A stretch of DNA of 64,000 bases, from positions 1 through 64,000 of the forward strand of contig JAFUDQ010000022.1 of the NCBI GenBank assembly GCA_017459075.1, given 5' to 3'. Positions 1 to 64,000 of the stretch are shown piece after piece. The stretch's first letter is position 1, and each line of letters opens with the position of its first letter. A program made the position numbers and the translations under genes. Origin of the DNA: Bacteroidales bacterium. GTDB taxonomy: Bacteria; Bacteroidota; Bacteroidia; Bacteroidales; UBA932. The notes beneath the pieces are model-generated. The model made no database searches. It was given only the letters and a program-made list of their open reading frames with translations, and was not told the DNA's origin.

Positions 1-3000
1 GTATTTGCCGGCATCATGACGCTGCTATCGTGCAGCACCAGCCTTGATGAAGTAGAAGAGCGCCTGGACAAGGTGGAGGCTCGTGTGGCGGCTCTGGAGA
101 AACTGTGCTCGGAGATGAACAGCAATATCTCCAGCCTGAGATGCATCGTCCAGGCCGTGCAGAACGGGGATTATATCACATCAGTAACACCTTTGACGGA
201 GAACGGCAAAGAGGTGGGTTATACGATAAACTTTTCCAAGGGTAAGCCTATCACGGTTTACCACGGAAAGGATGGAGCCAATGGGAAAGACGGAAAGGAC
301 GGACAGGATGGAAAAGATGGAGAAGATGGTAAAGACGGGACCAATGGTCAGGATGGTCATACTCCTGTGATAGGTGTGAAACAAGACACTGACGGTATTT
401 GGTACTGGACCATTGATGGAGAATGGCTGTTGGACAGCAACAATCAGAAAGTCAAGGCTGTTGGCCTTGACGGGAAGGATGGCCAGAATGGTGCTGATGG
501 TCAGCCCGGATCAGACGGAAAAGATGGGCAGAATGGCCAGGACGGGAAAGACGGTATTACACCACAGCTAAAGATAGAGGACGGCTACTGGTATGTTTCC
601 ACCGACAACGGTGCCACATGGACTCAGTTGGGGAAAGCTACAGGAGAGAATGGTCAGGATGGAAGAGACGGAACGAATGGAGCCGACGGCAAGGATGGAA
701 AGGATGGGAAAGACGGCGATTCAATGTTCCAGAGCGTAAATGTGACCGATACCGAAGTGACATTCGTGACCAGCGACGGCCAGACCTTCGTGATCCGCCG
801 TGCGGCTGCGCTGAGCATTGAGTTCGATTCAGCGGACCTCGTGGTGATGGGTACGAACGCCACTCGCGATATCCACTACACCATCACCTCCGGAGTTGAT
901 GATATTACGATAGAAGCCCTTAGCTCTGCCGATATCAAGGTGAAGGTGAACAGGACCGATGCCAAGACGGGTAGCCTTCAGGTGGTGACCGGAGCGACGA
1001 TTGACGAGTATAGCAAGGTTGTTGTGCTGGTTAACAACGGCAGCCAGGCCATTATGCGAACGCTCACCTTTGAGGAGGAAGCCATTAAGGTAGAGGAGGA
1101 TACCACCAAGGAGGTTACCGATGACGGCGGCGAGGTCACACTGGAGTTCTTCTCCAATGTTCCTTGTCAGGTTGTGATTCCGGAAGATGCCCAGAGCTGG
1201 ATTAGTGTTGCTCCGGAGACCAAGGCGATGGAGAAGCAGACAATTGACTTAATTGTGAAACCGAATGAAGGCTTACCTCGCTCTGCAACTGTCAATGTAG
1301 TAGGCCAAGAAGATGCCTCCAATATCGTTCTTTCGTACACAATCACTCAAGAAGGATTTGGCGGTGGTGTTTTGAATGGTCTTACCGTTCCTCCAGATAA
1401 TGAAATTTGGTACAGAACAGCTGATAACAAAATATATGATGTTACTCAATGTGAGAAAAATTTTTGGCTGAATCAGCCTTTCAATGTGCCACTCATTTCG
1501 AATACTTATGAGAATGGTTTTGGCATAATAAAATGTGATGGTCCCATTATATGTTTAAATAGCGGTGTATTCTACGATAATGAGATCTCTGAACTGTATT
1601 TGCCGGATTGTGTGGAACGCCTGGGAATATGTGCAATTTATCTAACCAAACTAAAGTCATTAAGAATACCGGCTAATCTTAATGAGATTGGTGATTCGGG
1701 GTTAATAGAAAACCTCTATATGGAGAAGTTTAGCGGGGCTCATGTTTCAGAAGATGGGAGATGCGTCATCATTGATGGCACCTTGCATGCTTTTGCTGGA
1801 TATGGGATAATGGACTACACCATTCCTCAAGGTGTTAAAGAAATAGCACATGGCGCGCTAAGGGACTATCATTCTTTGGAATCTGTCGTTATTCCTGAAG
1901 GAGTTGAAACTATTAGGGGAGCTGCATTCTGGGGAGATTCTCATTTAAACTCTGTTTTTTTCCCATCCTCGTTAAAAGCAATTGAAGCACGCGCCTTTAC
2001 TGAATGCTCCGGTATTACTGGCTTCTATGGTAATGACGAGTTTCATACTCCAGATAATAGATGTCTACTATCTAATCCGGCAGGAAAAGGGAAGTGGGTT
2101 TCTTTTTGCGCTGGCAAGGGATTAATAGAATACTCTATTCCGGAAGGTATCGTTGGAATAGAACAAGAATCTTTTGCCTATTGCGAAGAATTAAAGGCTC
2201 TTCACTTACCCAATACCCTAGAGGATGTTGATCCTTGGGCATTTGGTTCTTTAAATACAATAGAAGCCGTATACGGGTCTAAAGCATCAGAAGACCATAA
2301 ATGCATTGTGATAGATGGTAATTTGAAACTGTTTGTGGGGAGGAGAGGAATAACACACTATTCTGTTCCGGAGAGTGTTACAAAGATAGACTTGCTTGCT
2401 TTTGCTCGTAGTACAGAATTGAAGGAGTTAACTATTGGAGATAGTGTGGTGGAACTCGGAAGTGACTGTTTCAGTGATTGTCCCAATCTGGAGACCATTA
2501 TTCTTTCCGCCAACCTAAAAAAAATCAACAGTATAAATCCTTTTGGAGATGCAAATAAAGTCTATTGTCGTTCTCTGATACCTCCTTATCATAATGGTCT
2601 GGGCGATGTAATGCATAGCGGAACTAGCATTTATGTCCCAGAGCAATCGTTATCATTGTACAAAAGACATCCGGGTTGGGCTTTGTATAAAGATAGTTTT
2701 ATTGCATATAATTACAATGATCTTCCATCAGCCGGATATTATATTTCTTCTGACTACACAAAAGATGGAGAAGTGATACCGCTTCAAACGGCATCTATTG
2801 GAAACGGAATTGATATAGTTTTGATGGGAGATGCGTTCAGTGATCGGCAAATAACGAGCGGTCATTACAGGAGTGAAATGGAAAAGCTATATTCATATTT
2901 TTTCAGTGAAGAGCCGTATAAAACCTATAAAGACTGTTTTAATGTGTATTACATTAATGTCGTCTCCGCGACAGAGGGGTACGATAATGAAGGCGCGGCT

Positions 3001-3765
3001 TTATTTGGGTATGAGGAGGATGGCGGCTTACAGCACCAAGCTTGTATAGAATACGCAAGAAAAGCAGTAAGCGAAGACCGAATGGATGAGGCAACAATTA
3101 TCGTTGGTTTTAACTCCTATCAACACGAAGGTTACGCATTCTACTATACTCCAGAATATCATAGCGATTATGGCAGTGGTCTGGGGTTAGCATTTTTCTC
3201 AATAGGCGAAAGTGATGAAGCTACGGAACAATTACTTCATCATGAAGCATGTGGACATGCCTTTGCCAAACTTGCTGATGAATATGAGAACACTGCGGGT
3301 CCTATAAGTGAAGAAAGCAAAAATGCTCACCTTCAAGATCGCAATAATTATGGATGGTATAAGAATATTGACTTTACAAATGATCCGCACACGATTATCT
3401 GGCATGAATTCCTTTCAGATGAACGATATGCAGATGAAGGAGTAGGCATATACGAAGGCGGTAATTGTTTTGAGCAAGGCGTCTGGCGCCCGACCGATGC
3501 CAGCATCATGCGCTACAACACCGGTGGCTTCAACGCGCCCAGCCGCTACGCCATCTGGTACCGCATCGGAAAGCTGGCCTACGGAGAGAGTTGGGAAGGT
3601 GGCTATGAGGACTTCGTGGCTTACGATGCCATCAACCGTACACCGGCTGCAGTAGCGCGTCGCGATGTCCAGCGCCGCCGTGCTGTACAGAAGCCGCTGC
3701 CTCAGCTTCCGCCGCCAGTAGTGGTCGGCCACGGCTGGAGGGAAGAACTCCAGAAGAGGAAGTAG
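1..3765 (+). CDS. DUF4988/collagen-like/BACON/BspA-LRR lipoprotein with M64-type peptidase domain (5' partial)
   Basis: Probable surface lipoprotein metallopeptidase. The frame is open to the window edge and the first residues look like the hydrophobic core of a signal peptide ending in a lipobox (LLSC), so the true start lies upstream; residues here count from the ATG at 16. In order: coiled coil 9-48 (DUF4988 type), GXY collagen-like tracts 84-114, 150-180 and 210-234, a BACON-like domain about 365-445, BspA-type leucine-rich repeats about 450-890, then a peptidase M64 (IgA-peptidase-like) domain with zinc motif HEACGH at 1076-1081 followed by a downstream ADE. The M64 family includes IgA-cleaving enzymes; the substrate here is unknown. 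The stretch from about 1260 to 3470 is visibly more AT-rich than both ends, suggesting a mosaic gene. A dispersed repeat begins directly at the stop codon. Confidence 0.85.
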   Translation, partial: VFAGIMTLLSCSTSLDEVEERLDKVEARVAALEKLCSEMNSNISSLRCIVQAVQNGDYITSVTPLTENGKEVGYTINFSKGKPITVYHGKDGANGKDGKDGQDGKDGEDGKDGTNGQDGHTPVIGVKQDTDGIWYWTIDGEWLLDSNNQKVKAVGLDGKDGQNGADGQPGSDGKDGQNGQDGKDGITPQLKIEDGYWYVSTDNGATWTQLGKATGENGQDGRDGTNGADGKDGKDGKDGDSMFQSVNVTDTEVTFVTSDGQTFVIRRAAALSIEFDSADLVVMGTNATRDIHYTITSGVDDITIEALSSADIKVKVNRTDAKTGSLQVVTGATIDEYSKVVVLVNNGSQAIMRTLTFEEEAIKVEEDTTKEVTDDGGEVTLEFFSNVPCQVVIPEDAQSWISVAPETKAMEKQTIDLIVKPNEGLPRSATVNVVGQEDASNIVLSYTITQEGFGGGVLNGLTVPPDNEIWYRTADNKIYDVTQCEKNFWLNQPFNVPLISNTYENGFGIIKCDGPIICLNSGVFYDNEISELYLPDCVERLGICAIYLTKLKSLRIPANLNEIGDSGLIENLYMEKFSGAHVSEDGRCVIIDGTLHAFAGYGIMDYTIPQGVKEIAHGALRDYHSLESVVIPEGVETIRGAAFWGDSHLNSVFFPSSLKAIEARAFTECSGITGFYGNDEFHTPDNRCLLSNPAGKGKWVSFCAGKGLIEYSIPEGIVGIEQESFAYCEELKALHLPNTLEDVDPWAFGSLNTIEAVYGSKASEDHKCIVIDGNLKLFVGRRGITHYSVPESVTKIDLLAFARSTELKELTIGDSVVELGSDCFSDCPNLETIILSANLKKINSINPFGDANKVYCRSLIPPYHNGLGDVMHSGTSIYVPEQSLSLYKRHPGWALYKDSFIAYNYNDLPSAGYYISSDYTKDGEVIPLQTASIGNGIDIVLMGDAFSDRQITSGHYRSEMEKLYSYFFSEEPYKTYKDCFNVYYINVVSATEGYDNEGAALFGYEEDGGLQHQACIEYARKAVSEDRMDEATIIVGFNSYQHEGYAFYYTPEYHSDYGSGLGLAFFSIGESDEATEQLLHHEACGHAFAKLADEYENTAGPISEESKNAHLQDRNNYGWYKNIDFTNDPHTIIWHEFLSDERYADEGVGIYEGGNCFEQGVWRPTDASIMRYNTGGFNAPSRYAIWYRIGKLAYGESWEGGYEDFVAYDAINRTPAAVARRDVQRRRAVQKPLPQLPPPVVVGHGWREELQKRK

Positions 3766-3857
3766 ATTTCTCCACTCGCTTCGCTCGGTCGAAATGACAA
3801 ATAAGGCTTCGTTCGGTCGAAATGACAAATAAGGCTTCGTTCGGTCGAAATGACAAG
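3764..3857. repeat. Dispersed GGTCGAAATGACA element, 28-bp tandem x3
   Basis: One fuller copy of the dispersed palindromic element (starting ATTTCTCC) followed by tail copies with core GGTCGAAATGAC at a strict 28-bp period (cores begin at 3786, 3814 and 3842). It begins at the stop codon of the M64 lipoprotein gene. The unit is not a multiple of three, unlike the copies inside genes. Confidence 0.85.
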
Positions 3858-3877
3858 ACCGACCCCCGATCGGTGTC

Positions 3878-3957
3878 GGGGGTGACGTTATCAGGGCGGA
3901 GGTGACGTTATCAGGGCGGGGGTGACGTTTTCAGGTCGGAGGTGACGTTGGGAGCTG
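3878..3957. repeat. 20-bp tandem repeat, four units
   Basis: Four units of 20 bp, GGRGGTGACGTTATCAGGGC in consensus, at 3878, 3898, 3918 and 3938, with the last degenerate. The sequence is unlike the GGTCGAAATGACA family. No gene is seen between 3766 and 4168; apart from these repeats and the hairpin at 4085-4130 the stretch has no recognisable content. Confidence 0.85.
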
Positions 3958-4084
3958 TGCATGACGGCATGGCACCAACTCATCATGGGGATACCGCAAG
4001 AATACATCCGATTAGTTGCGTTATCCCTGTTTTTAAAGTGGCTACTTGCAAGTACTGGCCCGGTGACATGCACATACCCCCTTC

Positions 4085-4130
4085 AAAAACACGGAATGTG
4101 CAAGTTTAAAGCCCTTTTTCTGCACATTCC
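4085..4130 (-). terminator. Intrinsic terminator of the minus-strand transporter pair
   Basis: GGAATGTGCA at 4093-4102 pairs perfectly with TGCACATTCC at 4121-4130 around an 18-nt loop. Read on the minus strand it is followed by GTG and five T residues (4089-4085). It lies 40-80 nt beyond the stop of the SBF-family gene. Confidence 0.7.
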
Positions 4131-4168
4131 CTTGAAGGAGAAGTGACGGGGAAAGGGACGTGAAGAGT

Positions 4169-5122
4169 CTACTTCTGGTGCTGTTTTTGGTAGAGTTCCC
4201 AGGAGTTGAAGAGGTTCTGCCAGAGGGCGTAGAGGCCACCGGCGATGGAGGTGACGGGGGTCATGTAGGAGTAGCCCAGCCAGATAAGAAAGCCGGTGTT
4301 TTTCTGGCCAAGGGCCTGGCCGGCGGTAATCTTGTCTACATAATTCCTGTAACCAAAATGGCGGCCTGCGGCAAACTGTACAGCCGTGCAGGCCAGGGAG
4401 ACAAGCACAATGCAGAAAATGCTTCCGGCAGATAAAGAACTGTGTACCAGAGCTTTAGTTGCAAGCAAAATTGCAAGCATAAGCCCCACACCCCATACGT
4501 AGAAGGAATTGGAAGCCCAAGCTTCTAGTTTGGCATGTAAACGTTTCATCCACAGGCGAATAGCCCAGGCCAAAAAACAAGGCACAATAAGCAGCGGGAA
4601 AATCTTCCCGGCCAGGACAAGCACGTAAGCCCAGAACCCCATATCGGCCGCCGGCCGCACCATAGGAATAACCGTAGGAATGACCAGCGTGGCTACGGAA
4701 TTGATAATCAGAAGGTAAGTAATGGTATCGGCCAGTTTGCCACCAAGACGTTCAGTAATAACCCCGGCAGCAGAAGCAGTAGGGCAGATAAGGCAAATCA
4801 TCGCACACTCAAGAAGAATGCGGATGTCTTCACTCTCTGAATGAATAGCAAGGAAGGCTGTTCCTATGAAGGCAAGCCCTTGGAACAGAATGGCATACAG
4901 GTGCCACCTTCTGAAATGCAAATCCCTGGGCGATGTCTTTATGAACTGGAAGAAAAGCAGTACCGCAATGACCAGCCTCTGGCATTCGGATGCGATTTTG
5001 TTGCATACCGGGCCGACGGGAGCCAGGGCCGGAGTGAAATGGTAAATAAGATACAGGCTGGCGCCGGTGACCATGGCCAGCGGCAGCATCCAGTCCTTTA
5101 AAAACTGTCTGAAAGAGCCCAC
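4169..5122 (-). CDS. Bile acid:sodium symporter (SBF/BASS)-family transporter
   Basis: Polytopic inner-membrane protein with about nine or ten hydrophobic segments, resembling the SBF/BASS fold (for example the small-residue stretch PTASAAGVI, and a late segment with GQALGQKNTGF). Substrate unknown: family members move bile acids, pantoate or organic anions with sodium. The frame is open to a TTG at 5173, which would overlap the upstream gene by 44 bp. I prefer the GTG at 5122, eight bases after that gene's stop, giving 317 aa; an ATG at 5089 is also possible. It follows the DUF6198 gene as a two-gene operon and is closed by the hairpin at 4085-4130. The family call is moderate; I see no conserved catalytic motif. 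Confidence 0.7.
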   Translation of the reverse strand: MGSFRQFLKDWMLPLAMVTGASLYLIYHFTPALAPVGPVCNKIASECQRLVIAVLLFFQFIKTSPRDLHFRRWHLYAILFQGLAFIGTAFLAIHSESEDIRILLECAMICLICPTASAAGVITERLGGKLADTITYLLIINSVATLVIPTVIPMVRPAADMGFWAYVLVLAGKIFPLLIVPCFLAWAIRLWMKRLHAKLEAWASNSFYVWGVGLMLAILLATKALVHSSLSAGSIFCIVLVSLACTAVQFAAGRHFGYRNYVDKITAGQALGQKNTGFLIWLGYSYMTPVTSIAGGLYALWQNLFNSWELYQKQHQK

Positions 5123-5129
5123 GGGAAGA

Positions 5130-5801
5130 CTAAATCTTGAAACGGAAAACCTTTGAAAGGAATTTGTCCACAAGAGGGTCTGTAACCTTCATGCAAAGCC
5201 CTGTGAAGAGAGCCAGGATAAGGGTTCCTTCGCGAATTACAATATTGGCGCCATCCCCGGAGAATACCCCGAAAGCAAGCTGCGCGAAAAGGGCGGAAAT
5301 TACGACCAGATAAATGTCAAAGGCTATTTTTACGTTGCTGAAGCTTGCTTTTGTAACCTCGCTCACAACTGCCGCAGTCTTTTCTCCTGCAAGCATCCAT
5401 GCGTTGCCAACAATCTCCATGCGCACGCCAATGGCTGTAACAATCACCGTGAGTATGCAGAACAGCATCTGCATTCCGTAAGTCGTAACAGTCACGTCCC
5501 TGAGCAGCCAGATACAGGCATCGCAAAGATAACCGAAGACAAATGCTGCCGGAATCTGCATCAGGAAGGACAGTTTGAATTTCCTGCCAAGCATAATAAG
5601 CTGGGCCAGGATGAATACAAGGTGCATCATCCATGTGAAAGTACCAACCGAAATACTGGTGAATTTAAGGTTCAGTACAGCGGGAGGGCAGGATACCGGT
5701 GCTGTTCCAAGATTTGATTTCAGAGACAGGGCTACTCCGAAGGCAACTATGACAAGACCGATGGTAGCGACTATATAGCGTTTTAGCAGGCTGTTTTCCA
5801 T
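5130..5801 (-). CDS. YczE/DUF6198-family integral membrane protein
   Basis: A 223-aa protein with about five or six transmembrane segments. The N-terminal sequence (VAFGVALSLKSNLGTAPVSCPP) is typical of the YczE/YitT-like DUF6198 family found widely in Bacteroidota and Firmicutes. Function is not established; a small-molecule transporter or transport accessory is an inference from topology and from the SBF-type gene next to it. It is first in the minus-strand pair and divergent from the LolC-like gene, with the two starts about 66 bp apart, so both promoters share that short gap. Confidence 0.75.
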   Translation of the reverse strand: MENSLLKRYIVATIGLVIVAFGVALSLKSNLGTAPVSCPPAVLNLKFTSISVGTFTWMMHLVFILAQLIMLGRKFKLSFLMQIPAAFVFGYLCDACIWLLRDVTVTTYGMQMLFCILTVIVTAIGVRMEIVGNAWMLAGEKTAAVVSEVTKASFSNVKIAFDIYLVVISALFAQLAFGVFSGDGANIVIREGTLILALFTGLCMKVTDPLVDKFLSKVFRFKI

Positions 5802-5867
5802 GTTTGTGGTTTATTTTTGTTATTCTTTCTGCAAATATGGGCAAAAATTCCTAACTTCGCAAACCTC

Positions 5868-7028
5868 ATGAGCGCATCGTCATTCATATCAGGAAAACTC
5901 CGTTTCAAGGGGAGGATAGCTGTGGTCTCCATAGCTGTTTCCTTCCTTGTCATGATTATCGCGGTATCCGTTACTTCAGGCTTCAGGGCTGAAATCCGAA
6001 GCGGCATCTCCGGCATTTTCGGCGACGTTCAGGTGAGTGCTGACGGTACCAACTACCTGAGCGACGAGTCTGTGATAAGCTTCGACCGCCCTTTCATGGA
6101 ACAGATTCAGGGCCTTGACTATGTGCAAAAGGTTGTTCCTGCGGTGTACAAGGCCGGAATAATAAAGAAAGACGACCTTATCCAGGGTCTTATGTTCAAG
6201 GGCGTACCGGACGGCCCTGACAGTCTTGGCGTGCGCATCCCGTCCACCGTGGCGGCGCAGCTCTCGCTCTCTGAAGGGGACAGGATGACGGTTTACTTCG
6301 CCGGTGAAAAGGTACGCGTCAGGAATTTTACGGTGCGGGAAATCTATGAGGCCGTCCTTGGCGGAGAGGACAAGCTCGTGGTCTATGCTTCCCTTAAGGA
6401 TTTGCAGGCGCTCTGCGGGCTGGGAGACAAGGAAGCATCGGCCTTGGAAATAATACTCAAAGGGGTGGACAATACGCCGGAGGCGCTCGATGCGGCGGCC
6501 GAGGATATCGGCTACATCGTCTATTCAAATACACCGGAAGGGGAGATGCCTCCCGTGGCATCATCTTCTTACAACCGCTTCCCGCAAGTGTACTCGTGGC
6601 TGGACCTTCTGGATGTGAATGTGCTTCTGGTTCTTGGACTTATGACGATAGTTGCAGGATTCAACATGATTTCCGGCCTGCTGATAGTCCTTCTCAGGAA
6701 CATTTCCACTATCGGAATCCTCAAATCTGTGGGCATGAAAGACCGCAGTGTAGCCAAAGCCTTCCTGCAAATGTCATCCAAGGTGGTGCTGAAAGGCATG
6801 CTCTACGGCAATGCAGCCGGGCTGGGCCTTTGCCTGCTTCAGAAAACAACTCACCTTATTGCGCTTAATCCGGAGAACTATTTCGTCTCTTACATCCCCG
6901 TGCACATTGACCTTATGAGGATTCTTGCAACGGATGCGATTGCCTTTGCCGTGATAATGGTGATGCTTCTGCTGCCATCCCTCTTCATTTCGGGGGTGGA
7001 CCCGGCGAAGACTGTCAAGGTGCAATAA
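5868..7028 (+). CDS. LolC/LolE-like ABC transporter permease (MacB/FtsX fold)
   Basis: Inner-membrane permease of the LolCE/MacB type, 386 aa from the chosen ATG at 5868 (the frame is open to 5817, but 5868 places the cytosolic start and first membrane helix normally). One helix at about 16-38, a large periplasmic domain to about 250, then three helices near 260-285, 305-340 and 355-380 containing the FtsX-like signature around NMISGLLIVLLRNISTIGILKSVGM. Family members pull lipoproteins from the inner membrane with a LolD-type ATPase; no ATPase gene is adjacent. The last 14 bases overlap the convergent transglycosylase gene. Promoter: possible TAacTTCG at 5852, only about ten bases before the start. 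Confidence 0.85.
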   Translation: MSASSFISGKLRFKGRIAVVSIAVSFLVMIIAVSVTSGFRAEIRSGISGIFGDVQVSADGTNYLSDESVISFDRPFMEQIQGLDYVQKVVPAVYKAGIIKKDDLIQGLMFKGVPDGPDSLGVRIPSTVAAQLSLSEGDRMTVYFAGEKVRVRNFTVREIYEAVLGGEDKLVVYASLKDLQALCGLGDKEASALEIILKGVDNTPEALDAAAEDIGYIVYSNTPEGEMPPVASSSYNRFPQVYSWLDLLDVNVLLVLGLMTIVAGFNMISGLLIVLLRNISTIGILKSVGMKDRSVAKAFLQMSSKVVLKGMLYGNAAGLGLCLLQKTTHLIALNPENYFVSYIPVHIDLMRILATDAIAFAVIMVMLLLPSLFISGVDPAKTVKVQ

Positions 7029-8082
7029 TGCAGAAGGCCTTGTAAAGGGAATCCGTCTTTTCTACATGGGCGATTGTCTCTACGCCTTTGAAAACACCGG
7101 TTCTGATTTCAAGTGAGTCGATGGTGAGAGAATCTCTCATAAATGGTATTGCGGCTTTGAGTTCTGTCCATGTTGAATACGGAAGCCCTTTTGACTGGGC
7201 AAGCTTGATGCAGTCCTTGATGCGTCCCTCGCCGGCATTAAACGCCGCCAGGGTAAAGCGGATGAGCTCTTCTTCGCTGGCAGCATCTTCCCTGAACATC
7301 CTCTGGAGCTTCTTCAGGTAGTTGACACCGGCTCTCAGGTTCTCCTTCGGGTCCAGCCTTTCTGCGCTGCCGTTATAGGCTATGGCCGTTTGTTCCATAA
7401 GTTGTAAAAGGCCCTCTGCACCACGTCTGGAGCGGGATTCTATGCGGAACCGGGACTCCTGCCATACAAGGGAAGCCAGCATCCTCCAGTCCCAACCCAG
7501 CTCTTTTGCCGCCTCCTTAAGGATGCTGTCATAAGGGCTGGCATTGTTGAAATGGCGGCCCGATGCCACCCTGGAATAGGGCTCGTATGAAGGGGAAAAA
7601 CGCTCCAATATATTATTATAGTCCTGGGAGTATTTTAGTGAAGACAGGCTTGTGTTGAGGCTGGCGGCGGAAAGGGCCCTTCCTTCTGTTGTAACCCAAA
7701 CAGTACTGTCAGCCATAATGCTGCATTTCTGAAGGCCGGGGTGCCGGGCCAGGGAAGAATCGGCAAAGGGCAGTACCGCAAGGTCAAGTACGCCTGCCTC
7801 AAGGCTGTCCAAAACGGCTCTCTGGTTGGCAGAAAGAGTTATTTCCATGTCGCAGCGCAGGATATCGGCAGCGCGGCGCAGCATTTCATAATTGAAGCCG
7901 ATACTGTAAGAAACAGCCTTGCTTTTGTATCCTCCAAGGGCAATCACGCATTTTGCCTGCGTCATCCCGTCAGGATTCTTCTCTTCAGGACTCCGGTATG
8001 AATGAGGCGGCCATACGAAGAGCAGCAGCCCAACGCAAATCAAGTACGGAAAGTACTTTCGTATGCCTTTTCCCAAGCTCAA
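7015..8082 (-). CDS. MltF-like membrane-bound lytic transglycosylase
   Basis: A 355-aa predicted periplasmic peptidoglycan lytic transglycosylase. An N-terminal hydrophobic segment (about 10-25) serves as signal or anchor, followed by a solute-binding-protein-like domain (about 40-150) and an SLT domain from about 185. The motif WQESRF supplies the catalytic glutamate, followed by GAEGLLQLM and a later AAFNAGEGRI, all standard for family 1 lytic transglycosylases. The two-part arrangement matches MltF. The gene lies four bases after the porin gene on the same strand, so they are probably cotranscribed. It overlaps the convergent LolC-like gene by 14 bp. Confidence 0.88.
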   Translation of the reverse strand: MSLGKGIRKYFPYLICVGLLLFVWPPHSYRSPEEKNPDGMTQAKCVIALGGYKSKAVSYSIGFNYEMLRRAADILRCDMEITLSANQRAVLDSLEAGVLDLAVLPFADSSLARHPGLQKCSIMADSTVWVTTEGRALSAASLNTSLSSLKYSQDYNNILERFSPSYEPYSRVASGRHFNNASPYDSILKEAAKELGWDWRMLASLVWQESRFRIESRSRRGAEGLLQLMEQTAIAYNGSAERLDPKENLRAGVNYLKKLQRMFREDAASEEELIRFTLAAFNAGEGRIKDCIKLAQSKGLPYSTWTELKAAIPFMRDSLTIDSLEIRTGVFKGVETIAHVEKTDSLYKAFCIIAP

Positions 8083-8086
8083 AACC

Positions 8087-10630
8087 TTATTTGCCTATGC
8101 TGGAAGCCATGCTGCTCATTGTCCTGTTCTGCCTGTGCGGAGTATAGAACGGAATCCATATTCCAAGCTTTATGGCAGACTGCGGACGAATGTAACCCTT
8201 GGCGCTGAAATACCCGGGCTTATCGCCAACATCGATGCCGTTTATGTATTTTACAAAGATGCAGGCCTTCTTCCATTGCACATTTGCGAAGAAGTCTATA
8301 TAAGGGCAATTGCCGATTTTTTCCTGGCTCTGGCTCGTGAACACGCCTGTTGAAGGACGGAACGATGGTGCATACCATGAGCTTGTCCACTGGGCGTTGG
8401 CTCCAAGCTGCATCTTCATCACATCCCCGTTAATGTTGAACTGGAAGTAAAGCCTTGAATTCACGGCAACCGGCGGCAGCGGCAGAGACTCTTTGTCCGA
8501 TGTCAGCTGCACCAGCACTCGGTTATCCATGTGGATTTTCCAAAGATGGAGGTTCTTCTCAAGCCCGAATTTGAGCACGTGCATGGGCGAAGTGTTCTGG
8601 CGCACAACTCCAAGGCTGTCGTACCATATATTGTTTTTGAGGAGGGCGTATCCTGCCGATGCCTTCAACTCCCAGTACGGTATGTTTATGCTGCCTTCAA
8701 GCTTTGTAACGCTGATTTTGCCGAAGTCGTTGTCCCATCTGTCGTGGTTTCCGTAATAATGAAGCTGGTAGAAGTCCGGCCTGTCAAGTGTCGTTTCAAA
8801 ACCAAGATGTAGGCTTACGGGGCTCTTCTTCGCCTTTCTGAAAGGATAGAAAGCATAGTCAGCCTCTGCCTTAATGCCTGAATCCCCGGACTCATCGCCA
8901 ATAAGGGTGGTGTAAGCCTGTGCCTTCCACTCGAAGCCCTCCCACCGGCCGCCGGCGCCTCCGTAAAGGTAGGTGGAATTCCACGTAGTGTTACCGGGCT
9001 TTATAAGATAACCGTTTGGAGTGAAGCTGTAGTACTTCATTATCCTGTTGCCAATACCAACATCAAGGGTAGAAATCACTGCATCCTTTGACCAGGGCTG
9101 CAATTTGGCGAAAACCTTGTTCTCAAGTTTCGTGACATGCAGGGAGTCGTTGGTAGTGGTAGGGTGGATATAGAACTTATTGTTGTAATATGCCCTTCCA
9201 AGGGTGTCCGGCTCAGTTATCTCGTCAGAATAAACCTTTGAATACTTGGAATACTCGCTGCTGTGGCCAATGAACGCCGTTGTAAGGTCTCCGGCCTTGG
9301 TGCTGTCCTGCGGCTGACCGAAGAGTTTTGCAAGGAAAGGAAGCGGAATCCTGTATTGCTGGTCCAGGAAGAAGGTCGTCTTCTTGATTTTATTCTTACC
9401 TGTCTCAAAATAAACGGGAATTTCCCTGGAATCAACGGTGGTATCCCTGAGCCAGAAACTGTCTGTCATACCTCCGTTTTCCTTCTTTTTGAGCGTGTTG
9501 CCAATTACACCTCCGTGGGCCAGGTATTTCTTTCCGGTATAGTTGAACCAGGCTGCATAACTCCTGTTGTCGGCACGCTCGTTGGTGAGCATTCCGTTGG
9601 TTCCGTTCCTGTCATACTCAACGGTAATGTTCAGCTCTGGATAAATGTTCTGGCTTGCCAGAATGTGGATATTGGATTCCTCTCGCTCTGTATTGGAAAG
9701 AAGGTTCCCCCAGTATGCCAGCTCTGTATAAGGCGTCTTAGTATTATACATCGGAAGCGTGGCAGGGGAGTGGGTGTAATCTTCGTATGGTGCGTAGAAA
9801 CTTACCCCTTCGTCGGAGCGGCGCTTGAAGAAATCATAGTACAGATAAGCGCCTCCGTAGGTTCCCTGGGTGACGGCACCTACGTCCTCGCGAAGATACT
9901 TGTAGTCATTGAACCAGTAGTTGCTGGTAGTGTCTATTAGCCCGGCCTTGATGTTGCTGAAATAAGGTTCCCTTGTCCATCTGATTATGCGTTTGTACCA
10001 CATGGAATCTGGGAGGGCGAAGGTCTCAAGGATTCGCGGCGTGTTTTCGCTGATGCTGTCCTTAATGTGCTGCAGGCTGTCTTTTACTGCGAAAAGGCTG
10101 TCCAGTTCCTTCTGCTGACGCTTAAGCTTCTGCTCGTAATCGTATTTCTTGCGCTCTTCCTTACTGAGGCTGTTGTACCACTGCCGGAATCTCTCCTTGG
10201 CCCTTACAACTGAATCGGCGTAATAGATAGAGTCGATCTGCCTCCAGATAACGCTGTCGCCTGCAAGGCGGAGGGAGTCAATTGCAAGTTTGTGGGCAAG
10301 GGAGTCCACAAGGGGAATATACCACCTGAAGCGGAAAGTATCAGTATATCTTAGCGAATCAGGTACTTTGATGGTATCCTTGGCAAGGATTACAGGAGTG
10401 GTGTCTTCTGCCTCAGTTACGCCTTCAAGGGAGTCTCCGATTGCCTTGGAGCCTTCCTTGCGGAATTTGGTGTAAATCTTTTTGTTGCTGTATATTACGG
10501 TGTCCGCCTTATCCGACGGTTCTTCTGATGGCGTTTCCGGAAGCCTGGCAGCATCGGATGCCCACATTTGCAGGCAGGCGGCTGCAACAACCGCCAAAGG
10601 GAACCATATCTTTGAAAGCAACTTTTTCAT
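8087..10630 (-). CDS. Putative outer-membrane porin (Porin_10 family)
   Basis: An 847-aa protein starting at the ATG at 10630; a TTG six bases upstream is also in frame. Signal peptide about 1-25. Residues 30-200 are charged and partly helical, rich in ADS/DSL repeats, followed by many alternating beta strands with aromatic girdles (YWGNLL, YYGNHDRW, LYFQFNINGDV), as in the putative porin family PF14121 of Bacteroidota. Substrate unknown. It sits between the C11 protease gene (6 nt gap) and the transglycosylase gene (4 nt gap) in one minus-strand unit, consistent with an envelope-maintenance operon. No internal disruption is seen. Confidence 0.82.
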   Translation of the reverse strand: MKKLLSKIWFPLAVVAAACLQMWASDAARLPETPSEEPSDKADTVIYSNKKIYTKFRKEGSKAIGDSLEGVTEAEDTTPVILAKDTIKVPDSLRYTDTFRFRWYIPLVDSLAHKLAIDSLRLAGDSVIWRQIDSIYYADSVVRAKERFRQWYNSLSKEERKKYDYEQKLKRQQKELDSLFAVKDSLQHIKDSISENTPRILETFALPDSMWYKRIIRWTREPYFSNIKAGLIDTTSNYWFNDYKYLREDVGAVTQGTYGGAYLYYDFFKRRSDEGVSFYAPYEDYTHSPATLPMYNTKTPYTELAYWGNLLSNTEREESNIHILASQNIYPELNITVEYDRNGTNGMLTNERADNRSYAAWFNYTGKKYLAHGGVIGNTLKKKENGGMTDSFWLRDTTVDSREIPVYFETGKNKIKKTTFFLDQQYRIPLPFLAKLFGQPQDSTKAGDLTTAFIGHSSEYSKYSKVYSDEITEPDTLGRAYYNNKFYIHPTTTNDSLHVTKLENKVFAKLQPWSKDAVISTLDVGIGNRIMKYYSFTPNGYLIKPGNTTWNSTYLYGGAGGRWEGFEWKAQAYTTLIGDESGDSGIKAEADYAFYPFRKAKKSPVSLHLGFETTLDRPDFYQLHYYGNHDRWDNDFGKISVTKLEGSINIPYWELKASAGYALLKNNIWYDSLGVVRQNTSPMHVLKFGLEKNLHLWKIHMDNRVLVQLTSDKESLPLPPVAVNSRLYFQFNINGDVMKMQLGANAQWTSSWYAPSFRPSTGVFTSQSQEKIGNCPYIDFFANVQWKKACIFVKYINGIDVGDKPGYFSAKGYIRPQSAIKLGIWIPFYTPHRQNRTMSSMASSIGK

Positions 10631-10636
10631 TTCCAA

Positions 10637-11863
10637 TTAATTAGCGGCAGTAGCCCTGTCCCAGCCAAGTCCCTTGTAAAAGTTATGGATATAATCTCCA
10701 GGGACAGACTTCAGGAACATGCTGAATCCTGAGAATACATTTACTTTATGGCTTTTTGCATCCACAGCGCTGTAATACTGGCCTGTTGTGCCTTTGTAGA
10801 TAACACAGTCGTCAAGGGCAGCCTCAAGCCTGGTTCTCTCTTCGTCCGTAATACCGGCCTGGAGGTAAATGTCTTCAAGGTCAAAGAACCAGTATTTTTC
10901 ACCGCCGAAGTATGGCTGGACGGTTGTCCAGTCCAGACTGCTAATTGCGGCGGAATACTTTTGGTTAAGCTCCTTGCATATTTTCGCCAGGGCGTCGATT
11001 TTGCTTGTACGGACAGCAGAGATGGTAGCTGAGCGCCAGTCTCCGGTCATTGCGGCGTACCTTTCTATGAAATTTTTGCACACCTTTTCCGGGGCCTTTT
11101 CCTTCAGGAGGATTTCCGACATGGTGGTGTAGTCAAAGCCGTATGTAAGCACTTCGGCCTGTGAAAAACCAATGACATCGGCCTTGTCTTTAAAGGCGTA
11201 AGCCACTTCCACGCAGCCGGCAAAGCAGGCGTCAATCAGCAGGTAATCAAGCTTGTAGGGGATTGCAGCGGCCATTTCTTCCACTTCCATTTCGGCGGAA
11301 CGGGTGACGTTGTGTTCTACATAAACCTCCTGTCCAAGGGTTCTGCGGGAAGGTTTCCCCTTGGTGTAGCTATCTTCATAATAGTCAGGATTGGAATAAT
11401 AGCCTTCGGGCAGCCAGCCGGTGGCGTGGGAAGAGAATATCATTCCGTACCCTTCGGCCGGATAAAGGCTCTTGATGTCCTGAAGAATGGACTTGAAACT
11501 CTCTGCATCTACCAACTTGCGGCCGTTGCTGTAGACCTTGATGGTGTCAGTCACCACAGTGTTTCCGCTCTTGTACAGGCGAAGCAGCAGGGGAGAGGTC
11601 TGTGCAGAGTAAGACCCGTTCATGGGCTTGCTCACTACCAGAACCACATCCTGTCCGTTTTTCTTTGTGGGCAGCCAGCCTGTCTTAAGCTCGTTAATGT
11701 TCTTCTGCAAATCTGAGTGAAGGCTGTTGAAGCCTGCGGAATACAGGATCATAACCCTTCGGTTAGTGCTGTCTTCCGACGGATTATTGGACTTGCCGCA
11801 GGATGCCAGCATCATTGCCGATGCTGCCAATGCTGCAAACAGTTTTTTTGCCTTGAATGTCAT
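10637..11863 (-). CDS. Clostripain-family (C11) cysteine peptidase lipoprotein
   Basis: A 408-aa lipoprotein: signal peptide ending in the lipobox LASC with Cys22. The catalytic pair of the caspase-like C11 fold is visible, His146 in SSHATGW and Cys213 in DACFAG, after the usual core strands (RRVMILYSAGF and YGMIFSSHA). Family members cleave after Arg or Lys. Activation-loop processing cannot be judged from sequence. It lies 14 nt downstream of the DPP III gene and 6 nt upstream of the porin gene, so this part of the minus-strand run pairs two secreted peptidases with a porin, as expected for extracellular peptide use. Confidence 0.88.
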   Translation of the reverse strand: MTFKAKKLFAALAASAMMLASCGKSNNPSEDSTNRRVMILYSAGFNSLHSDLQKNINELKTGWLPTKKNGQDVVLVVSKPMNGSYSAQTSPLLLRLYKSGNTVVTDTIKVYSNGRKLVDAESFKSILQDIKSLYPAEGYGMIFSSHATGWLPEGYYSNPDYYEDSYTKGKPSRRTLGQEVYVEHNVTRSAEMEVEEMAAAIPYKLDYLLIDACFAGCVEVAYAFKDKADVIGFSQAEVLTYGFDYTTMSEILLKEKAPEKVCKNFIERYAAMTGDWRSATISAVRTSKIDALAKICKELNQKYSAAISSLDWTTVQPYFGGEKYWFFDLEDIYLQAGITDEERTRLEAALDDCVIYKGTTGQYYSAVDAKSHKVNVFSGFSMFLKSVPGDYIHNFYKGLGWDRATAAN

Positions 11864-11877
11864 TTATGACTGAGTCT

Positions 11878-13872
11878 CTAAAGTGTTCTGTAACGTTTGC
11901 CGTATGAAAGCTGCTGCTCCAGGTAATCATCGGCGTAAACAAGTTTATAATCAACAATTTTGCCATTCTCAGTAACCGGGACGATTTCCGGATTCAGGAA
12001 GCCGCCGTAAGGTTTGAGGTTAAGGGAAGCATAGCGCTCAAGGACCTCTTTGTGAAGGGCAGGGTCAATGTCAACGGCGTAGGTCTCTATGAGGGCTTTC
12101 CCTGCCTCATAGTCACCCTCTGACTTGATGCGCTGAATCTCTGCGAGAAGCTGGGCGAAAAGGTCCCTAAGGGCCTCAAAGTCATTCACTACAAAGTAAG
12201 TTTTGCCGTCACGGACCTTCTTTTCAATCACATTGCGGTCTGCTCCTTTGGCAAAGCACCACTCGGCAATGAGCTTGCGGTTCTGCATGTGAGCCTCTGT
12301 GTTGGGACGTCCGAGCTCTACGCGGGTGAACTGCGTGAAGAGACCGTTGCGGATGTAATCTGTGTAATGTGCCTTGTAGGCCTCCAGGTCAGGGATAATT
12401 CCCAGTTCAACCATCTTGGGGTCTGCCATGTAATAGAGGCCGAATAGGTCTGCCCTGGCTTCTTCAAGTGCGGACTGGTACTCTCCAAGCGCGGCTGCGG
12501 AAACTCCCGGAATGAGCTGGCCGGATGCATGGCCAAGACATTCGTGAAGGTCTGTATGAACCTCGTCGGCGTAAGCCTCGTATTTCTTGCTGGCATCAAT
12601 TTCTGCCTGGTCCCAGGCGAATTCAGTAAGCACGCTCTTGGGTGCCTCCATGGCTGCAAAATCGTAAGCGTGTGTTACATTTGCTATGGTTACGCTCTTT
12701 GAACCATGCTCCTTGCGAATCCAGTCTGCATTTGGAAGGTTGATTCCGATAGGAGTTGCAGGGTAAGTGGCTCCTGCAAGCGCAACTGCATTGACAACTT
12801 TGGCGGATACGCCTTTCACGTTCTTTTTCTTGAAGCGATCATCAACGGGGGAGTTGTCCTCGAACCACTGGGCGTTGGCGCTGAGGGTCTCGGTGCGGGC
12901 GGAAGCGGCGAAGTCCTTGATGTGGACATATCCCTCCCAGGTGGCCTTGCGGCCAAGAGGGTCATCATAATCTTCGATGAAGCCGTTTATGAAATCTACG
13001 GTGCCGATGGTGTCTTTTACCCATTCGATGTTGAATTCATCCCATTTGCGAAGGTCACCGGTGCGATAATAATCTATCAGAATGCCGATGGCGCGTTTCT
13101 GTATGTCATTTTCTGCAACCAGGGCCGCTTTTTCAAGATTCTCGCAAATCTTGTCAATGGCTGCGCCGTAGATCCCACCGGACTTCCATTTGAGTTCCTG
13201 AAGCTTGCCGTCTGCTCCTTTTACAACCTTGGAATTGAGGCCGTAAGAGACAGGCTGGTTGTCTTTCGGGTCTTCCATCCTGTGGTAGAAATCGTCAACC
13301 TCCTTGCGGGTGACTCCGTCATAGAAGTTAACTGCAGACAGGGCTACGATATCTCCTGTCTTTGAGGTTGAGCGGCGCTGCTGGAAGGCTTCCTTGTCAT
13401 AAATGAAGTCCAGAAGCTCCTCATTCGCGTTGCCAGTGGCTTCCATAAGGGAAGCAAAATATTCCTTGCTGCAGGCGGGGATGAATTTGTCTTCTGCGTA
13501 ATGATGGTGTACTCCGTTGCTGAAGAACACTCTCTTGGCATAGATTACGAAGTCTGCGAATTCCTGGCTGTTGCGGTCTCCTTCATAGTTGTTCAGGATG
13601 TCTTCTATGACGTGCCTTATAGGAAGGTTGTAGCTGCAATACTGGTCCCAGGTGATGTCGCGGCCGAATTTGGCTGCTTCTGAGAGATAGTAGGCGTATT
13701 CTTTCTGCTGGAGGGAGAGGCTGTCCCATCCTGGAATCTGGTACCTCAATACCTTGAGGTCTGCGAACTGGTCTACTGTGTATTTGAAGTCCTTCTGGTA
13801 TTTCTGTTCTTTGCAACCGATTGTGGCTGCGCATATTCCAAGTGTCAGAATCATTGTTTTAGCTAAGTTCAT
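11878..13872 (-). CDS. Dipeptidyl peptidase III (M49), lipoprotein form
   Basis: A 664-aa zinc exopeptidase that removes dipeptides from the N terminus of oligopeptides. The start at 13872 is chosen over an upstream in-frame start (14046) because it gives a lipoprotein signal (ATIGC, Cys20) and lies just below a clear promoter. Zinc motif HECLGH at 443-448 and the third ligand in EEARAD near 470, the M49 hallmarks with the unusual six-residue HExxxH spacing. Full length for the bacterial family. The promoter (13896-13928) overlaps the end of the HhH gene. First gene of the run DPP III, C11 protease, porin, transglycosylase. Confidence 0.92.
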   Translation of the reverse strand: MNLAKTMILTLGICAATIGCKEQKYQKDFKYTVDQFADLKVLRYQIPGWDSLSLQQKEYAYYLSEAAKFGRDITWDQYCSYNLPIRHVIEDILNNYEGDRNSQEFADFVIYAKRVFFSNGVHHHYAEDKFIPACSKEYFASLMEATGNANEELLDFIYDKEAFQQRRSTSKTGDIVALSAVNFYDGVTRKEVDDFYHRMEDPKDNQPVSYGLNSKVVKGADGKLQELKWKSGGIYGAAIDKICENLEKAALVAENDIQKRAIGILIDYYRTGDLRKWDEFNIEWVKDTIGTVDFINGFIEDYDDPLGRKATWEGYVHIKDFAASARTETLSANAQWFEDNSPVDDRFKKKNVKGVSAKVVNAVALAGATYPATPIGINLPNADWIRKEHGSKSVTIANVTHAYDFAAMEAPKSVLTEFAWDQAEIDASKKYEAYADEVHTDLHECLGHASGQLIPGVSAAALGEYQSALEEARADLFGLYYMADPKMVELGIIPDLEAYKAHYTDYIRNGLFTQFTRVELGRPNTEAHMQNRKLIAEWCFAKGADRNVIEKKVRDGKTYFVVNDFEALRDLFAQLLAEIQRIKSEGDYEAGKALIETYAVDIDPALHKEVLERYASLNLKPYGGFLNPEIVPVTENGKIVDYKLVYADDYLEQQLSYGKRYRTL

Positions 13873-13895
13873 TTTCTTTAGTCTTTTATATCTTG

Positions 13896-13928
13896 CAAAG
13901 ATAATATTATTTATAATAATATCAAAAA
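13896..13928 (-). promoter_or_regulatory. Bacteroidota sigma-ABfr-type promoter for the DPP III gene
   Basis: On the minus strand TTTTTG is followed after 19 nt by TATCTTTG (complement at 13896-13903), a near-perfect match to the Bacteroidota TTTG-N19-TAnnTTTG consensus. It lies 24 bp upstream of the chosen start and supports the shorter gene model. Confidence 0.75.
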
Positions 13929-14812
13929 TCGGGCGGAGCGAGGCGGCATTTGGATAGTTTGGCGGCGTTTTCCGGGGAGAGTACGCCTGCGGCGGCGAGG
14001 GCTTCCGGCGTAAGTGCTCCGGGAGGATTGTTTTCGCGGAAAACAATGACTCCGTGTGCCCTGGAGCGGATGTATGGATGCCGCCGCAGGCTGTCTTCCG
14101 GCAGGGCCCAAAGCGGGTAAGGAGCTGGTTCTGAGACTGTTATAAGGTCTTTAAGGCCGTCGAATTTTTCCTGGTCAAAGTGGTAAATATCCATGAGCTG
14201 TTCCGGGTAGGAATAGCCGTGAAGTTCACTGCGATAACTTACCATTTTAGCCGCGAACCACGGGCCTATTCCCGGAAGGGCGTCAAAGGCCGCTGAATCC
14301 GCCAGGTTAATGTCCACCTTCGGAATCCTGATATACGGCTCCAGCCTTTCGTACACGGAATCCGCTACTACATAAGACTTTGCAAAATCTTCCTTCCTTC
14401 GGAACCGGCCTCCTTTTTCCCGATAGTTGCATATTGCGGCAGCCTGCTTCCTTGAAAATCCAAGGCGCGAGAGTTCTTCTTCCGATGCGGTATTCGGGTC
14501 AAATTCAAAGCACTCATAGCTTCGTTTTTCCGTATTCTTTCTAACTGCCACCGATGCTGCCATGTGCCGGCCGCTGCGCCTCTCGGTCCTGCGTTTTACG
14601 GCAGGACCGGAGGCTTCGGCCGGCGGATGGTTCCCTGCTGCGGTTTCATAGATGAAAACTGTATCCGGAGTATCCCTGTCGGCCGAAATCTTAACTATCG
14701 CGGCATGATGGATGAATAGTGCCGTCTGGTAACCCACGGCAAGAAACACCAGGGCTACAACCCCGGTAGCGAATGAAGCGGAAACTTTCTTCCCCTCCTT
14801 TTTGTCACTCAT
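13922..14812 (-). CDS. Membrane-anchored helix-hairpin-helix (ComEA-like) protein
   Basis: A 296-aa protein with a short basic N terminus, one transmembrane helix at about 14-36 and then, outside the cytoplasm, at least two helix-hairpin-helix modules: one around FDPNTASEEELSRLGFSRKQ (about 103-150) and one around VDINLADSAAFDALPGIGPW (about 165-200), with a more degenerate third at the C terminus. ComEA-type HhH proteins bind DNA at the cell surface during uptake, so a DNA-binding role is plausible but unproved. No com genes are adjacent. It follows rsmI by about 40 nt, and its 3' end overlaps the DPP III promoter. Confidence 0.78.
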   Translation of the reverse strand: MSDKKEGKKVSASFATGVVALVFLAVGYQTALFIHHAAIVKISADRDTPDTVFIYETAAGNHPPAEASGPAVKRRTERRSGRHMAASVAVRKNTEKRSYECFEFDPNTASEEELSRLGFSRKQAAAICNYREKGGRFRRKEDFAKSYVVADSVYERLEPYIRIPKVDINLADSAAFDALPGIGPWFAAKMVSYRSELHGYSYPEQLMDIYHFDQEKFDGLKDLITVSEPAPYPLWALPEDSLRRHPYIRSRAHGVIVFRENNPPGALTPEALAAAGVLSPENAAKLSKCRLAPPDF

Positions 14813-14851
14813 TTTACCTTCCGGCTTTCCCCCGTAAGGTTAAACATTGGT

Positions 14852-15532
14852 TTATTTGCCGGGTTTTCCGGCAACGATAATTACTATTTCGCCCTTAGGC
14901 TCGGTCTCCTTGAAATGGGCCAGGACCTGGGCGAGGCTTCCGCGGCGGTGTTCTTCAAATTTCTTTGAAATTTCCCTTGCAACGCTGCACGGGCGGTCTT
15001 CTCCGAAATACTGTACAAATTGTTCCAGCGTTTTTACAAGCCGGTAAGGTGACTCGTAAAAAACCATCGTCCTTGTTTCTTCCGCAAGGGTTTGCAGCAT
15101 GGTCTGGCGGCCTTTTTTTACAGGGAGGAAGCCTTCGAAGCAGAACCTGTCGCAGGGTAGGCCTGAAGATACCAGGGCAGGGATGCAGGCTGTGGCCCCG
15201 GGGAGGGTTTGAACCTCTATTCCTTCTGCCGCACAGAGCCTTGCGAGGAAGAATCCCGGGTCTGAAATTCCGGGGGTTCCGGCGTCGCTTACAAGGGCTA
15301 TGTTCTTGCCTGCAAGGAGCTCATTTACAACTTCTTGCGAGGCCTTGTGCTCATTGAATTTGTGGTGCGAGCGCAGGGGCTTGTGAATGTCGTAATGCTT
15401 CAGTAGGACGGAGCTTGTGCGGGTGTCTTCCGCCAAAATAAGGTCTGCTTCCGACAGGACTCTTACTCCCCTCAGTGTCATGTCTTCCAGATTGCCGACC
15501 GGCGTTGGTACTATATATAATATTCCTGCCAT
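14852..15532 (-). CDS. rsmI: 16S rRNA (cytidine1402-2'-O)-methyltransferase
   Basis: A 226-aa tetrapyrrole-methylase-fold enzyme that 2'-O-methylates C1402 in the ribosomal decoding centre using SAM. Signature stretches: LYIVPTPVGNLEDMTLR at the N terminus, AEDTRTS, SDAGTPGISDPG and PGATACIPALVSSGLP, all diagnostic of RsmI. Slightly short at the C terminus compared with the 280-aa E. coli enzyme, as usual in Bacteroidota. Its ATG shares one base with the stop of the upstream coiled-coil gene (TAATG), so the two are translationally coupled. Confidence 0.93.
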   Translation of the reverse strand: MAGILYIVPTPVGNLEDMTLRGVRVLSEADLILAEDTRTSSVLLKHYDIHKPLRSHHKFNEHKASQEVVNELLAGKNIALVSDAGTPGISDPGFFLARLCAAEGIEVQTLPGATACIPALVSSGLPCDRFCFEGFLPVKKGRQTMLQTLAEETRTMVFYESPYRLVKTLEQFVQYFGEDRPCSVAREISKKFEEHRRGSLAQVLAHFKETEPKGEIVIIVAGKPGK

Positions 15533-16326
15533 TATTTACGGATTTTGCGGCGCACGGCCATCATGAAGCGGTATACGTCTTCTGATTCCAGGTCCCATTC
15601 GGGAAAGGTTTCGCTTAGGTAGTCGATGGCTGCGGAGAGCGTCGCTGTGTTGTTCAGGGTGTCGATGGTGGTTTGGTACAGGGCGCTGTCTTTCCTGAAC
15701 AGCCTGTTTATGAATATTACCTGGTCTCCCAGGGCGATGGCGCTGCGGAGGGAGCGGACTTCGGGGCCCGGCATGTCTGAGCGCCATGCGGCTTTCGCTG
15801 TCATGGCGTCTACTACGGTTTTTGGTGCCGATGCTGCCTGGTATACGGCTTTGGGGTTTCTGCGACGGCCTTTTGTGCTTTCAACGGGTTCCGGGGCGTC
15901 GCCGAAGAGACTTTCTGGCATATCATCGGAGTCCGATGATATGCCATCGTCTCCGTTTATACTGGGGGAGCAAGCCTCCCCCAAACCCCCTGGCCTCCCG
16001 CCATTCCATTCCATTTCATGGCTCCGGCCTGCGCCTGATGGCGCTGCTTCGCTCAAAGAGGGAGACCCTTCGGCTTCGCTCAGGGTGACAGGCTCCTCTT
16101 CCTCCGTGGCAACTGGCGCTGCTTCCTCTGTGGTGACAGGGTCTTCTGGCACCATCGGCTCTTCATCATCGATGGAAATATCTATATCGATGGGCTCTTC
16201 ATCATAAGTAGCAGGCTCCGAAGCCTTCAGCGCCTCAATTTCTGCACGCAAAGCTTCAACCTCAGATGACAGCTGCTGGCACCTGAGCAAAAGCTCCTCA
16301 AATTTTTCCGAAAAGTTAGTATCCAT
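15532..16326 (-). CDS. Conserved Bacteroidota coiled-coil protein with repeat-derived insert
   Basis: A 264-aa cytoplasmic protein (start ATG 16326; a GTG at 16332 is also possible). Coiled coil at about 6-36, an acidic linker rich in D/E/P/T, then a conserved C-terminal domain from about 185 containing AIALGDQVIFINRLF and FPEWDLESEDVYRF, recognisable as a Bacteroidota domain of unknown function. Residues about 75-122 read through dispersed repeats: VTLSEAEGS is the translation of a TCACCCTGAGCGAAG-type element, followed by a GGGGGAG/CTCCCCC hairpin sequence. The insert falls in the disordered linker and keeps the frame. The stop overlaps the rsmI start. It is divergent from tdk. Confidence 0.75.
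   Translation of the reverse strand: MDTNFSEKFEELLLRCQQLSSEVEALRAEIEALKASEPATYDEEPIDIDISIDDEEPMVPEDPVTTEEAAPVATEEEEPVTLSEAEGSPSLSEAAPSGAGRSHEMEWNGGRPGGLGEACSPSINGDDGISSDSDDMPESLFGDAPEPVESTKGRRRNPKAVYQAASAPKTVVDAMTAKAAWRSDMPGPEVRSLRSAIALGDQVIFINRLFRKDSALYQTTIDTLNNTATLSAAIDYLSETFPEWDLESEDVYRFMMAVRRKIRK
15960..16100. repeat. Dispersed repeats inside the coiled-coil gene
   Basis: Contains GGGGGAG/CTCCCCC, able to form a tight hairpin around 15966-15985, and a CGGCTTCGCTCAGGGTGACA element around 16070-16090. Both are intergenic-type repeats yet lie in frame inside the coding sequence on the minus strand. Confidence 0.75.
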
Positions 16327-16342
16327 AATCACAATAATTGAC

Positions 16343-16350
16343 TATCTTTG
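16343..16350 (+). promoter_or_regulatory. -7 element of tdk
   Basis: TATCTTTG matches the Bacteroidota -7 consensus 40 bp before the tdk ATG. I do not see a good -33 element at the right distance. A TTG inside this motif is in frame with tdk but would put translation start within the promoter. Confidence 0.5.
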
Positions 16351-16389
16351 CTAAGCGTTTTAATAGCAACACCTCACAAAAATACAAAT

Positions 16390-16962
16390 ATGTTTTCAGA
16401 AAACACAAAAAAATCCGGATGTATCGAAGTAATTTGCGGTTCAATGTTCTCCGGAAAGACAGAAGAATTGATTAGAAGGCTTAAAAGAGCCCAGTTCGCA
16501 AAGCAGAAAATCGCCATCTTCAAACCAACCGTCGATAAAAGATACTCAGACCTGGACGTAGTGTCCCATGATTTGCACAGCATCCCCTGCACACCTATAA
16601 AGACCCCTTCAAGAATGCTGAACATAGACCCTGACGTCCAGGTAGTAGGCATCGATGAAGCCCAGTTCTTTGACCTGACCCTGATTGATGTCGTACAGGA
16701 GCTTGCAAACAAGGGAATCCGTGTAATAGTAGCAGGCCTTGACACAGATTATCTTGGCAAGCCCTTCGGTCCTATCCCCGGCCTTATGGCAATCGCCGAG
16801 GACGTGCAGAAAGTCCACGCCATCTGCGTGAAATGCGGAAATCTGGCCAATCATTCGCATCGCCTTTCAGAAAGCAAGAAGCTTGTTGTCCTTGGAGAAA
16901 AGGATGTTTACGAGCCTCTTTGCCGCGAGTGTTTTAACAAGGCAATGTCAGAGGAACAGTAG
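16390..16962 (+). CDS. tdk: Thymidine kinase
   Basis: A 190-aa thymidine kinase (type II, TK1-like) that phosphorylates thymidine to dTMP with ATP for salvage. P-loop [10 protein letters not shown] near the N terminus, the D/E-AQFF motif (GIDEAQFF), lasso-loop region with [13 protein letters not shown], and a structural zinc site formed by CVKCG and CREC. The ATG at 16390 is chosen because the longer frame start lies inside the promoter. Its TAG overlaps the GTG start of xerD by one base, so the two are coupled. Confidence 0.95.
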
Positions 16963-17804
16963 TGATTACTGACCGTTTCCGATACCATCTTAAATATGAA
17001 CGTAAGATGTCTCCGAATACGGTGGCATCTTACGGTTCCGATGTTGATCTTTTCCTTGCGGAAAGCAAGGTGGAAGCGGAGTCGGCATCGGCCCAGGACA
17101 TTGTTGATTACATTTGCACTAAAAATATGTCGGAACGCACCCAGGCCCGTCTTCTGAGCGCGCTCCGATGCTTCTTTAACTTCTTGATTCTTGAGAAGTT
17201 ACGTGAGGATAATCCCTGCGATAAAATTGCTGCTCCCAAGTTGGGGCGATATCTCCCTTCCGTGCTTTCCCTTGAGGAAGTTACGGCTATTATTGAGTCT
17301 GTGGATACTTCTTCATGGAGGGGAAAGAGGGACAGGGCTATTCTGGAAGTTCTTTATGGCTGCGGCCTTCGGGTGTCGGAGGCGGCAAGTCTTCGTCTTT
17401 CCGATATTTTCCGTGAAGAGGGGTTTGTCAGAATCGTCGGCAAAGGGAATAAGCAGCGGCTGGTGCCGATTGGTGAGCTGGCGCTGGAGGCGATTGATAA
17501 TTATTTGGCTGACAGGCCTTTCGAGAGTGATATTCTTTTCCTGAATGCCCATGGGAATCAGCTTTCGCGGGTGTCTGTTTTTAATCTTATAAAGGCGCAG
17601 GCGATTGTTGCGGGCATCCACAAGGAGATTTCGCCTCATACTTTCCGTCATTCTTTTGCTACTCATTTGGTTGAGGCTGGGGCTGATCTTCGCGCTGTGC
17701 AGGAGATGCTGGGGCACGAGAGTATTCTTACTACCGAAATCTATACCCATATTGACCGAGCCACCTGGCAGCGCTCCATCCTGGATCATCACCCAAGGGG
17801 GTGA
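16962..17804 (+). CDS. xerD: Tyrosine recombinase, XerD-like
   Basis: A 280-aa site-specific recombinase with an N-terminal SAM-like core-binding domain (1-90) and a C-terminal catalytic domain. The catalytic set is visible: Arg in GCGLRVSEA, Lys in VGKGNKQR, HTFRHSFATHL, GHESILTT and the Tyr in EIYTH. Length and end-to-end similarity fit the chromosomal XerC/D class that resolves dimers at dif, not the conjugative or invertase classes. GTG start overlapping the tdk stop. The stop codon lies inside a CATCACCC/GGGGTGATG hairpin, and 18 bp of its 3' end are repeated 126 bp downstream. Confidence 0.88.
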   Translation: MITDRFRYHLKYERKMSPNTVASYGSDVDLFLAESKVEAESASAQDIVDYICTKNMSERTQARLLSALRCFFNFLILEKLREDNPCDKIAAPKLGRYLPSVLSLEEVTAIIESVDTSSWRGKRDRAILEVLYGCGLRVSEAASLRLSDIFREEGFVRIVGKGNKQRLVPIGELALEAIDNYLADRPFESDILFLNAHGNQLSRVSVFNLIKAQAIVAGIHKEISPHTFRHSFATHLVEAGADLRAVQEMLGHESILTTEIYTHIDRATWQRSILDHHPRG

Positions 17805-17927
17805 TGCTCTGCGGGTGGAGCGCTGCCCCTTGTCCATTTACCGGGGGGCGTACCCCCCGGCCAACCTTCGGCTTCCCCCTGCGTCAGCCTTTCAGGCTTC
17901 CAAAATTCTGATCATCACCCAAGGGGG
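17784..17927. repeat. xerD 3' end repeated, enclosing GC hairpins
   Basis: GATCATCACCCAAGGGGG occurs at 17784-17801 (spanning the xerD end) and again at 17910-17927. Between them is a perfect 8-bp GC hairpin, CCGGGGGG with CCCCCCGG at 17841-17860. The second copy runs on into G8. No gene is seen between 17805 and 18024, and no T tract follows the hairpins, so they are not classic terminators. Confidence 0.7.
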
Positions 17928-17974
17928 GGGAGGGTGCGTAGGAAAGAATACCTTTGCCGGGAAAAATAGGATTT

Positions 17975-18005
17975 TTGGATAATAAGAGAAATAGTAGTAT
18001 CTTTG
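17975..18005 (+). promoter_or_regulatory. Promoter of prfA
   Basis: TTTTTG ends at 17977 and TATCTTTG occupies 17998-18005, with 20 nt between. This is a strong Bacteroidota promoter match, about 20 bp upstream of the prfA start. Confidence 0.75.
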
Positions 18006-18024
18006 CGTGATTATTTAGAATATT

Positions 18025-19119
18025 ATGGCAGAGAATACACTATTGGAGAAAGTACTGAGCCTCCAGGAAAAATACCAGAAACTTCAGGACCAGCTTGCAG
18101 ACCCTGAAGTAATGTCCGACATGAAAAAATACGTCCAGCTGAACAAGGACTACAAAGAACTCCAACCCATCATCAAAGCCGGATTGGAATACAAGGGAAT
18201 GCTGGAAGAAATGGCCACAGCCAAGGACATCCTCATAAACGAAAAAGACGAGGACCTTCGTGAAATGGCCCGCGACGAAATAGCCCAGATTGAGCCCAAA
18301 CTCCCCGAAATGGAGCAGAACATCAAGCTCCTCCTCATCCCCGCAGACCCTGACGACGGCAAGAACGCCATCGTAGAAATCCGTGGCGGAGCCGGTGGAG
18401 ACGAGGCTGCCATTTTCGCCGGCGACCTCTTCCGCATGTACAGCAAGTATGCAGAACGCAAAGGCTGGAAACTGGAAGTAACAGACCAGGCCCCCGGAAC
18501 ATCCGGCGGCTTCAAACAGATAGTCTTCACACTGTCAAGCAACAACGACGGAGTCTATGGCACAATGAAATATGAATCCGGAGTACATCGCGTACAGAGG
18601 GTGCCCCAGACGGAAACCCAGGGCCGCCTTCAGACATCCGCCGCATCCGTAGCCGTATTCCCTGAGGCCGGAGAATTCGATATCGAACTGAATATGAACG
18701 ATATCCGCAAAGACCTCTTCTGTTCATCAGGCCCGGGCGGACAGGGTGTGAACACCACATATTCTGCCGTAAGACTTACCCATATTCCTTCAGGAATCGT
18801 CGTACAGTGCCAGGAAGAGCGCTCCCAGCTCAAGAACCTTGACCGCGCAATGGCCGAGCTCCGTACCCGTCTGTATAATATGGAACATCAGAAATACCTC
18901 GACGGAATCGCCGCAAAACGTAAAACCATGGTTTCCACCGGAGACCGTTCCGCAAAAATCCGTACATACAACTATCCCCAGTCCAGGGTTACAGACCATC
19001 GTACCGGATGGAGCATGTACAATCTTCCGGTATTCATGGACGGAGATATCCAGGAGTGCATTGACCAGCTGGTAATTGCAGAGAACGCAGAGCGTCTCAA
19101 GGAAGCCGGCGAAAACTGA
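18025..19119 (+). CDS. prfA: Peptide chain release factor 1
   Basis: A 364-aa class I release factor that reads UAA and UAG and triggers peptidyl-tRNA hydrolysis. GGQ motif in [18 protein letters not shown], and the codon-recognition tripeptide position in [13 protein letters not shown] (PxT type, RF1 rather than the SPF of RF2). N-terminal helical domain 1-100 is complete. Own promoter immediately upstream. queF starts seven bases after the stop codon. Confidence 0.95.
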
Positions 19120-19126
19120 TAAACAT

Positions 19127-19585
19127 ATGGCTGACAGGGAAAATGAGGGCTTGAAGGCCCTTGGAAAGAAGGTCGTATACAAGGATGATTATGCTCCCGA
19201 GGTTCTTGAGACTTTTGTGAACAGGCATCAGGAGAATGATTATTGGGTCCGGTTCAACTGCCCGGAGTTTACTTCATTGTGTCCTATTACGGGGCAGCCG
19301 GATTTTGCAGAGATTCGCATAAGCTATGTCCCTGATGTCAAGATGGTCGAGAGCAAGAGTTTGAAGTTGTATCTTTTCAGTTTCCGCAATCATGGCGATT
19401 TTCATGAGGATTGTGTGAATGTTATCATGAAGGATCTTGTCAAGCTTCTTGACCCCAGATATATAGAGGTTACCGGTTTTTTCACTCCGAGGGGTGGCAT
19501 TTCCATTTATCCTTATGCCAATTACGGGCGTCCCGGTACTAAGTGGGCCGATGTTGCCGCCCGTCGCCTGGAGTCTCATGAGTAG
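19127..19585 (+). CDS. queF: NADPH-dependent 7-cyano-7-deazaguanine reductase
   Basis: A 152-aa short-form QueF that reduces preQ0 to preQ1 in queuosine biosynthesis. Catalytic cysteine in [14 protein letters not shown], the NADPH-binding ESKSLKLYL motif and FHEDC are all present. Start ATG at 19127 is chosen over an in-frame codon at 19076 that would overlap prfA and add an unrelated stretch. It is downstream of prfA in the same direction; no other queuosine genes are in the window. Confidence 0.94.
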
Positions 19586-19643
19586 AGATTTTTAGGTGCG
19601 TTGGGTTTGAACAGCGTAAGTCAGGGAACGACAATTGAATACT

Positions 19644-20351
19644 ATGGAATTAAACGCTGCTAAAATAAAGGAAATAAGGGCGTTACGGGAAAAAAAATTC
19701 CGTGACAAAATGGGAGTGTTCTGTGTGGAAGGAGAAAAAATGGTGGCCGAAGCACTGAACTCCGGCCTCGAAGTCCTGGAAATATACAAAAGGGAAGAAA
19801 TAGGGGAGAAAACAATGGAACGCATATCCACCCTCACAACCCCGTCCCCCATCCTCGCCATAGTCCGAATCCCCAAAACAAGGAAAGCCGAACCCCGCGG
19901 CCTCTGCCTCGCACTTGACGGCGTACGCGACCCCGGAAACATGGGCACAATAATGCGCCTTGCAGACTGGTTCGGAATAGACACAATCTTTATCTCCCCG
20001 GACTCCGTAGAACCCTTCAATCCAAAAGTAATCCAGGCCTCAATGGGCACAATCTTCAGGAAAATACCCGTTGAAGCAAACATCCCACAGCTGTGCAAAG
20101 AATTCAGGGCTAATGGCTTACAAATATTCGGAACATTCCTTGGAGGAGAAAACATCTACACATCGGCCCTTCCTGCCGAAGGCCTCATCGTAATGGGAAA
20201 CGAAGCGCATGGAATAAGCCCTGAAACCGCCGCCCAGGTAAGCGTAAAACTAACGATACCATCCTTTGCAAAAGGCCCCACGGCAGAGTCACTGAACGTA
20301 GCCGTAGCAACCGCACTCACCGTATCCGAATTCAAACGCCGGACTCTTTGA
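19644..20351 (+). CDS. SpoU/TrmH-family RNA 2'-O-methyltransferase
   Basis: A 235-aa SPOUT-fold enzyme that methylates ribose 2'-OH of tRNA or rRNA. N-terminal substrate-binding domain (about 1-85), then the knotted SPOUT domain with the three family motifs: LDGVRDPGNMGTIMRLADWFG, VMGNEAHGIS and IPSFAKGPTAESLNVAVATA. The exact target nucleotide cannot be read from sequence. The ATG at 19644 is preferred to a TTG nine bases upstream. It converges on the LytTR gene with a 20-bp overlap of coding ends. Confidence 0.87.
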   Translation: MELNAAKIKEIRALREKKFRDKMGVFCVEGEKMVAEALNSGLEVLEIYKREEIGEKTMERISTLTTPSPILAIVRIPKTRKAEPRGLCLALDGVRDPGNMGTIMRLADWFGIDTIFISPDSVEPFNPKVIQASMGTIFRKIPVEANIPQLCKEFRANGLQIFGTFLGGENIYTSALPAEGLIVMGNEAHGISPETAAQVSVKLTIPSFAKGPTAESLNVAVATALTVSEFKRRTL

Positions 20352-21216
20352 CCGCCTTTAGCAGCTGAGGCTCATAAGTCTTGGTAACAGGAATCACCGG
20401 AAGACCATCCCCCTCAAGCTCAATCTCATACCCCTGGGCCCCGTGCCTCAGAATCCTTATCTTGCCGACGTTAACCACAAACTTGCGATTGCAGCGCACA
20501 AGCGTGGTATCCTTGAACTCCTCCTCAAGATTCTTAAGGCGGCTACGCACCATGTGCTTGAGAAGTTCCCCGGAAGTACCTTTGTACCAGACAATTACGT
20601 AATTATCATCAGACTCGAAGTAATAAATGCTTCCGAGCGAAGCGGAGAACTTAAGCGTACCGCTGAGGTCGTACAAATTAACCTTCCTTTCTTCCGGAAG
20701 GGGAGCGGCCTCCTGTGCCGAAGACCTCTTTGAAGTCTTAACGATAGTCTTGTTCTTGTCCAGAATCGCAAAATACATTCCGGCAATAATATTCGGCACA
20801 ATAAGGGAAGAGAAAGCATACAGCATTGCACGGCCGAAAATCTCCAGGAACGAAGCTTCCTGAATGTCGATAACCCCAATTTCATCGCCCTGGATTGTAA
20901 ATGCGGAATACAGGAGGCAAATAATCACGGCCTCAGCCACAATCCACATCACAAAGCCAAAATAAGTCATGCGCATCCTTCGCGTAGCGTACATGACGCG
21001 CCGGCTTATTATGACAACCAGCAGGGCTATCGCAAAAAACGTCACCGTGAAAGCAAAAGCCTTTGAAGGGCCAATCTCAAACCATGCGTTGTTTGAGAAG
21101 GGAATACTGATGAGCATGAACACCAGGGAGAAGAAGGCCGTGAAAGTAACGGTCCCTATAAGCTGGAATTTTCCCCTGAAATATCTGGGCAGTGTATGCT
21201 TCTTTTCTGGCTCCAT
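20332..21216 (-). CDS. LytTR-domain regulator with four-helix membrane domain
   Basis: A 294-aa membrane-bound transcription regulator. Four hydrophobic helices at about 20-40, 50-70, 82-105 and 128-150, a cytoplasmic linker, then a LytTR DNA-binding domain at about 190-290 with the typical IYYFESDDNYV start and LVRCNRKFVVNVGKI core. There is no receiver domain, so activity is probably set by a membrane signal or a partner kinase that is not seen here. Its upstream region carries three TTTCACCAC direct repeats on the + strand, candidate operators. Divergent from fabH; its 3' end overlaps the SpoU gene. Confidence 0.85.
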   Translation of the reverse strand: MEPEKKHTLPRYFRGKFQLIGTVTFTAFFSLVFMLISIPFSNNAWFEIGPSKAFAFTVTFFAIALLVVIISRRVMYATRRMRMTYFGFVMWIVAEAVIICLLYSAFTIQGDEIGVIDIQEASFLEIFGRAMLYAFSSLIVPNIIAGMYFAILDKNKTIVKTSKRSSAQEAAPLPEERKVNLYDLSGTLKFSASLGSIYYFESDDNYVIVWYKGTSGELLKHMVRSRLKNLEEEFKDTTLVRCNRKFVVNVGKIRILRHGAQGYEIELEGDGLPVIPVTKTYEPQLLKAVKESGV

Positions 21217-21223
21217 AACACGG

Positions 21224-21231
21224 CAAAAATA
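21224..21231 (-). promoter_or_regulatory. -7 element of the LytTR gene
   Basis: TATTTTTG on the minus strand fits TAnnTTTG and lies 8 bp from the start codon. The -33 position falls in the first TTTCACCAC repeat and has no good TTTG. Confidence 0.5.
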
Positions 21232-21248
21232 GTAAAATTTTGGAAAAA

Positions 21249-21318
21249 TTTCACCACATATATCGCAATTTCACCACTAAACCGCTGATTTATAGGCCTC
21301 AATCGACACTTTCACCAC
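21249..21318 (+). promoter_or_regulatory. Three TTTCACCAC direct repeats, candidate LytTR operators
   Basis: TTTCACCAC at 21249-21257, 21269-21277 and 21310-21318, with start-to-start spacings of 20 and 41 bp, near two and four helical turns. LytTR proteins are known to bind phased direct repeats. The sites lie between the divergent LytTR and fabH genes and flank the predicted -33 region of the regulator. Confidence 0.55.
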
Positions 21319-21357
21319 AATGTTGTCCTTTCATTTCCGAAATTCAAAACAAAGGCT

Positions 21358-21365
21358 TATTTTTG
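21358..21365 (+). promoter_or_regulatory. -7 element of fabH
   Basis: TATTTTTG followed by CA, 47 bp before the fabH start, fits the Bacteroidota -7 consensus. The -33 element is weak. Confidence 0.5.
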
Positions 21366-21412
21366 CACTTGCTGAAATATGCCTTAATGGAAATGAAAAT
21401 AATTTTTGAAAG

Positions 21413-22360
21413 ATGAAGATACTTGGAACGGGAAGCGTGCTTCCCAAAAAAATTGTAACGAACGAAGACCTTTCAAAATTCCTGGACACCAGTGATGAGT
21501 GGATTACCACCAGGACCGGAATCCGCCAGCGTCATGTCATCAGTGACGAGTATATTGAAGACCTTGGCGCAGAGGCTGCGCTTAAGGCGCTGGAAATGTC
21601 CGGAAAGAGTCTCGAAGACATTGACTTGTTTATTTGCTCAAACGTAGTCAACGAATACATTACCCCGTCCCTCGCCTGCGTTATTTCAGAGAAAATCGGC
21701 CTCAAGTGCAGTTGCTTCGACATTAACTGCGCCTGCCCCGGTTTCCTGTTCGCCTTGGACATCGCGGAGACCTACTACCGTGCCGGAAGGGTAAAGAATG
21801 TACTTATCGTCTGCGCCGATGAGCCTACACGCATGTGCGACTGGAGCGACCGTTCCACCTGCGTCCTCTTTGGCGATGGTGCCGGTGCCGTTGTCCTTGG
21901 TGAGGGAGACAACATCCTTGCAACCAAGACACACAGCCAGCCTGCGGTTGACAAACTCTGGGAGAAGAGGGTTATCGAACCTACTCCTTACATCACCAAG
22001 ACAGAGACGAACGTGCCTCTTCAGATGAAAGGCCGCGACGTGTTCAAATTCGCCGTAAGCGCCTCTACTACAGAGGTCGTTGACCTTCTTGACAGCATCG
22101 GCATGAAGAAGGACGATGTCAGCTATTATGTTGTGCATCAGGCCAACATGCGCATCATCGATGCCATTAAGAACTTCCTGAATGAGCCTGAGTGCAAGTT
22201 TCCCACCAACATCGCAGACCACGGCAATTCATCGTCGGCTTCATGCGCCATCCTTCTGGATGAATGCAACCGCAAGGGCCTTTTCAAAGAGGGCGATATC
22301 CTTGTTTTCAGCGCCTTCGGAGCCGGCCTTCTGTCCGCAGCTGCCATATTGAGGTGGTAA
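21413..22360 (+). CDS. fabH: Beta-ketoacyl-ACP synthase III
   Basis: A 315-aa KAS III that condenses acetyl-CoA with malonyl-ACP to start fatty acid synthesis. Catalytic triad: Cys in DINCACPGFLFA, His in VVHQANMRI and Asn in DHGNSSSAS, with the GDGAGAVVL core. Full family length. It is followed by fabF and fabZ in the same direction, but each gap of 96 and 27 bp leaves room for separate promoters. Unlike many bacteria there is no acpP or fabD beside it. The upstream region carries candidate LytTR sites. Confidence 0.93.
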   Translation: MKILGTGSVLPKKIVTNEDLSKFLDTSDEWITTRTGIRQRHVISDEYIEDLGAEAALKALEMSGKSLEDIDLFICSNVVNEYITPSLACVISEKIGLKCSCFDINCACPGFLFALDIAETYYRAGRVKNVLIVCADEPTRMCDWSDRSTCVLFGDGAGAVVLGEGDNILATKTHSQPAVDKLWEKRVIEPTPYITKTETNVPLQMKGRDVFKFAVSASTTEVVDLLDSIGMKKDDVSYYVVHQANMRIIDAIKNFLNEPECKFPTNIADHGNSSSASCAILLDECNRKGLFKEGDILVFSAFGAGLLSAAAILRW

Positions 22361-22420
22361 TCAGGACAAATTGACCATCAATCAGGCACTATTACCGTAG
22401 GTAATTGGAAAATTAATTCA

Positions 22421-22428
22421 TATATTTG
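22421..22428 (+). promoter_or_regulatory. -7 element of fabF
   Basis: TATATTTG followed by CA matches the -7 consensus 29 bp before the fabF start. No clear -33 at 19-21 nt. Confidence 0.55.
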
Positions 22429-22456
22429 CAGTCTAATTTGAAACAAAATATTTGTA

Positions 22457-23722
22457 ATGGATAACAAGAAAAGAGTAGTTATTACCGGCATGGGTGTCAT
22501 CTCCTCAGTAGGAAATGACATTGAGACATACTGGAAGAACCTTAAAGACGGTGTTTGCGGAATCGAGCTCATCGACAGTTTCTCCACTGAGAACCTTCCC
22601 GTGAAAATCGCCGGAAAAATCAAGGATTTCAACCCCGAGGCATACGGGATGGACAAACCTTTCGTGCGCAAGCAGGACAGGTTTACCCAGTTCGGAATGG
22701 CGGCTGCCTATCAGGCAATGCAGGATTCAGGACTTGTCTCCACAGGTGAGAACGGCAACATCGACCCCTTCCGTCTTGGTGTTTACGTAGGTTCAGGAAT
22801 CGGCGGATTCGAGGTTCAGTACCGCGAGACCGCAAAGATGATAGAGGATCCTTCAGGCCAGTGGATTTCCCCTCTCTTCATCCCCACAATGATTTCCAAC
22901 ATCGCTGCCGGCCATATCGCCATCAAGCATCACGCCCAGGGCCCCTGCCTTGATATCGTTACCGCTTGTGCAACATCGTCCCACTGTATCGGAGAGGCGT
23001 TCCACGCAATCCAGAATGGTTATGCTGATGCCATCATCGCCGGTGGTTGCGAGAATGCAACAATTCCTCTTGGAATCGTCGGCTTCGCAAATGCAAAGGC
23101 TCTTACAAGAGTTGACAATCCTAAATATGCATCCCTTCCTTTCAACAAGAACCGCCAGGGCTTCGTAATGGGAGACGGCGCGGGAATCCTTATCCTTGAG
23201 GAACTTGAGCACGCAAAGGCCCGCGGAGCAAAGATTTACGGAGAGATGGTAGGTTACGGCAACACCTGCGATGCTTATCATGCAACAGCACCGCGTCCGG
23301 ACGGCCAGACACAGGCAAAGTGCATCACCCTCGCCCTTGAGGAGGCCGGTTTTGACAAAGAGAAAGACAACCTTTACATCAACGCCCACGGAACAGGTAC
23401 ACACCTGAACGACGTTGCAGAGACCATCGCATACAAGGCTGCCCTTGGTGATTTCGCCTACAAGGCTCACATCAGCTCCATCAAGTCCATGACAGGACAT
23501 ATGTTCGGCGCTGCCGGTGCGGCAGAGGCTATCGCCACAATCCTGGCCCTTAAGGAAGGAATCATTCCTCCTACAATCAACCTTGACTGCCCGGATCCTG
23601 AGTGCGACCTTGACTACACCCCGAATGTCGCCCTTAAGAGCGATATAACCCTTGGAATCTCTGATTCCCTCGGTTTCGGCGGCCACAACGCCTGCGTGGC
23701 ATTCCGTCAGTATAAAGATTAA
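22457..23722 (+). CDS. fabF: Beta-ketoacyl-ACP synthase II
   Basis: A 421-aa condensing enzyme that extends acyl-ACP with malonyl-ACP. Catalytic Cys in TACATSSHCIGEA, His residues in NAHGTGTHLND and SMTGHMFGAAGA, and the GFGGHNACV C-terminal motif. Full length with no sign of a chain-length-factor substitution, so it is the active synthase. Downstream of fabH and 27 bp upstream of fabZ. Confidence 0.93.
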   Translation: MDNKKRVVITGMGVISSVGNDIETYWKNLKDGVCGIELIDSFSTENLPVKIAGKIKDFNPEAYGMDKPFVRKQDRFTQFGMAAAYQAMQDSGLVSTGENGNIDPFRLGVYVGSGIGGFEVQYRETAKMIEDPSGQWISPLFIPTMISNIAAGHIAIKHHAQGPCLDIVTACATSSHCIGEAFHAIQNGYADAIIAGGCENATIPLGIVGFANAKALTRVDNPKYASLPFNKNRQGFVMGDGAGILILEELEHAKARGAKIYGEMVGYGNTCDAYHATAPRPDGQTQAKCITLALEEAGFDKEKDNLYINAHGTGTHLNDVAETIAYKAALGDFAYKAHISSIKSMTGHMFGAAGAAEAIATILALKEGIIPPTINLDCPDPECDLDYTPNVALKSDITLGISDSLGFGGHNACVAFRQYKD

Positions 23723-23749
23723 TCGTTAACCATAAACCTCACGTGTACT

Positions 23750-24181
23750 ATGATTGAACTTAACAAAGACGACATAAAAGGCTTCCTTCCCCACAGGGAA
23801 CCGATGCTGCTTATAGAGAAATCCTTCATTGACGAGGAAGGAAATGCACATTCTGAGTACAAAATCAAGGAAGACGAGTTCTTCACCCGCGGACATTTCC
23901 CCGGAAATCCTGTTGTCCCGGGCGTGATTCAGTGTGAGATTATGGCCCAGAGCTGCGCAGTTCTTGTCAAGGATGAGATTCCCGGCCACATCACCCTTTA
24001 TGCCGGCCTGAACAATGTGAAATTCAAGAATGTAGTTAAGCCCGGAGATGTTTGCAAGGTGACAAGCAAGCTCAACGAGCGCCGCGGACAGCTTTTCTTC
24101 TGCAGTGCAAAACTTGAAGTGGATGGAAAACTTTGCTGCAAAGGAGACTTGACATTCGCCCTTGTCCCTATTGAAAAGTAA
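23750..24181 (+). CDS. fabZ: 3-hydroxyacyl-ACP dehydratase, FabZ-type
   Basis: A 143-aa hot-dog-fold dehydratase. The catalytic His is in GHFPGNPVVPGV, and the second catalytic residue (Glu) in QCEIMAQS. This is a stand-alone FabZ; many Bacteroidota also carry one fused to LpxC elsewhere. It may therefore be dedicated to the adjacent fabH-fabF set. The TAA abuts the TTG start of holA with no gap. Confidence 0.9.
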   Translation: MIELNKDDIKGFLPHREPMLLIEKSFIDEEGNAHSEYKIKEDEFFTRGHFPGNPVVPGVIQCEIMAQSCAVLVKDEIPGHITLYAGLNNVKFKNVVKPGDVCKVTSKLNERRGQLFFCSAKLEVDGKLCCKGDLTFALVPIEK

Positions 24182-25225
24182 TTGGCAAAGAATCCTGCAT
24201 ATGTAGAAACCGCTGCCCTGTGCGACAAGATAATCAGGGACGTCGGGGCTGGAATTTTCAGCCCCGTCTACCTTTTGATGGGGGAGGAACCTTACTATCC
24301 GGACAAAGCCTGTGAGGCTATCATTGATGCCGCCCTGGCCCCGGAAGAAAGGGACTTCAACCAGACAATTTTCTACGGATTGGATACAGACGCCGGTTCG
24401 GTTGCTTCGGAAGCAAGATGCTACCCGATGATGGCCGAGCGGCGTTTGGTGGTTCTAAAGGAGGCCCAGAACATGAAGAGCCTGGAAGACCTTGCTACTT
24501 ATTGCGAGGAACCCTTGGACTCTACCGTTCTTGTAATTCTGATGCGCGGGGCAAAGGCTGACAAGCGTAAAGCCCTGTACAAGACTGTCTCTAAAATAGG
24601 GACGGTGCTGGAATCACAGCCCCTGAGGGATTATGAAATAAACCGATGGATCATTGATTTCTATTCTTCCCGCGGCCTGTCCATAGACCCGGATGCGGCT
24701 GCCCTTTTGGGAGAGTCGGCAGGTACGGATTTGGGTAAAATCGCCCTGGAAACGGACAAGATGCTCAAAAATCTGCCTGAAGGAACAAACAGGGTGACGG
24801 CGGACGACGTAGAAAAGAATGTAGGCATTTCAAGGCAGTTCAATATTTTTGAGTTGAACAAGGCTCTGTCTGCAAGGGATTCTTCCAAAGCCCTTTACAT
24901 TGCGGCAAGGCTTGGAGAAGAGGCTAAATTCGCCCTTCCGATGGCTACAGCGGCACTCTTCGGTCATTTTTACAGGATTCTGACGCTGGAAGTCCGGATG
25001 GCAAAGGCCCCGGTTTCTTCACAGGAAAAGGCCGCCATCCTTGGCGTACCTGTCTTCTTTGTCAGGGAATATGACCAGGCCGTGGCAAATTACCCGCTTC
25101 CAAGGCTGATGCGCGTGCTTGCGGCCATCGAAGAATATGATTACAAAGGAAAGGGAGGAGCAGGGCAGGACACAGAGCCTCGCGAACTGCTGCTTGAACT
25201 CACTTCAAAAATCCTTAACGTATGA
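24182..25225 (+). CDS. holA: DNA polymerase III subunit delta
   Basis: A 347-aa clamp-loader delta subunit that opens the sliding clamp in the gamma complex. AAA+-like fold lacking a Walker A motif, as expected; recognisable stretches are FSPVYLLMGEEPYYPDK at the N terminus, RRLVVLKEAQNMKSL, and a C-terminal helical collar. TTG start at 24182 directly after the fabZ stop; a later ATG would remove the first strand. The last four bases overlap the start of the ABC ATPase gene (ATGA). Confidence 0.88.
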   Translation: MAKNPAYVETAALCDKIIRDVGAGIFSPVYLLMGEEPYYPDKACEAIIDAALAPEERDFNQTIFYGLDTDAGSVASEARCYPMMAERRLVVLKEAQNMKSLEDLATYCEEPLDSTVLVILMRGAKADKRKALYKTVSKIGTVLESQPLRDYEINRWIIDFYSSRGLSIDPDAAALLGESAGTDLGKIALETDKMLKNLPEGTNRVTADDVEKNVGISRQFNIFELNKALSARDSSKALYIAARLGEEAKFALPMATAALFGHFYRILTLEVRMAKAPVSSQEKAAILGVPVFFVREYDQAVANYPLPRLMRVLAAIEEYDYKGKGGAGQDTEPRELLLELTSKILNV

Positions 25226-26133
25226 TAATCAAGACAATAGACATATGTAAAAACTTCGGGGAAAAAGTGGCTCTGGACCATCTGAGCCTTGATATTCCCG
25301 AAGGAAAGATTTTTGGTCTGCTCGGCCCAAACGGCGCCGGAAAGACCACCCTTATCAGGATAATCAACCGAATTACCATACCTAATTCCGGACAGGTCCT
25401 GTTCAAGGACAAGCCAATCACCCAGGATGACGTGATGAAAATTGGCTACCTGCCAGAGGAACGCGGGCTTTACCGCAAAATGAAGGTGGGAGACCAGGCC
25501 CTTTATCTTGCCAGGCTCAAGGGAATGAGCCGTACGGACGCTATGCTTGCCCTTAAAGAGTGGTTCCAGCGTTTTGAAATCGAGTCCTGGTGGAACAAAA
25601 AGGTAGAAGAACTCTCCAAGGGTATGGCCCAGAAGGTGCAGTTTATAACCACCGTTGTTCACCGCCCTTCACTTATGATTCTGGACGAGCCTTTCTCTGG
25701 TTTTGACCCGGTAAATGCAGAGCTCATACGTCAGGAAATACTTCGCCTTAAGAATGAGGGTGCTACAATCATCCTCTCCACCCACAACATGGAGTCTGTA
25801 GAGGAGCTTTGCGACAGCATAGCCCTTGTAAATAACTCTAAGCTGGTTATAACCGGGGCTACGGACCAGATCAGACGCTCTTACGGCGACAGCTGCGTTG
25901 AGCTTGTCTATGTTGCAGAAACCGCCTTGCAGCCTGTTCCGGGCGTGTTTGAGGTTGAACAGGACAACCTTGAAGCGGGAGTCCATACAGCTTTACTCCG
26001 TCTTGAAGGCTCCGGCAATGAGGCCCTTACAGGAATCATCGGCCAGGGAGTATCGGTACGTTCGTTCAGGGAACTGATTCCCAGAATGAATGATATTTTC
26101 ATCAGACTTGTAACGGGGAGGGCAGCAGAATGA
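25222..26133 (+). CDS. ABC exporter ATP-binding protein (NatA-like)
   Basis: A 303-aa ABC ATPase. Walker A GPNGAGKTT, signature EELSKGMAQK, Walker B SLMILDEPFSGFDP and H-loop STHNMES, with a C-terminal DUF4162-type extension of about 80 residues. It pairs with the ABC-2 permease that follows, overlapping by 4 bp (ATGA). This is the NatAB class, associated with sodium or drug export, but the substrate here is unknown. It overlaps holA by 4 bp upstream. Confidence 0.9.
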   Translation: MIIKTIDICKNFGEKVALDHLSLDIPEGKIFGLLGPNGAGKTTLIRIINRITIPNSGQVLFKDKPITQDDVMKIGYLPEERGLYRKMKVGDQALYLARLKGMSRTDAMLALKEWFQRFEIESWWNKKVEELSKGMAQKVQFITTVVHRPSLMILDEPFSGFDPVNAELIRQEILRLKNEGATIILSTHNMESVEELCDSIALVNNSKLVITGATDQIRRSYGDSCVELVYVAETALQPVPGVFEVEQDNLEAGVHTALLRLEGSGNEALTGIIGQGVSVRSFRELIPRMNDIFIRLVTGRAAE

Positions 26134-27470
26134 ATTTCAGGATAATCAGCACCGTAATTTCACGGGAATATACGACCAAAGTCAGAAAGAAATCCTTCCT
26201 TCTGACAACCCTCATCGTTCCTGTAGTCATAGCCGTGGGCCTTTTCATAATGGTGCAGCTGATGTCAAACATCACTCCCCGTGCCCAGAAAGTGGCTGTG
26301 ATTGACAGGACGGACGGAATAGTCATGCCTTACCTTAGGGATGACAACTCATATACATTCTCTGACTATTCTTCAGAGACAGAAGACGGACTCAAGGGAA
26401 ATCTTGAAGAACGTGGACTTGACGTACTTCTTGTAGTGTCTCATCTTGACTCGCTTAATGGTGTAAGCCTTCAGGCCTATTCCCGCAAGCCTCTCAATGT
26501 AGAATTCTCCGGCTCTGTGAAGAATAAGGTGAATGAAGCCGTAGAAGCTTACAGGATAAGTACTTACAAGGATATAGAGAACCTGCGCCAGATTATTGAC
26601 GACGTTCGTAGCGACGTTCCAATGACGGAGTTCCTGCTGGATGAGTCAGGCAATGAATCCATTTCTGAATCAGGAGTTTACATGTTTATTTCCATGATAA
26701 TGGGCATTTTTATCTTCATGTTCATAACCATGTTCGGAACAATGGTGATGTCCAGCGTCATCGAAGAGAAATCCAGCCGCGTTGTTGAGGTGCTCATTTC
26801 TTCTGCCAAGGCAACGGAACTCATGTTCGGAAAAATCATCGGCGTAGCCCTTGTGGCCTTCACCCAGTTCCTGCTCTGGATTCTCCTCACCTTCGGCATC
26901 CTGACGGTGCTCAGCGCTCTTTCGGGCGGTTTAGGCTCCGGTGCCGATACTGCTGCGATGATGGAAATGGCAGCCGGAAGCGGTGAGTTGCCTGCAATTT
27001 CGGCCGAAGGCTCAGATGCCGTCGTCATACTTTCCACTCTAACCAAGATTCCCTGGGGGACGATGATTCTTTCATTCATAGTCTATTTCATCCTCGGATA
27101 CCTTCTCTATTCCAGCATGTTCGCCGCAATCGGCTCTGCAGTAGACAATGAAAGCGACACCCAGCAGCTTCAGCTTCCTCTTACCATTCCTCTGATGATA
27201 GGATACATGATTATCCTGTTCGCATTCAGGAATCCGGACAGCAGCACGGTTGTATGGGGCTCCATGATACCCTTCACTTCGCCCATAGTGATGCTGGCCC
27301 GCATCCCGTACGGTGTGCCCGCAGGGGAGCTTGTGGCATCGATACTGATTCTGCTTGCAACCTTCATCCTGTTTGCATGGGCATCGGCAAAAATTTACAA
27401 GGTGGGCATACTTATGTATGGTAAAAAGTCTTCTTTCAAGGACTTATGGAACTGGCTCAGGCAAAAATAG
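26130..27470 (+). CDS. ABC exporter permease (ABC-2/NatB-like)
   Basis: A 446-aa inner-membrane permease: one N-terminal helix (about 22-45), an extracytoplasmic domain to about 180, then five or six helices to the C terminus, the layout of NatB/ABC-2 type 3 permeases. The central stretch SSVIEEKSSRVVEVLISSAKATELMFGKIIGV is diagnostic of this family. It overlaps the ATPase gene by four bases and forms a two-gene export unit with it. Confidence 0.88.
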   Translation: MNFRIISTVISREYTTKVRKKSFLLTTLIVPVVIAVGLFIMVQLMSNITPRAQKVAVIDRTDGIVMPYLRDDNSYTFSDYSSETEDGLKGNLEERGLDVLLVVSHLDSLNGVSLQAYSRKPLNVEFSGSVKNKVNEAVEAYRISTYKDIENLRQIIDDVRSDVPMTEFLLDESGNESISESGVYMFISMIMGIFIFMFITMFGTMVMSSVIEEKSSRVVEVLISSAKATELMFGKIIGVALVAFTQFLLWILLTFGILTVLSALSGGLGSGADTAAMMEMAAGSGELPAISAEGSDAVVILSTLTKIPWGTMILSFIVYFILGYLLYSSMFAAIGSAVDNESDTQQLQLPLTIPLMIGYMIILFAFRNPDSSTVVWGSMIPFTSPIVMLARIPYGVPAGELVASILILLATFILFAWASAKIYKVGILMYGKKSSFKDLWNWLRQK

Positions 27471-27477
27471 ATAACCA

Positions 27478-28320
27478 ATGTTTAATTATATGAAGCGTAT
27501 TTTACTTTTTCTTCCGCTTGTCATGCTGCTTTCATGCTGCGGTGAGAGCATTACCTGGAAAAGGGTTGCCATGGACAGCAGCCGCACCGGCGTAATAGCC
27601 TGCAACGCAGACAACGTAGCACAGGCTCTGGGAACAATTTCCGACTCTGTTTACACAGCGCCTAACGGCCGTACTTTCACCAAGGAAAGTGCTACTTACA
27701 AGGTTGCCCAGTCTCTTGTAAACGCCCAGCCCAAGATGGCAGACCTGAAGACTGTCATAGGTTATTCCCCCAGGGAAATGAAAAAAGAGAAACCGGAAAG
27801 CGCCCTCAGTGACTGGTTCATTGATGAACTCATGCGTTATACTGAGCAGAAATCCGGAAAGAAGGTGGACATCGGCATCACCAACTTCGGCGGTATCCGC
27901 GTTGACATGCCCGTCGGCGACGTCCTTAAGGACGATATCGTCTCAATGTTCCCTTTCAAGAACAATCTATGCTATCTTGAGCTTGCAGGAACAGAGGTTC
28001 GTGCCCTCCTGGAGCAGTTCGCAGCTACAGGATGGCAGGTTGTAGGCGGTGCTCGCTGCGTTGTAAAGGACGGCAAGCTTGTATCGGCCGAGATTGACGG
28101 CAAGCCCCTTGATGACAAACGCATTTACGGCGTGTGCACAATCTCCTTCCTTCTTAACGGTGGTGACGATATCTTCGTGGCCCGCAATGCCAAGCGCCTG
28201 GATATCTATCCCGAATACATCATCGACGTAATGCTTCCTTACGTGCTCCGCACGACAGCAGAGGGCAAGAACGTTGAGTATGAGACCGATGGCAGAATTC
28301 AAATTATCAAAGAAAACTAG
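27478..28320 (+). CDS. 5'-nucleotidase C-terminal-domain lipoprotein
   Basis: A 280-aa lipoprotein (signal with MLLSCC; start at 27478, or the ATG at 27490). The body is the C-terminal substrate-binding domain of UshA-type 5'-nucleotidases, with NFGGIRVDMPVGDV, SMFPFKNNL and LNGGDDIF as family markers. The metal-binding half is encoded separately by the next gene, so the two products together probably make a periplasmic nucleotidase. Order is C-terminal half first, the reverse of the fused enzyme. Same strand as the ABC genes, 7 bp downstream. Confidence 0.88.
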   Translation: MFNYMKRILLFLPLVMLLSCCGESITWKRVAMDSSRTGVIACNADNVAQALGTISDSVYTAPNGRTFTKESATYKVAQSLVNAQPKMADLKTVIGYSPREMKKEKPESALSDWFIDELMRYTEQKSGKKVDIGITNFGGIRVDMPVGDVLKDDIVSMFPFKNNLCYLELAGTEVRALLEQFAATGWQVVGGARCVVKDGKLVSAEIDGKPLDDKRIYGVCTISFLLNGGDDIFVARNAKRLDIYPEYIIDVMLPYVLRTTAEGKNVEYETDGRIQIIKEN

Positions 28321-28332
28321 GAGGACAGGAAT

Positions 28333-29160
28333 ATGAAAAAAATTTTGGCACTTGTTGTAGTGGTTCTGGCAGCATTCCTGCTCTTTGGAGGAAAGTCCAA
28401 TCACCTTGTAATCCTTCATTTGAATGATACCCATTCGCATTTTGAGCCTATCCGCAGTGGCAGTGATTCCCTTCGTGGCGGCGTAATTGAGAGGGCTGCG
28501 TATATTGACAGCGTCCGTAACGCCGAGGGTGCAGAGAATGTGCTTCTTCTTCACGCAGGCGACTTCAGCCAGGGTACTTCTTATTTCACCCAGCTTGGCG
28601 GAGACCTTGAAATTGATGCCATCAATGCCTTTGGTTATGACGTTGTTACACTCGGTAACCATGAATTTGACAATGGTCCGGAGGAGCTTGCCCGCCGCCT
28701 GGCCAATCTGAACTGCCCCGTGGTTTGCGCAAACTACGATTTCTCCACCTTCGAGCTCGGCAAAATAGTAAAGCCGTATGCAATAGTAGAGAAGGCCGGC
28801 ATGAAGATTGGCGTTTTCGGTTTGCTTACCAATATCCTCAAGGTTGTTGACAGGAGCGTTTCTGACCGCATGCCCAAATTCGACGATGTTGAGGTTGCCA
28901 ACAAATGGGCTGACTACCTCAAGAATGAAGAGAAATGCGACCTTGTCATCGCCCTTACACATCTTGGTTACGATACCAGAGACTTTGACGATATTGAGAT
29001 GGTTAATGCAACCCGCAACATTGACCTTGTGGTTGGTGGCCACTCACACACCTTCCTTGAGAAGATGGAGAGTGCAAAGAACCTTGACGGAAAAGATGTT
29101 CCCATCGTTCAGGACGGCTGCTGGGGACTTAACATCGGCCGCATAGACATCAGGAAATAG
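28333..29160 (+). CDS. 5'-nucleotidase metallophosphatase-domain protein
   Basis: A 275-aa calcineurin-like metallophosphatase with an N-terminal signal or anchor (about 1-20). The dinuclear metal ligands are in HLNDTHSHF, GDFSQGT, LGNHEFDNG, LTHLGYDT and GGHSHTF, complete. It ends where the UshA N-terminal domain would end, so it lacks the substrate-binding domain carried by the previous gene. Twelve bases separate the two genes. It probably hydrolyses nucleotides or nucleotide sugars in the periplasm. Confidence 0.9.
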   Translation: MKKILALVVVVLAAFLLFGGKSNHLVILHLNDTHSHFEPIRSGSDSLRGGVIERAAYIDSVRNAEGAENVLLLHAGDFSQGTSYFTQLGGDLEIDAINAFGYDVVTLGNHEFDNGPEELARRLANLNCPVVCANYDFSTFELGKIVKPYAIVEKAGMKIGVFGLLTNILKVVDRSVSDRMPKFDDVEVANKWADYLKNEEKCDLVIALTHLGYDTRDFDDIEMVNATRNIDLVVGGHSHTFLEKMESAKNLDGKDVPIVQDGCWGLNIGRIDIRK

Positions 29161-29166
29161 TTTCCG

Positions 29167-29976
29167 ATGGAACTAAAAAGCGAATACATGATAGACCTGG
29201 ACTCAATCCTGAGGAAGAAATTCCCCAGGATTCCGGGTTTTTTGGTTCGCTGGATAAAAAAACTGGTACATATAGACTTCCTGAACGGCTTCATAGGCCA
29301 GGGATACCAGGGCGTGGAGTTCGCAAGGGAGTGTATAAAATACTTGAAAATCAATCTCGTAGTTGAGGGACTGGAAAACATCCGTACCGATGGCGGCGCG
29401 AGGTACACCTTCGCCTGCAACCACCCTCTTGGCGGGGCGGATGCCATAGCCTTGGTAAAGGTGATGGGGGAGTTGTTCGGGGAGAACTGCCGTTTCCCGG
29501 TGAACGACTTCCTTATGAATATAAAGGGACTCTCCAATTTGTTCATTCCGGTGAACAAGGTCGGACGGCAGTCCCGCGAACTTGCCCTTGGCATGGAGAA
29601 CGCCTTCGCCTCTGACGTACAGATTGGTACCTTCCCGGCAGGGAAGTGCTCCCGTAAGATAGACGGGAAAATCCAGGATGTTTCCTGGGGCAAGTCATTC
29701 ATAACCAAGAGTTTGCAATATGGGCGCGAGGTCGTTCCGTGCCGTTTTTTCGGGCATAATTCCAAACGGTTTTACCGTGTGGACAAAATCGGCAAACTGC
29801 TTGGAATGAAATTCCCGCTTGCCATGATTCTTCTTCCGGACGAATTGTACAAGGCGCAGGGAAGTACCCTTCGTCTTGTAATTGGGAAACCGCTTCCTCC
29901 GGAATATTTTAATAACACTAAAACACCGGCTCAATGGGCCGCGGATATCAGGGGCATGGTTTACTCCATGGAATAA
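29167..29976 (+). CDS. Lysophospholipid-type acyltransferase (GlsA-like)
   Basis: A 269-aa glycerophosphate-acyltransferase-fold enzyme. Motif I reads NHPLGGAD and the later TFPAGKCSR block corresponds to the usual substrate motif. In Bacteroides thetaiotaomicron a pair of acyltransferases makes glycine lipids: GlsB is the N-acyltransferase and GlsA the O-acyltransferase. The next gene is GlsB-like, one base away, so an O-acyltransferase role is the natural inference. No signal peptide; presumably membrane-associated in the cytoplasm. Confidence 0.78.
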   Translation: MELKSEYMIDLDSILRKKFPRIPGFLVRWIKKLVHIDFLNGFIGQGYQGVEFARECIKYLKINLVVEGLENIRTDGGARYTFACNHPLGGADAIALVKVMGELFGENCRFPVNDFLMNIKGLSNLFIPVNKVGRQSRELALGMENAFASDVQIGTFPAGKCSRKIDGKIQDVSWGKSFITKSLQYGREVVPCRFFGHNSKRFYRVDKIGKLLGMKFPLAMILLPDELYKAQGSTLRLVIGKPLPPEYFNNTKTPAQWAADIRGMVYSME

Positions 29977-29977
29977 A

Positions 29978-30946
29978 ATGAAAGATATAATTGAGCCTGT
30001 AGACCGGGAACTACTTAAGGCCGAACTTAAACCGGAATTTCTTCTTCGCAATACAAACCGGGCAGGGAATGAGATTTACATAGTCACTCAGGAAACGGCT
30101 CCTAACGTGCTGCGTGAAATAGGACGCCTGCGTGAAATCGCTTTCCGCGCCGGCGGAGGTGGAACAGGCCAGGAACTGGACCTGGACAAATTTGACACTG
30201 ACCCTATCTACGGTTATCGCCAGCTTGTACTCTGGAATCCGGAGGAGGAGCAGATTATCGGCGGATACCGCTATGTAGAGTGTTCAAAGGCTATTTTCAA
30301 TATTGAAGGGCAGCCGATTATAACATCGTCCCATATGTTTAAGTATTCAAAAAAATTCCTTAAACATTACCTTCCTTATTCGATAGAGCTGGGGCGTTCA
30401 TTCGTGTCCCTGGAGTATCAGAGCACAAGACTCGGAAGCAAGAGCATCTACGCCCTTGACAACCTTTTCGACGGCCTTGGCGCCCTGACATTGGTTTATC
30501 CGAATGTGAAATATTTCTTTGGCAAGATGACTATTTATCCGGATTACCCGCGCGAGGCTCTTGACCTTATTATGGTGTTCCTGAAGAAGTATTTCCCTGA
30601 CCATCAGAAACTTGCGGAACTTAGTATCCCTGTAAAACCGGAGCATCCCCAGAAATATCGTCACCTTTTCAAAGGAAAATCCTTTAAGGAGGGGTACCGG
30701 GTCCTGAATGCTGAGGTCCGTGCCATGGGGCAGAATATTCCTCCGCTGGTGAATTCATACATGAATTTATCCCCGTCCATGAAATATCTGGGAACGGGGA
30801 TAAACGATGAGTTTGCCGATGTTTATGATTCCGGAATTCTTGTTTCTTTCGAGGACCTCTATCCGGAGAAGAAGCAGCGCTACATAGACACGTTCATAAG
30901 GAACGGTTGGGAGCGCATTAAGCAAGCCCTAAAAAAGAAGAAATAG
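29978..30946 (+). CDS. GNAT-type N-acyltransferase (OlsB/GlsB-like)
   Basis: A 322-aa GNAT-fold acyltransferase of the OlsB/haemolysin class, which transfers 3-hydroxyacyl groups from ACP to an amino acid. Family markers: REIAFRAGGGGTGQELDLDKFD, GGYRYVECSKA and YSIELGRSFVSLEYQ. Start ATG 29978, after an earlier in-frame codon that overlaps the previous gene deeply. Paired with the GlsA-like gene, so it likely makes N-acylglycine, the first step of glycine-lipid synthesis. Its end overlaps the convergent GltD-like gene by 29 bp. Confidence 0.82.
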   Translation: MKDIIEPVDRELLKAELKPEFLLRNTNRAGNEIYIVTQETAPNVLREIGRLREIAFRAGGGGTGQELDLDKFDTDPIYGYRQLVLWNPEEEQIIGGYRYVECSKAIFNIEGQPIITSSHMFKYSKKFLKHYLPYSIELGRSFVSLEYQSTRLGSKSIYALDNLFDGLGALTLVYPNVKYFFGKMTIYPDYPREALDLIMVFLKKYFPDHQKLAELSIPVKPEHPQKYRHLFKGKSFKEGYRVLNAEVRAMGQNIPPLVNSYMNLSPSMKYLGTGINDEFADVYDSGILVSFEDLYPEKKQRYIDTFIRNGWERIKQALKKKK

Positions 30947-32105
30947 CTGCTACTTGTTCTTTTGCAGATTGAACGGCCTCAACAACAGTCTTGGGACCGT
31001 AATTGTAGTCACCTGCGGTGAAAACACCCTCCATGCCGTCAGGATATGCTCCGTCCATAAGGGCCTTGTCCACGCCTTCGCTTACGGCCACAATCATTGA
31101 ATCGAAATCCATCTCATGGTCAGTGCCTTCAAGGATGCGTGTGGCAAGGGAACCGTCCTCACGGGTATAATTCTCACAGTTACGGACGATGGCGTAAGTT
31201 CTTGAACCATCGGTCTTTACCTCTACCGGAACGGTGAATACCTCGTATTTGACACCCTCTTCCTGGGACTCTTTGACCTCCAGTTTGTTGGCCGGCATAT
31301 TCTCGAAGGTCTTGCGGTATACAACGGTAGTGTCGCAGCCGCGGCGTACGGCAGTGCGGCAAGCATCCATGGCAACATTTCCGCCGCCAACAACAAGAAC
31401 CTTCTTGCCAAGGTCGTATTTCTCAGGCTCCTTGAGGAATTCAAGGGCGTGAAGTACATGCAGATTATCCTCTCCGGGGATATGCATTTCCTTGGCCACC
31501 CAGGCTCCTGCTGCCATCAGGACGGCATCGTGACTCTCTTTCAGGCCTGCTACAGTGACGTCTTTGCCGATTTTTACTCCGCCGTGGAAGCGTACGCCGA
31601 GTTCATCCATAATGCGCTCATACGCATCTACATATTTCTTGTCCAGACGGAAGTCAGGAATGCCGTAGCGAAGGACGCCTCCTGCGCGGGGAAAAGAGTC
31701 ATAAAGGTCTACTGCAATGCCTTTCTGGCGCAGCCAGATGGCAGCGGCGATGCCAGCAGGGCCGGCGCCAACAATAGCGACGCTCTTGCCGGTTTCCTCT
31801 GCGGGAAGTTCTGCGTGTGCCTGACCAAGGAGGTAGGGCATGGAGAGTTCCTGCTCAATTTCATACCAGCGGATAGGTACTTTCTTGGCGTTAAGTACGC
31901 AGTGACCGTAGCAGAACAGGGCCCAGTCACATACCTGGCAGGTTATTGCGCTGAAAGGATTGTTTTCAAAAAGTATTTTTGCGGCCTCTTCCACGTTCCC
32001 TTCGCGATAAAGTTTCATGGCTACGGGCACATTTGTATGCACGGGACAGGCATTCATGCAGCGTGCATTCTTGCACAGCAGACAACGATTAGCTTCAGTG
32101 TTCAT
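30918..32105 (-). CDS. GltD-like FAD/NAD(P) oxidoreductase with N-terminal Fe-S domain
   Basis: A 395-aa flavoprotein related to the small subunit of glutamate synthase and to NfnB/DPYD. Two cysteine clusters at the N terminus (CLLCKNARCMNACP and CQVCDWALFCYGHC) probably bind [4Fe-4S] centres. FAD site GAGPAGIAAA with the following GGVLRYGIPDFRL, NAD(P) site VVGGGNVAMD, and a C-terminal VFTAGDYNYGPKTVVEAV. It is shorter than GltD (about 460 aa), and no gltB lies beside it, so its electron partner and substrate are unknown. It starts below a TAtcTTTG element. Confidence 0.85.
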   Translation of the reverse strand: MNTEANRCLLCKNARCMNACPVHTNVPVAMKLYREGNVEEAAKILFENNPFSAITCQVCDWALFCYGHCVLNAKKVPIRWYEIEQELSMPYLLGQAHAELPAEETGKSVAIVGAGPAGIAAAIWLRQKGIAVDLYDSFPRAGGVLRYGIPDFRLDKKYVDAYERIMDELGVRFHGGVKIGKDVTVAGLKESHDAVLMAAGAWVAKEMHIPGEDNLHVLHALEFLKEPEKYDLGKKVLVVGGGNVAMDACRTAVRRGCDTTVVYRKTFENMPANKLEVKESQEEGVKYEVFTVPVEVKTDGSRTYAIVRNCENYTREDGSLATRILEGTDHEMDFDSMIVAVSEGVDKALMDGAYPDGMEGVFTAGDYNYGPKTVVEAVQSAKEQVAAISSFLGLA

Positions 32106-32137
32106 TATATAATATAAATCATTTTAATTCCGGACGG

Positions 32138-32145
32138 CAAAGATA
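32138..32145 (-). promoter_or_regulatory. -7 element of the GltD-like gene
   Basis: TATCTTTG on the minus strand, about 33 bp from the start. A TTTG lies 22 nt further upstream, slightly beyond the usual spacing. Confidence 0.5.
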
Positions 32146-32181
32146 ATAAAACATTATAATAAACGAGCAAATATTGACGTA

Positions 32182-32212
32182 TTGTTTATACCAATTAAAT
32201 AAATTATATTTG
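32182..32212 (+). promoter_or_regulatory. Promoter of the glycan-scavenging operon
   Basis: TTG at 32182-32184, 20 nt, then TATATTTG at 32205-32212, 22 bp before the first start codon. A good match to the Bacteroidota consensus, presumably serving the five genes to 41064. Confidence 0.72.
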
Positions 32213-32234
32213 CGAAGTTTATAATCCACACATT

Positions 32235-33488
32235 ATGAGAATAAATAGGTTAATTGCTATTCTGGCCACGGCTGCATCGGTATTGATTTCATCAGCCTGC
32301 GGCGGAAGCAACAAAGAAACAGACCCGGATAACGGGTCTACGTCCGTCAAAGATCCTACGATCTTCAGAGCGACTGCCTTACAAACATCATTCAGCCCGG
32401 AGGTTCAGTCCACTACAGTTACAGTTACCTGTGATGTTAAATGGAGCATATCCTCAGACGCCTCATGGCTGTCATTCACCCCGTCTTCAGGCAGCGCATC
32501 AGCAAGCGGTCAGGAAGTATCAGCAAACTTTAGTTTTAATAAAGACGATAAGCCTCGTACAGCCCATGTTACTGTAAAAGCAGGGAGCCAGACTATCTCA
32601 CTGACTCTTACCCAGAAGGCAATAACTGAAATGCTTCCGGAGACAGAAGTTTACCTTATCAAAAAAGATATCACCAAGTTTCTGGTAATAACCAAGAATG
32701 AGTGGAAGGCTTCCATCCCCCAGGCAGATGAATCATGGCTTCACATGGAGCCTAAGAGCGGAATGGGAAATGTGTCCATTTATTTCCAGGCCAATGATGA
32801 AAATGAGAATGTTGGAGACCGTAAGTCTACGCTGACAATAACCATGGGAAGCGACCATATAGACATCCCCATTATCCAGAAGCAGAAGAATGTGCTTCTT
32901 ATGGCCGACGACTTTTTCCGCCGTGACTGGCAGGCAGGCACCTTCGAAGTAGCCTCAAACACCAATGTTGACTTCACAGTAACTGTTCCTTCCGATGCTT
33001 CTGCATGGCTCAAACACATGAGTACCAAGGCTTTGAACTCCAAGAAGACTACCTTCCAGATAGAACAGAACCAGGAGCCCACTCCCAGGACTGCCGTGGT
33101 ATCTTTCAGCTTCGGAGACGATATTAACGAGACCTTGACCATTGAACAGGCCCCCTTCCACACCGTTATTTCCAAGGCCGATGCCGGCATTTATGGAGCC
33201 GACGGTAAGGATTACACTTACGTTCCCGGCCAGTGGCAGGTTTCCAAACTTAAGAATACCAGCACTTTAGGCCTGCGTCTGCTCAGTCCTAAGGACGTCA
33301 AGGTCGTTGAGGTCACCGGCATACCTGCCGATGCAGCCTTCGGCACAACCTTCAAGGCCAATATGCTCGTACGCGAAGGCCGCGACGTTACATATTCCGC
33401 CAACTCTGACGCCTATGTACTCCAGGCCGACGACAGCAAGATTTCTTTCGTAACCGCCGATGGCGTAGGAGCTATCATTAAAAAGTAG
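32235..33488 (+). CDS. BACON-domain lipoprotein
   Basis: A 417-aa lipoprotein with the lipobox ISSAC near residue 22. Three consecutive BACON-type beta-sandwich domains at about 45-132, 135-222 and 225-312 (markers WSISSDASWLSFTP and WLHMEPKSGMGN), then a C-terminal beta domain. BACON domains are thought to bind carbohydrate or mucin at the surface of Bacteroidota. It is first in a five-gene run with an M6 protease, two glycosidases and a symporter, which supports a glycoprotein-binding role. The gap to the protease gene is 5 bp. Confidence 0.82.
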   Translation: MRINRLIAILATAASVLISSACGGSNKETDPDNGSTSVKDPTIFRATALQTSFSPEVQSTTVTVTCDVKWSISSDASWLSFTPSSGSASASGQEVSANFSFNKDDKPRTAHVTVKAGSQTISLTLTQKAITEMLPETEVYLIKKDITKFLVITKNEWKASIPQADESWLHMEPKSGMGNVSIYFQANDENENVGDRKSTLTITMGSDHIDIPIIQKQKNVLLMADDFFRRDWQAGTFEVASNTNVDFTVTVPSDASAWLKHMSTKALNSKKTTFQIEQNQEPTPRTAVVSFSFGDDINETLTIEQAPFHTVISKADAGIYGADGKDYTYVPGQWQVSKLKNTSTLGLRLLSPKDVKVVEVTGIPADAAFGTTFKANMLVREGRDVTYSANSDAYVLQADDSKISFVTADGVGAIIKK

Positions 33489-33493
33489 AAGCC

Positions 33494-36013
33494 ATGAGAA
33501 ACAAGATAATCACCTCGATTGCTGCCCTTTTGCTGCTTGCATCAAGCTTGTTTGCAATAGAAGCACCCAAGACCCCTTACCAGTACAAACAGCCGGACGG
33601 AACCGTAGTTACCCTTGTTAACCACGGAGATGAATTCCACAGCTGGGTAACCATGGGCAACACCGTTGTTGTTCTTGGAGAAGATGGTTTCTGGCATCCC
33701 GCCCCGGACCAGATTGCTGCAAAGCGCCCTTCGGAAGAAAGCAAGCGCATGCGCAGGGCTGCAAGGGAAATGGCCCTCAGCACCAGGTCTTCCATATCCA
33801 TCGGAGAAAAACCTTTCCTTGTTGTCCTGGTGGAATTCAGCGACCTTTCATTCACCATCGCCAATCCGAACGATGCATTTTATAACCTCCTTAACCAGGA
33901 GGGCTACAGTGCCAATGGCGGTACAGGTTCTTCAAGAGATTTCTATATCCAGAGTTCAGGTGGCAGGTTCAAACCTACCTTCGAGGTCAAGGGTCCTGTA
34001 AAACTCAGCAAGTCTTATGCTTATTACGGGCTTCAGCAGGGTTCTACTCATGATGTTAATGTTCGTGAGGGTTTTGCAGAGGCAATCCGTCTCCTGGACA
34101 GCCAGGTGGACTATTCCCGCTATGATAATGACGGAGACGGCAACGTAGACAATGTCTTCTTCTATTACGCAGGACACAATCAGGCAGAGGGCGGCGGAGA
34201 GAACACTATCTGGCCTCACGCCTGGAACCTTACAGGTACCAATTATTACGACGGCGTACGTATTTCCCGTTATGCATGTACCTCTGAATACAGGGGCTCA
34301 AGCGGCAACTCAATGTGTGGTATAGGTACTTTTACCCATGAATTCGGCCACGTGCTTGGTTTGCCGGACTTTTATGACACGGACTATGAAGAGAATGGCA
34401 CCGCCCTTCATATGAAGACCTTCTCTACAATGGCTTCCGGCGCATATAATAACAACGGCCGCACTCCTCCCTTCTTCAATGCTCTTGAACGGAATATGCT
34501 TGGTTGGATGGATGGTTATTCCCATTTCACAAAAGGCAATGTCACAATCCAGCCTATCCAGGACAACGTCGGCTATATTACAGAGACCGGTAACAGCGGG
34601 GAATTCTTCGTTTACGAGTGCAGAAACGGTTCTTCATGGGATGCATTCTTGCCCACCGGCCTCATGATATATCATGTAGACCAGTCCAATAACGTAATTT
34701 CCGGTAGCGTCACGGCAAAGAGCGTCTGGAATGCGAATGACGTAAACGCATATTCATCTCACCCCTGCTGCTACCTTGTGGCATCTTCCAACTACAACAG
34801 CAACAACTACATTATGTTCCCGGGCAGTGGCAATGTAAAGCAGTTTACGCCCAAGGCCTGGAGCGGAGAACTGCTTCCGTACACATTTAACAACATCACC
34901 TATACCGGCAGCGCCGTGACCCTTACCGTAGACACAGACCAGACCGTTCGTATAACCGGAAAGGTTTTCGACCTGGAGGGTAATCCCATGGAGGGAGTCA
35001 ACATTCTTGCCGAGCCATCATCGGCATCAATCGTACAGAAGTCCTTAACCGGCAAGGTGCGTGAGAATGCTGTTAAGCCCAAGGATGCTTCATATTCCGT
35101 TAAAACGGCATCAGACGGCTCTTACACCATTGTTTTGGCCGATGGAGACAATACAAAGAAGTTCGATGTGTCTGCAAGTGCCAACGGCTACATCACGAAG
35201 ACTTTGACTGTCCAACTCGAAGGTCTTGTCACAAACTGCGACTTCTACATTCGCAAGGTAGGCGAAATTGAAGAATTCACTCTGCGCAAATACAACCCGG
35301 ACGACAGCTTCACCAGTCTTGGATATGGCTCGGCGCCTTGCAGTATAATGGGTGCAGTAAGCTACAGTGCTGCTGAAGCCGCCAGATACGTAGGAATGAA
35401 GCTTACGGATATTTCATTCCAGGTAAATGCTACTTCATGCAGCCATCTGTACGTAGTTGTAGACTTCGGGTCAGAAAGGGTTCTGAGCCGCGAAATCATC
35501 AATCCTAACTTTGACGATGCCATAAGGGTGGATGTTTCGGATGCAGACCTTACAATACCTTCCGGCAAGGATATTTATATTGGTTATGGCGTGCAGAATG
35601 CTGACAACGCATATCCTCTTATCATCAGCACTACTGCAAAAGAGGGTGGTATGTACTATGCCAGCTACAATCTTAACACTGTTTCCTGGACTGCGTACGA
35701 CGGTGCCTTGCTCCTGTCTGCAAAGGTTGTCGGAGACACAGACCCCGGTACTGGCGAAATTACCCTGGCACAGCTGGGATACAGCACCATTTCTGACCCT
35801 GGCTTTGGCAGCTATACAGCTGGCAGCGAGTTCAAACTTGCTCTGGACCAGTCCCTGACCAAGAAGCCTGCCAGCGTAGCATGGACCTTCGACGGCAGCG
35901 CTACTACAAAAGAGTCCGTTACCCTTTCTGCAGGAAAGCACACCGTAGTTGCCCTGCTTTCTTACCAGGACGGCAGTACGGAAGAGATTACCTTGGAGAT
36001 AACCGCACAGTAA
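33494..36013 (+). CDS. M6-family secreted metalloprotease
   Basis: An 839-aa secreted zinc endopeptidase of the immune-inhibitor-A-like M6 family. Signal peptide 1-21 (SLFA/IEA), propeptide-like region to about 90, catalytic domain with HEFGHVLGLPD (His282, Glu283, His286) and a downstream MASG Met-turn, then a CarboxypepD_reg-like beta domain from about 490 (RITGKVFDLEGNPMEGVNI) and C-terminal beta modules for surface or substrate binding. Likely target: glycoprotein backbones, given the fucosidase and GlcNAc-ase genes downstream. Five bp after the BACON gene and five bp before the fucosidase gene. Confidence 0.88.
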   Translation: MRNKIITSIAALLLLASSLFAIEAPKTPYQYKQPDGTVVTLVNHGDEFHSWVTMGNTVVVLGEDGFWHPAPDQIAAKRPSEESKRMRRAAREMALSTRSSISIGEKPFLVVLVEFSDLSFTIANPNDAFYNLLNQEGYSANGGTGSSRDFYIQSSGGRFKPTFEVKGPVKLSKSYAYYGLQQGSTHDVNVREGFAEAIRLLDSQVDYSRYDNDGDGNVDNVFFYYAGHNQAEGGGENTIWPHAWNLTGTNYYDGVRISRYACTSEYRGSSGNSMCGIGTFTHEFGHVLGLPDFYDTDYEENGTALHMKTFSTMASGAYNNNGRTPPFFNALERNMLGWMDGYSHFTKGNVTIQPIQDNVGYITETGNSGEFFVYECRNGSSWDAFLPTGLMIYHVDQSNNVISGSVTAKSVWNANDVNAYSSHPCCYLVASSNYNSNNYIMFPGSGNVKQFTPKAWSGELLPYTFNNITYTGSAVTLTVDTDQTVRITGKVFDLEGNPMEGVNILAEPSSASIVQKSLTGKVRENAVKPKDASYSVKTASDGSYTIVLADGDNTKKFDVSASANGYITKTLTVQLEGLVTNCDFYIRKVGEIEEFTLRKYNPDDSFTSLGYGSAPCSIMGAVSYSAAEAARYVGMKLTDISFQVNATSCSHLYVVVDFGSERVLSREIINPNFDDAIRVDVSDADLTIPSGKDIYIGYGVQNADNAYPLIISTTAKEGGMYYASYNLNTVSWTAYDGALLLSAKVVGDTDPGTGEITLAQLGYSTISDPGFGSYTAGSEFKLALDQSLTKKPASVAWTFDGSATTKESVTLSAGKHTVVALLSYQDGSTEEITLEITAQ

Positions 36014-36018
36014 TATAT

Positions 36019-37386
36019 ATGAGAAAACTGATATTCACCCTCGCAATTGCCTGCGGAGCTTTTGCCGCTCGCGCACAGGAGAGTGACATTGTACGTCAGG
36101 CCGATGGTTACGAGTGGCCTTCTGACCCTCAGGTTCTTGCTAAATTGTCTGACTGGCAGGACCTTAAGTTCGGAGCCCTGATTCATTGGGGACTTTATGC
36201 CGTTCCCGGAATCGTGGAGTCCTGGTCTATCTGCAACGAGGGCTGGATTACCCGCCCCGAGGGCTCTACCTACGAAGGCTACAAGCAGTGGTACTGGGAC
36301 CTTTCAAAGGTCTTCAACCCCTATGCCTTTGACCCTGTACAGTGGGCCGATGCTGCCAAGGGTGCGGGCATGAAGTATGTCATTTTCACAACCAAGCATC
36401 ATGACGGCTTCTGCATGTTCGATTCTGAATATACGGATTTCTCCATTGCCAAGGCTGGTCCATTCGCCCGGAATGAGAAGAAAGATGTGGCAAAACATGT
36501 CTTCCAGGCATTCAGGGACAAGGATTTCATGATTGGAGCATACTTCAGCAAGCCAGACTGGCATCATCACGGTTTCTGGAATCCTTATTACGCCACACCT
36601 AACAGAATGCCCAATTACAAACCTTCGGAGCATCCTGACTGGTGGCAGTCTTATGTGGACTATACCCAGAACCAGCTGAATGAAATTACCGGCGGCCGTT
36701 ATGGACAGATTGATATTCTGTGGCTTGATGGCGGCTGGATTACCGGAGACCAGGTAGGGATTAACAGCGTCCTTGAAAAGGCCCGTGCCCGTTATCCCGG
36801 AATGATTTGCGTAGACCGCACAATCCAGGGCCCCAATGAGAATTACCAGACTCCTGAAAGGATGATTCCTTCGGAGCAAATTAACCATCCCTGGGAGTCC
36901 TGCCTTACCCACAGCAATGACTGGGGCTGGGTGCCCAATGCTCCTTACAAGAGTGCCCGCAAGGTTATCGGCATTCTTGCAGAAATCGTGGCAAAGGGAG
37001 GCTGTCTTGTTCTTGGTGTCGGCCCTAATGCACAGGGCCTGGTAGAGGAGAAGCAGGTTTATATCCTCAAGGAGATAGGGGAGTGGCTTATGCGTTGCGG
37101 CTCAGCTATTTACTCTACCGTAACCACGCAGAATTACAATCCTGGTGATAAGCTTTGGAGTACTTCTTCAAAGGACGGAAAGACGCGTTATATGATTTAT
37201 GCCCTTTCGGACGATGAGAAGGTTCCGGCCCAACTTTCATGGGAGGGGAGCCTGCCCAAGGGTGGCAAGGTAACCCTTCTTAATACAGGAGCCCGCCTGT
37301 CTGCCAAACTTAAAGACGGCAAAGTTACCGTCAACCTGCCAAAGAATCTTAAAGAAGAACCTATAGCACTCTGTTTCAATGAGTAA
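36019..37386 (+). CDS. Alpha-L-fucosidase, GH29
   Basis: A 455-aa GH29 retaining fucosidase with signal peptide (about 1-20, ending ARA/QE). Start ATG 36019, five bases after the protease stop; an earlier in-frame codon would overlap that gene deeply. The nucleophile Asp237 lies in QIDILWLDGGW. Other family markers: FGALIHWGLYAVPG and TTKHHDGFCMFDS. It removes terminal fucose from mucin or N-glycans. It overlaps the GH89 gene by eight bases, so the two are coupled. Confidence 0.92.
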   Translation: MRKLIFTLAIACGAFAARAQESDIVRQADGYEWPSDPQVLAKLSDWQDLKFGALIHWGLYAVPGIVESWSICNEGWITRPEGSTYEGYKQWYWDLSKVFNPYAFDPVQWADAAKGAGMKYVIFTTKHHDGFCMFDSEYTDFSIAKAGPFARNEKKDVAKHVFQAFRDKDFMIGAYFSKPDWHHHGFWNPYYATPNRMPNYKPSEHPDWWQSYVDYTQNQLNEITGGRYGQIDILWLDGGWITGDQVGINSVLEKARARYPGMICVDRTIQGPNENYQTPERMIPSEQINHPWESCLTHSNDWGWVPNAPYKSARKVIGILAEIVAKGGCLVLGVGPNAQGLVEEKQVYILKEIGEWLMRCGSAIYSTVTTQNYNPGDKLWSTSSKDGKTRYMIYALSDDEKVPAQLSWEGSLPKGGKVTLLNTGARLSAKLKDGKVTVNLPKNLKEEPIALCFNE

Positions 37387-39646
37387 AACAATTAAATTTC
37401 TTGTGGTGATGGCTGCTGTCATCGCCGCTTTTATCTTGCTGCATAGGAAAACTTATTCAGATGACCCGCAGATTGCTGCCGTACAGCATCTGGCTGAACG
37501 TGTGACTGGAGAGTATCCTTCAGGTTTTGAATTCCGCCTTGCAGCGCGTGCCTCTGCCGACTTCAACACAACATCGGCCCGCCCGTCAGAGGACTGGTTC
37601 CGCCTGGAGAGCGGGGGTGGCAAAATCGTCATCACAGCCAATAATGCCAATTCGCTTGCAGTGGGCTTCAATCATTACCTGAAGTACTGGTGCAACAGGA
37701 CCGTGGGTTGGTTCAAGAATGAGAAGGTGACTCTGCCTTCAAAGCTTCCGGTGATTGAGGAGCCTGTGGTTGTGAATGCCCGCGTGCAGGACCGCTTCTT
37801 CCTTAACTACTGCACCTATGGTTATACAATGCCTTGGTGGAAATGGGAAGACTGGGAGCATTTTATTGATTGGATGGCTTTGCAGGGCATCAATCTGCCG
37901 CTGGCTATTACCGGTCAGGAGGCTATCTGGTACAAAATATGGACTGAGATGGGTCTTAGCGATGAGCAGGTTCGCAGTTATTTCACCGGTCCCGCCCATC
38001 TTCCCTGGCACAGGATGCTGAACATCGACCATTGGGGTGGACCGCTTCCCAAGTCTTGGCTTGAGGGGCAGGAAGCTCTTCAGCAACAGATAGTTGCGCG
38101 CGAGAGGGAGTTCAACATGAAGCCCGTGCTGCCGGCATTTGCAGGCCATGTTCCGGCCGCCCTCAAAGAGGTTAAGCCTGAGGCCCAGATTGAGAGGATG
38201 AGTGACTGGGCAGGCTTCGCCCTTGAAGACTACCCTTATTTCCTTGACCCTATGGACAGCCTCTTCCCGGTTATCCAGAAGAAGTTCCTGGAGAAGGAAA
38301 TCGAGCTTTACGGGACAGACCATATTTACGGAATTGACCTTTTCAATGAGATGATTCCCCGCAGCTGGGAGCCTGAGTACCTTGCCCGCGTAAGCCGCCA
38401 GTGCTATGAGTCCCTTGCTGCCGCTGACCCTGATGCTGTATGGCTTCAGATGACCTGGCTCTTCTACAATGAGCGCAAATATTGGTTCGTTGACGATACT
38501 GACGACCGTGTAAAGGCTTACATTACTTCTTATCCGGCAGAGAAGTCCCTGCTTCTTGATTATTACTGCGAGAGGATGGAGGTTTGGCAGAAGACCCAGA
38601 GCTATTACGGAGTGCCTTTTATCTGGTGCTATCTTGGCAATTTTGGCGGAAATACTTATCTCGCAGGCAATATTGCCGATGTCAATGCGAAGATTGAGAA
38701 TACCTTTGCTTCCGCCGGCTCCAATTTCAAGGGCCTTGGCTCTACGCTTGAGGGCTTCGACTGCAATCCTTTCATGTATCAGTATATCTTTGAAAAGGCC
38801 TGGGATTATGACCTTCACAAAGATATCGACGAATATTCAAAGCGTCTGGCAGACAGGCGGACGGGGGCTGCCACAGAGGCCGGACGCACTGCATGGAATA
38901 ACCTCCTGCACAATATTTACATAGACCGCAGCGTCCCCGGACACAGTCCTATCCTGAACCTTCGTCCTTCGTTCGGACGTTCCAGCTCATACCATTCAAG
39001 CATCCGTTTCACTTATCAGAACGATGAGCTTTTGAAGGTAATCAAGGGCCTTCTTGAGGCCGATGGTTCCGGTGCCGCTTATGAGTTTGACATTGTTAAC
39101 CTGACCCGTCAGTGGCTTGGTAACCGCTTCGAGGCTAAGTTTGCAGAGTATAAGAAGGCTTATGAGACTGCCCGTGCCGGCTCGGAAGGTGCTGCCGAGG
39201 CTTTGGAGACTATGAAAACTCTTGAGGCTGAGCTGCTTGCGACTTTCGATACCCTTGAAGAGCTGCTTCAGAGCCAGAGTTACTTCCTTGTTGGAAAGTG
39301 GATTGCTGATGCCCGTAGTTGGGGGGCCGATGCTGCCGAGGCTGATTATTTTGAGTCCAATGCGCGAAACCTTCTGACTTCGTGGGGAGACCGTGGCAAT
39401 CTGCTTACGGATTATGCGGACAGGACTTGGGCCGGGCTTGTGAGCTCTTATTACAAGCCGCGCTGGGAACTGTTCTTTGCCGATGTCAATGCGGCTCTTG
39501 CTTCCGGTTCTGATTTTGACCAGAAGGCTTTTGATGAGAAGTGCAAGGATCTGGAGTATGCCTGGTGGGCCCAGAGGGTTGGTTCGTTCACGGCTTCCCC
39601 GGTTGGTAATAGTGTAGAAATTGTTAAAAAGATATGTCAACGTTAG
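37379..39646 (+). CDS. Alpha-N-acetylglucosaminidase, GH89 (NAGLU family)
   Basis: A 755-aa GH89 enzyme that removes terminal alpha-linked GlcNAc, as found on gastric mucin and heparan sulfate. N-terminal hydrophobic segment (about 5-22) as signal or anchor. The acid/base Glu324 in FNEMIPRSWEP and the nucleophile Glu458 in TLEGFD correspond to E316 and E446 of human NAGLU. N-terminal, central TIM-barrel and C-terminal helical domains are all present. It overlaps the fucosidase gene by 8 bp and the symporter gene by 13 bp. Confidence 0.93.
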   Translation: MSKTIKFLVVMAAVIAAFILLHRKTYSDDPQIAAVQHLAERVTGEYPSGFEFRLAARASADFNTTSARPSEDWFRLESGGGKIVITANNANSLAVGFNHYLKYWCNRTVGWFKNEKVTLPSKLPVIEEPVVVNARVQDRFFLNYCTYGYTMPWWKWEDWEHFIDWMALQGINLPLAITGQEAIWYKIWTEMGLSDEQVRSYFTGPAHLPWHRMLNIDHWGGPLPKSWLEGQEALQQQIVAREREFNMKPVLPAFAGHVPAALKEVKPEAQIERMSDWAGFALEDYPYFLDPMDSLFPVIQKKFLEKEIELYGTDHIYGIDLFNEMIPRSWEPEYLARVSRQCYESLAAADPDAVWLQMTWLFYNERKYWFVDDTDDRVKAYITSYPAEKSLLLDYYCERMEVWQKTQSYYGVPFIWCYLGNFGGNTYLAGNIADVNAKIENTFASAGSNFKGLGSTLEGFDCNPFMYQYIFEKAWDYDLHKDIDEYSKRLADRRTGAATEAGRTAWNNLLHNIYIDRSVPGHSPILNLRPSFGRSSSYHSSIRFTYQNDELLKVIKGLLEADGSGAAYEFDIVNLTRQWLGNRFEAKFAEYKKAYETARAGSEGAAEALETMKTLEAELLATFDTLEELLQSQSYFLVGKWIADARSWGADAAEADYFESNARNLLTSWGDRGNLLTDYADRTWAGLVSSYYKPRWELFFADVNAALASGSDFDQKAFDEKCKDLEYAWWAQRVGSFTASPVGNSVEIVKKICQR

Positions 39647-41064
39647 CGATTATTATTACGGTTTTAGGGTATCTGGCACTGATGTTTGCGGTGTCATGGT
39701 ACTCTTCAAGAGGCAGTGACAACAACACGTTTTTCAGCGGCGGACGCAAGTCCAACTGGCTCCTTGTTGCCTTTGCGATGATTGGTTCAACCATGTCCGG
39801 AGTGACTTTTGTGTCCGTTCCGGGAATGGTGGCGGCGAATGACTTTGGCTACATGCAGATGTGCCTTGGCTTCATTGCTGGATATCTGGTGATTGCCTTT
39901 GTGCTTACACCGCTGTATTTCAAGATGAACGTGGTGTCCATTTACGAGTATCTGGACAAGAGGTTTGGCGTTACAACCCATAAGACCGGCGCCTGGGTGT
40001 TCTTCATTTCCAAGATTCTGGGTGCTGCCGTAAGGCTTTTCGTGGTTTGCCTGAGCCTTCAGCTGCTTATCTTCGAGCCTCTTGGCCTGCCGTTTGCGCT
40101 TAATGTATTGTTCTCTGTGATAGTTGTTTACGCTTATACATACAAGGGCGGTGTCAAGTCTGTTATCTGGACCGATACTCTTAAAACCTTGTGTATGATC
40201 CTGGCTGTGGTGCTGTCCATCGTGTTCATTGCCCAGAGCCTGGATATCAATATTTTCAAGACTGTCAGCGAGAGTCCTATGTCCCGTATTTTCCATTTTG
40301 AGGACGGAAATTCTACCAACTATTTTTGGAAGCAGTTCCTTGGCGGATTGTTTACTGTTGTTGCGATGACTGGCTTGGATCAGGATATGATGCAGAGGAC
40401 GCTTAGCTGCAAGAATGCTCGTGAGAGCCAGAAGAACCTGATTACCAGCGTGTTCATGCAGGTTGTGGTTATCTTCCTCTTCCTTTGCCTTGGTGTTCTG
40501 CTTTATGCTTTCGCATCGGCAAATGGTATTTCTGAGGGTGGTGACAAACTCTTCCCGGCTGTTGCAACTAGCGGCATGCTGCCTACTATTGTGGGAGTTC
40601 TCTTTATCATCGGCCTTGTTGCGGCTGCTTATGGCGCCGGCGGCAGTGCGCTCACTTCGCTTACCACCAGTTTTACCGTTGATATCATCGGCACAAAGGA
40701 TAAGTCAGAGGCGGCCGTTACCGGTATTCGCAAGCGTGTGCATATTGTGATGGCCCTGCTGATGGGTGTTGTTATCATTGTTTTCAATGCCCTTAATTCC
40801 GACAGTGCCATTACTGCGGTTTACCGTATTGCTTCATACACCTACGGTCCTTTGCTGGGTTTGTTTACCTTTGGTATCGCCTGCAAGAAGGAGGTTCGTG
40901 ACAAGTGGGTGCCGCTGGTGGCTTTGCTTGCCCCAGTTATCTGCCTTGTCCTGGATCTTAATTCGCAGGCTTGGTTCAGCGGCTACAAGATTGGTTTTGA
41001 GTTACTTATCATTAACGCCGCCCTTACCATCCTGGGCCTCTGCCTCCTGATTCGCCGGAAGTAG
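39634..41064 (+). CDS. Sodium:solute symporter (SSS family)
   Basis: A 476-aa polytopic transporter, about 13 transmembrane helices, of the SSS (SGLT-like) family. Markers: FFSGGRKSNWLLVAFAMIGSTMSGVTFVS near the N terminus and AAYGAGGSALTSLTTSFTVDIIG. Substrate probably a sugar released by the neighbouring glycosidases, GlcNAc, fucose or sialic acid, but this is inferred from position only. The start overlaps the GH89 gene by 13 bp. The end is followed by inverted repeats and by copies of the dispersed palindromic element. Confidence 0.87.
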   Translation: MSTLAIIITVLGYLALMFAVSWYSSRGSDNNTFFSGGRKSNWLLVAFAMIGSTMSGVTFVSVPGMVAANDFGYMQMCLGFIAGYLVIAFVLTPLYFKMNVVSIYEYLDKRFGVTTHKTGAWVFFISKILGAAVRLFVVCLSLQLLIFEPLGLPFALNVLFSVIVVYAYTYKGGVKSVIWTDTLKTLCMILAVVLSIVFIAQSLDINIFKTVSESPMSRIFHFEDGNSTNYFWKQFLGGLFTVVAMTGLDQDMMQRTLSCKNARESQKNLITSVFMQVVVIFLFLCLGVLLYAFASANGISEGGDKLFPAVATSGMLPTIVGVLFIIGLVAAAYGAGGSALTSLTTSFTVDIIGTKDKSEAAVTGIRKRVHIVMALLMGVVIIVFNALNSDSAITAVYRIASYTYGPLLGLFTFGIACKKEVRDKWVPLVALLAPVICLVLDLNSQAWFSGYKIGFELLIINAALTILGLCLLIRRK

Positions 41065-41075
41065 CCTCCAGGCTT

Positions 41076-41255
41076 TTTCCCGTCATTCCCGGCCACGACC
41101 GGGAATCTCCTTCTGTCATTTCGACCGAAGGCGTAGCCGTAGCGGAGAAATCTCCCTTCCTTGTCATTCCCGGTTCCGACCCCGTCATTCCGAACGAAGT
41201 GAAGAATCTCCTTTAACGACACAAAATGGCGTTTTACGGGCTTTAAGTCGTTAAA
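41076..41255. repeat. Cluster of dispersed palindromic elements after the symporter gene
   Basis: Contains an ATTCCCGG-type element (41083-41106), a TGTCATTTCGACCGAAG-type element (from about 41115), a further ATTCCCGG fragment and a GTCATTCCGAACGAAG element to 41212. TTTAACGAC (41212-41220) and GTCGTTAAA (41247-41255) then form a 9-bp perfect inverted repeat with a 26-nt loop. This is a landing zone for several repeat families. Confidence 0.75.
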
Positions 41256-41804
41256 AAGATCGGGATAACGCCCGTGGACGCCTTTTGTACGGACGTTACA
41301 CCCCCTCCCAAGCCACCCTTAACGCCCATAATCCCCGTAAAAGCAGGCTATGGCACAAGCGTTAAAGGTGCGAAAGTGCAAGAAAACGGCAGTTTTTCTG
41401 CGCATTCCATTGAAGAAGATACTGCTGTCCCGGTGAAAGGGAAAGAGGGTCCCGTGCTCCTCCGTGTCCTTCACCGCTCCCTGCACCCTTTTTGTCCTTC
41501 GCTGGCAGAGCATTGCCCTGCCGGCCCCCCGCCTCCTTTTGAGGCACCCCCTAGCACTGGGTCCCCCGAAAATTTTCAGTTTTTGGGGTGCTCTACGGGG
41601 GTGGCACGACCTTGCAGGGCAACACCCTGCCTGCTTCGCCGGGCCCACGCACAACACCGACTCTTCCTATTGCCCCTTGCCCCCCCCCCCCTCTTCCTCT
41701 TTCACCACTCCGGCGCACTAACAAGCAGCGACGACCAGTCATGGGCTCCTGAACAAAGTCCTGCAATATTTTTGTCAAAGTTAGATGAAAAGGAAAAAAG
41801 AAGG
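41256..41804. other. Intergenic GC-rich stretch with no supported gene
   Basis: A frame of 178 codons (41274-41810) reads a proline- and cysteine-rich composition with no recognisable domain, promoter or start signal, and I do not accept it as a gene. It contains a C12 tract (41680-41691) and a 40-nt stretch (41376-41415) resembling the terminator region at 4098-4137. Otherwise I see nothing. Confidence 0.6.
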
Positions 41805-41825
41805 CTTTAGCTACTTACTAAAAGC
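41805..41825 (+). repeat. Left arm of 21-bp inverted repeat (predicted inversion site)
   Basis: CTTTAGCTACTTACTAAAAGC, the exact reverse complement of 41972-41992. Each arm is itself an imperfect dyad (CTTTAG, 7-nt centre, CTAAAAG), the layout expected of a tyrosine-recombinase crossover site. Confidence 0.85.
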
Positions 41826-41971
41826 TAAATATCCTTATGCAAATTAGTGTTTAAAACAGTATCAAATACAAATATAGGAATTATTTTCAAAAAAACATCA
41901 AATGTTAGGACTTTAATTAAGAAATTACCTTTCCAGCTTGTTTAAAAGTGTCTATTCGCATACTTCAAAAT
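41826..41971. promoter_or_regulatory. Predicted invertible promoter segment (146 bp)
   Basis: AT-rich DNA between perfect inverted repeats. On the minus strand it carries TATATTTG (complement at 41869-41876), a textbook Bacteroidota -7 element, with TTTG motifs 11 and 22 nt upstream. On the plus strand, facing the lipoprotein gene, the best match is only TACCTTTC (41926-41933). If the segment were inverted, TATATTTG would sit at about 41921-41928 pointing at the ATG at 42039. As assembled, the switch therefore looks OFF. Confidence 0.65.
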
Positions 41972-41992
41972 GCTTTTAGTAAGTAGCTAAAG
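41972..41992 (-). repeat. Right arm of 21-bp inverted repeat (predicted inversion site)
   Basis: GCTTTTAGTAAGTAGCTAAAG, perfect inverted partner of 41805-41825, 46 bp before the lipoprotein start codon. One further outer base pair matches after a single mismatch. Confidence 0.85.
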
Positions 41993-42038
41993 GCAAAAAG
42001 CACTTAATGAAGAAACACTTTTTAAACAATATTTATTT

Positions 42039-45000
42039 ATGAAAAAAGCTATTAAACTCCTGTTGGCAGGTGCTGTAACAGCCCTGTTTGCAGTTGGTTG
42101 TAACAAGGAGTACGATGACTCCGAGATCAACCAAAAGATTAGCGGCTTGGATTCGCGCGTGACAGCGTTGGAAGAAGCCGTTAAGACTCTTAACAACACT
42201 ACTATTCCTGGTTTGCAGAACCTTATCTCTGCATTACAGAATCAGGTAACTATCAGCTCTGTAACTGAAACTTCCGATGGTTACGTTATCAAGTTCTCCG
42301 ATGGTAAAACCGCAACCCTTACCAATGGTAAGGATGGCAAGAACGGAGAGAATGGTAAAGACGGCCAGAACGGCAAGGACGGTGAAAACGGGAAAGATGG
42401 TAAAGATGGCCAGAATGGCAAGGATGGAAAAGACGGTCAGAATGGCCAGGATGGTGCCACTCCGGTCATTGGTGTCAAGTTAGTAGACGGTGTCTATTGC
42501 TGGACAGTAAATGGCGAACTCCTTCTTGATGAGAACAATCAGCCTATCCCCGTAACCGGCAAGGATGGCAAAGATGGAAAAGACGGCCAGGATGGCAAGG
42601 ACGGTGAAAACGGAAAAGATGGCAAAGATGGTCAGGATGGAAAGGATGGCCAGGACGGTAAGGACGCCGTGACTCCTCAGTTCCGCTTCAACGAGGGCGT
42701 GATGGAGTACTCAGTAGACAACGGTACTACCTGGAAACCTGTTCCTTCTACTGGTACGGCAACTCCAGCAATCACCATTGCAGAGACTGAGACAGAGGTA
42801 ACCTTCACCCTTGCCGACGGCAGCAGTTTTGTGATTCCGAAGGAACTTGACTTCAGCATTGTTTTTGAGCTTCCTGAAAAGAATATAATTCTTGCAAATG
42901 ATACGGTTGAAATCCCTTACTCACTCACTGGCGTAAGCACAAATGATGAGGTTTCAGTGGATATCCTTAACATCATTCCTAATTATTCGGCATTTGCGCA
43001 GTCTAAAGTAATACCCGCGGACAATAAATCCGGTATTGTATCACTCACATCAACCGACTGGAGTGACGATGTAGAATACAAGATTTTTGTATATGCTGCA
43101 AATGGCAGGGGTAAGACCGACATCAAGGCAATCGTTATGACAACCAAGAGCTTTGATGCTGTTTTGGATGTTGAGACTGCACCTGCTGAGGGTGGCTCGT
43201 TTGATTTTGATATTGTCTCCAATGACGAGTTCTACACTACAGTTTCTGCAGATTGGCTTAGTGTAATTGATACTAAGGCTAATTATGAGCTTCATGGAAC
43301 CCTTAAGGCAGAGCCTAATGAAACCGGAGAATTCAGATATGCTTACGTTTATGTCCGCAGGACCAGTGATAATTACATAATTAAACGCTTTATCGTACGT
43401 CAGGATCCTGCAGGTGACGTTACCACTACTTTGTCTACGTTCTTTAACAGTACCCGGGTTCCGAGTGATACGAAGGTGACACTCAACCGTCTTACTGTTA
43501 TTGCCGCAGGAAAGAAGATGGCAGTCGTTACTGATGGTATAAATTTGAATTCTATTTATTCTTATTTGGTCGTTAATAATCTGACACAGCAAGTTGAAGT
43601 TGGAAAAGTATATAATCTTGTTGGAACAAAAAAATACAACGATGAAAAGTATATGTATGAATTGGATGAAGCGACTCCGACGGAAGTAACTGACGCAGAG
43701 CCTGTTGAGTTTAAATTCAATTCCGGACGATTCAATTATAATTGCCGTATTAATAGGAGTGCAAGCGTAATCTATGGTGAGATTGAAAAGGTTGGTGACA
43801 ATCTGGTATTGAAGAACCTCTTCTACGATAACTGTGATATAATTATCGAGGACTCAAAGGATGACCTTAATAACCTGGTTGGCAAAACTGTCTTTATGAA
43901 GGTAATGGTTATGGATTTATATAAGGATAAAGAAACCCCTGGCCTCATACATTTAGGTGTCATTCCTACGGAAGTGAATGTCATAGAGTATAAGGAGGCA
44001 ACAAATCTTGTTTATGAAAATGACAAGTACTTTGAGGCTTCCGTAACTTCTAAGGAGGGAACATATTTCTCATTCCTGAATTTCGATATCGACGAAGACA
44101 ATCCTGAACCGGATTTGGATGCCATGAAGGCATTGTACAAAGACGCAGTAATCAATATGTTTACTCGTCTTAACAATGAAACAGATGTTGAGACCGCTGT
44201 GTCTTATTCTCAGATAACCGGATCCGTTAGTGATAATCTTCTCGATCATGCAGTAGGTGCTAAGCGCGGCCTTATTGCCGTAGCATTTGACAAGAACGGC
44301 CCTACCGGTGAGTACATTGTTAAGACCTATGCCCGCGAACCAGTTCCTTATGAGAATTATCTTGGTTATTGGCAGACCAACAATGGTGTTTTGAAACTTG
44401 AACAGGATGAAGCGAACAGGACATATAAAGTTCGTGGCTTATTCTGGGATTGGAATGCCGAACTTACTTTCAAGTATGACAAGGAAGAAGGTATAGTCCT
44501 TATCCCCAGTCAGGATATGTATTCCGCTGAGGAAAGGGAAGATGGCTATCATGTAAGAGTACTTGACAATATGAATGGTTTTTTCATTCAAAACAGGGGT
44601 GTCGATATTGATGCTCCCAAGTATTCAGATGTTGGACAAAATATCGGAAGTGTTCAGTTGGTAAATAGTGACAGTTTCAGGTTCACTCCACTTAATGTTC
44701 CGGAGGAATATGGAAGATATTCGTATTTAACCCTCAATGATTACAATATTACAACTGGTGAATTCTCTAATGTAAGTAATCTTTATAGGGTAGGTAATAA
44801 TTGCTATCGTACTGATCCTTCCGAGGCATATCTTGCTTGGGGTGGTAACTGGAAACTTGGTGAAAGCGTGATTACCATTACTCCTGTTGAGAACAGCTCT
44901 ACAGAGTACACAATCACTGGAATGCATCCTAATCTGGATATAACTTTATATGCCAACTTTGACATGTCTACCGGGAATGTAGATATCTACGGCTACCAGG

Positions 45001-45335
45001 ATACTGGAAAGGAATATACCAAGGATGGTCACAAGTATCATTATTATCTTGTTGGTAAACCCAACGCTGAAGATGTAGAATGGATTACAGGTGACAAACT
45101 TGTATCCTTCGTAAAGAATGAGGATGGTACTATCACAGTTAAAGCCGGTGTTTGCTCTTATGACAACGAAACACTGTATGGTAAGTTCGGTCTTGTTGGT
45201 AACTTCGCTGACATTTGGGATTGGAACGGTAAAGACGCAGTTGTATTTGACCTGCCTAATACACTTGTCAAAGCTGATTCTCCTGTTGAATCATCTCGTA
45301 GGTCTTTGAAGAAAGTCTCTCTTATAAAAGACTAG
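42039..45335 (+). CDS. DUF4988 lipoprotein with collagen-like tracts and BACON-like domain
   Basis: A 1098-aa predicted surface lipoprotein. Signal peptide with lipobox FAVGC (Cys21), DUF4988 coiled coil about 25-70 ending TIPGLQNLISALQNQV, collagen-like GXY tracts of the GKDG type at 97-139 and 174-209 separated by a TPVIGVK...WTVNGE module, then beta domains, including a BACON-like one around 375-465, and a long C-terminal region with no recognised family. Same front architecture as the truncated gene at 1-3765, but no peptidase. Function unknown; probably an adhesin or glycan-binding stalk. It sits directly behind the predicted invertible promoter and is closed by the hairpin at 45362-45398. 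Confidence 0.85.
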   Translation: MKKAIKLLLAGAVTALFAVGCNKEYDDSEINQKISGLDSRVTALEEAVKTLNNTTIPGLQNLISALQNQVTISSVTETSDGYVIKFSDGKTATLTNGKDGKNGENGKDGQNGKDGENGKDGKDGQNGKDGKDGQNGQDGATPVIGVKLVDGVYCWTVNGELLLDENNQPIPVTGKDGKDGKDGQDGKDGENGKDGKDGQDGKDGQDGKDAVTPQFRFNEGVMEYSVDNGTTWKPVPSTGTATPAITIAETETEVTFTLADGSSFVIPKELDFSIVFELPEKNIILANDTVEIPYSLTGVSTNDEVSVDILNIIPNYSAFAQSKVIPADNKSGIVSLTSTDWSDDVEYKIFVYAANGRGKTDIKAIVMTTKSFDAVLDVETAPAEGGSFDFDIVSNDEFYTTVSADWLSVIDTKANYELHGTLKAEPNETGEFRYAYVYVRRTSDNYIIKRFIVRQDPAGDVTTTLSTFFNSTRVPSDTKVTLNRLTVIAAGKKMAVVTDGINLNSIYSYLVVNNLTQQVEVGKVYNLVGTKKYNDEKYMYELDEATPTEVTDAEPVEFKFNSGRFNYNCRINRSASVIYGEIEKVGDNLVLKNLFYDNCDIIIEDSKDDLNNLVGKTVFMKVMVMDLYKDKETPGLIHLGVIPTEVNVIEYKEATNLVYENDKYFEASVTSKEGTYFSFLNFDIDEDNPEPDLDAMKALYKDAVINMFTRLNNETDVETAVSYSQITGSVSDNLLDHAVGAKRGLIAVAFDKNGPTGEYIVKTYAREPVPYENYLGYWQTNNGVLKLEQDEANRTYKVRGLFWDWNAELTFKYDKEEGIVLIPSQDMYSAEEREDGYHVRVLDNMNGFFIQNRGVDIDAPKYSDVGQNIGSVQLVNSDSFRFTPLNVPEEYGRYSYLTLNDYNITTGEFSNVSNLYRVGNNCYRTDPSEAYLAWGGNWKLGESVITITPVENSSTEYTITGMHPNLDITLYANFDMSTGNVDIYGYQDTGKEYTKDGHKYHYYLVGKPNAEDVEWITGDKLVSFVKNEDGTITVKAGVCSYDNETLYGKFGLVGNFADIWDWNGKDAVVFDLPNTLVKADSPVESSRRSLKKVSLIKD

Positions 45336-45361
45336 GCTACGGTTTACATTTATCTCTCTTA

Positions 45362-45398
45362 GGCGGTTGGCTCTATTTCGGGGCCAACCGCCTTTTTT
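45362..45398 (+). terminator. Intrinsic terminator of the collagen-like lipoprotein gene
   Basis: GGCGGTTGGC at 45362-45371 pairs perfectly with GCCAACCGCC at 45383-45392 around an 11-nt loop and is followed by six T residues. Confidence 0.92.
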
Positions 45399-45412
45399 AT
45401 TGGACTGTATAA

Positions 45413-45763
45413 AAAACTGAAAAAGTTATCAAATTATCACACCTGAGTGCATTGATTCATGGTGTAAGGAACGTTACACCCGAAGTTGCCAGTAAGTTGG
45501 AGGCCGGGCTTGGAATATCAGCAGAAAACTGGCTGAATATGCAAAACTCTTTCAATCTGAATAAATACAAACAGGCACCTTTTTCAGAAACAGAGGGCTA
45601 CAATGCCCGATATTTAGAGGAAGATGACTATCAGGTGGCATCCTGCCTTTCTTCTCCAGATACTCCTTATGGTGGAAAGCGGTACAGTGTCTTTATTCCA
45701 GCTAAAGACGATGCCATATTTTGTACTATAGCAGAAAGAATGGGCTGGGAGTTGAGTGTTTAG
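45413..45763 (+). pseudogene. Remnant of HigA-type antitoxin (N-terminally truncated HTH)
   Basis: The open frame runs from a stop at 45410-45412. The part resembling HigA-type antitoxins reads ALIHGVRNVTPEVASKLEAGLGISAENWLNMQ, the recognition helix and end of an XRE/HigA HTH domain, with the first two helices missing. There is no ATG at the frame's beginning; the first usable codon is a TTG at 45452 (103 aa). The last 65 residues have no recognised domain. Upstream is immediately the terminator of the lipoprotein gene, so the N-terminal part and any toxin gene are absent. Probably a decayed toxin-antitoxin antitoxin. Confidence 0.6.
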
Positions 45764-45782
45764 CGGTGGAGGGGCGGTGCGG

Positions 45783-46475
45783 CTACCACCAGGTGGGGCG
45801 GGAGTAGGTGAAGGCGGAGCGTTCGGCGGCCCAGTCTTGCGAGATGTAGAGGGAGTCTGTGCGGTCTGCATAGACTATGCCTTCAAGGTGGTCGTGCTCG
45901 TGCTGGAAGATTCGGGCGGTATATCCGTGAATGGTGTCGCGGGCAGGGAGTAGGGTGTCGGGGTCAATGTAAGTAACTATGACAGAGGGGCTTCGGGTTA
46001 CTTCACCGCGCATTGGCGGCAGGGAGAGACAGCCTTCCGGGAGGGTTTCTGTAGAGTCTGACATGGTCTCTATGTGTAGGTTCAGGTAACAGCGCCATGG
46101 TTCGCCTTCAAGGTCCAGGCGTTGCAGCCACACAACGCGTTTGTCGATTCCAACTTGCGGGGCGGCGATGCCTACGCCATCCTGCGATGGATGCTTTACT
46201 GTGTACAACATCTTGGCCATCAGCTCTTTAAGCAGGGGAGAGGCTAGCTCTTCCGGCGTCAGGTCTGCGCTTGGCGTGCGAAGAACCGTGCTGTCCTGCG
46301 GAAGTACTGTTACGTACATCAGGGAGTCCGATGCAGTAATGATTCTGGTTTCCTGCCCGGGGAATGGTTCGGTTGATGGCTTATGTTTGATGAGCAGTGT
46401 GGCTAGTCCTGCTATTAGCAGGGCTCCAAGCATAACCCATTGATTTTTAGGTGATTCTATGATGCTGTTTTTCAT
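45783..46475 (-). CDS. def: Peptide deformylase with N-terminal membrane anchor
   Basis: A 230-aa protein with all three deformylase motifs: GVGIAAPQVG (100-109), EGCLS (147-151, metal-ligand Cys149) and HEHDH (192-196). Deformylases remove the formyl group of nascent chains in the cytoplasm and are normally about 165-190 aa with no signal. Here residues 1-60 add a short charged start, one transmembrane helix (about 13-29) and a linker, so the catalytic domain would lie outside the inner membrane or be lipid-tethered. Active-site residues are intact. This may be a second deformylase with a specialised role. It shares its strand with trmO, 15 bp downstream of it. Confidence 0.86.
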   Translation of the reverse strand: MKNSIIESPKNQWVMLGALLIAGLATLLIKHKPSTEPFPGQETRIITASDSLMYVTVLPQDSTVLRTPSADLTPEELASPLLKELMAKMLYTVKHPSQDGVGIAAPQVGIDKRVVWLQRLDLEGEPWRCYLNLHIETMSDSTETLPEGCLSLPPMRGEVTRSPSVIVTYIDPDTLLPARDTIHGYTARIFQHEHDHLEGIVYADRTDSLYISQDWAAERSAFTYSRPTWW

Positions 46476-46490
46476 AATTATTTTGGCTTA

Positions 46491-47555
46491 TTATTCAATT
46501 GAGAGGACTGTCAGGGTGGTACCGGTGACGGTGAAGCGGACGTTCCAGGGGCCGAAGGCTAGGCCGTAGACTTTGGGGTGAGATTTCTCCGCTTCGGCCT
46601 TTCGGCCTTCGGTCGAAATGACAGGAGAGGAAGCGCTTGAGATGACGGGGGAAGGAGTGCGTTGGCATTGCGAAGCGAAAGAGTCCAGGGATTTTGAAGC
46701 GTAAGTTTTCAAAACCTCTGGCTCTGTAGCGGGAGGGGTGGGGGATTTCTCCGCTTCGGTCGAAATGACATCGGAGGAAACGGTCGAAATGACAGAGGTT
46801 GGAACTGGTGAAATGTCAGCGGATGAAGCGGGTGAAATGACGGGGTTGGAACGGTGGTATTGGGGCCTGGGGTCCTGCGCCAGGATTTCTTCCAAAGCCT
46901 GGAGGTGCAAAAAGGCCTCTTTTGCACCTGGAGTGGTGGAAAAATCGTGTTCGAGGTGCAGAACGGGGTGTTTTGCAACCGAGGGGCCGTTCAGGATTTG
47001 CTGGCGGATTTCTTCAGGGATTACAACGGTGAGGGGCTGCCAAGGGGTGGCGTCTACAAAACCTGAAGTGGCTTCCGGATGAGCATCGGCGTAAGTTACA
47101 TAGGGTTTTATGTCGTAGATGGGGGTGCCGTCCATGAGGTCGGCTCCGGAGACGCAGATGACGGGGCCGTCGTTACCGCTGAATTCCAGGGATTCTAATT
47201 TGACTGCGGACAGGCCGATGGGATTGGGGCGGAACGGGGAGCGGGTGGCAAAGACGCCCATGGCGGCGTTGCCGCCAAGGCGAGGGGGCCGCACCGTGGG
47301 GGACCAGGTGCGTGAGGCCCCCTCGCCTCCGGGCACGGCGGAGGCGTGCCCATGGGCGGTGGGTCGGTTGGCGGAGAAGCCCCAGAGGAGCCAGATGTGG
47401 CTGAAGCCTTCCAGACCCCGGAGCGCGTTTGCGTCGCGGTATTCCGGTTCAAAGACTATGCGGCCTTGTAGCGATGGCGCCAGGCCGCTTTGCCTTGGTA
47501 CTCCGAATTTTTCTTTCATCGGAGAGTGATATGTTGCAATCTTTACAATTTCCAT
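46491..47555 (-). CDS. trmO: tRNA (N6-threonylcarbamoyladenosine37-N6)-methyltransferase with repeat-derived insert
   Basis: A 354-aa member of the TsaA/TrmO family, which N6-methylates t6A37 of some tRNAs. Family markers: WSPTVRPPRLGGN, GVFATRSPFRPNPIGLS, GADLMDGTPIYDIKPYVTYADA, and the C-terminal DPRPQYHR followed, after an insertion, by KVYGLAFGPWNVRF. TrmO proteins are normally about 230-240 aa with those two segments nearly adjacent. Here about 88 residues (roughly 235-322) read through several dispersed repeats in the VISTEAEKS frame. The frame is intact and the flanking conserved residues are unchanged, so the protein is probably made. Confidence 0.88.
   Translation of the reverse strand: MEIVKIATYHSPMKEKFGVPRQSGLAPSLQGRIVFEPEYRDANALRGLEGFSHIWLLWGFSANRPTAHGHASAVPGGEGASRTWSPTVRPPRLGGNAAMGVFATRSPFRPNPIGLSAVKLESLEFSGNDGPVICVSGADLMDGTPIYDIKPYVTYADAHPEATSGFVDATPWQPLTVVIPEEIRQQILNGPSVAKHPVLHLEHDFSTTPGAKEAFLHLQALEEILAQDPRPQYHRSNPVISPASSADISPVPTSVISTVSSDVISTEAEKSPTPPATEPEVLKTYASKSLDSFASQCQRTPSPVISSASSPVISTEGRKAEAEKSHPKVYGLAFGPWNVRFTVTGTTLTVLSIE
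46580..46850. repeat. Dispersed palindromic elements inside trmO
   Basis: Two full GATTTCTCCGCTTCGGTCGAAATGACA-type copies (about 46585-46622 and 46743-46770), the first interrupted by a CCTTTCGG duplication, with several degenerate GAAATGACR tails around 46780-46850. They lie in frame within the coding sequence. Confidence 0.8.
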
Positions 47556-47602
47556 TCTTTTGGATACTTTTTACAAAAATAGTAATTTTGATTGAAATGA
47601 TG

Positions 47603-47786
47603 GAGATTTCTCCGCTTCGGTCGAAATGACAGTAGGAAGGAGATTTCTCCGCTTCGGTCGAAATGACAGTAGGAAGGAGATTTCTCCGCTTCGGTCGAAA
47701 TGACAGCAGGAAGGAGATTTCTCCGCTTCGGTCGAAATGACAGTAGGAAGGAGATTTCTCCGCTTCGGTCGAAATGACAGCAGGAA
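47603..47786. repeat. 37-bp tandem array of the dispersed element, five units
   Basis: Five near-identical 37-bp units beginning GAGATTTCTCCGCTTCGG at 47603, 47640, 47677, 47714 and 47751; only single-base T/C differences in the tail. No spacers, so not a CRISPR array. Lies between trmO and the tRNA promoter. Several open frames of 80-136 codons on the minus strand are only translations of this repeat. Confidence 0.9.
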
Positions 47787-47790
47787 AGGA

Positions 47791-47810
47791 TTCCCGGTCG
47801 TGTCCGGGAA
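47791..47810. repeat. ATTCCCGG-type hairpin element
   Basis: TTCCCGG (47791-47797) pairs with CCGGGAA (47804-47810) around 6 nt. The same element occurs in inverted orientation at about 41083-41106 after the symporter gene, so it is a second dispersed family. Confidence 0.75.
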
Positions 47811-47864
47811 TGACGGGAGGGACATGGAACAGGAGATGGGTAAAACGAAAAAAAATCAAAAAAA

Positions 47865-47895
47865 TTTGAAAATTTCAGCAAATAGCGTACTTTTG
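47865..47895 (+). promoter_or_regulatory. Promoter of the tRNA-Val gene
   Basis: TTTG at 47865-47868, 19 nt, then TACTTTTG at 47888-47895; 13 nt before the tRNA 5' end. A near-perfect Bacteroidota promoter. Confidence 0.8.
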
Positions 47896-47908
47896 CAAAC
47901 TTAAAGAC

Positions 47909-47983
47909 AGGGGTGTAGCTCAGTCGGTTCAGAGCGCTTCAGTCACATTGAAGAGGTCATCGGTTCGAGCCCGATCATCCCTA
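47909..47983 (+). tRNA. tRNA-Val (anticodon CAC)
   Basis: A complete cloverleaf: acceptor AGGGGTG with CATCCCT, D stem GCTC/GAGC, anticodon stem CTTCA/TGAAG with loop GTCACAT giving anticodon CAC, five-base variable loop, T arm ATCGG-TTCGAGC-CCGAT and discriminator A. The 3' CCA is not encoded. Position 32 is G, which is uncommon. Confidence 0.87.
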
Positions 47984-48049
47984 CAAATCAGCCCGATGCA
48001 CAAGCTGGTAGGCTGTCAAGTACAACAAACTTATTTTTTATGTGTAAAA

Positions 48050-49087
48050 ATGAAGAAAATATTGGTTGTTTGCGCAGCTCTATTGACGCTGCCCTGCTTG
48101 CTTGTGCACGCACAAGAGGCTGACGATACTGAAAACGGTATTGTACTCAACGTAATCCCCAGACTGGAGTATAACAACTATATCTCCACGGCAAAAGGCG
48201 GAGAGAACGACTCCAACTTCGGAAACTCCGCACTCTACACCCTCTTTGAGGGCAACATCACCGACAACCTTTCCTTCAGCCTCTGCAACCACTGGCTGTC
48301 AAGAGAGCCCAAGTATCTGTATAAGAACACTTTACATTCAGACGACGTCAACTGGATGGACTGGGGCTACCTCACCTATACTATTGGCAACTGGGAAATC
48401 TCCGCAGGAAAACAGGTAGTAACCCTTGGCGGTTTTGAGTTTGATGACAACGATTACGATGTACACGCAGAACTCAACTCCAACCTCTGGAACATCCTCC
48501 CCGTATACGAATGGGGCGGAAAAGTTAGCTATAACGCTACGGAAAACAATACCTTCAGCCTTCAGATGACAACCTCTCCCTACGGACACCGTCCCATCAA
48601 GAGCGGCCTCTACAATTATTCAGGAGAGTGGCGTTCAACTTTCGGCAACGTAGAGTCAATCCTCAGCTTCACCATGCTTCAGACAATGAAACTTGGCGAT
48701 GGCAACAAATTCTTTGACTGCTTCAACAAAGTCGTAACCCTTGGTCTTCAGGCCGATGTAGAGCCTGTAGTCCTGAGACTTGACATGTTCAACAAGGTAG
48801 GACTGGACGACGATTTGCTCATGGTCAAAGGCCTTACCGTTCTTCCCTCTGTACTTTGGCCCGTTAATGAAAAGGTAGAACTCCTTTGCAAAGCCGGCTT
48901 CGAGCACATGAATACCGAAATCGACGGCATCAAGCAGAATTCGGTAAACGTAGGCGCAGCCCTTCACTGGACACCTTTGAAAGACAAAGCCCTCCGCTTC
49001 CACCTTACTGCAGCTTACAACTCCGGACTTGAGGTAGTACCCATCTCCGCAGGTGTACTCTACAACTTCAGCATAAAGGTCAAGTAG
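48050..49087 (+). CDS. Outer-membrane porin-like beta-barrel, first gene of the polyamine operon
   Basis: A 345-aa protein. Signal peptide about 1-20 (VHA/QE). The rest is alternating beta strands with aromatic ends (LEYNNYIS, WMDWGYLTYTIGNWEISAGKQVV, LHWTPLKD) closing with VLYNFSIKVK, consistent with a monomeric 14-16 strand barrel of the porin O/P type. Start ATG 48050; the frame is open back into the tRNA gene, which is not coding. It lies 15 bp upstream of potA, so it may be the outer-membrane entry route for polyamines. That role is an inference from position. Confidence 0.8.
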   Translation: MKKILVVCAALLTLPCLLVHAQEADDTENGIVLNVIPRLEYNNYISTAKGGENDSNFGNSALYTLFEGNITDNLSFSLCNHWLSREPKYLYKNTLHSDDVNWMDWGYLTYTIGNWEISAGKQVVTLGGFEFDDNDYDVHAELNSNLWNILPVYEWGGKVSYNATENNTFSLQMTTSPYGHRPIKSGLYNYSGEWRSTFGNVESILSFTMLQTMKLGDGNKFFDCFNKVVTLGLQADVEPVVLRLDMFNKVGLDDDLLMVKGLTVLPSVLWPVNEKVELLCKAGFEHMNTEIDGIKQNSVNVGAALHWTPLKDKALRFHLTAAYNSGLEVVPISAGVLYNFSIKVK

Positions 49088-49102
49088 TCATCGGCAAGGG
49101 AA

Positions 49103-50647
49103 ATGACAGATAAAATAATCGACATCAAGCACCTCAGCAAGTCCTTCAGTGGAAAGCAGGTGCTTTCAGACATTAATCTTTATATCAGAAAAGGAGAGTT
49201 CGTAACCCTCCTTGGCCCCTCCGGATGCGGCAAGACAACCCTGCTGCGAATGATAGCTGGTTTCCTGCAGCCGGACGAAGGCTCAATCCTCATGGAAGGC
49301 CGTGAACTTACCGGTATTCCTCCTCATCAGCGCCCTCTGAACACTGTTTTTCAGAAGTACGCCCTCTTCCCGCACCTTGATGTCTACGACAACGTTGCCT
49401 TCGGCCTCAAGCTGAAAAAGACTCCCAAGGACGAGATTGACAAGCGCGTCCGCAAGGTACTGAAACTCGTAGCCATGAGTGACTACGAAGACCGTGACGT
49501 TGAGACACTTTCCGGCGGCCAGCAGCAGCGCATCGCCATAGCCCGTGCTATTGTAAACCAGCCTAAGGTTCTCCTTCTGGACGAGCCTCTTGCAGCCCTT
49601 GACTTCAAGATGCGCAAGGACATGCAGATAGAGCTCAAGGAGATGCACCGCAAGCTTGGAATCACCTTCGTGTACGTAACCCATGACCAGGAAGAGGCCC
49701 TTACCCTTTCTGATACCATCGTGGTTATGAACGAGGGCAAAATCCAGCAGATTGGTACTCCCATTGACATCTACAATGAGCCTGTAAACTGCTTCGTGGC
49801 AGACTTCATTGGAGAGAGTAACATCCTGAAAGGTACGATGTTACGTGATCGCCGCGTGTCCTTTATCAAGCACGGTTTTGACTGCGTGGACGAGGGCTTC
49901 GGAGAGAATGTCCCGGTGGATGTCGTAGTTCGTCCGGAGGATATTTATTTCACGACCGACCCTGCAAAGTGCCAGTTCAAGGCCACTGTCAAGTCCTGCA
50001 CTTTCAAAGGCGTTCATTATGAGATGTTCGTTGATACCGATGCCGGCTACGAGCTGATGATTCAGGATTATGACCCTTACGAGGTTGGGACCGAGGTCAT
50101 GCTTTACATTGATCCGGACGATATCCAGGTTATGAAGATGGAGCGTCTTTGCAATACCCTGGAGGGTACCTGGAACGGGGAGTCGATAGACTTCGACAGC
50201 CCGGAGTTCAGCCTTCCGGTGGAAGGAGATTTCTCCGCTTCGGTCGAAATGACAACAAACTCGGTCGAAAAGACAACAAAGTCGGTCGAAATGACAACAA
50301 AGTCGGACGAAAAGACAACAAAGTCGGACGAAAAGACTGACCCTGTCATGTCGAGCGAAGTCGAGACATCTCATAAATTGTCAGACTTGGCCAAGGGCAC
50401 GAAGGTGAAGGTGGAGATTCCGTTCGGAAGCATAGACCTCCTGGACGATATCGACGCCGGCCTCATATCCGGCGAAGTCCACTTCATCCTTTACAAAGGC
50501 GACCATTATCACCTTACCATCAAGACCGATGACGGCGGCTTCCTGTGGGTAGACACCCAGGACATCTGGGACAAAGGAGACCTCGTCGGCATCGGCATAA
50601 AGAACAAGGATATAAAGATAAGTTTGCAAGATGAGAAAGCGGAGTAA
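49103..50647 (+). CDS. potA: Spermidine/putrescine ABC transporter ATPase, with repeat-derived insert
   Basis: A 514-aa ABC ATPase. Walker [10 protein letters not shown], signature LSGGQQQR, Walker [13 protein letters not shown] and H-loop YVTHDQEEA, followed by C-terminal TOBE domains. PotA proteins are usually 370-460 aa. Here residues about 375-426 (50224-50376) read through a dispersed element: FSASVEM then TTKSVEM-like heptapeptides at a 21-bp period, five units, ending in an inverted copy read as VMSSEVETS. The insert lies between the two TOBE-type segments and preserves the frame. It overlaps potB by 17 bp. Confidence 0.92.
50224..50376. repeat. Dispersed element with 21-bp tandem units inside potA
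   Basis: GATTTCTCCGCTTCGGTCGAAATGACA followed by cores at 50241, 50262, 50283, 50304 and 50325, exactly 21 bp apart, then an inverted TGTCATGTCGAGCGAAGTCGAGACATCTC copy. Seven codons per unit keep the frame. Confidence 0.9.
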
Positions 50648-51398
50648 CTGGAGCATACCGTACCTTATCTTCCTGATAATCTTTGTAGTGCTGCCACTGA
50701 TTCTGATATTGGTGTATGCGCTGCAGGACAGCCAGGGAGGCTTTACGCTTGCCAACATAACCAAGTTCTTCACAGACAAGGACGCCCTTTCCACCTTCGC
50801 CGTTTCCATTGAGGTAGCCGTAGAAAACACCCTTCTGTGCATTCTGATTGGTTATCCCGCCGCATGGATACTCTCCCGCAAAGAGTATAACAAAAGTGCC
50901 GTGACGATAGTCCTTTTCATTATGCCGATGTGGATTAACGCCCTGATGCGTACCCTTGCGACGGCCCAGCTTTTCACCATCCTGGGAATGAACCTGGGTA
51001 AGGGAACCCTCCTTTTTGGTATGGTCTACGACTATCTGCCGTTCATGATATATCCTATCTACAACGTGCTGAGCAAGATGGACAAGAGCTATGCCGAGGC
51101 CGCTGTAGACCTTGGCGCCACCCCCTGGACGGCATTCTGGAAGGTTACAGTGCCTCTTTCAATGCCCGGAGTGTGGAGCGGAGTGCTTATGGTCTTCATG
51201 CCTACGGTGAGCACCTTCGCAATATCCGAGTTCCTGACCAACAATAAGATAAAGCTCTTCGGAACCATCATTCAGGAGAACATCAACTCCTCTATGTGGA
51301 ACTACGGAGCGGCGCTTTCACTTATAATGCTCATAATCATCGGCATCTCATCATTGATGTCGAAGGATAAGGAGCAGGCCGAAGGAGGGCTGATATAG
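50631..51398 (+). CDS. potB: Spermidine/putrescine ABC transporter permease
   Basis: A 255-aa inner-membrane permease with six transmembrane helices and the EAA loop ([20 protein letters not shown]) that docks on PotA. Imports polyamines with PotA, PotC and the PotD lipoproteins. Its ATG overlaps potA by 17 bp; potC follows after 3 bp. Confidence 0.93.
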
Positions 51399-51401
51399 GC
51401 T

Positions 51402-52199
51402 ATGAGAAAGTTTTTTGCACGCGCTTATATCTGGATACTGCTGGTCGTAATGTACGCCCCGCTGGTATTCATAGCCATCTTCTCCTTTACGCAAAGCCGT
51501 GTTCTGGGTAGCTGGGAAGGCTTTTCTACCCAACTTTATGAGAACCTTCTTACCGGTTCGATGCAGGGCAACGCTTCGCTTATTGCCGCGGTCAAGAATA
51601 CAATTCTGATAGCCCTTGTGGCAGCCTTCGTCTCAATGATGTTGGGAACCGTGGCCGCCATCGGCATACATAATCTTAAGGGAAGGAAGAAAAAGGCAAT
51701 CACTTTTTTGAATAATGTGCCGATGATTAACCCGGATATCATCACGGGTGTATCGCTTTTCCTGCTCTTTGTATTCCTTGGATTCGCCCAGGGCTATCTG
51801 TCTGTAATTCTGGCACATATCACCTTCTGCACCCCTTATGTGGTTCTTAGCGTGATGCCTAAGTTGCAGAGGATGAACCCCAATATTTACGAAGCGGCGC
51901 TTGACCTTGGCGCAACCCCGGGCCAGGCTTTCTGGAAGGTGCTTGTGCCTGAACTTAAGTCAGGAATGGTATCCGGCTTCATCCTGGCCTTCACAATGAG
52001 TCTGGATGACTTTGCGGTAACCTTCTTCACCCGTGGCACCATCGGCCTTGATACCCTTAGTACGTATATTTATACCGATGCCCGCAAGGGCGGCCTTACG
52101 CCGGAGCTTCGCCCGCTGATGACGCTGATATTCCTTGTAGTGCTTATACTGCTGATAATCATTAATTTAAGGCAGGCTAAGCAGAACAAACAGAACTGA
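51402..52199 (+). CDS. potC: Spermidine/putrescine ABC transporter permease
   Basis: A 265-aa permease, six transmembrane helices, with the EAA loop (EAALDLGATPGQAFWKVLVP). Second membrane half of the importer. Followed after 23 bp by the first potD. Confidence 0.93.
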   Translation: MRKFFARAYIWILLVVMYAPLVFIAIFSFTQSRVLGSWEGFSTQLYENLLTGSMQGNASLIAAVKNTILIALVAAFVSMMLGTVAAIGIHNLKGRKKKAITFLNNVPMINPDIITGVSLFLLFVFLGFAQGYLSVILAHITFCTPYVVLSVMPKLQRMNPNIYEAALDLGATPGQAFWKVLVPELKSGMVSGFILAFTMSLDDFAVTFFTRGTIGLDTLSTYIYTDARKGGLTPELRPLMTLIFLVVLILLIIINLRQAKQNKQN

Positions 52200-52222
52200 T
52201 AATACTAACAACTCATTCATAA

Positions 52223-53509
52223 ATGAAAAAATTTTTTGTAATCCTTGCAGCTGCCGCCCTCTTCTGCAGCTGCTCACAGAACAGGGACCAGATTCTGAAA
52301 GTTTACAACTGGTCCGATTATATTGACGAGTCCGTCATCCCCGAATTCGAGGCCTGGTACCAGGAGCAGACAGGGGAGAGCGTTAAGGTTATCTATCAGA
52401 CCTTTGACATCAACGAAACCATGCTTTCCAAGATTGAGAAAGGCCATGAGGATTACGACGTTGTATGCCCTTCTGACTATATCATTGAGAGGATGCTCCA
52501 GAGCGGCCTTCTCCTTCCTATAGACAGGGACTTCGGCAGCACTCCCAACTACATCGATGACAACATGTCCCCCTTCATAAAGGCCAACTTTGCCAAGTTC
52601 AATGGTGGAAACCTTAGCGCTCTTGACTATGCAGTAGGCAACATGTGGGGCACAACCGGTATCCTTTACAATGCCGCCCACGTGGCCGATGAGGATGCAA
52701 CTACCTGGGACATAATCCGTAACGACAAATACACCGGCCGTATTTTTATCAAGGATTCCGCCCGCGACGTCTATTCACAGATTATCTTCAAGGTTAAGGA
52801 GGATGCTCTTGCCGATGGTACCGTTACTGCCGACGAACTTATGTTCTACACAGGCGATGAGAACCTTGCCCTTGTAGAGGAGTATATGAGCCAGGTTAAA
52901 CCCCTTGTAGCAGGCTGGGAGGCCGATTTCGGCAAGGACCAGATGGTTCAGGAGATTGGTTATGTAAACCTTACCTGGAGTGGTGACGCGGTTTGGGCCA
53001 TTGACGAGGCTGCAGAAGTTGGCGTAGACCTCAGGTACGCTCTTCCGAAAGAAGGCTTCACCGTTTGGTTCGACGGCTGGGTAATCCCCAAATATGCAAA
53101 GAACACCAAGGCTGCCAAGTACTGGATTAACTTCATGAACCGTCCCGACATCGTCATCCGTAACTCAGAAGAATGCGGTTATGTTGCCTGCAGCGGCTCC
53201 CAGGAGGTTATGGAAGCTTTTGTTGACGAAGAGTATCCTGCCCAGGACCTCAGCTATTTCTTTGGCGAGGGTGCAGACTCCGTTCACGTAAATCCCGTCC
53301 TTTATCCTGACCGTTCAGACATTGAGCGCAGCAGCCTTGAGCATGACTGGGGTGAGAATACTGAAAAACTCATCCAGATGTGGAGCCGCGTAAAGGGTGA
53401 TAATGCAAGTCCTATGACCGCTGTTGTCATCGGTGCCTGCCTTGTAGCTCTTTTTATTGCGGTTGTAATGTCAAGAAAAAAGAAAACATCGCATAGAAAA
53501 AGAAAATAA
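52223..53509 (+). CDS. potD: Polyamine-binding lipoprotein PotD, with C-terminal transmembrane helix
   Basis: A 428-aa solute-binding lipoprotein (lipobox FCSC). PotD signatures: LKVYNWSDYIDESVIPEFE at the start, VGNMWGTTGILYN, NLTWSGDAVWA and VWFDGWVIPKYAKN. Uncommonly, residues about 402-420 are a hydrophobic helix followed by a basic tail, so the protein would be held in the inner membrane at both ends. The helix is also present in the paralogue that follows. Last of the potABCD set; a -7 element lies right after its stop. Confidence 0.92.
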   Translation: MKKFFVILAAAALFCSCSQNRDQILKVYNWSDYIDESVIPEFEAWYQEQTGESVKVIYQTFDINETMLSKIEKGHEDYDVVCPSDYIIERMLQSGLLLPIDRDFGSTPNYIDDNMSPFIKANFAKFNGGNLSALDYAVGNMWGTTGILYNAAHVADEDATTWDIIRNDKYTGRIFIKDSARDVYSQIIFKVKEDALADGTVTADELMFYTGDENLALVEEYMSQVKPLVAGWEADFGKDQMVQEIGYVNLTWSGDAVWAIDEAAEVGVDLRYALPKEGFTVWFDGWVIPKYAKNTKAAKYWINFMNRPDIVIRNSEECGYVACSGSQEVMEAFVDEEYPAQDLSYFFGEGADSVHVNPVLYPDRSDIERSSLEHDWGENTEKLIQMWSRVKGDNASPMTAVVIGACLVALFIAVVMSRKKKTSHRKRK

Positions 53510-53512
53510 TGT

Positions 53513-53520
53513 TATCTTTG
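53513..53520 (+). promoter_or_regulatory. Possible promoter element before the second potD
   Basis: TATCTTTG plus CA fits the -7 consensus, 33 bp before the next start. No good -33 motif is seen. Confidence 0.4.
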
Positions 53521-53552
53521 CAGAAACTATCGACCTGCAATTATAACACTAT

Positions 53553-54821
53553 ATGCGAAAGCTTTTGATTTGGGCTGCCTTAGGGCTTGCCTTGGGAATA
53601 ATACCTGGTTGCGGTGGAGACCGCAGCCGGGTTTTAAAGGTTTATAACTGGTTCAATTACATTGACGAGTCGGTGATTCCGGAGTTCGAGGCCTGGTACA
53701 AGGAGCAGACGGGGGAGAGCGTGAAGGTTGTGTATGAGACCTTTGAGACCAACCGTGAAATGCTTGAGGCCGTTGAGGTAAAGCATAAGGACTACGATGT
53801 CATCAGCCCTTCGGATTATATAATTGAGCGTATGCTCGGGAACGGGGAATTGCTGCCGATTGACAGGGATTTCGGTTCCACTCCGTCTTACATCGACGAT
53901 AATATTTCTCCTTTCATCAGGAATCATTTTTCCACCATCAGCAAGGAGGTGGATGCCAATGACTATGCTATTGGCAACATGTGGGGTACTACCGGTATCC
54001 TTTATAACGCCAGGTATGTGACTGACAATGATTCCCATACTTGGAATGTAATCCGTAATTACAAGTACAAGGACAGGATTCTTATCAAGGATTCGCCTCG
54101 TGATGTTTATTCGCAGGTTATCCTGGCTGTTAAGGAGAAAGAGATTGCGGCCGGAGAGGTGACTCCAGAAGAACTGATGTATTACACAGGCGACGAGAAT
54201 ATCGCCCTTGTGGAGCAGTTCCTTAAGAATGTGCACGAGAATGTGCTTAGCTGGGATGCCGTAGAGGACAAGGACAAAATGGTGCGTGAAGACGGCTATG
54301 TGAATCTTACCTGGAGCGGAGAGGCTGTACAGGCTATTGAGGAGGCTGCCAAGCAGGGTGTGAAGCTGAGGTTTTCTCTTCCGGATGAGGGTTTCACCCT
54401 TTGGTTCGATGGCTGGGTTATTCCTAAATATGCCGTCAATACCAAGGCTGCGCGTTATTGGATTAATTTCATGAACAGGCCGGATATTGTTATCCGCAAT
54501 GCTGATTATACAGGTTATGTAGCTTGCTGCGGGGATAAGTCTATTCTGGAGCATTTCAGGGACAGCCGTTTCCCGGCTCATGATATTTCTTATTTCTTCG
54601 GGCCTGGGGCTGAGTCTGTCCAGATTAATCCTGTGATGTTTCCTGACAAGTCAGAGATTGCAAGGAGCTATTTTGAGCGTGACTGGGGTGATGATACCCA
54701 GAAGCTTCATGATATGTGGGAGCGTGTTGTTGGGAAGAAGTCTTATTCGTGGTTGTATTATGTGCTTGGGGTTCTTGTGGCTGGTGGCGTGTCGGTTATT
54801 TTGCTTAGGAGGAGAAAATAG
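53553..54821 (+). CDS. Second PotD paralogue, polyamine-binding lipoprotein with C-terminal helix
   Basis: A 422-aa tandem paralogue of the previous gene, similar end to end (VYNWFNYIDESVIPEFEAWY, SDYIIERML, GNMWGTTGILYN, NLTWSGEA, FDGWVIPKYA), with lipobox IPGC and the same C-terminal transmembrane helix (about 400-418). Codon choice differs visibly (more T-ending codons), so the duplication is old or the second copy was acquired from a relative. Two binding proteins on one transporter suggest different polyamine specificities, for example putrescine versus spermidine. Confidence 0.9.
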   Translation: MRKLLIWAALGLALGIIPGCGGDRSRVLKVYNWFNYIDESVIPEFEAWYKEQTGESVKVVYETFETNREMLEAVEVKHKDYDVISPSDYIIERMLGNGELLPIDRDFGSTPSYIDDNISPFIRNHFSTISKEVDANDYAIGNMWGTTGILYNARYVTDNDSHTWNVIRNYKYKDRILIKDSPRDVYSQVILAVKEKEIAAGEVTPEELMYYTGDENIALVEQFLKNVHENVLSWDAVEDKDKMVREDGYVNLTWSGEAVQAIEEAAKQGVKLRFSLPDEGFTLWFDGWVIPKYAVNTKAARYWINFMNRPDIVIRNADYTGYVACCGDKSILEHFRDSRFPAHDISYFFGPGAESVQINPVMFPDKSEIARSYFERDWGDDTQKLHDMWERVVGKKSYSWLYYVLGVLVAGGVSVILLRRRK

Positions 54822-54830
54822 TTATATTTG
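54801..54830 (+). promoter_or_regulatory. Promoter of rfbB
   Basis: TTTTG ending at 54803, 19 nt, then TATATTTG at 54823-54830 plus CA, 27 bp before the rfbB start. The -33 lies inside the end of the second potD gene. Confidence 0.75.
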
Positions 54831-54856
54831 CACTTTAACTTGATTTTTAAGTGGTT

Positions 54857-56152
54857 ATGTCTAAGAGGACTATTGTCATTACCGGAGGTGCCGGTTTTAT
54901 CGGGAGCCATGTGGTTCGTCTTTTCGTGAATAAGTATCCTGAGTACAGGATTATTAATCTGGATAAGCTGACTTATGCCGGGAATTTGGCTAATCTTAAG
55001 GATATTGAGGATAAGCCTAATTACAGGTTCGTGAAGATGGATATTTGCGACTTTGATGGTGTTTTGAAGTTGCTTCAGGAGGAGCGTGTGGATGGTATTA
55101 TTCATCTTGCTGCGGAGAGTCATGTGGATCGTTCTATCAAGGATCCTTTTACTTTTGCGCAGACGAATGTTATGGGTACTCTTAGTCTTCTTCAGGCTGC
55201 AAAGTGCTATTGGGAGCCACTGGGATGGGAGATTTCTCCACTCGCTACGCTCGGTCGAAATGACAAATTAGAGCTCGGTCGAAATGACAAATTAGAGCTC
55301 GGTCGAAATGACAAATTAGAGCTCGGTCGAAATGAGAAGGATAATTTTTCTGTCATTTCGAGCGGAGCCGAAGGCGGAGTCGAGAAATCTATCCCCTGCC
55401 GTTTCTATCACATTTCAACGGACGAAGTGTATGGTGCGTTGCAGATGACACATCCGGAGGGTATCGAACCTCCGTTTACTACTAAGGCCAGTTCCGGTGA
55501 GCATCACCTGGCATACGGAGAGAAGTTCTTTACAGAGGACCTCAAATATCAGCCACACAGCCCGTACAGCGCCGCCAAGGCATCATCGGACCACTTTGTA
55601 AGGGCCTTCCATGATACTTATGGTTTGCCGACGGTGGTGACAAACTGCTCCAACAACTACGGCCCTTACCAGTTCCCTGAGAAACTTATCCCCTTGTTTA
55701 TCAACAATATACGTCATCGTAAACCGCTTCCGGTTTACGGTAAGGGAGAGAATGTCCGCGACTGGCTGTATGTAGTTGACCAAGCCCGTGCCATCGACCT
55801 TATTTTCCATGAAGGAAAGATAGGGGAGACCTATAACATCGGCGGTTTCAATGAGTGGAAGAATATCGATATTATTAAAGTTCTCATCAATACCGTTGAC
55901 CGTCTTCTTGGACGTCCGGAGGGGGCTGACATGGATCTTATCACTTATGTTACAGACCGTGCCGGCCATGATTTGAGGTATGCCATTGATTCTTCAAAGT
56001 TGCAGCGTGAATTGGGCTGGGAGCCTTCGCTTCAGTTTGAGGAGGGCATTGAGAAGACTGTCCGCTGGTATCTTGATAATCAGGAGTGGATGGATAATGT
56101 TACTTCCGGGGATTATCTGAAGTATTACGAGGACATGTATTCTAACAGGTAG
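54857..56152 (+). CDS. rfbB: dTDP-glucose 4,6-dehydratase with repeat-derived insert
   Basis: A 431-aa SDR-family dehydratase (start ATG 54857; a GTG six bases upstream is in frame). NAD site GGAGFIGSHV, active site HISTDEVYG and the YSAAKASSDH Tyr/Lys pair. It converts dTDP-glucose to the 4-keto-6-deoxy sugar for O-antigen or capsule. Family length is about 350-380; the extra part is residues about 125-179 (55229-55392), in the loop just before HISTDEVYG, formed by a dispersed element: ISPLATLGRND, then LELGRNDK octapeptides at a 24-bp period, ending in an inverted copy read as VISSGAEGGVEKS. Catalytic residues are intact. Confidence 0.93.
   Translation: MSKRTIVITGGAGFIGSHVVRLFVNKYPEYRIINLDKLTYAGNLANLKDIEDKPNYRFVKMDICDFDGVLKLLQEERVDGIIHLAAESHVDRSIKDPFTFAQTNVMGTLSLLQAAKCYWEPLGWEISPLATLGRNDKLELGRNDKLELGRNDKLELGRNEKDNFSVISSGAEGGVEKSIPCRFYHISTDEVYGALQMTHPEGIEPPFTTKASSGEHHLAYGEKFFTEDLKYQPHSPYSAAKASSDHFVRAFHDTYGLPTVVTNCSNNYGPYQFPEKLIPLFINNIRHRKPLPVYGKGENVRDWLYVVDQARAIDLIFHEGKIGETYNIGGFNEWKNIDIIKVLINTVDRLLGRPEGADMDLITYVTDRAGHDLRYAIDSSKLQRELGWEPSLQFEEGIEKTVRWYLDNQEWMDNVTSGDYLKYYEDMYSNR
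55229..55392. repeat. Dispersed element with 24-bp tandem units inside rfbB
   Basis: GAGATTTCTCCACTCGC start, cores at 55252, 55276, 55300 and 55324 spaced exactly 24 bp, then an inverted TGTCATTTCGAGCGGAGCC copy ending GTCGAGAAATCT. The outer copies face each other, so the whole insert could fold as one hairpin. Confidence 0.9.
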
Positions 56153-56157
56153 GAGAT

Positions 56158-56240
56158 CCTTCGACTTCGCTCAGGATGACAAAGAGAAGCTCAGGATGAC
56201 AAAGAGAAGCTCAGGATGACAAAGAGAAGCTCAGGATGAC
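56158..56240. repeat. 20-bp tandem array abutting a start codon
   Basis: A CCTTCGACTTCGCTCAGGATGACA element whose tail GCTCAGGATGACAAAGAGAA repeats every 20 bp (GCTCAGGATGAC at 56169, 56189, 56209 and 56229). The last unit ends at the base before the ATG of the next gene. Confidence 0.9.
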
Positions 56241-57407
56241 ATGGCAAAGAAGGTATTCGTAAGCGGATGTTATGATTTACTGCACAGCGGACATGTAGAG
56301 TTTTTCCGTCAGGCTGCGCAGTACGGAGACCTTTACGTTGGCATCGGCAGTGACAAAACTATCCTTGGGTATAAGCATCACAAAACCGTTTACAGTGAGC
56401 AGGAGCGGCTTTTCATGGTCAGGAGTATCCGATATGTGAAGGATGCTTTCATCAATGCAGGTAGCGGTGTGATGGATTTTGTGCCGACGGTGGATATGTT
56501 GCATCCGGATATCCTTGTTGTGAATGAAGATGGCGGCAGCGAAGAGAAGAAGGAGTTTTGCCGTGAGAGGGGAATTGAATACATCGTTCTGAAACGTACC
56601 CCGAAAGAAGGGCTTGAGGCCCGTTCCAGTACCGCTCTCAAAAAGACACAGTCGCAGATTCCTACAAGGCTGGATATTGCCGGAACGTGGATTGACCAAA
56701 CTTACGTGAGCTGTTTTGCTCCGGGATGGGCTGTAACCGTGTCACTTGAACCTACATTTGAGATTCGTCCAAGGTGCGGCCTGGCCACGTCTACAAGGGA
56801 CACTATACGTAAAATATGGCCTTATCAGCTGCCGGATATGAATCCGGAAATGCTGGCAAAACTTGTGTTCTGCATGGAGAATGACCCGGAACGGTCAGAT
56901 GGCATCGTGTCCGGTGCCCAGGATGCCATAGGTATCTGTGTGCCAGGACTTTGCAGGCATTGGTATAACGGGCGTTTCTGGCCGGAAAAGATAGAGGTCT
57001 GCTATGACAATGAGGTGCTTAACTGGCTTGAGTCTCACCTTTGTCTTGTGCCGATGCAGCCCCGGAAGGACGGTTGTTCCGTAGCCTCCGGAAAGGATAT
57101 AAACGAGGCCAAGGTAAAGGCCTTGGCCGGTGCCGCGGAAACTTGCTGGAGCGCGATTTTGGAACGCAACCTGACCGAATTCGCGGCTGCATACAAAGCT
57201 TCTTTTGAGGCGCAGGTGGCTATGTTTCCGGGGATGATTCAGCCGGGCGTGACCGAGAATATTGAAAAGTATTCTGCCATGCCGGGAGTCCTGGCCTGGA
57301 AGATGCCGGGAGCCGGCGGCGGAGGCTATCTGGCCCTTGTCTGCACAGGAGCGGAGGCCTTCCCGGAGGGAGCGATTCCAATAGTAATCCGTCGCCCCGG
57401 AATGTAG
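56241..57407 (+). CDS. Nucleotidyltransferase-GHMP kinase fusion
   Basis: A 388-aa two-domain protein. Residues 1-130 are a cytidylyltransferase-type nucleotidyltransferase (HSGH at 15-18, [13 protein letters not shown], later [12 protein letters not shown]). Residues about 140-388 resemble GHMP-family sugar kinases: [11 protein letters not shown] near the start of the domain and a glycine-rich [12 protein letters not shown] near its end. A bifunctional enzyme that phosphorylates a sugar or polyol and activates it as a CDP- or GDP-sugar is the natural reading, similar in principle to HldE and FKP, but the substrate is unknown. The kinase half is compact (about 250 aa) and could be inactive. 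It sits between rfbB and rfbA. Confidence 0.75.
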
Positions 57408-57459
57408 GCCGGACGCGACAGAAAAAGCGTTATTTAAGAAAATTTTGTCGTTTACTGAT

Positions 57460-58356
57460 ATGAAAGGCATAGTACTGGCAGGTGGTTCCGGAACAAGGCT
57501 TTACCCCATCACAAAGGGAGTGAGCAAACAGCTTCTGCCCATTTATGACAAACCGATGGTTTACTATCCGATATCGGCCCTCATGCTGGCTGGTATTAGG
57601 GATATCCTCATCATCACTACGCCTTTTGACAAACCGGCATTCCAGCGCTTGCTTGGAGACGGCTCAGACTTCGGAGTGCATTTCGAATACGCAGAACAGC
57701 CAAGCCCGGACGGTCTTGCCCAGGCTTTCATCATAGGTGAAAAATTCATTGGCGATGACAGTGTCTGCCTGATTCTGGGAGACAACCTCTTCCATGGCAA
57801 TGGTTTCACTACGCTGCTGCGAAACGCGGTACGCGATGCTGAAGAAAATTCAAAGGCGACGGTATTCGGTTACTGGGTATCTGACCCTGAACGGTACGGC
57901 GTGGCCGAGTTCGACAGGCAGGGAAACTGCCTCAGCATTGAAGAAAAGCCGATGGTACCGAAAAGCAATTACGCCGTCGTCGGCCTGTATTTCTATCCCA
58001 ACAGGGTGGTAGAGATTGCAAAGGGCATCAAGCCTTCTGACAGGGGAGAGTTGGAGATTACATCCGTGAACCAAACTTTCCTGGCCGATGGTGACTTGAA
58101 GGTCCAGATTATGGGCCGAGGCTTTGCCTGGCTTGATACAGGGACCCATGACAGCCTTGCAGAGGCTTCTACTTTTGTGGAACTTATTGAAAAAAGACAG
58201 GGCCTTAAGGTCGCCTGCCTGGAGGGTATTGCGTATATGAACGGTTGGGTTTCCGAAGAAAAATTACGCAAATTGGCTACTCCAATGCTCAAAAATCAAT
58301 ACGGTCAGTATCTGCTTCGTTTGATAGAAGAAAAAAAGCCTTTCGTACAAGCCTGA
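57460..58356 (+). CDS. rfbA: Glucose-1-phosphate thymidylyltransferase
   Basis: A 298-aa enzyme that makes dTDP-glucose, the substrate of RfbB. Nucleotide-binding signature [16 protein letters not shown], then [15 protein letters not shown] and GDNLFHG. Start ATG 57460; an in-frame TTG lies 15 bases upstream. Full family length. In the same direction as rfbB and the fusion gene; no clear terminator, but a G8 tract (58376-58383) follows. Confidence 0.94.
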
Positions 58357-58617
58357 AAAACCTGATTTTTTCGTCGGGGGGGGTATAAAATCAATGAAAA
58401 AGACCGTTTTTCGGCCCTATTTCTTGGTTTTATTATAGATAATATCTATATTTGCCATTGAATGTAAACAGGGGGTTCACGGACACTATTCTTGGATAGG
58501 AACAAGACCGGATGATTGTGTGAAATTTCATCAGAACCTGGCCTCGCCTGGCGGACTAGATGCATTAGTTGGTCGGATTGGGAAAGGTGTGCCCTGTTGC
58601 TTCGTAAAACAAAGAAA
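58357..58617 (+). promoter_or_regulatory. Promoter and long leader of the NusG-like polysaccharide antiterminator
   Basis: TTG at 58424-58426, 20 nt, then TATATTTG at 58447-58454, giving a leader of roughly 155 nt before the start codon. The leader holds a hairpin with TCTTG (58490-58494) and CAAGA (58503-58507) around 8 nt and a TGAAATTTCA palindrome (58521-58530). Leaders of UpxY- and LoaP-type genes can contain the recruitment signal for their own product. A G8 run precedes the promoter. No gene is seen here. Confidence 0.6.
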
Positions 58618-59160
58618 ATGGAGAAAACGCTGCAGAGGAACTGGTACGCGCTGAGGGTATTCAAGAACAGGCTTCATATCGTGAAGAAAGAACTTGAGGA
58701 TGCCGAATACCTGACTTACCAGGCTATGACTATGGTGGACGCCTTCGAGGGCGGAACCATCAAGTATAAGAAAGTCCCTCTGATTCCGTCACTCCTCTTT
58801 GTCAAGTGCGATGAGAAATTCATCAAAAACCTGAAACATGAAAGATTCGACCATCTGCTGGTCTATGGAAGCCCGGACGGTAAGCCGGAACCTATCGACG
58901 AGAAACAGATGGAAGTTTTCATATTAGTAACCTCATCTCCTGGAAGCGGATGCCGGGTCAGTGCTTTGTCAAATGGTTTTGAAGAGTACAAGAAAGGCGA
59001 TCCCGTACGTGTAATTGACGGATTCTACAAAGGGGCCACGGGCGTTGTCAGACGCATCAAAAAGGACAGGAAGTTCCTTGTGGCAATCGAAGGTGTAGCC
59101 GTCGTCGCCGTATCCGACATTCCGTTTGAATTCCTGGAAAAAATAGAAACTGAAAATTAA
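58618..59160 (+). CDS. NusG-like transcription antiterminator (UpxY/LoaP/RfaH type)
   Basis: A 180-aa specialised NusG paralogue: NGN domain at about 5-105 (starting NWYALRVFKNRLHIVKKEL, with KKVPLIPSLLFVKCD) and KOW domain at about 120-175 (YKKGDPVRVIDGFYKGATGVV). In Bacteroides, UpxY proteins let RNA polymerase read through long capsule operons. Start ATG 58618; a longer frame to 58516 adds residues with no NGN character. It is followed 7 bp later by the CapD-like gene, so it is the first gene of that operon. No UpxZ partner is seen. Confidence 0.88.
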   Translation: MEKTLQRNWYALRVFKNRLHIVKKELEDAEYLTYQAMTMVDAFEGGTIKYKKVPLIPSLLFVKCDEKFIKNLKHERFDHLLVYGSPDGKPEPIDEKQMEVFILVTSSPGSGCRVSALSNGFEEYKKGDPVRVIDGFYKGATGVVRRIKKDRKFLVAIEGVAVVAVSDIPFEFLEKIETEN

Positions 59161-59167
59161 CCTTAGA

Positions 59168-61075
59168 GTGAAAGTCTTAAACATTGAAGCTCTCAAGAAC
59201 TCTTATCTGAGGGGCCGTACAGTCATGGCGCTGGACATGTCCCTGTCGCTTGTATCGTCCTTCCTGGTTTTCTTGGCAACATCAGTAATTCTTGGCCGGG
59301 AATTACTTGACTCCACAGTTATGACTGCCTATCTGGCAGCAGGCTTCGTCACATCGGCTATAATGTTCATTCTTACGCGGACGTACCGCATCATCATCCG
59401 CCATCTGGGAGCGAAGGATATTTTCCCCTTCTTCCTCTCTGCTCTGGTAAAGGGTGCGATGTCCGTCGCCGTTCTTGCCCTCATCGGCAAATACTCAAAT
59501 GTAGTGCTGCTGATGGGCATTCTGGATGTCTGCTTCACCTTCGTGATGCTGCTGGGCGTTCGTGTGGCGATGATTATCGGCTACCAGTTCATCAACAGCC
59601 GCATCAAGACAAGGACAGACCACCAGAGAATCCTCATTTACGGAACATCGGACAAAAGCGTCGCCGTCATTCCTCGCCTTCAGAATTCAACCCATTACAA
59701 GGTGATGGGTTTCCTGGAGCGTGGTACGCATACCGGAGGCATGCTTCTGGAGCGTGCTCCCGTTTATGCTTTCAATGAAGACAAGCAGCTGGACAAATTC
59801 ATAATCGGCAACGGAATTGATGCAATTCTGTTTGCAAAGGACACTGATGCGCAGGCAGAAGAGGATAAGCTTATCAAGTACTGCTCAGAGCATGGCGTCA
59901 AGACCCTCATCGTTCCCGGTGTGGACGAAGTAGCTGAGGGACAGCCGTTTATCCGTCCTCGTGAGATAAAGGTTGAAGATCTTCTTGGCCGCAAGGAAAT
60001 AAAGATTTCGCTGGATGAAATCAGGGCTAACTTCAGCGGCAAGGTGGTTATGGTTACCGGTGCAGCCGGCTCAATCGGCTCGGAGCTTGTGCGCCAGCTG
60101 GCAGGCTTCGGCGTCAAGAAGCTCGTGCTCTTTGACAATGCCGAGACTCCTATGCACAATCTTCGCCTTGAGCTTGAGGACAAGTTCCCGGGCCTTGACT
60201 TCGTTCCGATTATCGGCGACCTCCGCCAGGTTCCCCGTCTTGACTACGCATTCAAGGCACATCGTCCCAATGTTGTCTTCCATGCAGCAGCATACAAACA
60301 TGTGCCGCTGATGGAGGAGAACCCTTGCGAAGCAATCATGGTTAACACCTGGGGTACCCGCAGCGTTGCGGACCGATGCATCGAATACGATGTAGAGAAG
60401 ATGGTCATGATTTCTACCGATAAGGCAGTCAATCCTACAAATATCATGGGATGCACAAAGCGTCTCGCAGAGATTTACGTACAAAGTTTAGGTCTTGCCA
60501 TTGAACGTGGGCAGCATGTAGGCAAGACCAAATTTGTGACTACCCGTTTCGGTAATGTGCTGGGTAGCAACGGTTCCGTGATTCCCCGCTTCCGTGAGCA
60601 GATCGCAAAGGGCGGCCCTGTTACCGTTACTCATCCTGACATCAACCGTTTCTTCATGACTATTCCTGAGGCCTGCCGTCTTGTGATGGAGGCTGCGACG
60701 ATGAGTACCGGAAACCAGATTTTCGTCTTTGATATGGGTGAGCCTGTGAAGATTGATTATCTGGCACGCAGGATGATTACCCTTGCCGGTTTCGTTCCTG
60801 ACAAGGACATCAAGATTGAGTACAGCGGACTTCGTCCGGGTGAGAAGTTGTACGAGGAGGTTCTTTCAGACAAGGAGAACACTCTTCCTACCTTCCATGA
60901 GAGAATCCGCATTGCGAAGGTTCGCGAGTATGAGTATGACCAGATGCTGCCTATCTTCTCCAAGCTGCATCATCTTGCAGAGGATGTGAAGATTGATGAA
61001 ATGGTTCGTCTCATGAAGGATACCGTCCCCGAGTTCAAGAGTGAGAACTCACGTTTTAAGGAAATGGATAAATAA
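59168..61075 (+). CDS. CapD/WbpM-like nucleotide-sugar epimerase/dehydratase
   Basis: A 635-aa inner-membrane enzyme with GTG start at 59168. Four transmembrane helices in the first 130 residues, a first Rossmann-like domain (about 145-285), then the catalytic SDR domain from about 290 with VTGAAGSIGSELVRQL, ISTDKAVNPTNIMGCTKR and HPDINRFFMTIPEA. This is the membrane class that converts UDP-GlcNAc to a 4-keto-6-deoxy sugar for capsule or O-antigen. Position right after the NusG-like gene and before ugd fits a capsule or exopolysaccharide operon. Confidence 0.9.
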   Translation: MKVLNIEALKNSYLRGRTVMALDMSLSLVSSFLVFLATSVILGRELLDSTVMTAYLAAGFVTSAIMFILTRTYRIIIRHLGAKDIFPFFLSALVKGAMSVAVLALIGKYSNVVLLMGILDVCFTFVMLLGVRVAMIIGYQFINSRIKTRTDHQRILIYGTSDKSVAVIPRLQNSTHYKVMGFLERGTHTGGMLLERAPVYAFNEDKQLDKFIIGNGIDAILFAKDTDAQAEEDKLIKYCSEHGVKTLIVPGVDEVAEGQPFIRPREIKVEDLLGRKEIKISLDEIRANFSGKVVMVTGAAGSIGSELVRQLAGFGVKKLVLFDNAETPMHNLRLELEDKFPGLDFVPIIGDLRQVPRLDYAFKAHRPNVVFHAAAYKHVPLMEENPCEAIMVNTWGTRSVADRCIEYDVEKMVMISTDKAVNPTNIMGCTKRLAEIYVQSLGLAIERGQHVGKTKFVTTRFGNVLGSNGSVIPRFREQIAKGGPVTVTHPDINRFFMTIPEACRLVMEAATMSTGNQIFVFDMGEPVKIDYLARRMITLAGFVPDKDIKIEYSGLRPGEKLYEEVLSDKENTLPTFHERIRIAKVREYEYDQMLPIFSKLHHLAEDVKIDEMVRLMKDTVPEFKSENSRFKEMDK

Positions 61076-61084
61076 TTCTGTACT

Positions 61085-62350
61085 ATGAAGATAGCAGTTG
61101 CAGGAACCGGATATGTGGGTCTTTCTATCGCGACCCTTCTGGCACAGCACCATGAGGTTGTGGCTGTTGATGTGATTCCGGAGAAAGTAGAGAAAATCAA
61201 TAAGAAGATATCTCCTATTCAGGACGATTATATTGAGAAATACCTGGCGGAGAAGCCTCTTAACCTAGTGGCTACGTTGGATGGGCGTAAGGCTTATGCC
61301 GATGCTGACTTTGTTGTGATTGCGGCTCCTACTAATTACGACAGCAAGAAGAACTTCTTTGATACTTCCCATGTAGAGGAGGTGATTGAGTTGGTGCTTG
61401 AGGTTAACCCTGATGCTGTGATGGTGATAAAGTCCACTATTCCAGTTGGTTACACTAAGAGTGTTCGTGAGAAGTTCAGTTATCGTGAGCGTCAGGCGGA
61501 CGGTACTTTCAAGGTTGTTGTGCCTAATATTATTTTTGCTCCGGAGTTCCTTCGTGAGAGCAAGGCGCTGTATGATAACCTGTATCCGTCCCGCATTATC
61601 GTGGGCTATGATGAGCCTTCATTGGAAGAAGCGGCTCATACTTTTGCGGCTATCATAAAGGAAGGGGCTATCAAGGAGGATGTGCCGGTTCTCTTTATGG
61701 GAAGCACAGAGGCAGAGGCTGTAAAACTGTTTGCGAATACTTATTTGGCTCTTCGGGTTAGCTACTTCAATGAGCTGGATACGTATGCCGAGATGAAAGG
61801 TCTTGATACTCAGGCTATTATAGAAGGCGTCGGCCTTGACCCCAGAATCGGAACACATTATAACAATCCTTCATTCGGCTATGGCGGATACTGCCTGCCG
61901 AAGGATACCAAGCAGCTGCTGGCCAACTTCAACGATGTGCCGGAGAACCTCATCAAGGCTATCGTGGATTCCAACAGGACCAGGAAGGACTATATCGCAG
62001 ACCGCGTCCTGGAAAAAGCAGGTTATTACACAGCATCCAGCGCCTACGACACCACAAAAGAGAAAGAGGTGGTCGTGGGCGTTTATCGGCTTACCATGAA
62101 ATCCAATTCCGACAATTTCCGCCAATCGGCCATCCAGGGCATCATGAAGCGTATAAAAGCTAAAGGAGCGAAAGTGATTATTTATGAACCTACGCTGGAA
62201 GACGGAACAACCTTCTTTGGCTCCCGGGTAATGAATGACATTGACGAGTTCAAGGCACAAAGCGACGCGATTATCGCTAATCGTTATGATACTGTATTGG
62301 ATGATGTAGCAGGTAAGGTATACACCAGAGATATTTTCAAGAGAGACTAA
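61085..62350 (+). CDS. UDP-glucose 6-dehydrogenase-type nucleotide-sugar dehydrogenase
   Basis: A 421-aa enzyme that oxidises a UDP-sugar to the uronic acid, using two NAD. N-terminal [14 protein letters not shown], catalytic cysteine in [25 protein letters not shown], and the C-terminal NAD-like domain with [19 protein letters not shown]. The last motif resembles the short WbpO/Ugd group. The stop overlaps the ATG of the epimerase (TAATG). Confidence 0.9.
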
Positions 62351-63399
62351 TGAAGAAGATACTTGTAACCGGTTCTGCCGGTTTTATAGGCTCCAACTTG
62401 GCGCTGAGGCTTTTGAAAGAGGGCTTCAAAGGGGAGACTGTGCGGATTGTGGGCTTGGATAACCTCAATGATTATTACGATCCGAGTTTGAAGGAGTACC
62501 GGTTGAATGTCATTTCGAGCGCAAGCGAAGAATCAAAGTCCGAATACGCTTTCTATAAAGGTGACCTCGCCGACAAGGCTTTCATCGACCGCCTTTTTGC
62601 CGAGAATCACTTCGACATCGTTGTGAACCTTGCTGCTCAGGCAGGTGTGCGGTACTCGATTGAGAATCCTGATGCCTACATCCAGAGCAATATGATTGGC
62701 TTCTATAATATTTTGGAGGCGTGCCGGCACAATCCGGTGGAGCATCTGGTGTATGCCAGTTCCAGTTCTGTGTACGGTGGCAACAAGAAGGTTCCGTTCT
62801 CTACGGATGACCGGGTGGATAATCCCGTCTCGCTCTATGCTGCGACCAAAAAGAGCAATGAGCTCTTTGCCCATTGCTACTCAAAGCTTTACGACATCCC
62901 TACCACGGGTCTGCGGTTCTTCACCGTGTATGGTCCTGCAGGACGTCCGGACATGGCTTACTTTGGTTTCACGAATAAACTGTTGGCCGGGAAGACCATC
63001 CAGATTTACAACTACGGCAATTGCCGCAGGGATTTCACCTATGTGGATGACATCGTGGAGGGCATTGTGCGTGTAATGGCGAAGGCCCCGGAGCGCAAGA
63101 AAGGAGAGGACGGCCTACCGGTACCGCCGTATGCGGTATATAATATCGGTGGCGGGCAGCCGGAGAATCTCCTCGACTTTGTGAACGTCCTCCAGGAAGA
63201 GTTGTTACGCGCATGTGTGCTTCCGGCCGATTATGATTTCGAGGCGCACAAGCAGCTCGTTCCCATGCAGCCGGGTGACGTTCCCACCACTTATGCCGAC
63301 GCCACCGCCCTGGAGCGCGACTTCGGGTTTACCCCGAAGATCACCATTCGCGAAGGTTTGAGAAAGTTCGCAGAATGGTACAAGGAGTATTATCAGTAA
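62350..63399 (+). CDS. NAD-dependent nucleotide-sugar epimerase (UDP-glucuronate 4-epimerase-like)
   Basis: A 349-aa extended SDR enzyme. GSAGFIGSNLALRLL binding loop, YASSSSVYGGN, YAATKKSNE Tyr/Lys pair and FFTVYGPAGRPDMA, close to UDP-glucuronate 4-epimerases. This fits directly after ugd: the dehydrogenase makes UDP-glucuronate, the epimerase UDP-galacturonate. Residues about 54-64 (VISSASEESK, 62509-62535) have the sequence of an inverted dispersed element, TGTCATTTCGAGCGCAAGC, inserted in frame in a surface loop between RLN and FYKGDLADK. Confidence 0.9.
   Translation: MKKILVTGSAGFIGSNLALRLLKEGFKGETVRIVGLDNLNDYYDPSLKEYRLNVISSASEESKSEYAFYKGDLADKAFIDRLFAENHFDIVVNLAAQAGVRYSIENPDAYIQSNMIGFYNILEACRHNPVEHLVYASSSSVYGGNKKVPFSTDDRVDNPVSLYAATKKSNELFAHCYSKLYDIPTTGLRFFTVYGPAGRPDMAYFGFTNKLLAGKTIQIYNYGNCRRDFTYVDDIVEGIVRVMAKAPERKKGEDGLPVPPYAVYNIGGGQPENLLDFVNVLQEELLRACVLPADYDFEAHKQLVPMQPGDVPTTYADATALERDFGFTPKITIREGLRKFAEWYKEYYQ
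62509..62535. repeat. Single dispersed-element copy inside the epimerase gene
   Basis: TGTCATTTCGAGCGCAAGCGAAGAATC, one inverted copy in frame in the coding sequence, read as VISSASEES, the same frame as the other in-gene inverted copies. Confidence 0.75.
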
Positions 63400-63420
63400 C
63401 TATCATTTGTTCAATAGTTT

Positions 63421-63447
63421 TGTCATTCTGAGCAAAGTCGAGATATC
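63421..63447. repeat. Dispersed element upstream of rubrerythrin
   Basis: TGTCATTCTGAGCAAAGTCGAGATATC, a single copy, ends about 18 bp before the rubrerythrin start. The whole gap 63400-63464 holds only this. Confidence 0.7.
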
Positions 63448-63464
63448 TATAAAATACGATTGAT

Positions 63465-64000
63465 ATGGAACTCAAAGGAACCAAGACCGAAAAGAACCTC
63501 CTGGAGGCATTCGCCGGGGAGAGTATGGCCCGCAACAAATACACTTTCTTCGCTTCAAAGGCAAAGAAAGACGGCTACGTGCAGATTTCAAAGATTTTTG
63601 AAGAGACTGCCGCCAATGAGAAAGAGCACGCCGAGATTTGGTACAAGTACCTGCATAACGGTGTGCCTTCTACTATAGAGAACCTTGCCGATGCCGCCGA
63701 TGGCGAGAACCTTGAATGGACTGATATGTATGCACGTATGGCCGATGAGGCTGATGCTGAGGGCTTCCACGAGATTGCTGAGAAGTTCCGCATGGTGGGA
63801 GCCATTGAGAAGGAGCACGAGGAGCGCTACCGCAAGCTCCTGGCTAACATCGAGGGTGGTTTGGTGTTCTCCCGCGAGGGGGATTGTGTTTGGCAGTGTT
63901 CCAATTGCGGCCACATTGTCATAGGCCCCAAGGCTCCCGATGTCTGCCCCGTCTGCGACCACCCGCAGAGCTACTTCCAGCTCAAACCCGAGAATTACTA
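63465..64000 (+). CDS. Rubrerythrin (complete except stop codon, cut by window end)
   Basis: 178 residues from ATG 63465; the last two bases of the window are TA, the beginning of the stop codon. N-terminal diiron ferritin-like domain with the two ExxH motifs (EKEHAEIW and EKEHEERY) and the C-terminal rubredoxin domain with two CxxC pairs (CSNCGH and CPVCDH). It reduces hydrogen peroxide in the cytoplasm with electrons from rubredoxin or NADH-linked partners, standard for anaerobic Bacteroidales. The only upstream element is a copy of the dispersed repeat. Confidence 0.94.

Follow-up and report, generated by a model that had tools for sequence, protein, structure and literature searches.

A predicted invertible promoter upstream of a collagen-like DUF4988 lipoprotein gene in a Bacteroidales genome

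In the 64,000 nucleotides of Bacteroidales DNA analysed here (the window), the unit at 41805-41992 is probably an invertible promoter of the kind known in Bacteroidales, assembled in the OFF orientation and served by an enzyme, of whatever type, encoded in trans (probability about 0.67). The 146-bp segment would be flipped by crossover at the two 21-bp sites, carried out by a site-specific recombinase that acts in trans and is most likely an invertase of the tyrosine type. In the assembled orientation, the putative promoter would read leftward, away from the gene (OFF); in the flipped one, TATATTTG would be at 41921 on the plus strand and drive expression of the lipoprotein, with a leader of about 100 nt (ON). 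We infer both the inversion and the assignment of the two states. If the segment inverts, the surface proteins under the control of DNA inversion would gain a collagen-like lipoprotein, from a large and uncultured genus of Bacteroidales that is probably Candidatus Cryptobacteroides. The site, 41805-41992, can be checked in existing metagenome reads. The features are listed in Table 1.

Table 1. Coordinates of the predicted switch, its target and the other genes and repeats discussed (window positions unless a contig or locus is named).
Feature	Position	Strand	Remarks
Left arm, predicted recombination site	41805..41825	+	TTTAG-N7-CTAAA at 41806-41822
Segment predicted to invert	41826..41971	.	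AT-rich, 146 bp; 24% GC (window, 49%)
Right arm, perfect reverse complement of left	41972..41992	-	dyad at 41975-41991
TATATTTG, -7 element facing away from the lipoprotein gene	41869..41876	-	lone exact match in the segment
TTTG, candidate -33 element	41899..41902	-	22 nt from the -7 element
TATTTTTG, weak -7 match outside the segment	41767..41774	+	no TTG at the usual -33 spacing
Lipoprotein gene, predicted target	42039..45335	+	1098 aa; DUF4988 and collagen-like repeats
Xer-like tyrosine recombinases (two)	16962-17804; contig C21
Other tyrosine recombinases	one on contig C30		three of 444-475 aa; that on C30 of 309 aa
Mpi-family invertase genes, head-to-head with a DUF4988 lipoprotein gene	L009:4252-4863, L048:6340-6951
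GC-rich core repeats	L120:6938-7065, L126:8580-8709, L122:12975-13142, L121:11093-11227, L045:190-318, L128:1425-1550, L113:13838-13986

Repeat unit and target gene

The arms form a perfect inverted repeat (21 of 21 positions complementary) with 146 nt between them, and the whole unit of 188 bp ends 46 bp before the ATG at 42039. The original prediction of a perfect repeat around an AT-rich spacer just upstream of the gene is therefore borne out. Arms of this length are beyond chance expectation: the best perfect inverted repeat in 40 first-order Markov shuffles had 17 nt, and the next-longest one in the window, among arms at most 2 kb apart, has 14 nt. In the parts of the published literature drawn on here, invertons are described as inverted repeats of about 10 to 40 nt flanking a segment before a gene, a range that includes the 21-bp unit. 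The arm is present as a single pair in its own genome (2,318,830 bases, 53 contigs) at up to 3 mismatches and is therefore no repeated element, while the TTTAG-N7-CTAAA dyad has one further occurrence elsewhere in the genome. A MITE or transposon end was rejected, since the arms are single copy and their ends were seen by eye to carry no direct duplication of 3 bases or more.

The predicted target was annotated at the outset as a collagen-like DUF4988 lipoprotein, and this was confirmed by domain matches to DUF4988 (E = 6.4e-24) and collagen repeats (E = 5.6e-14) and by a lipobox, AVGC, recognised by eye. A PDB search with the protein gave no match at E 0.01, and a literature search that included DUF4988 gave no paper to the point. 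The left-hand neighbours, on the same strand, encode a sodium:solute symporter, a NAGLU-type glycosidase and an alpha-L-fucosidase; between the last of these genes and the repeat unit lies an intergenic region of 740 bp (55% GC). At the start of the window (1-3765), the first base of contig C13 falls within, or at the edge of, the 5' end of a further DUF4988 gene.

Promoter motifs

The segment carries a promoter motif, as expected of an inverton: TATATTTG, read from 41876 to 41869 on the minus strand, with TTTG at a spacing of 22. Its orientation away from the gene agrees with the original prediction, and so does the weak TACCTTTC that starts at 41926 on the plus strand. Inversion would turn TATATTTG towards the gene, at a distance of 118 nt from the ATG. 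The fixed 46 bp between the unit and the gene (41993-42038) hold no exact -7 motif.

In this genome, TAnnTTTG is enriched ahead of ORFs. Among 71 regions upstream of ORFs, drawn from the window and eight stretches of the same genome, it was found in the sense direction in 40 and in antisense in 25, against a shuffled mean of 5.5. A TTG at a spacing of 19-22 accompanied 15 of the 34 hits that had enough upstream sequence, with a peak at 20 (9 hits) and 2 hits at 22, so that the candidate -33 element of the segment is off the genome peak. The -7 motif alone is weak evidence, because TAnnTTTG is carried on either strand by 31% of 2000 shuffled spacers.

Four short stretches of 30-58 nt, in G014, G045, G052 and G059, were matched in a DNA search of 61 genomes, two of them over the segment's promoter and two around the ATG. 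The 34 nt at 41861-41894, which span the promoter, are 88% alike to a stretch in one other genome of the genus, G014 (E = 3e-5), where TAATTTTG lies between divergent ORFs and is aimed at an ORF start 71 nt on. This likeness lends weak support to a promoter in the segment. The second match over the promoter stretch, in G052 (same order), has no TAnnTTTG there.

Arms and recombinases

The repeats reported for tyrosine-type invertases or integrases of Bacteroidales are GTTAC-N7-GTAAC in B. thetaiotaomicron and B. xylanisolvens and GCTAC-N7-GTAGC in P. distasonis, and in the cases described in the part of that paper drawn on here an invertase or integrase gene precedes the repeats (PMC12118408). 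The arms have the same 5-N7-5 layout, with half-sites, TTTAG and CTAAA, that are partly alike. Aligned without gaps, the B. thetaiotaomicron consensus CCGTTACCTABVRAGTAAC matches the left arm at 12 and the right arm at 13 of 19 positions, in register with the dyad. In 3000 shuffles of the left arm with its 4-nt flanks, and uncorrected for the four consensuses compared, this likeness had p = 0.007 for the left arm, and that to GCTACTYRGNRAGTAGC of P. distasonis (12/17, in another register) had p = 0.02; for the consensuses of B. xylanisolvens (11-12/20) and B. intestinalis (5-6/10), p was 0.11 and 1.0. The earlier comparison of the arms with tyrosine-recombinase sites agrees in the 7-nt centre and the B. 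thetaiotaomicron register, the half-sites being partly alike only. Counting against the inverton, GTTAC-N7-GTAAC is absent from the sampled 38.7% of the genome (897,911 bases), where GCTAC-N7-GTAGC has a single site. Taken together, the dyad and the consensus likeness would favour a tyrosine-type enzyme, to which we give roughly even odds.

The genome encodes six tyrosine recombinases and two serine recombinases of the Mpi master invertase family (NCBIfam scores of 343.8 and 317.8; cut-off, 272). Within these two families, the nearest gene to the repeat is the XerD/XerC-like one of the window, 24 kb off, and none adjoins the repeat, as an invertase or integrase gene would at a typical tyrosine-type site. 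With no recombinase gene adjacent and with long perfect repeats of another kind in the genome, the repeat by itself does not identify an inverton. The 309-aa recombinase on contig C30 is a possible but unlikely candidate for the enzyme. A 17-bp repeat beside the gene of this recombinase (L044:9994-10095) was considered as a related site and rejected, being unlike the arm; a PD-(D/E)XK transposase gene adjoins it.

These features can be set against the known systems, as described in the portions of the literature on Bacteroidales inversion used here (PMC12118408, PMC4747536, PMC11892184, PMC3090145, PMC12548429). Lipoproteins are a class with known inversion control, the example being BT1927, the S-layer lipoprotein of B. 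thetaiotaomicron. Its promoter and related loci resemble the present unit in having a promoter, enclosed by short 5-N7-5 repeats, that precedes a surface lipoprotein gene; by our reading, the BT1927 promoter and the loci with the 19-nt consensus given above are the same locus in two papers. They differ in their half-sites (GTTAC/GTAAC), and the unit described here has no invertase gene nearby and an inversion that is predicted only. In B. fragilis, the IVp-I and IVp-II promoters are inverted by the tyrosine recombinase BF2766 (Tsr19), which is described as acting in trans on a promoter remote from its own gene, ahead of a cluster that includes a lipoprotein gene, as proposed here; the BF2766 gene adjoins one of its two targets, whereas no recombinase gene was found linked to the target in this genome. 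The Mpi enzyme of B. fragilis, reported as one master enzyme for 13 promoter regions, offers the same kind of promoter inversion and has family members in this genome, but the arm here is unique in its genome. A literature search for Cryptobacteroides and phase variation found no paper.

Relatives and Mpi-family genes

A search with the lipoprotein in 300 genomes of the genus found 16 with matches at E ≤ 1e-60, its own genome included, and a search of contigs added RUG331 (L009, 54% identity) and L010. The stretches upstream of the homologous genes contain repeats of 11-17 nt, mismatched where longer than 12 nt, and none is the window's repeat. The lipoprotein gene in L009 and in L048 (G005) has a full Mpi-family gene beside it in head-to-head orientation. 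These two loci were the matches in a tblastn search for the Mpi-family gene in 19 homologous loci and the window, most of the loci having 1.5 kb of flank only and L049 only 175 bp. The two share 93-99% identity across much of their length and hence represent one lineage. Since the genes beside the window's lipoprotein gene are arranged differently from those in L009, orthology is uncertain. In a third locus, L049 of G061, about 11 codons at the contig start resemble by eye the beginning of an Mpi-family gene. In L009 and L027, the gene has a flanking repeat of 11 bp, which is too short to claim inversion; the Mpi-family gene at L048:6340-6951 is also flanked by an 11-bp inverted repeat.

The unit might accordingly be inverted by an Mpi-family serine invertase instead of a tyrosine recombinase, a question of enzyme that overlaps the preferred reading. 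The two Mpi-family genes above the cut-off and the head-to-head arrangement in the two close homologues argue for it, the latter less so as these are close sisters of one lineage. For serine recombinase sites an even-length centre is expected, and the best-scoring dyad in the arm has an odd, 7-nt centre. A master enzyme would also be expected to have several similar sites, against the single arm pair found at up to 3 mismatches, and the repeats beside Mpi-family genes in the genus differ in sequence from the arm. We consider this enzyme unlikely.

The stretches examined around the two Mpi-family genes of the genome had no repeats reaching 13 bp, the best being 9 bp on C6 and 12 bp on C33. The gene on C6 precedes an array of ORFs, the first two of which match the Pfam fimbrillin-like family. 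Across the genus, Mpi-family genes were found in 82 of 300 genomes at E ≤ 1e-60, with 32 above the cut-off. Perfect repeats of 22-59 bp flank the gene in 3 of the 30 loci inspected, and L074:1411-2376, L077:1428-2183 and L076:1361-2224 are candidate invertible cassettes enclosing Mpi-family genes. In L074 and L077, SusC-like genes were seen by eye on both sides of the Mpi-family gene. It is conceivable, albeit doubtful, that the collagen-like DUF4988 lipoproteins of the genus make up a phase-variable coat, whose inversion control would have been acquired more than once through unrelated enzymes, tyrosine-type here and Mpi-family serine in the relatives.

Alternatives without ongoing inversion

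The unit could instead be a static RNA or DNA element, with transcription starting upstream (e.g., at TATTTTTG) and a leader stem or two operator copies regulating the gene. The outer 21-bp stem would indeed fold strongly as RNA (z = -4.8), and the -7 match at 41767, which the original prediction does not mention, is a possible inversion-independent promoter. The latter has no -33 element; the segment inside the stem is no more structured than its shuffles (z = +0.55), and no terminator-like site was found in 41000-42100. A pair of operators would presumably not need 21-bp identity that extends to the asymmetric centre, and the dyad occurs just once elsewhere in the genome. A static element is quite unlikely.

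We give a similarly low, perhaps slightly lower, probability to a locked or relic switch, which would have inverted once, lost its recombinase and become fixed OFF. This would fit the lack of an adjacent recombinase gene and an arm that is unique in its genome and absent from the relatives searched. At up to 2 mismatches, the arm was absent from the other 299 genomes of the genus searched; a DNA search in 400 genomes matched only the unit itself and, in G061, a coding region. A search of the 400 genomes for the dyad pair, over a limited range of spacers, found no second copy of the switch, and neither did searches of viral contigs. A relic is at odds with arms that are still identical at 21 of 21 positions and with the eight recombinase genes, in the two families searched, that the genome still has. 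No copy in the flipped orientation was found in the searches of the unit's own genome, relative genomes or viral contigs. The reading as an invertible promoter is supported in part, by a layout that fits the OFF orientation, and qualified by the missing adjacent recombinase gene and flipped copy.

Other long repeats of the genome

The 897,911 bases sampled yielded eight perfect repeats whose arms measure 20 bp or more and whose spacers measure 40-1000 nt. Seven have GC-rich spacers (51-69%) and arms of 22-25 bp, and the window's repeat alone is AT rich. Because seven of the eight belong to this GC-rich class, a long perfect repeat is in itself no proof of an inverton in this genome. BLAST linked six of the seven cores, and the seventh (L128) weakly, and gave no match between them and the window's spacer. 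By mechanical ORF calls, at least four of the seven (L113, L126, L122 and L120) lie 1-68 bp past the end of an ORF, and three (L113, L122 and L128) lie 18-182 bp before the start of one, two of these being also past an ORF end. A related core is found at 41564-41612, near the arms but outside them. That the window's unit belongs to this class, as a terminator-like hairpin or mobile intergenic element, is highly improbable: arms of similar length, the three copies likewise placed before an ORF and the nearby core speak for it, but the spacer is AT rich and unlike the cores, which weakens this reading, and the unit lies 740 bp past the last gene, not directly behind an ORF end as at least four of the seven do.

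The GC-rich, hairpin-forming cores adjoin perfect inverted repeats of 22-25 bp in 7 of 13 core copies, three of these seven being the chosen queries. Their arms differ between copies, none being seen in the sample outside its own pair, and three share about 8-10 inner nt. Such core-abutting repeats would be consistent with an element that has hairpin loops as its target, and also with one that leaves behind inverted copies of its target.

Contig C38 (36,084 bases; L112) is a 99.99% copy of part of C22 (L109); this redundancy of the assembly agrees with the estimate of 8% contamination. L109:12049-12595 (= L112:6769-7315) carries a 34-bp inverted repeat with one mismatch and an inner spacer of 479 nt, which encloses a tRNA-Leu gene. 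The right arm of the repeat forms the beginning of a lipoprotein-like ORF, whose signal-peptide start is thus duplicated in reverse just after a DUF4988 gene.
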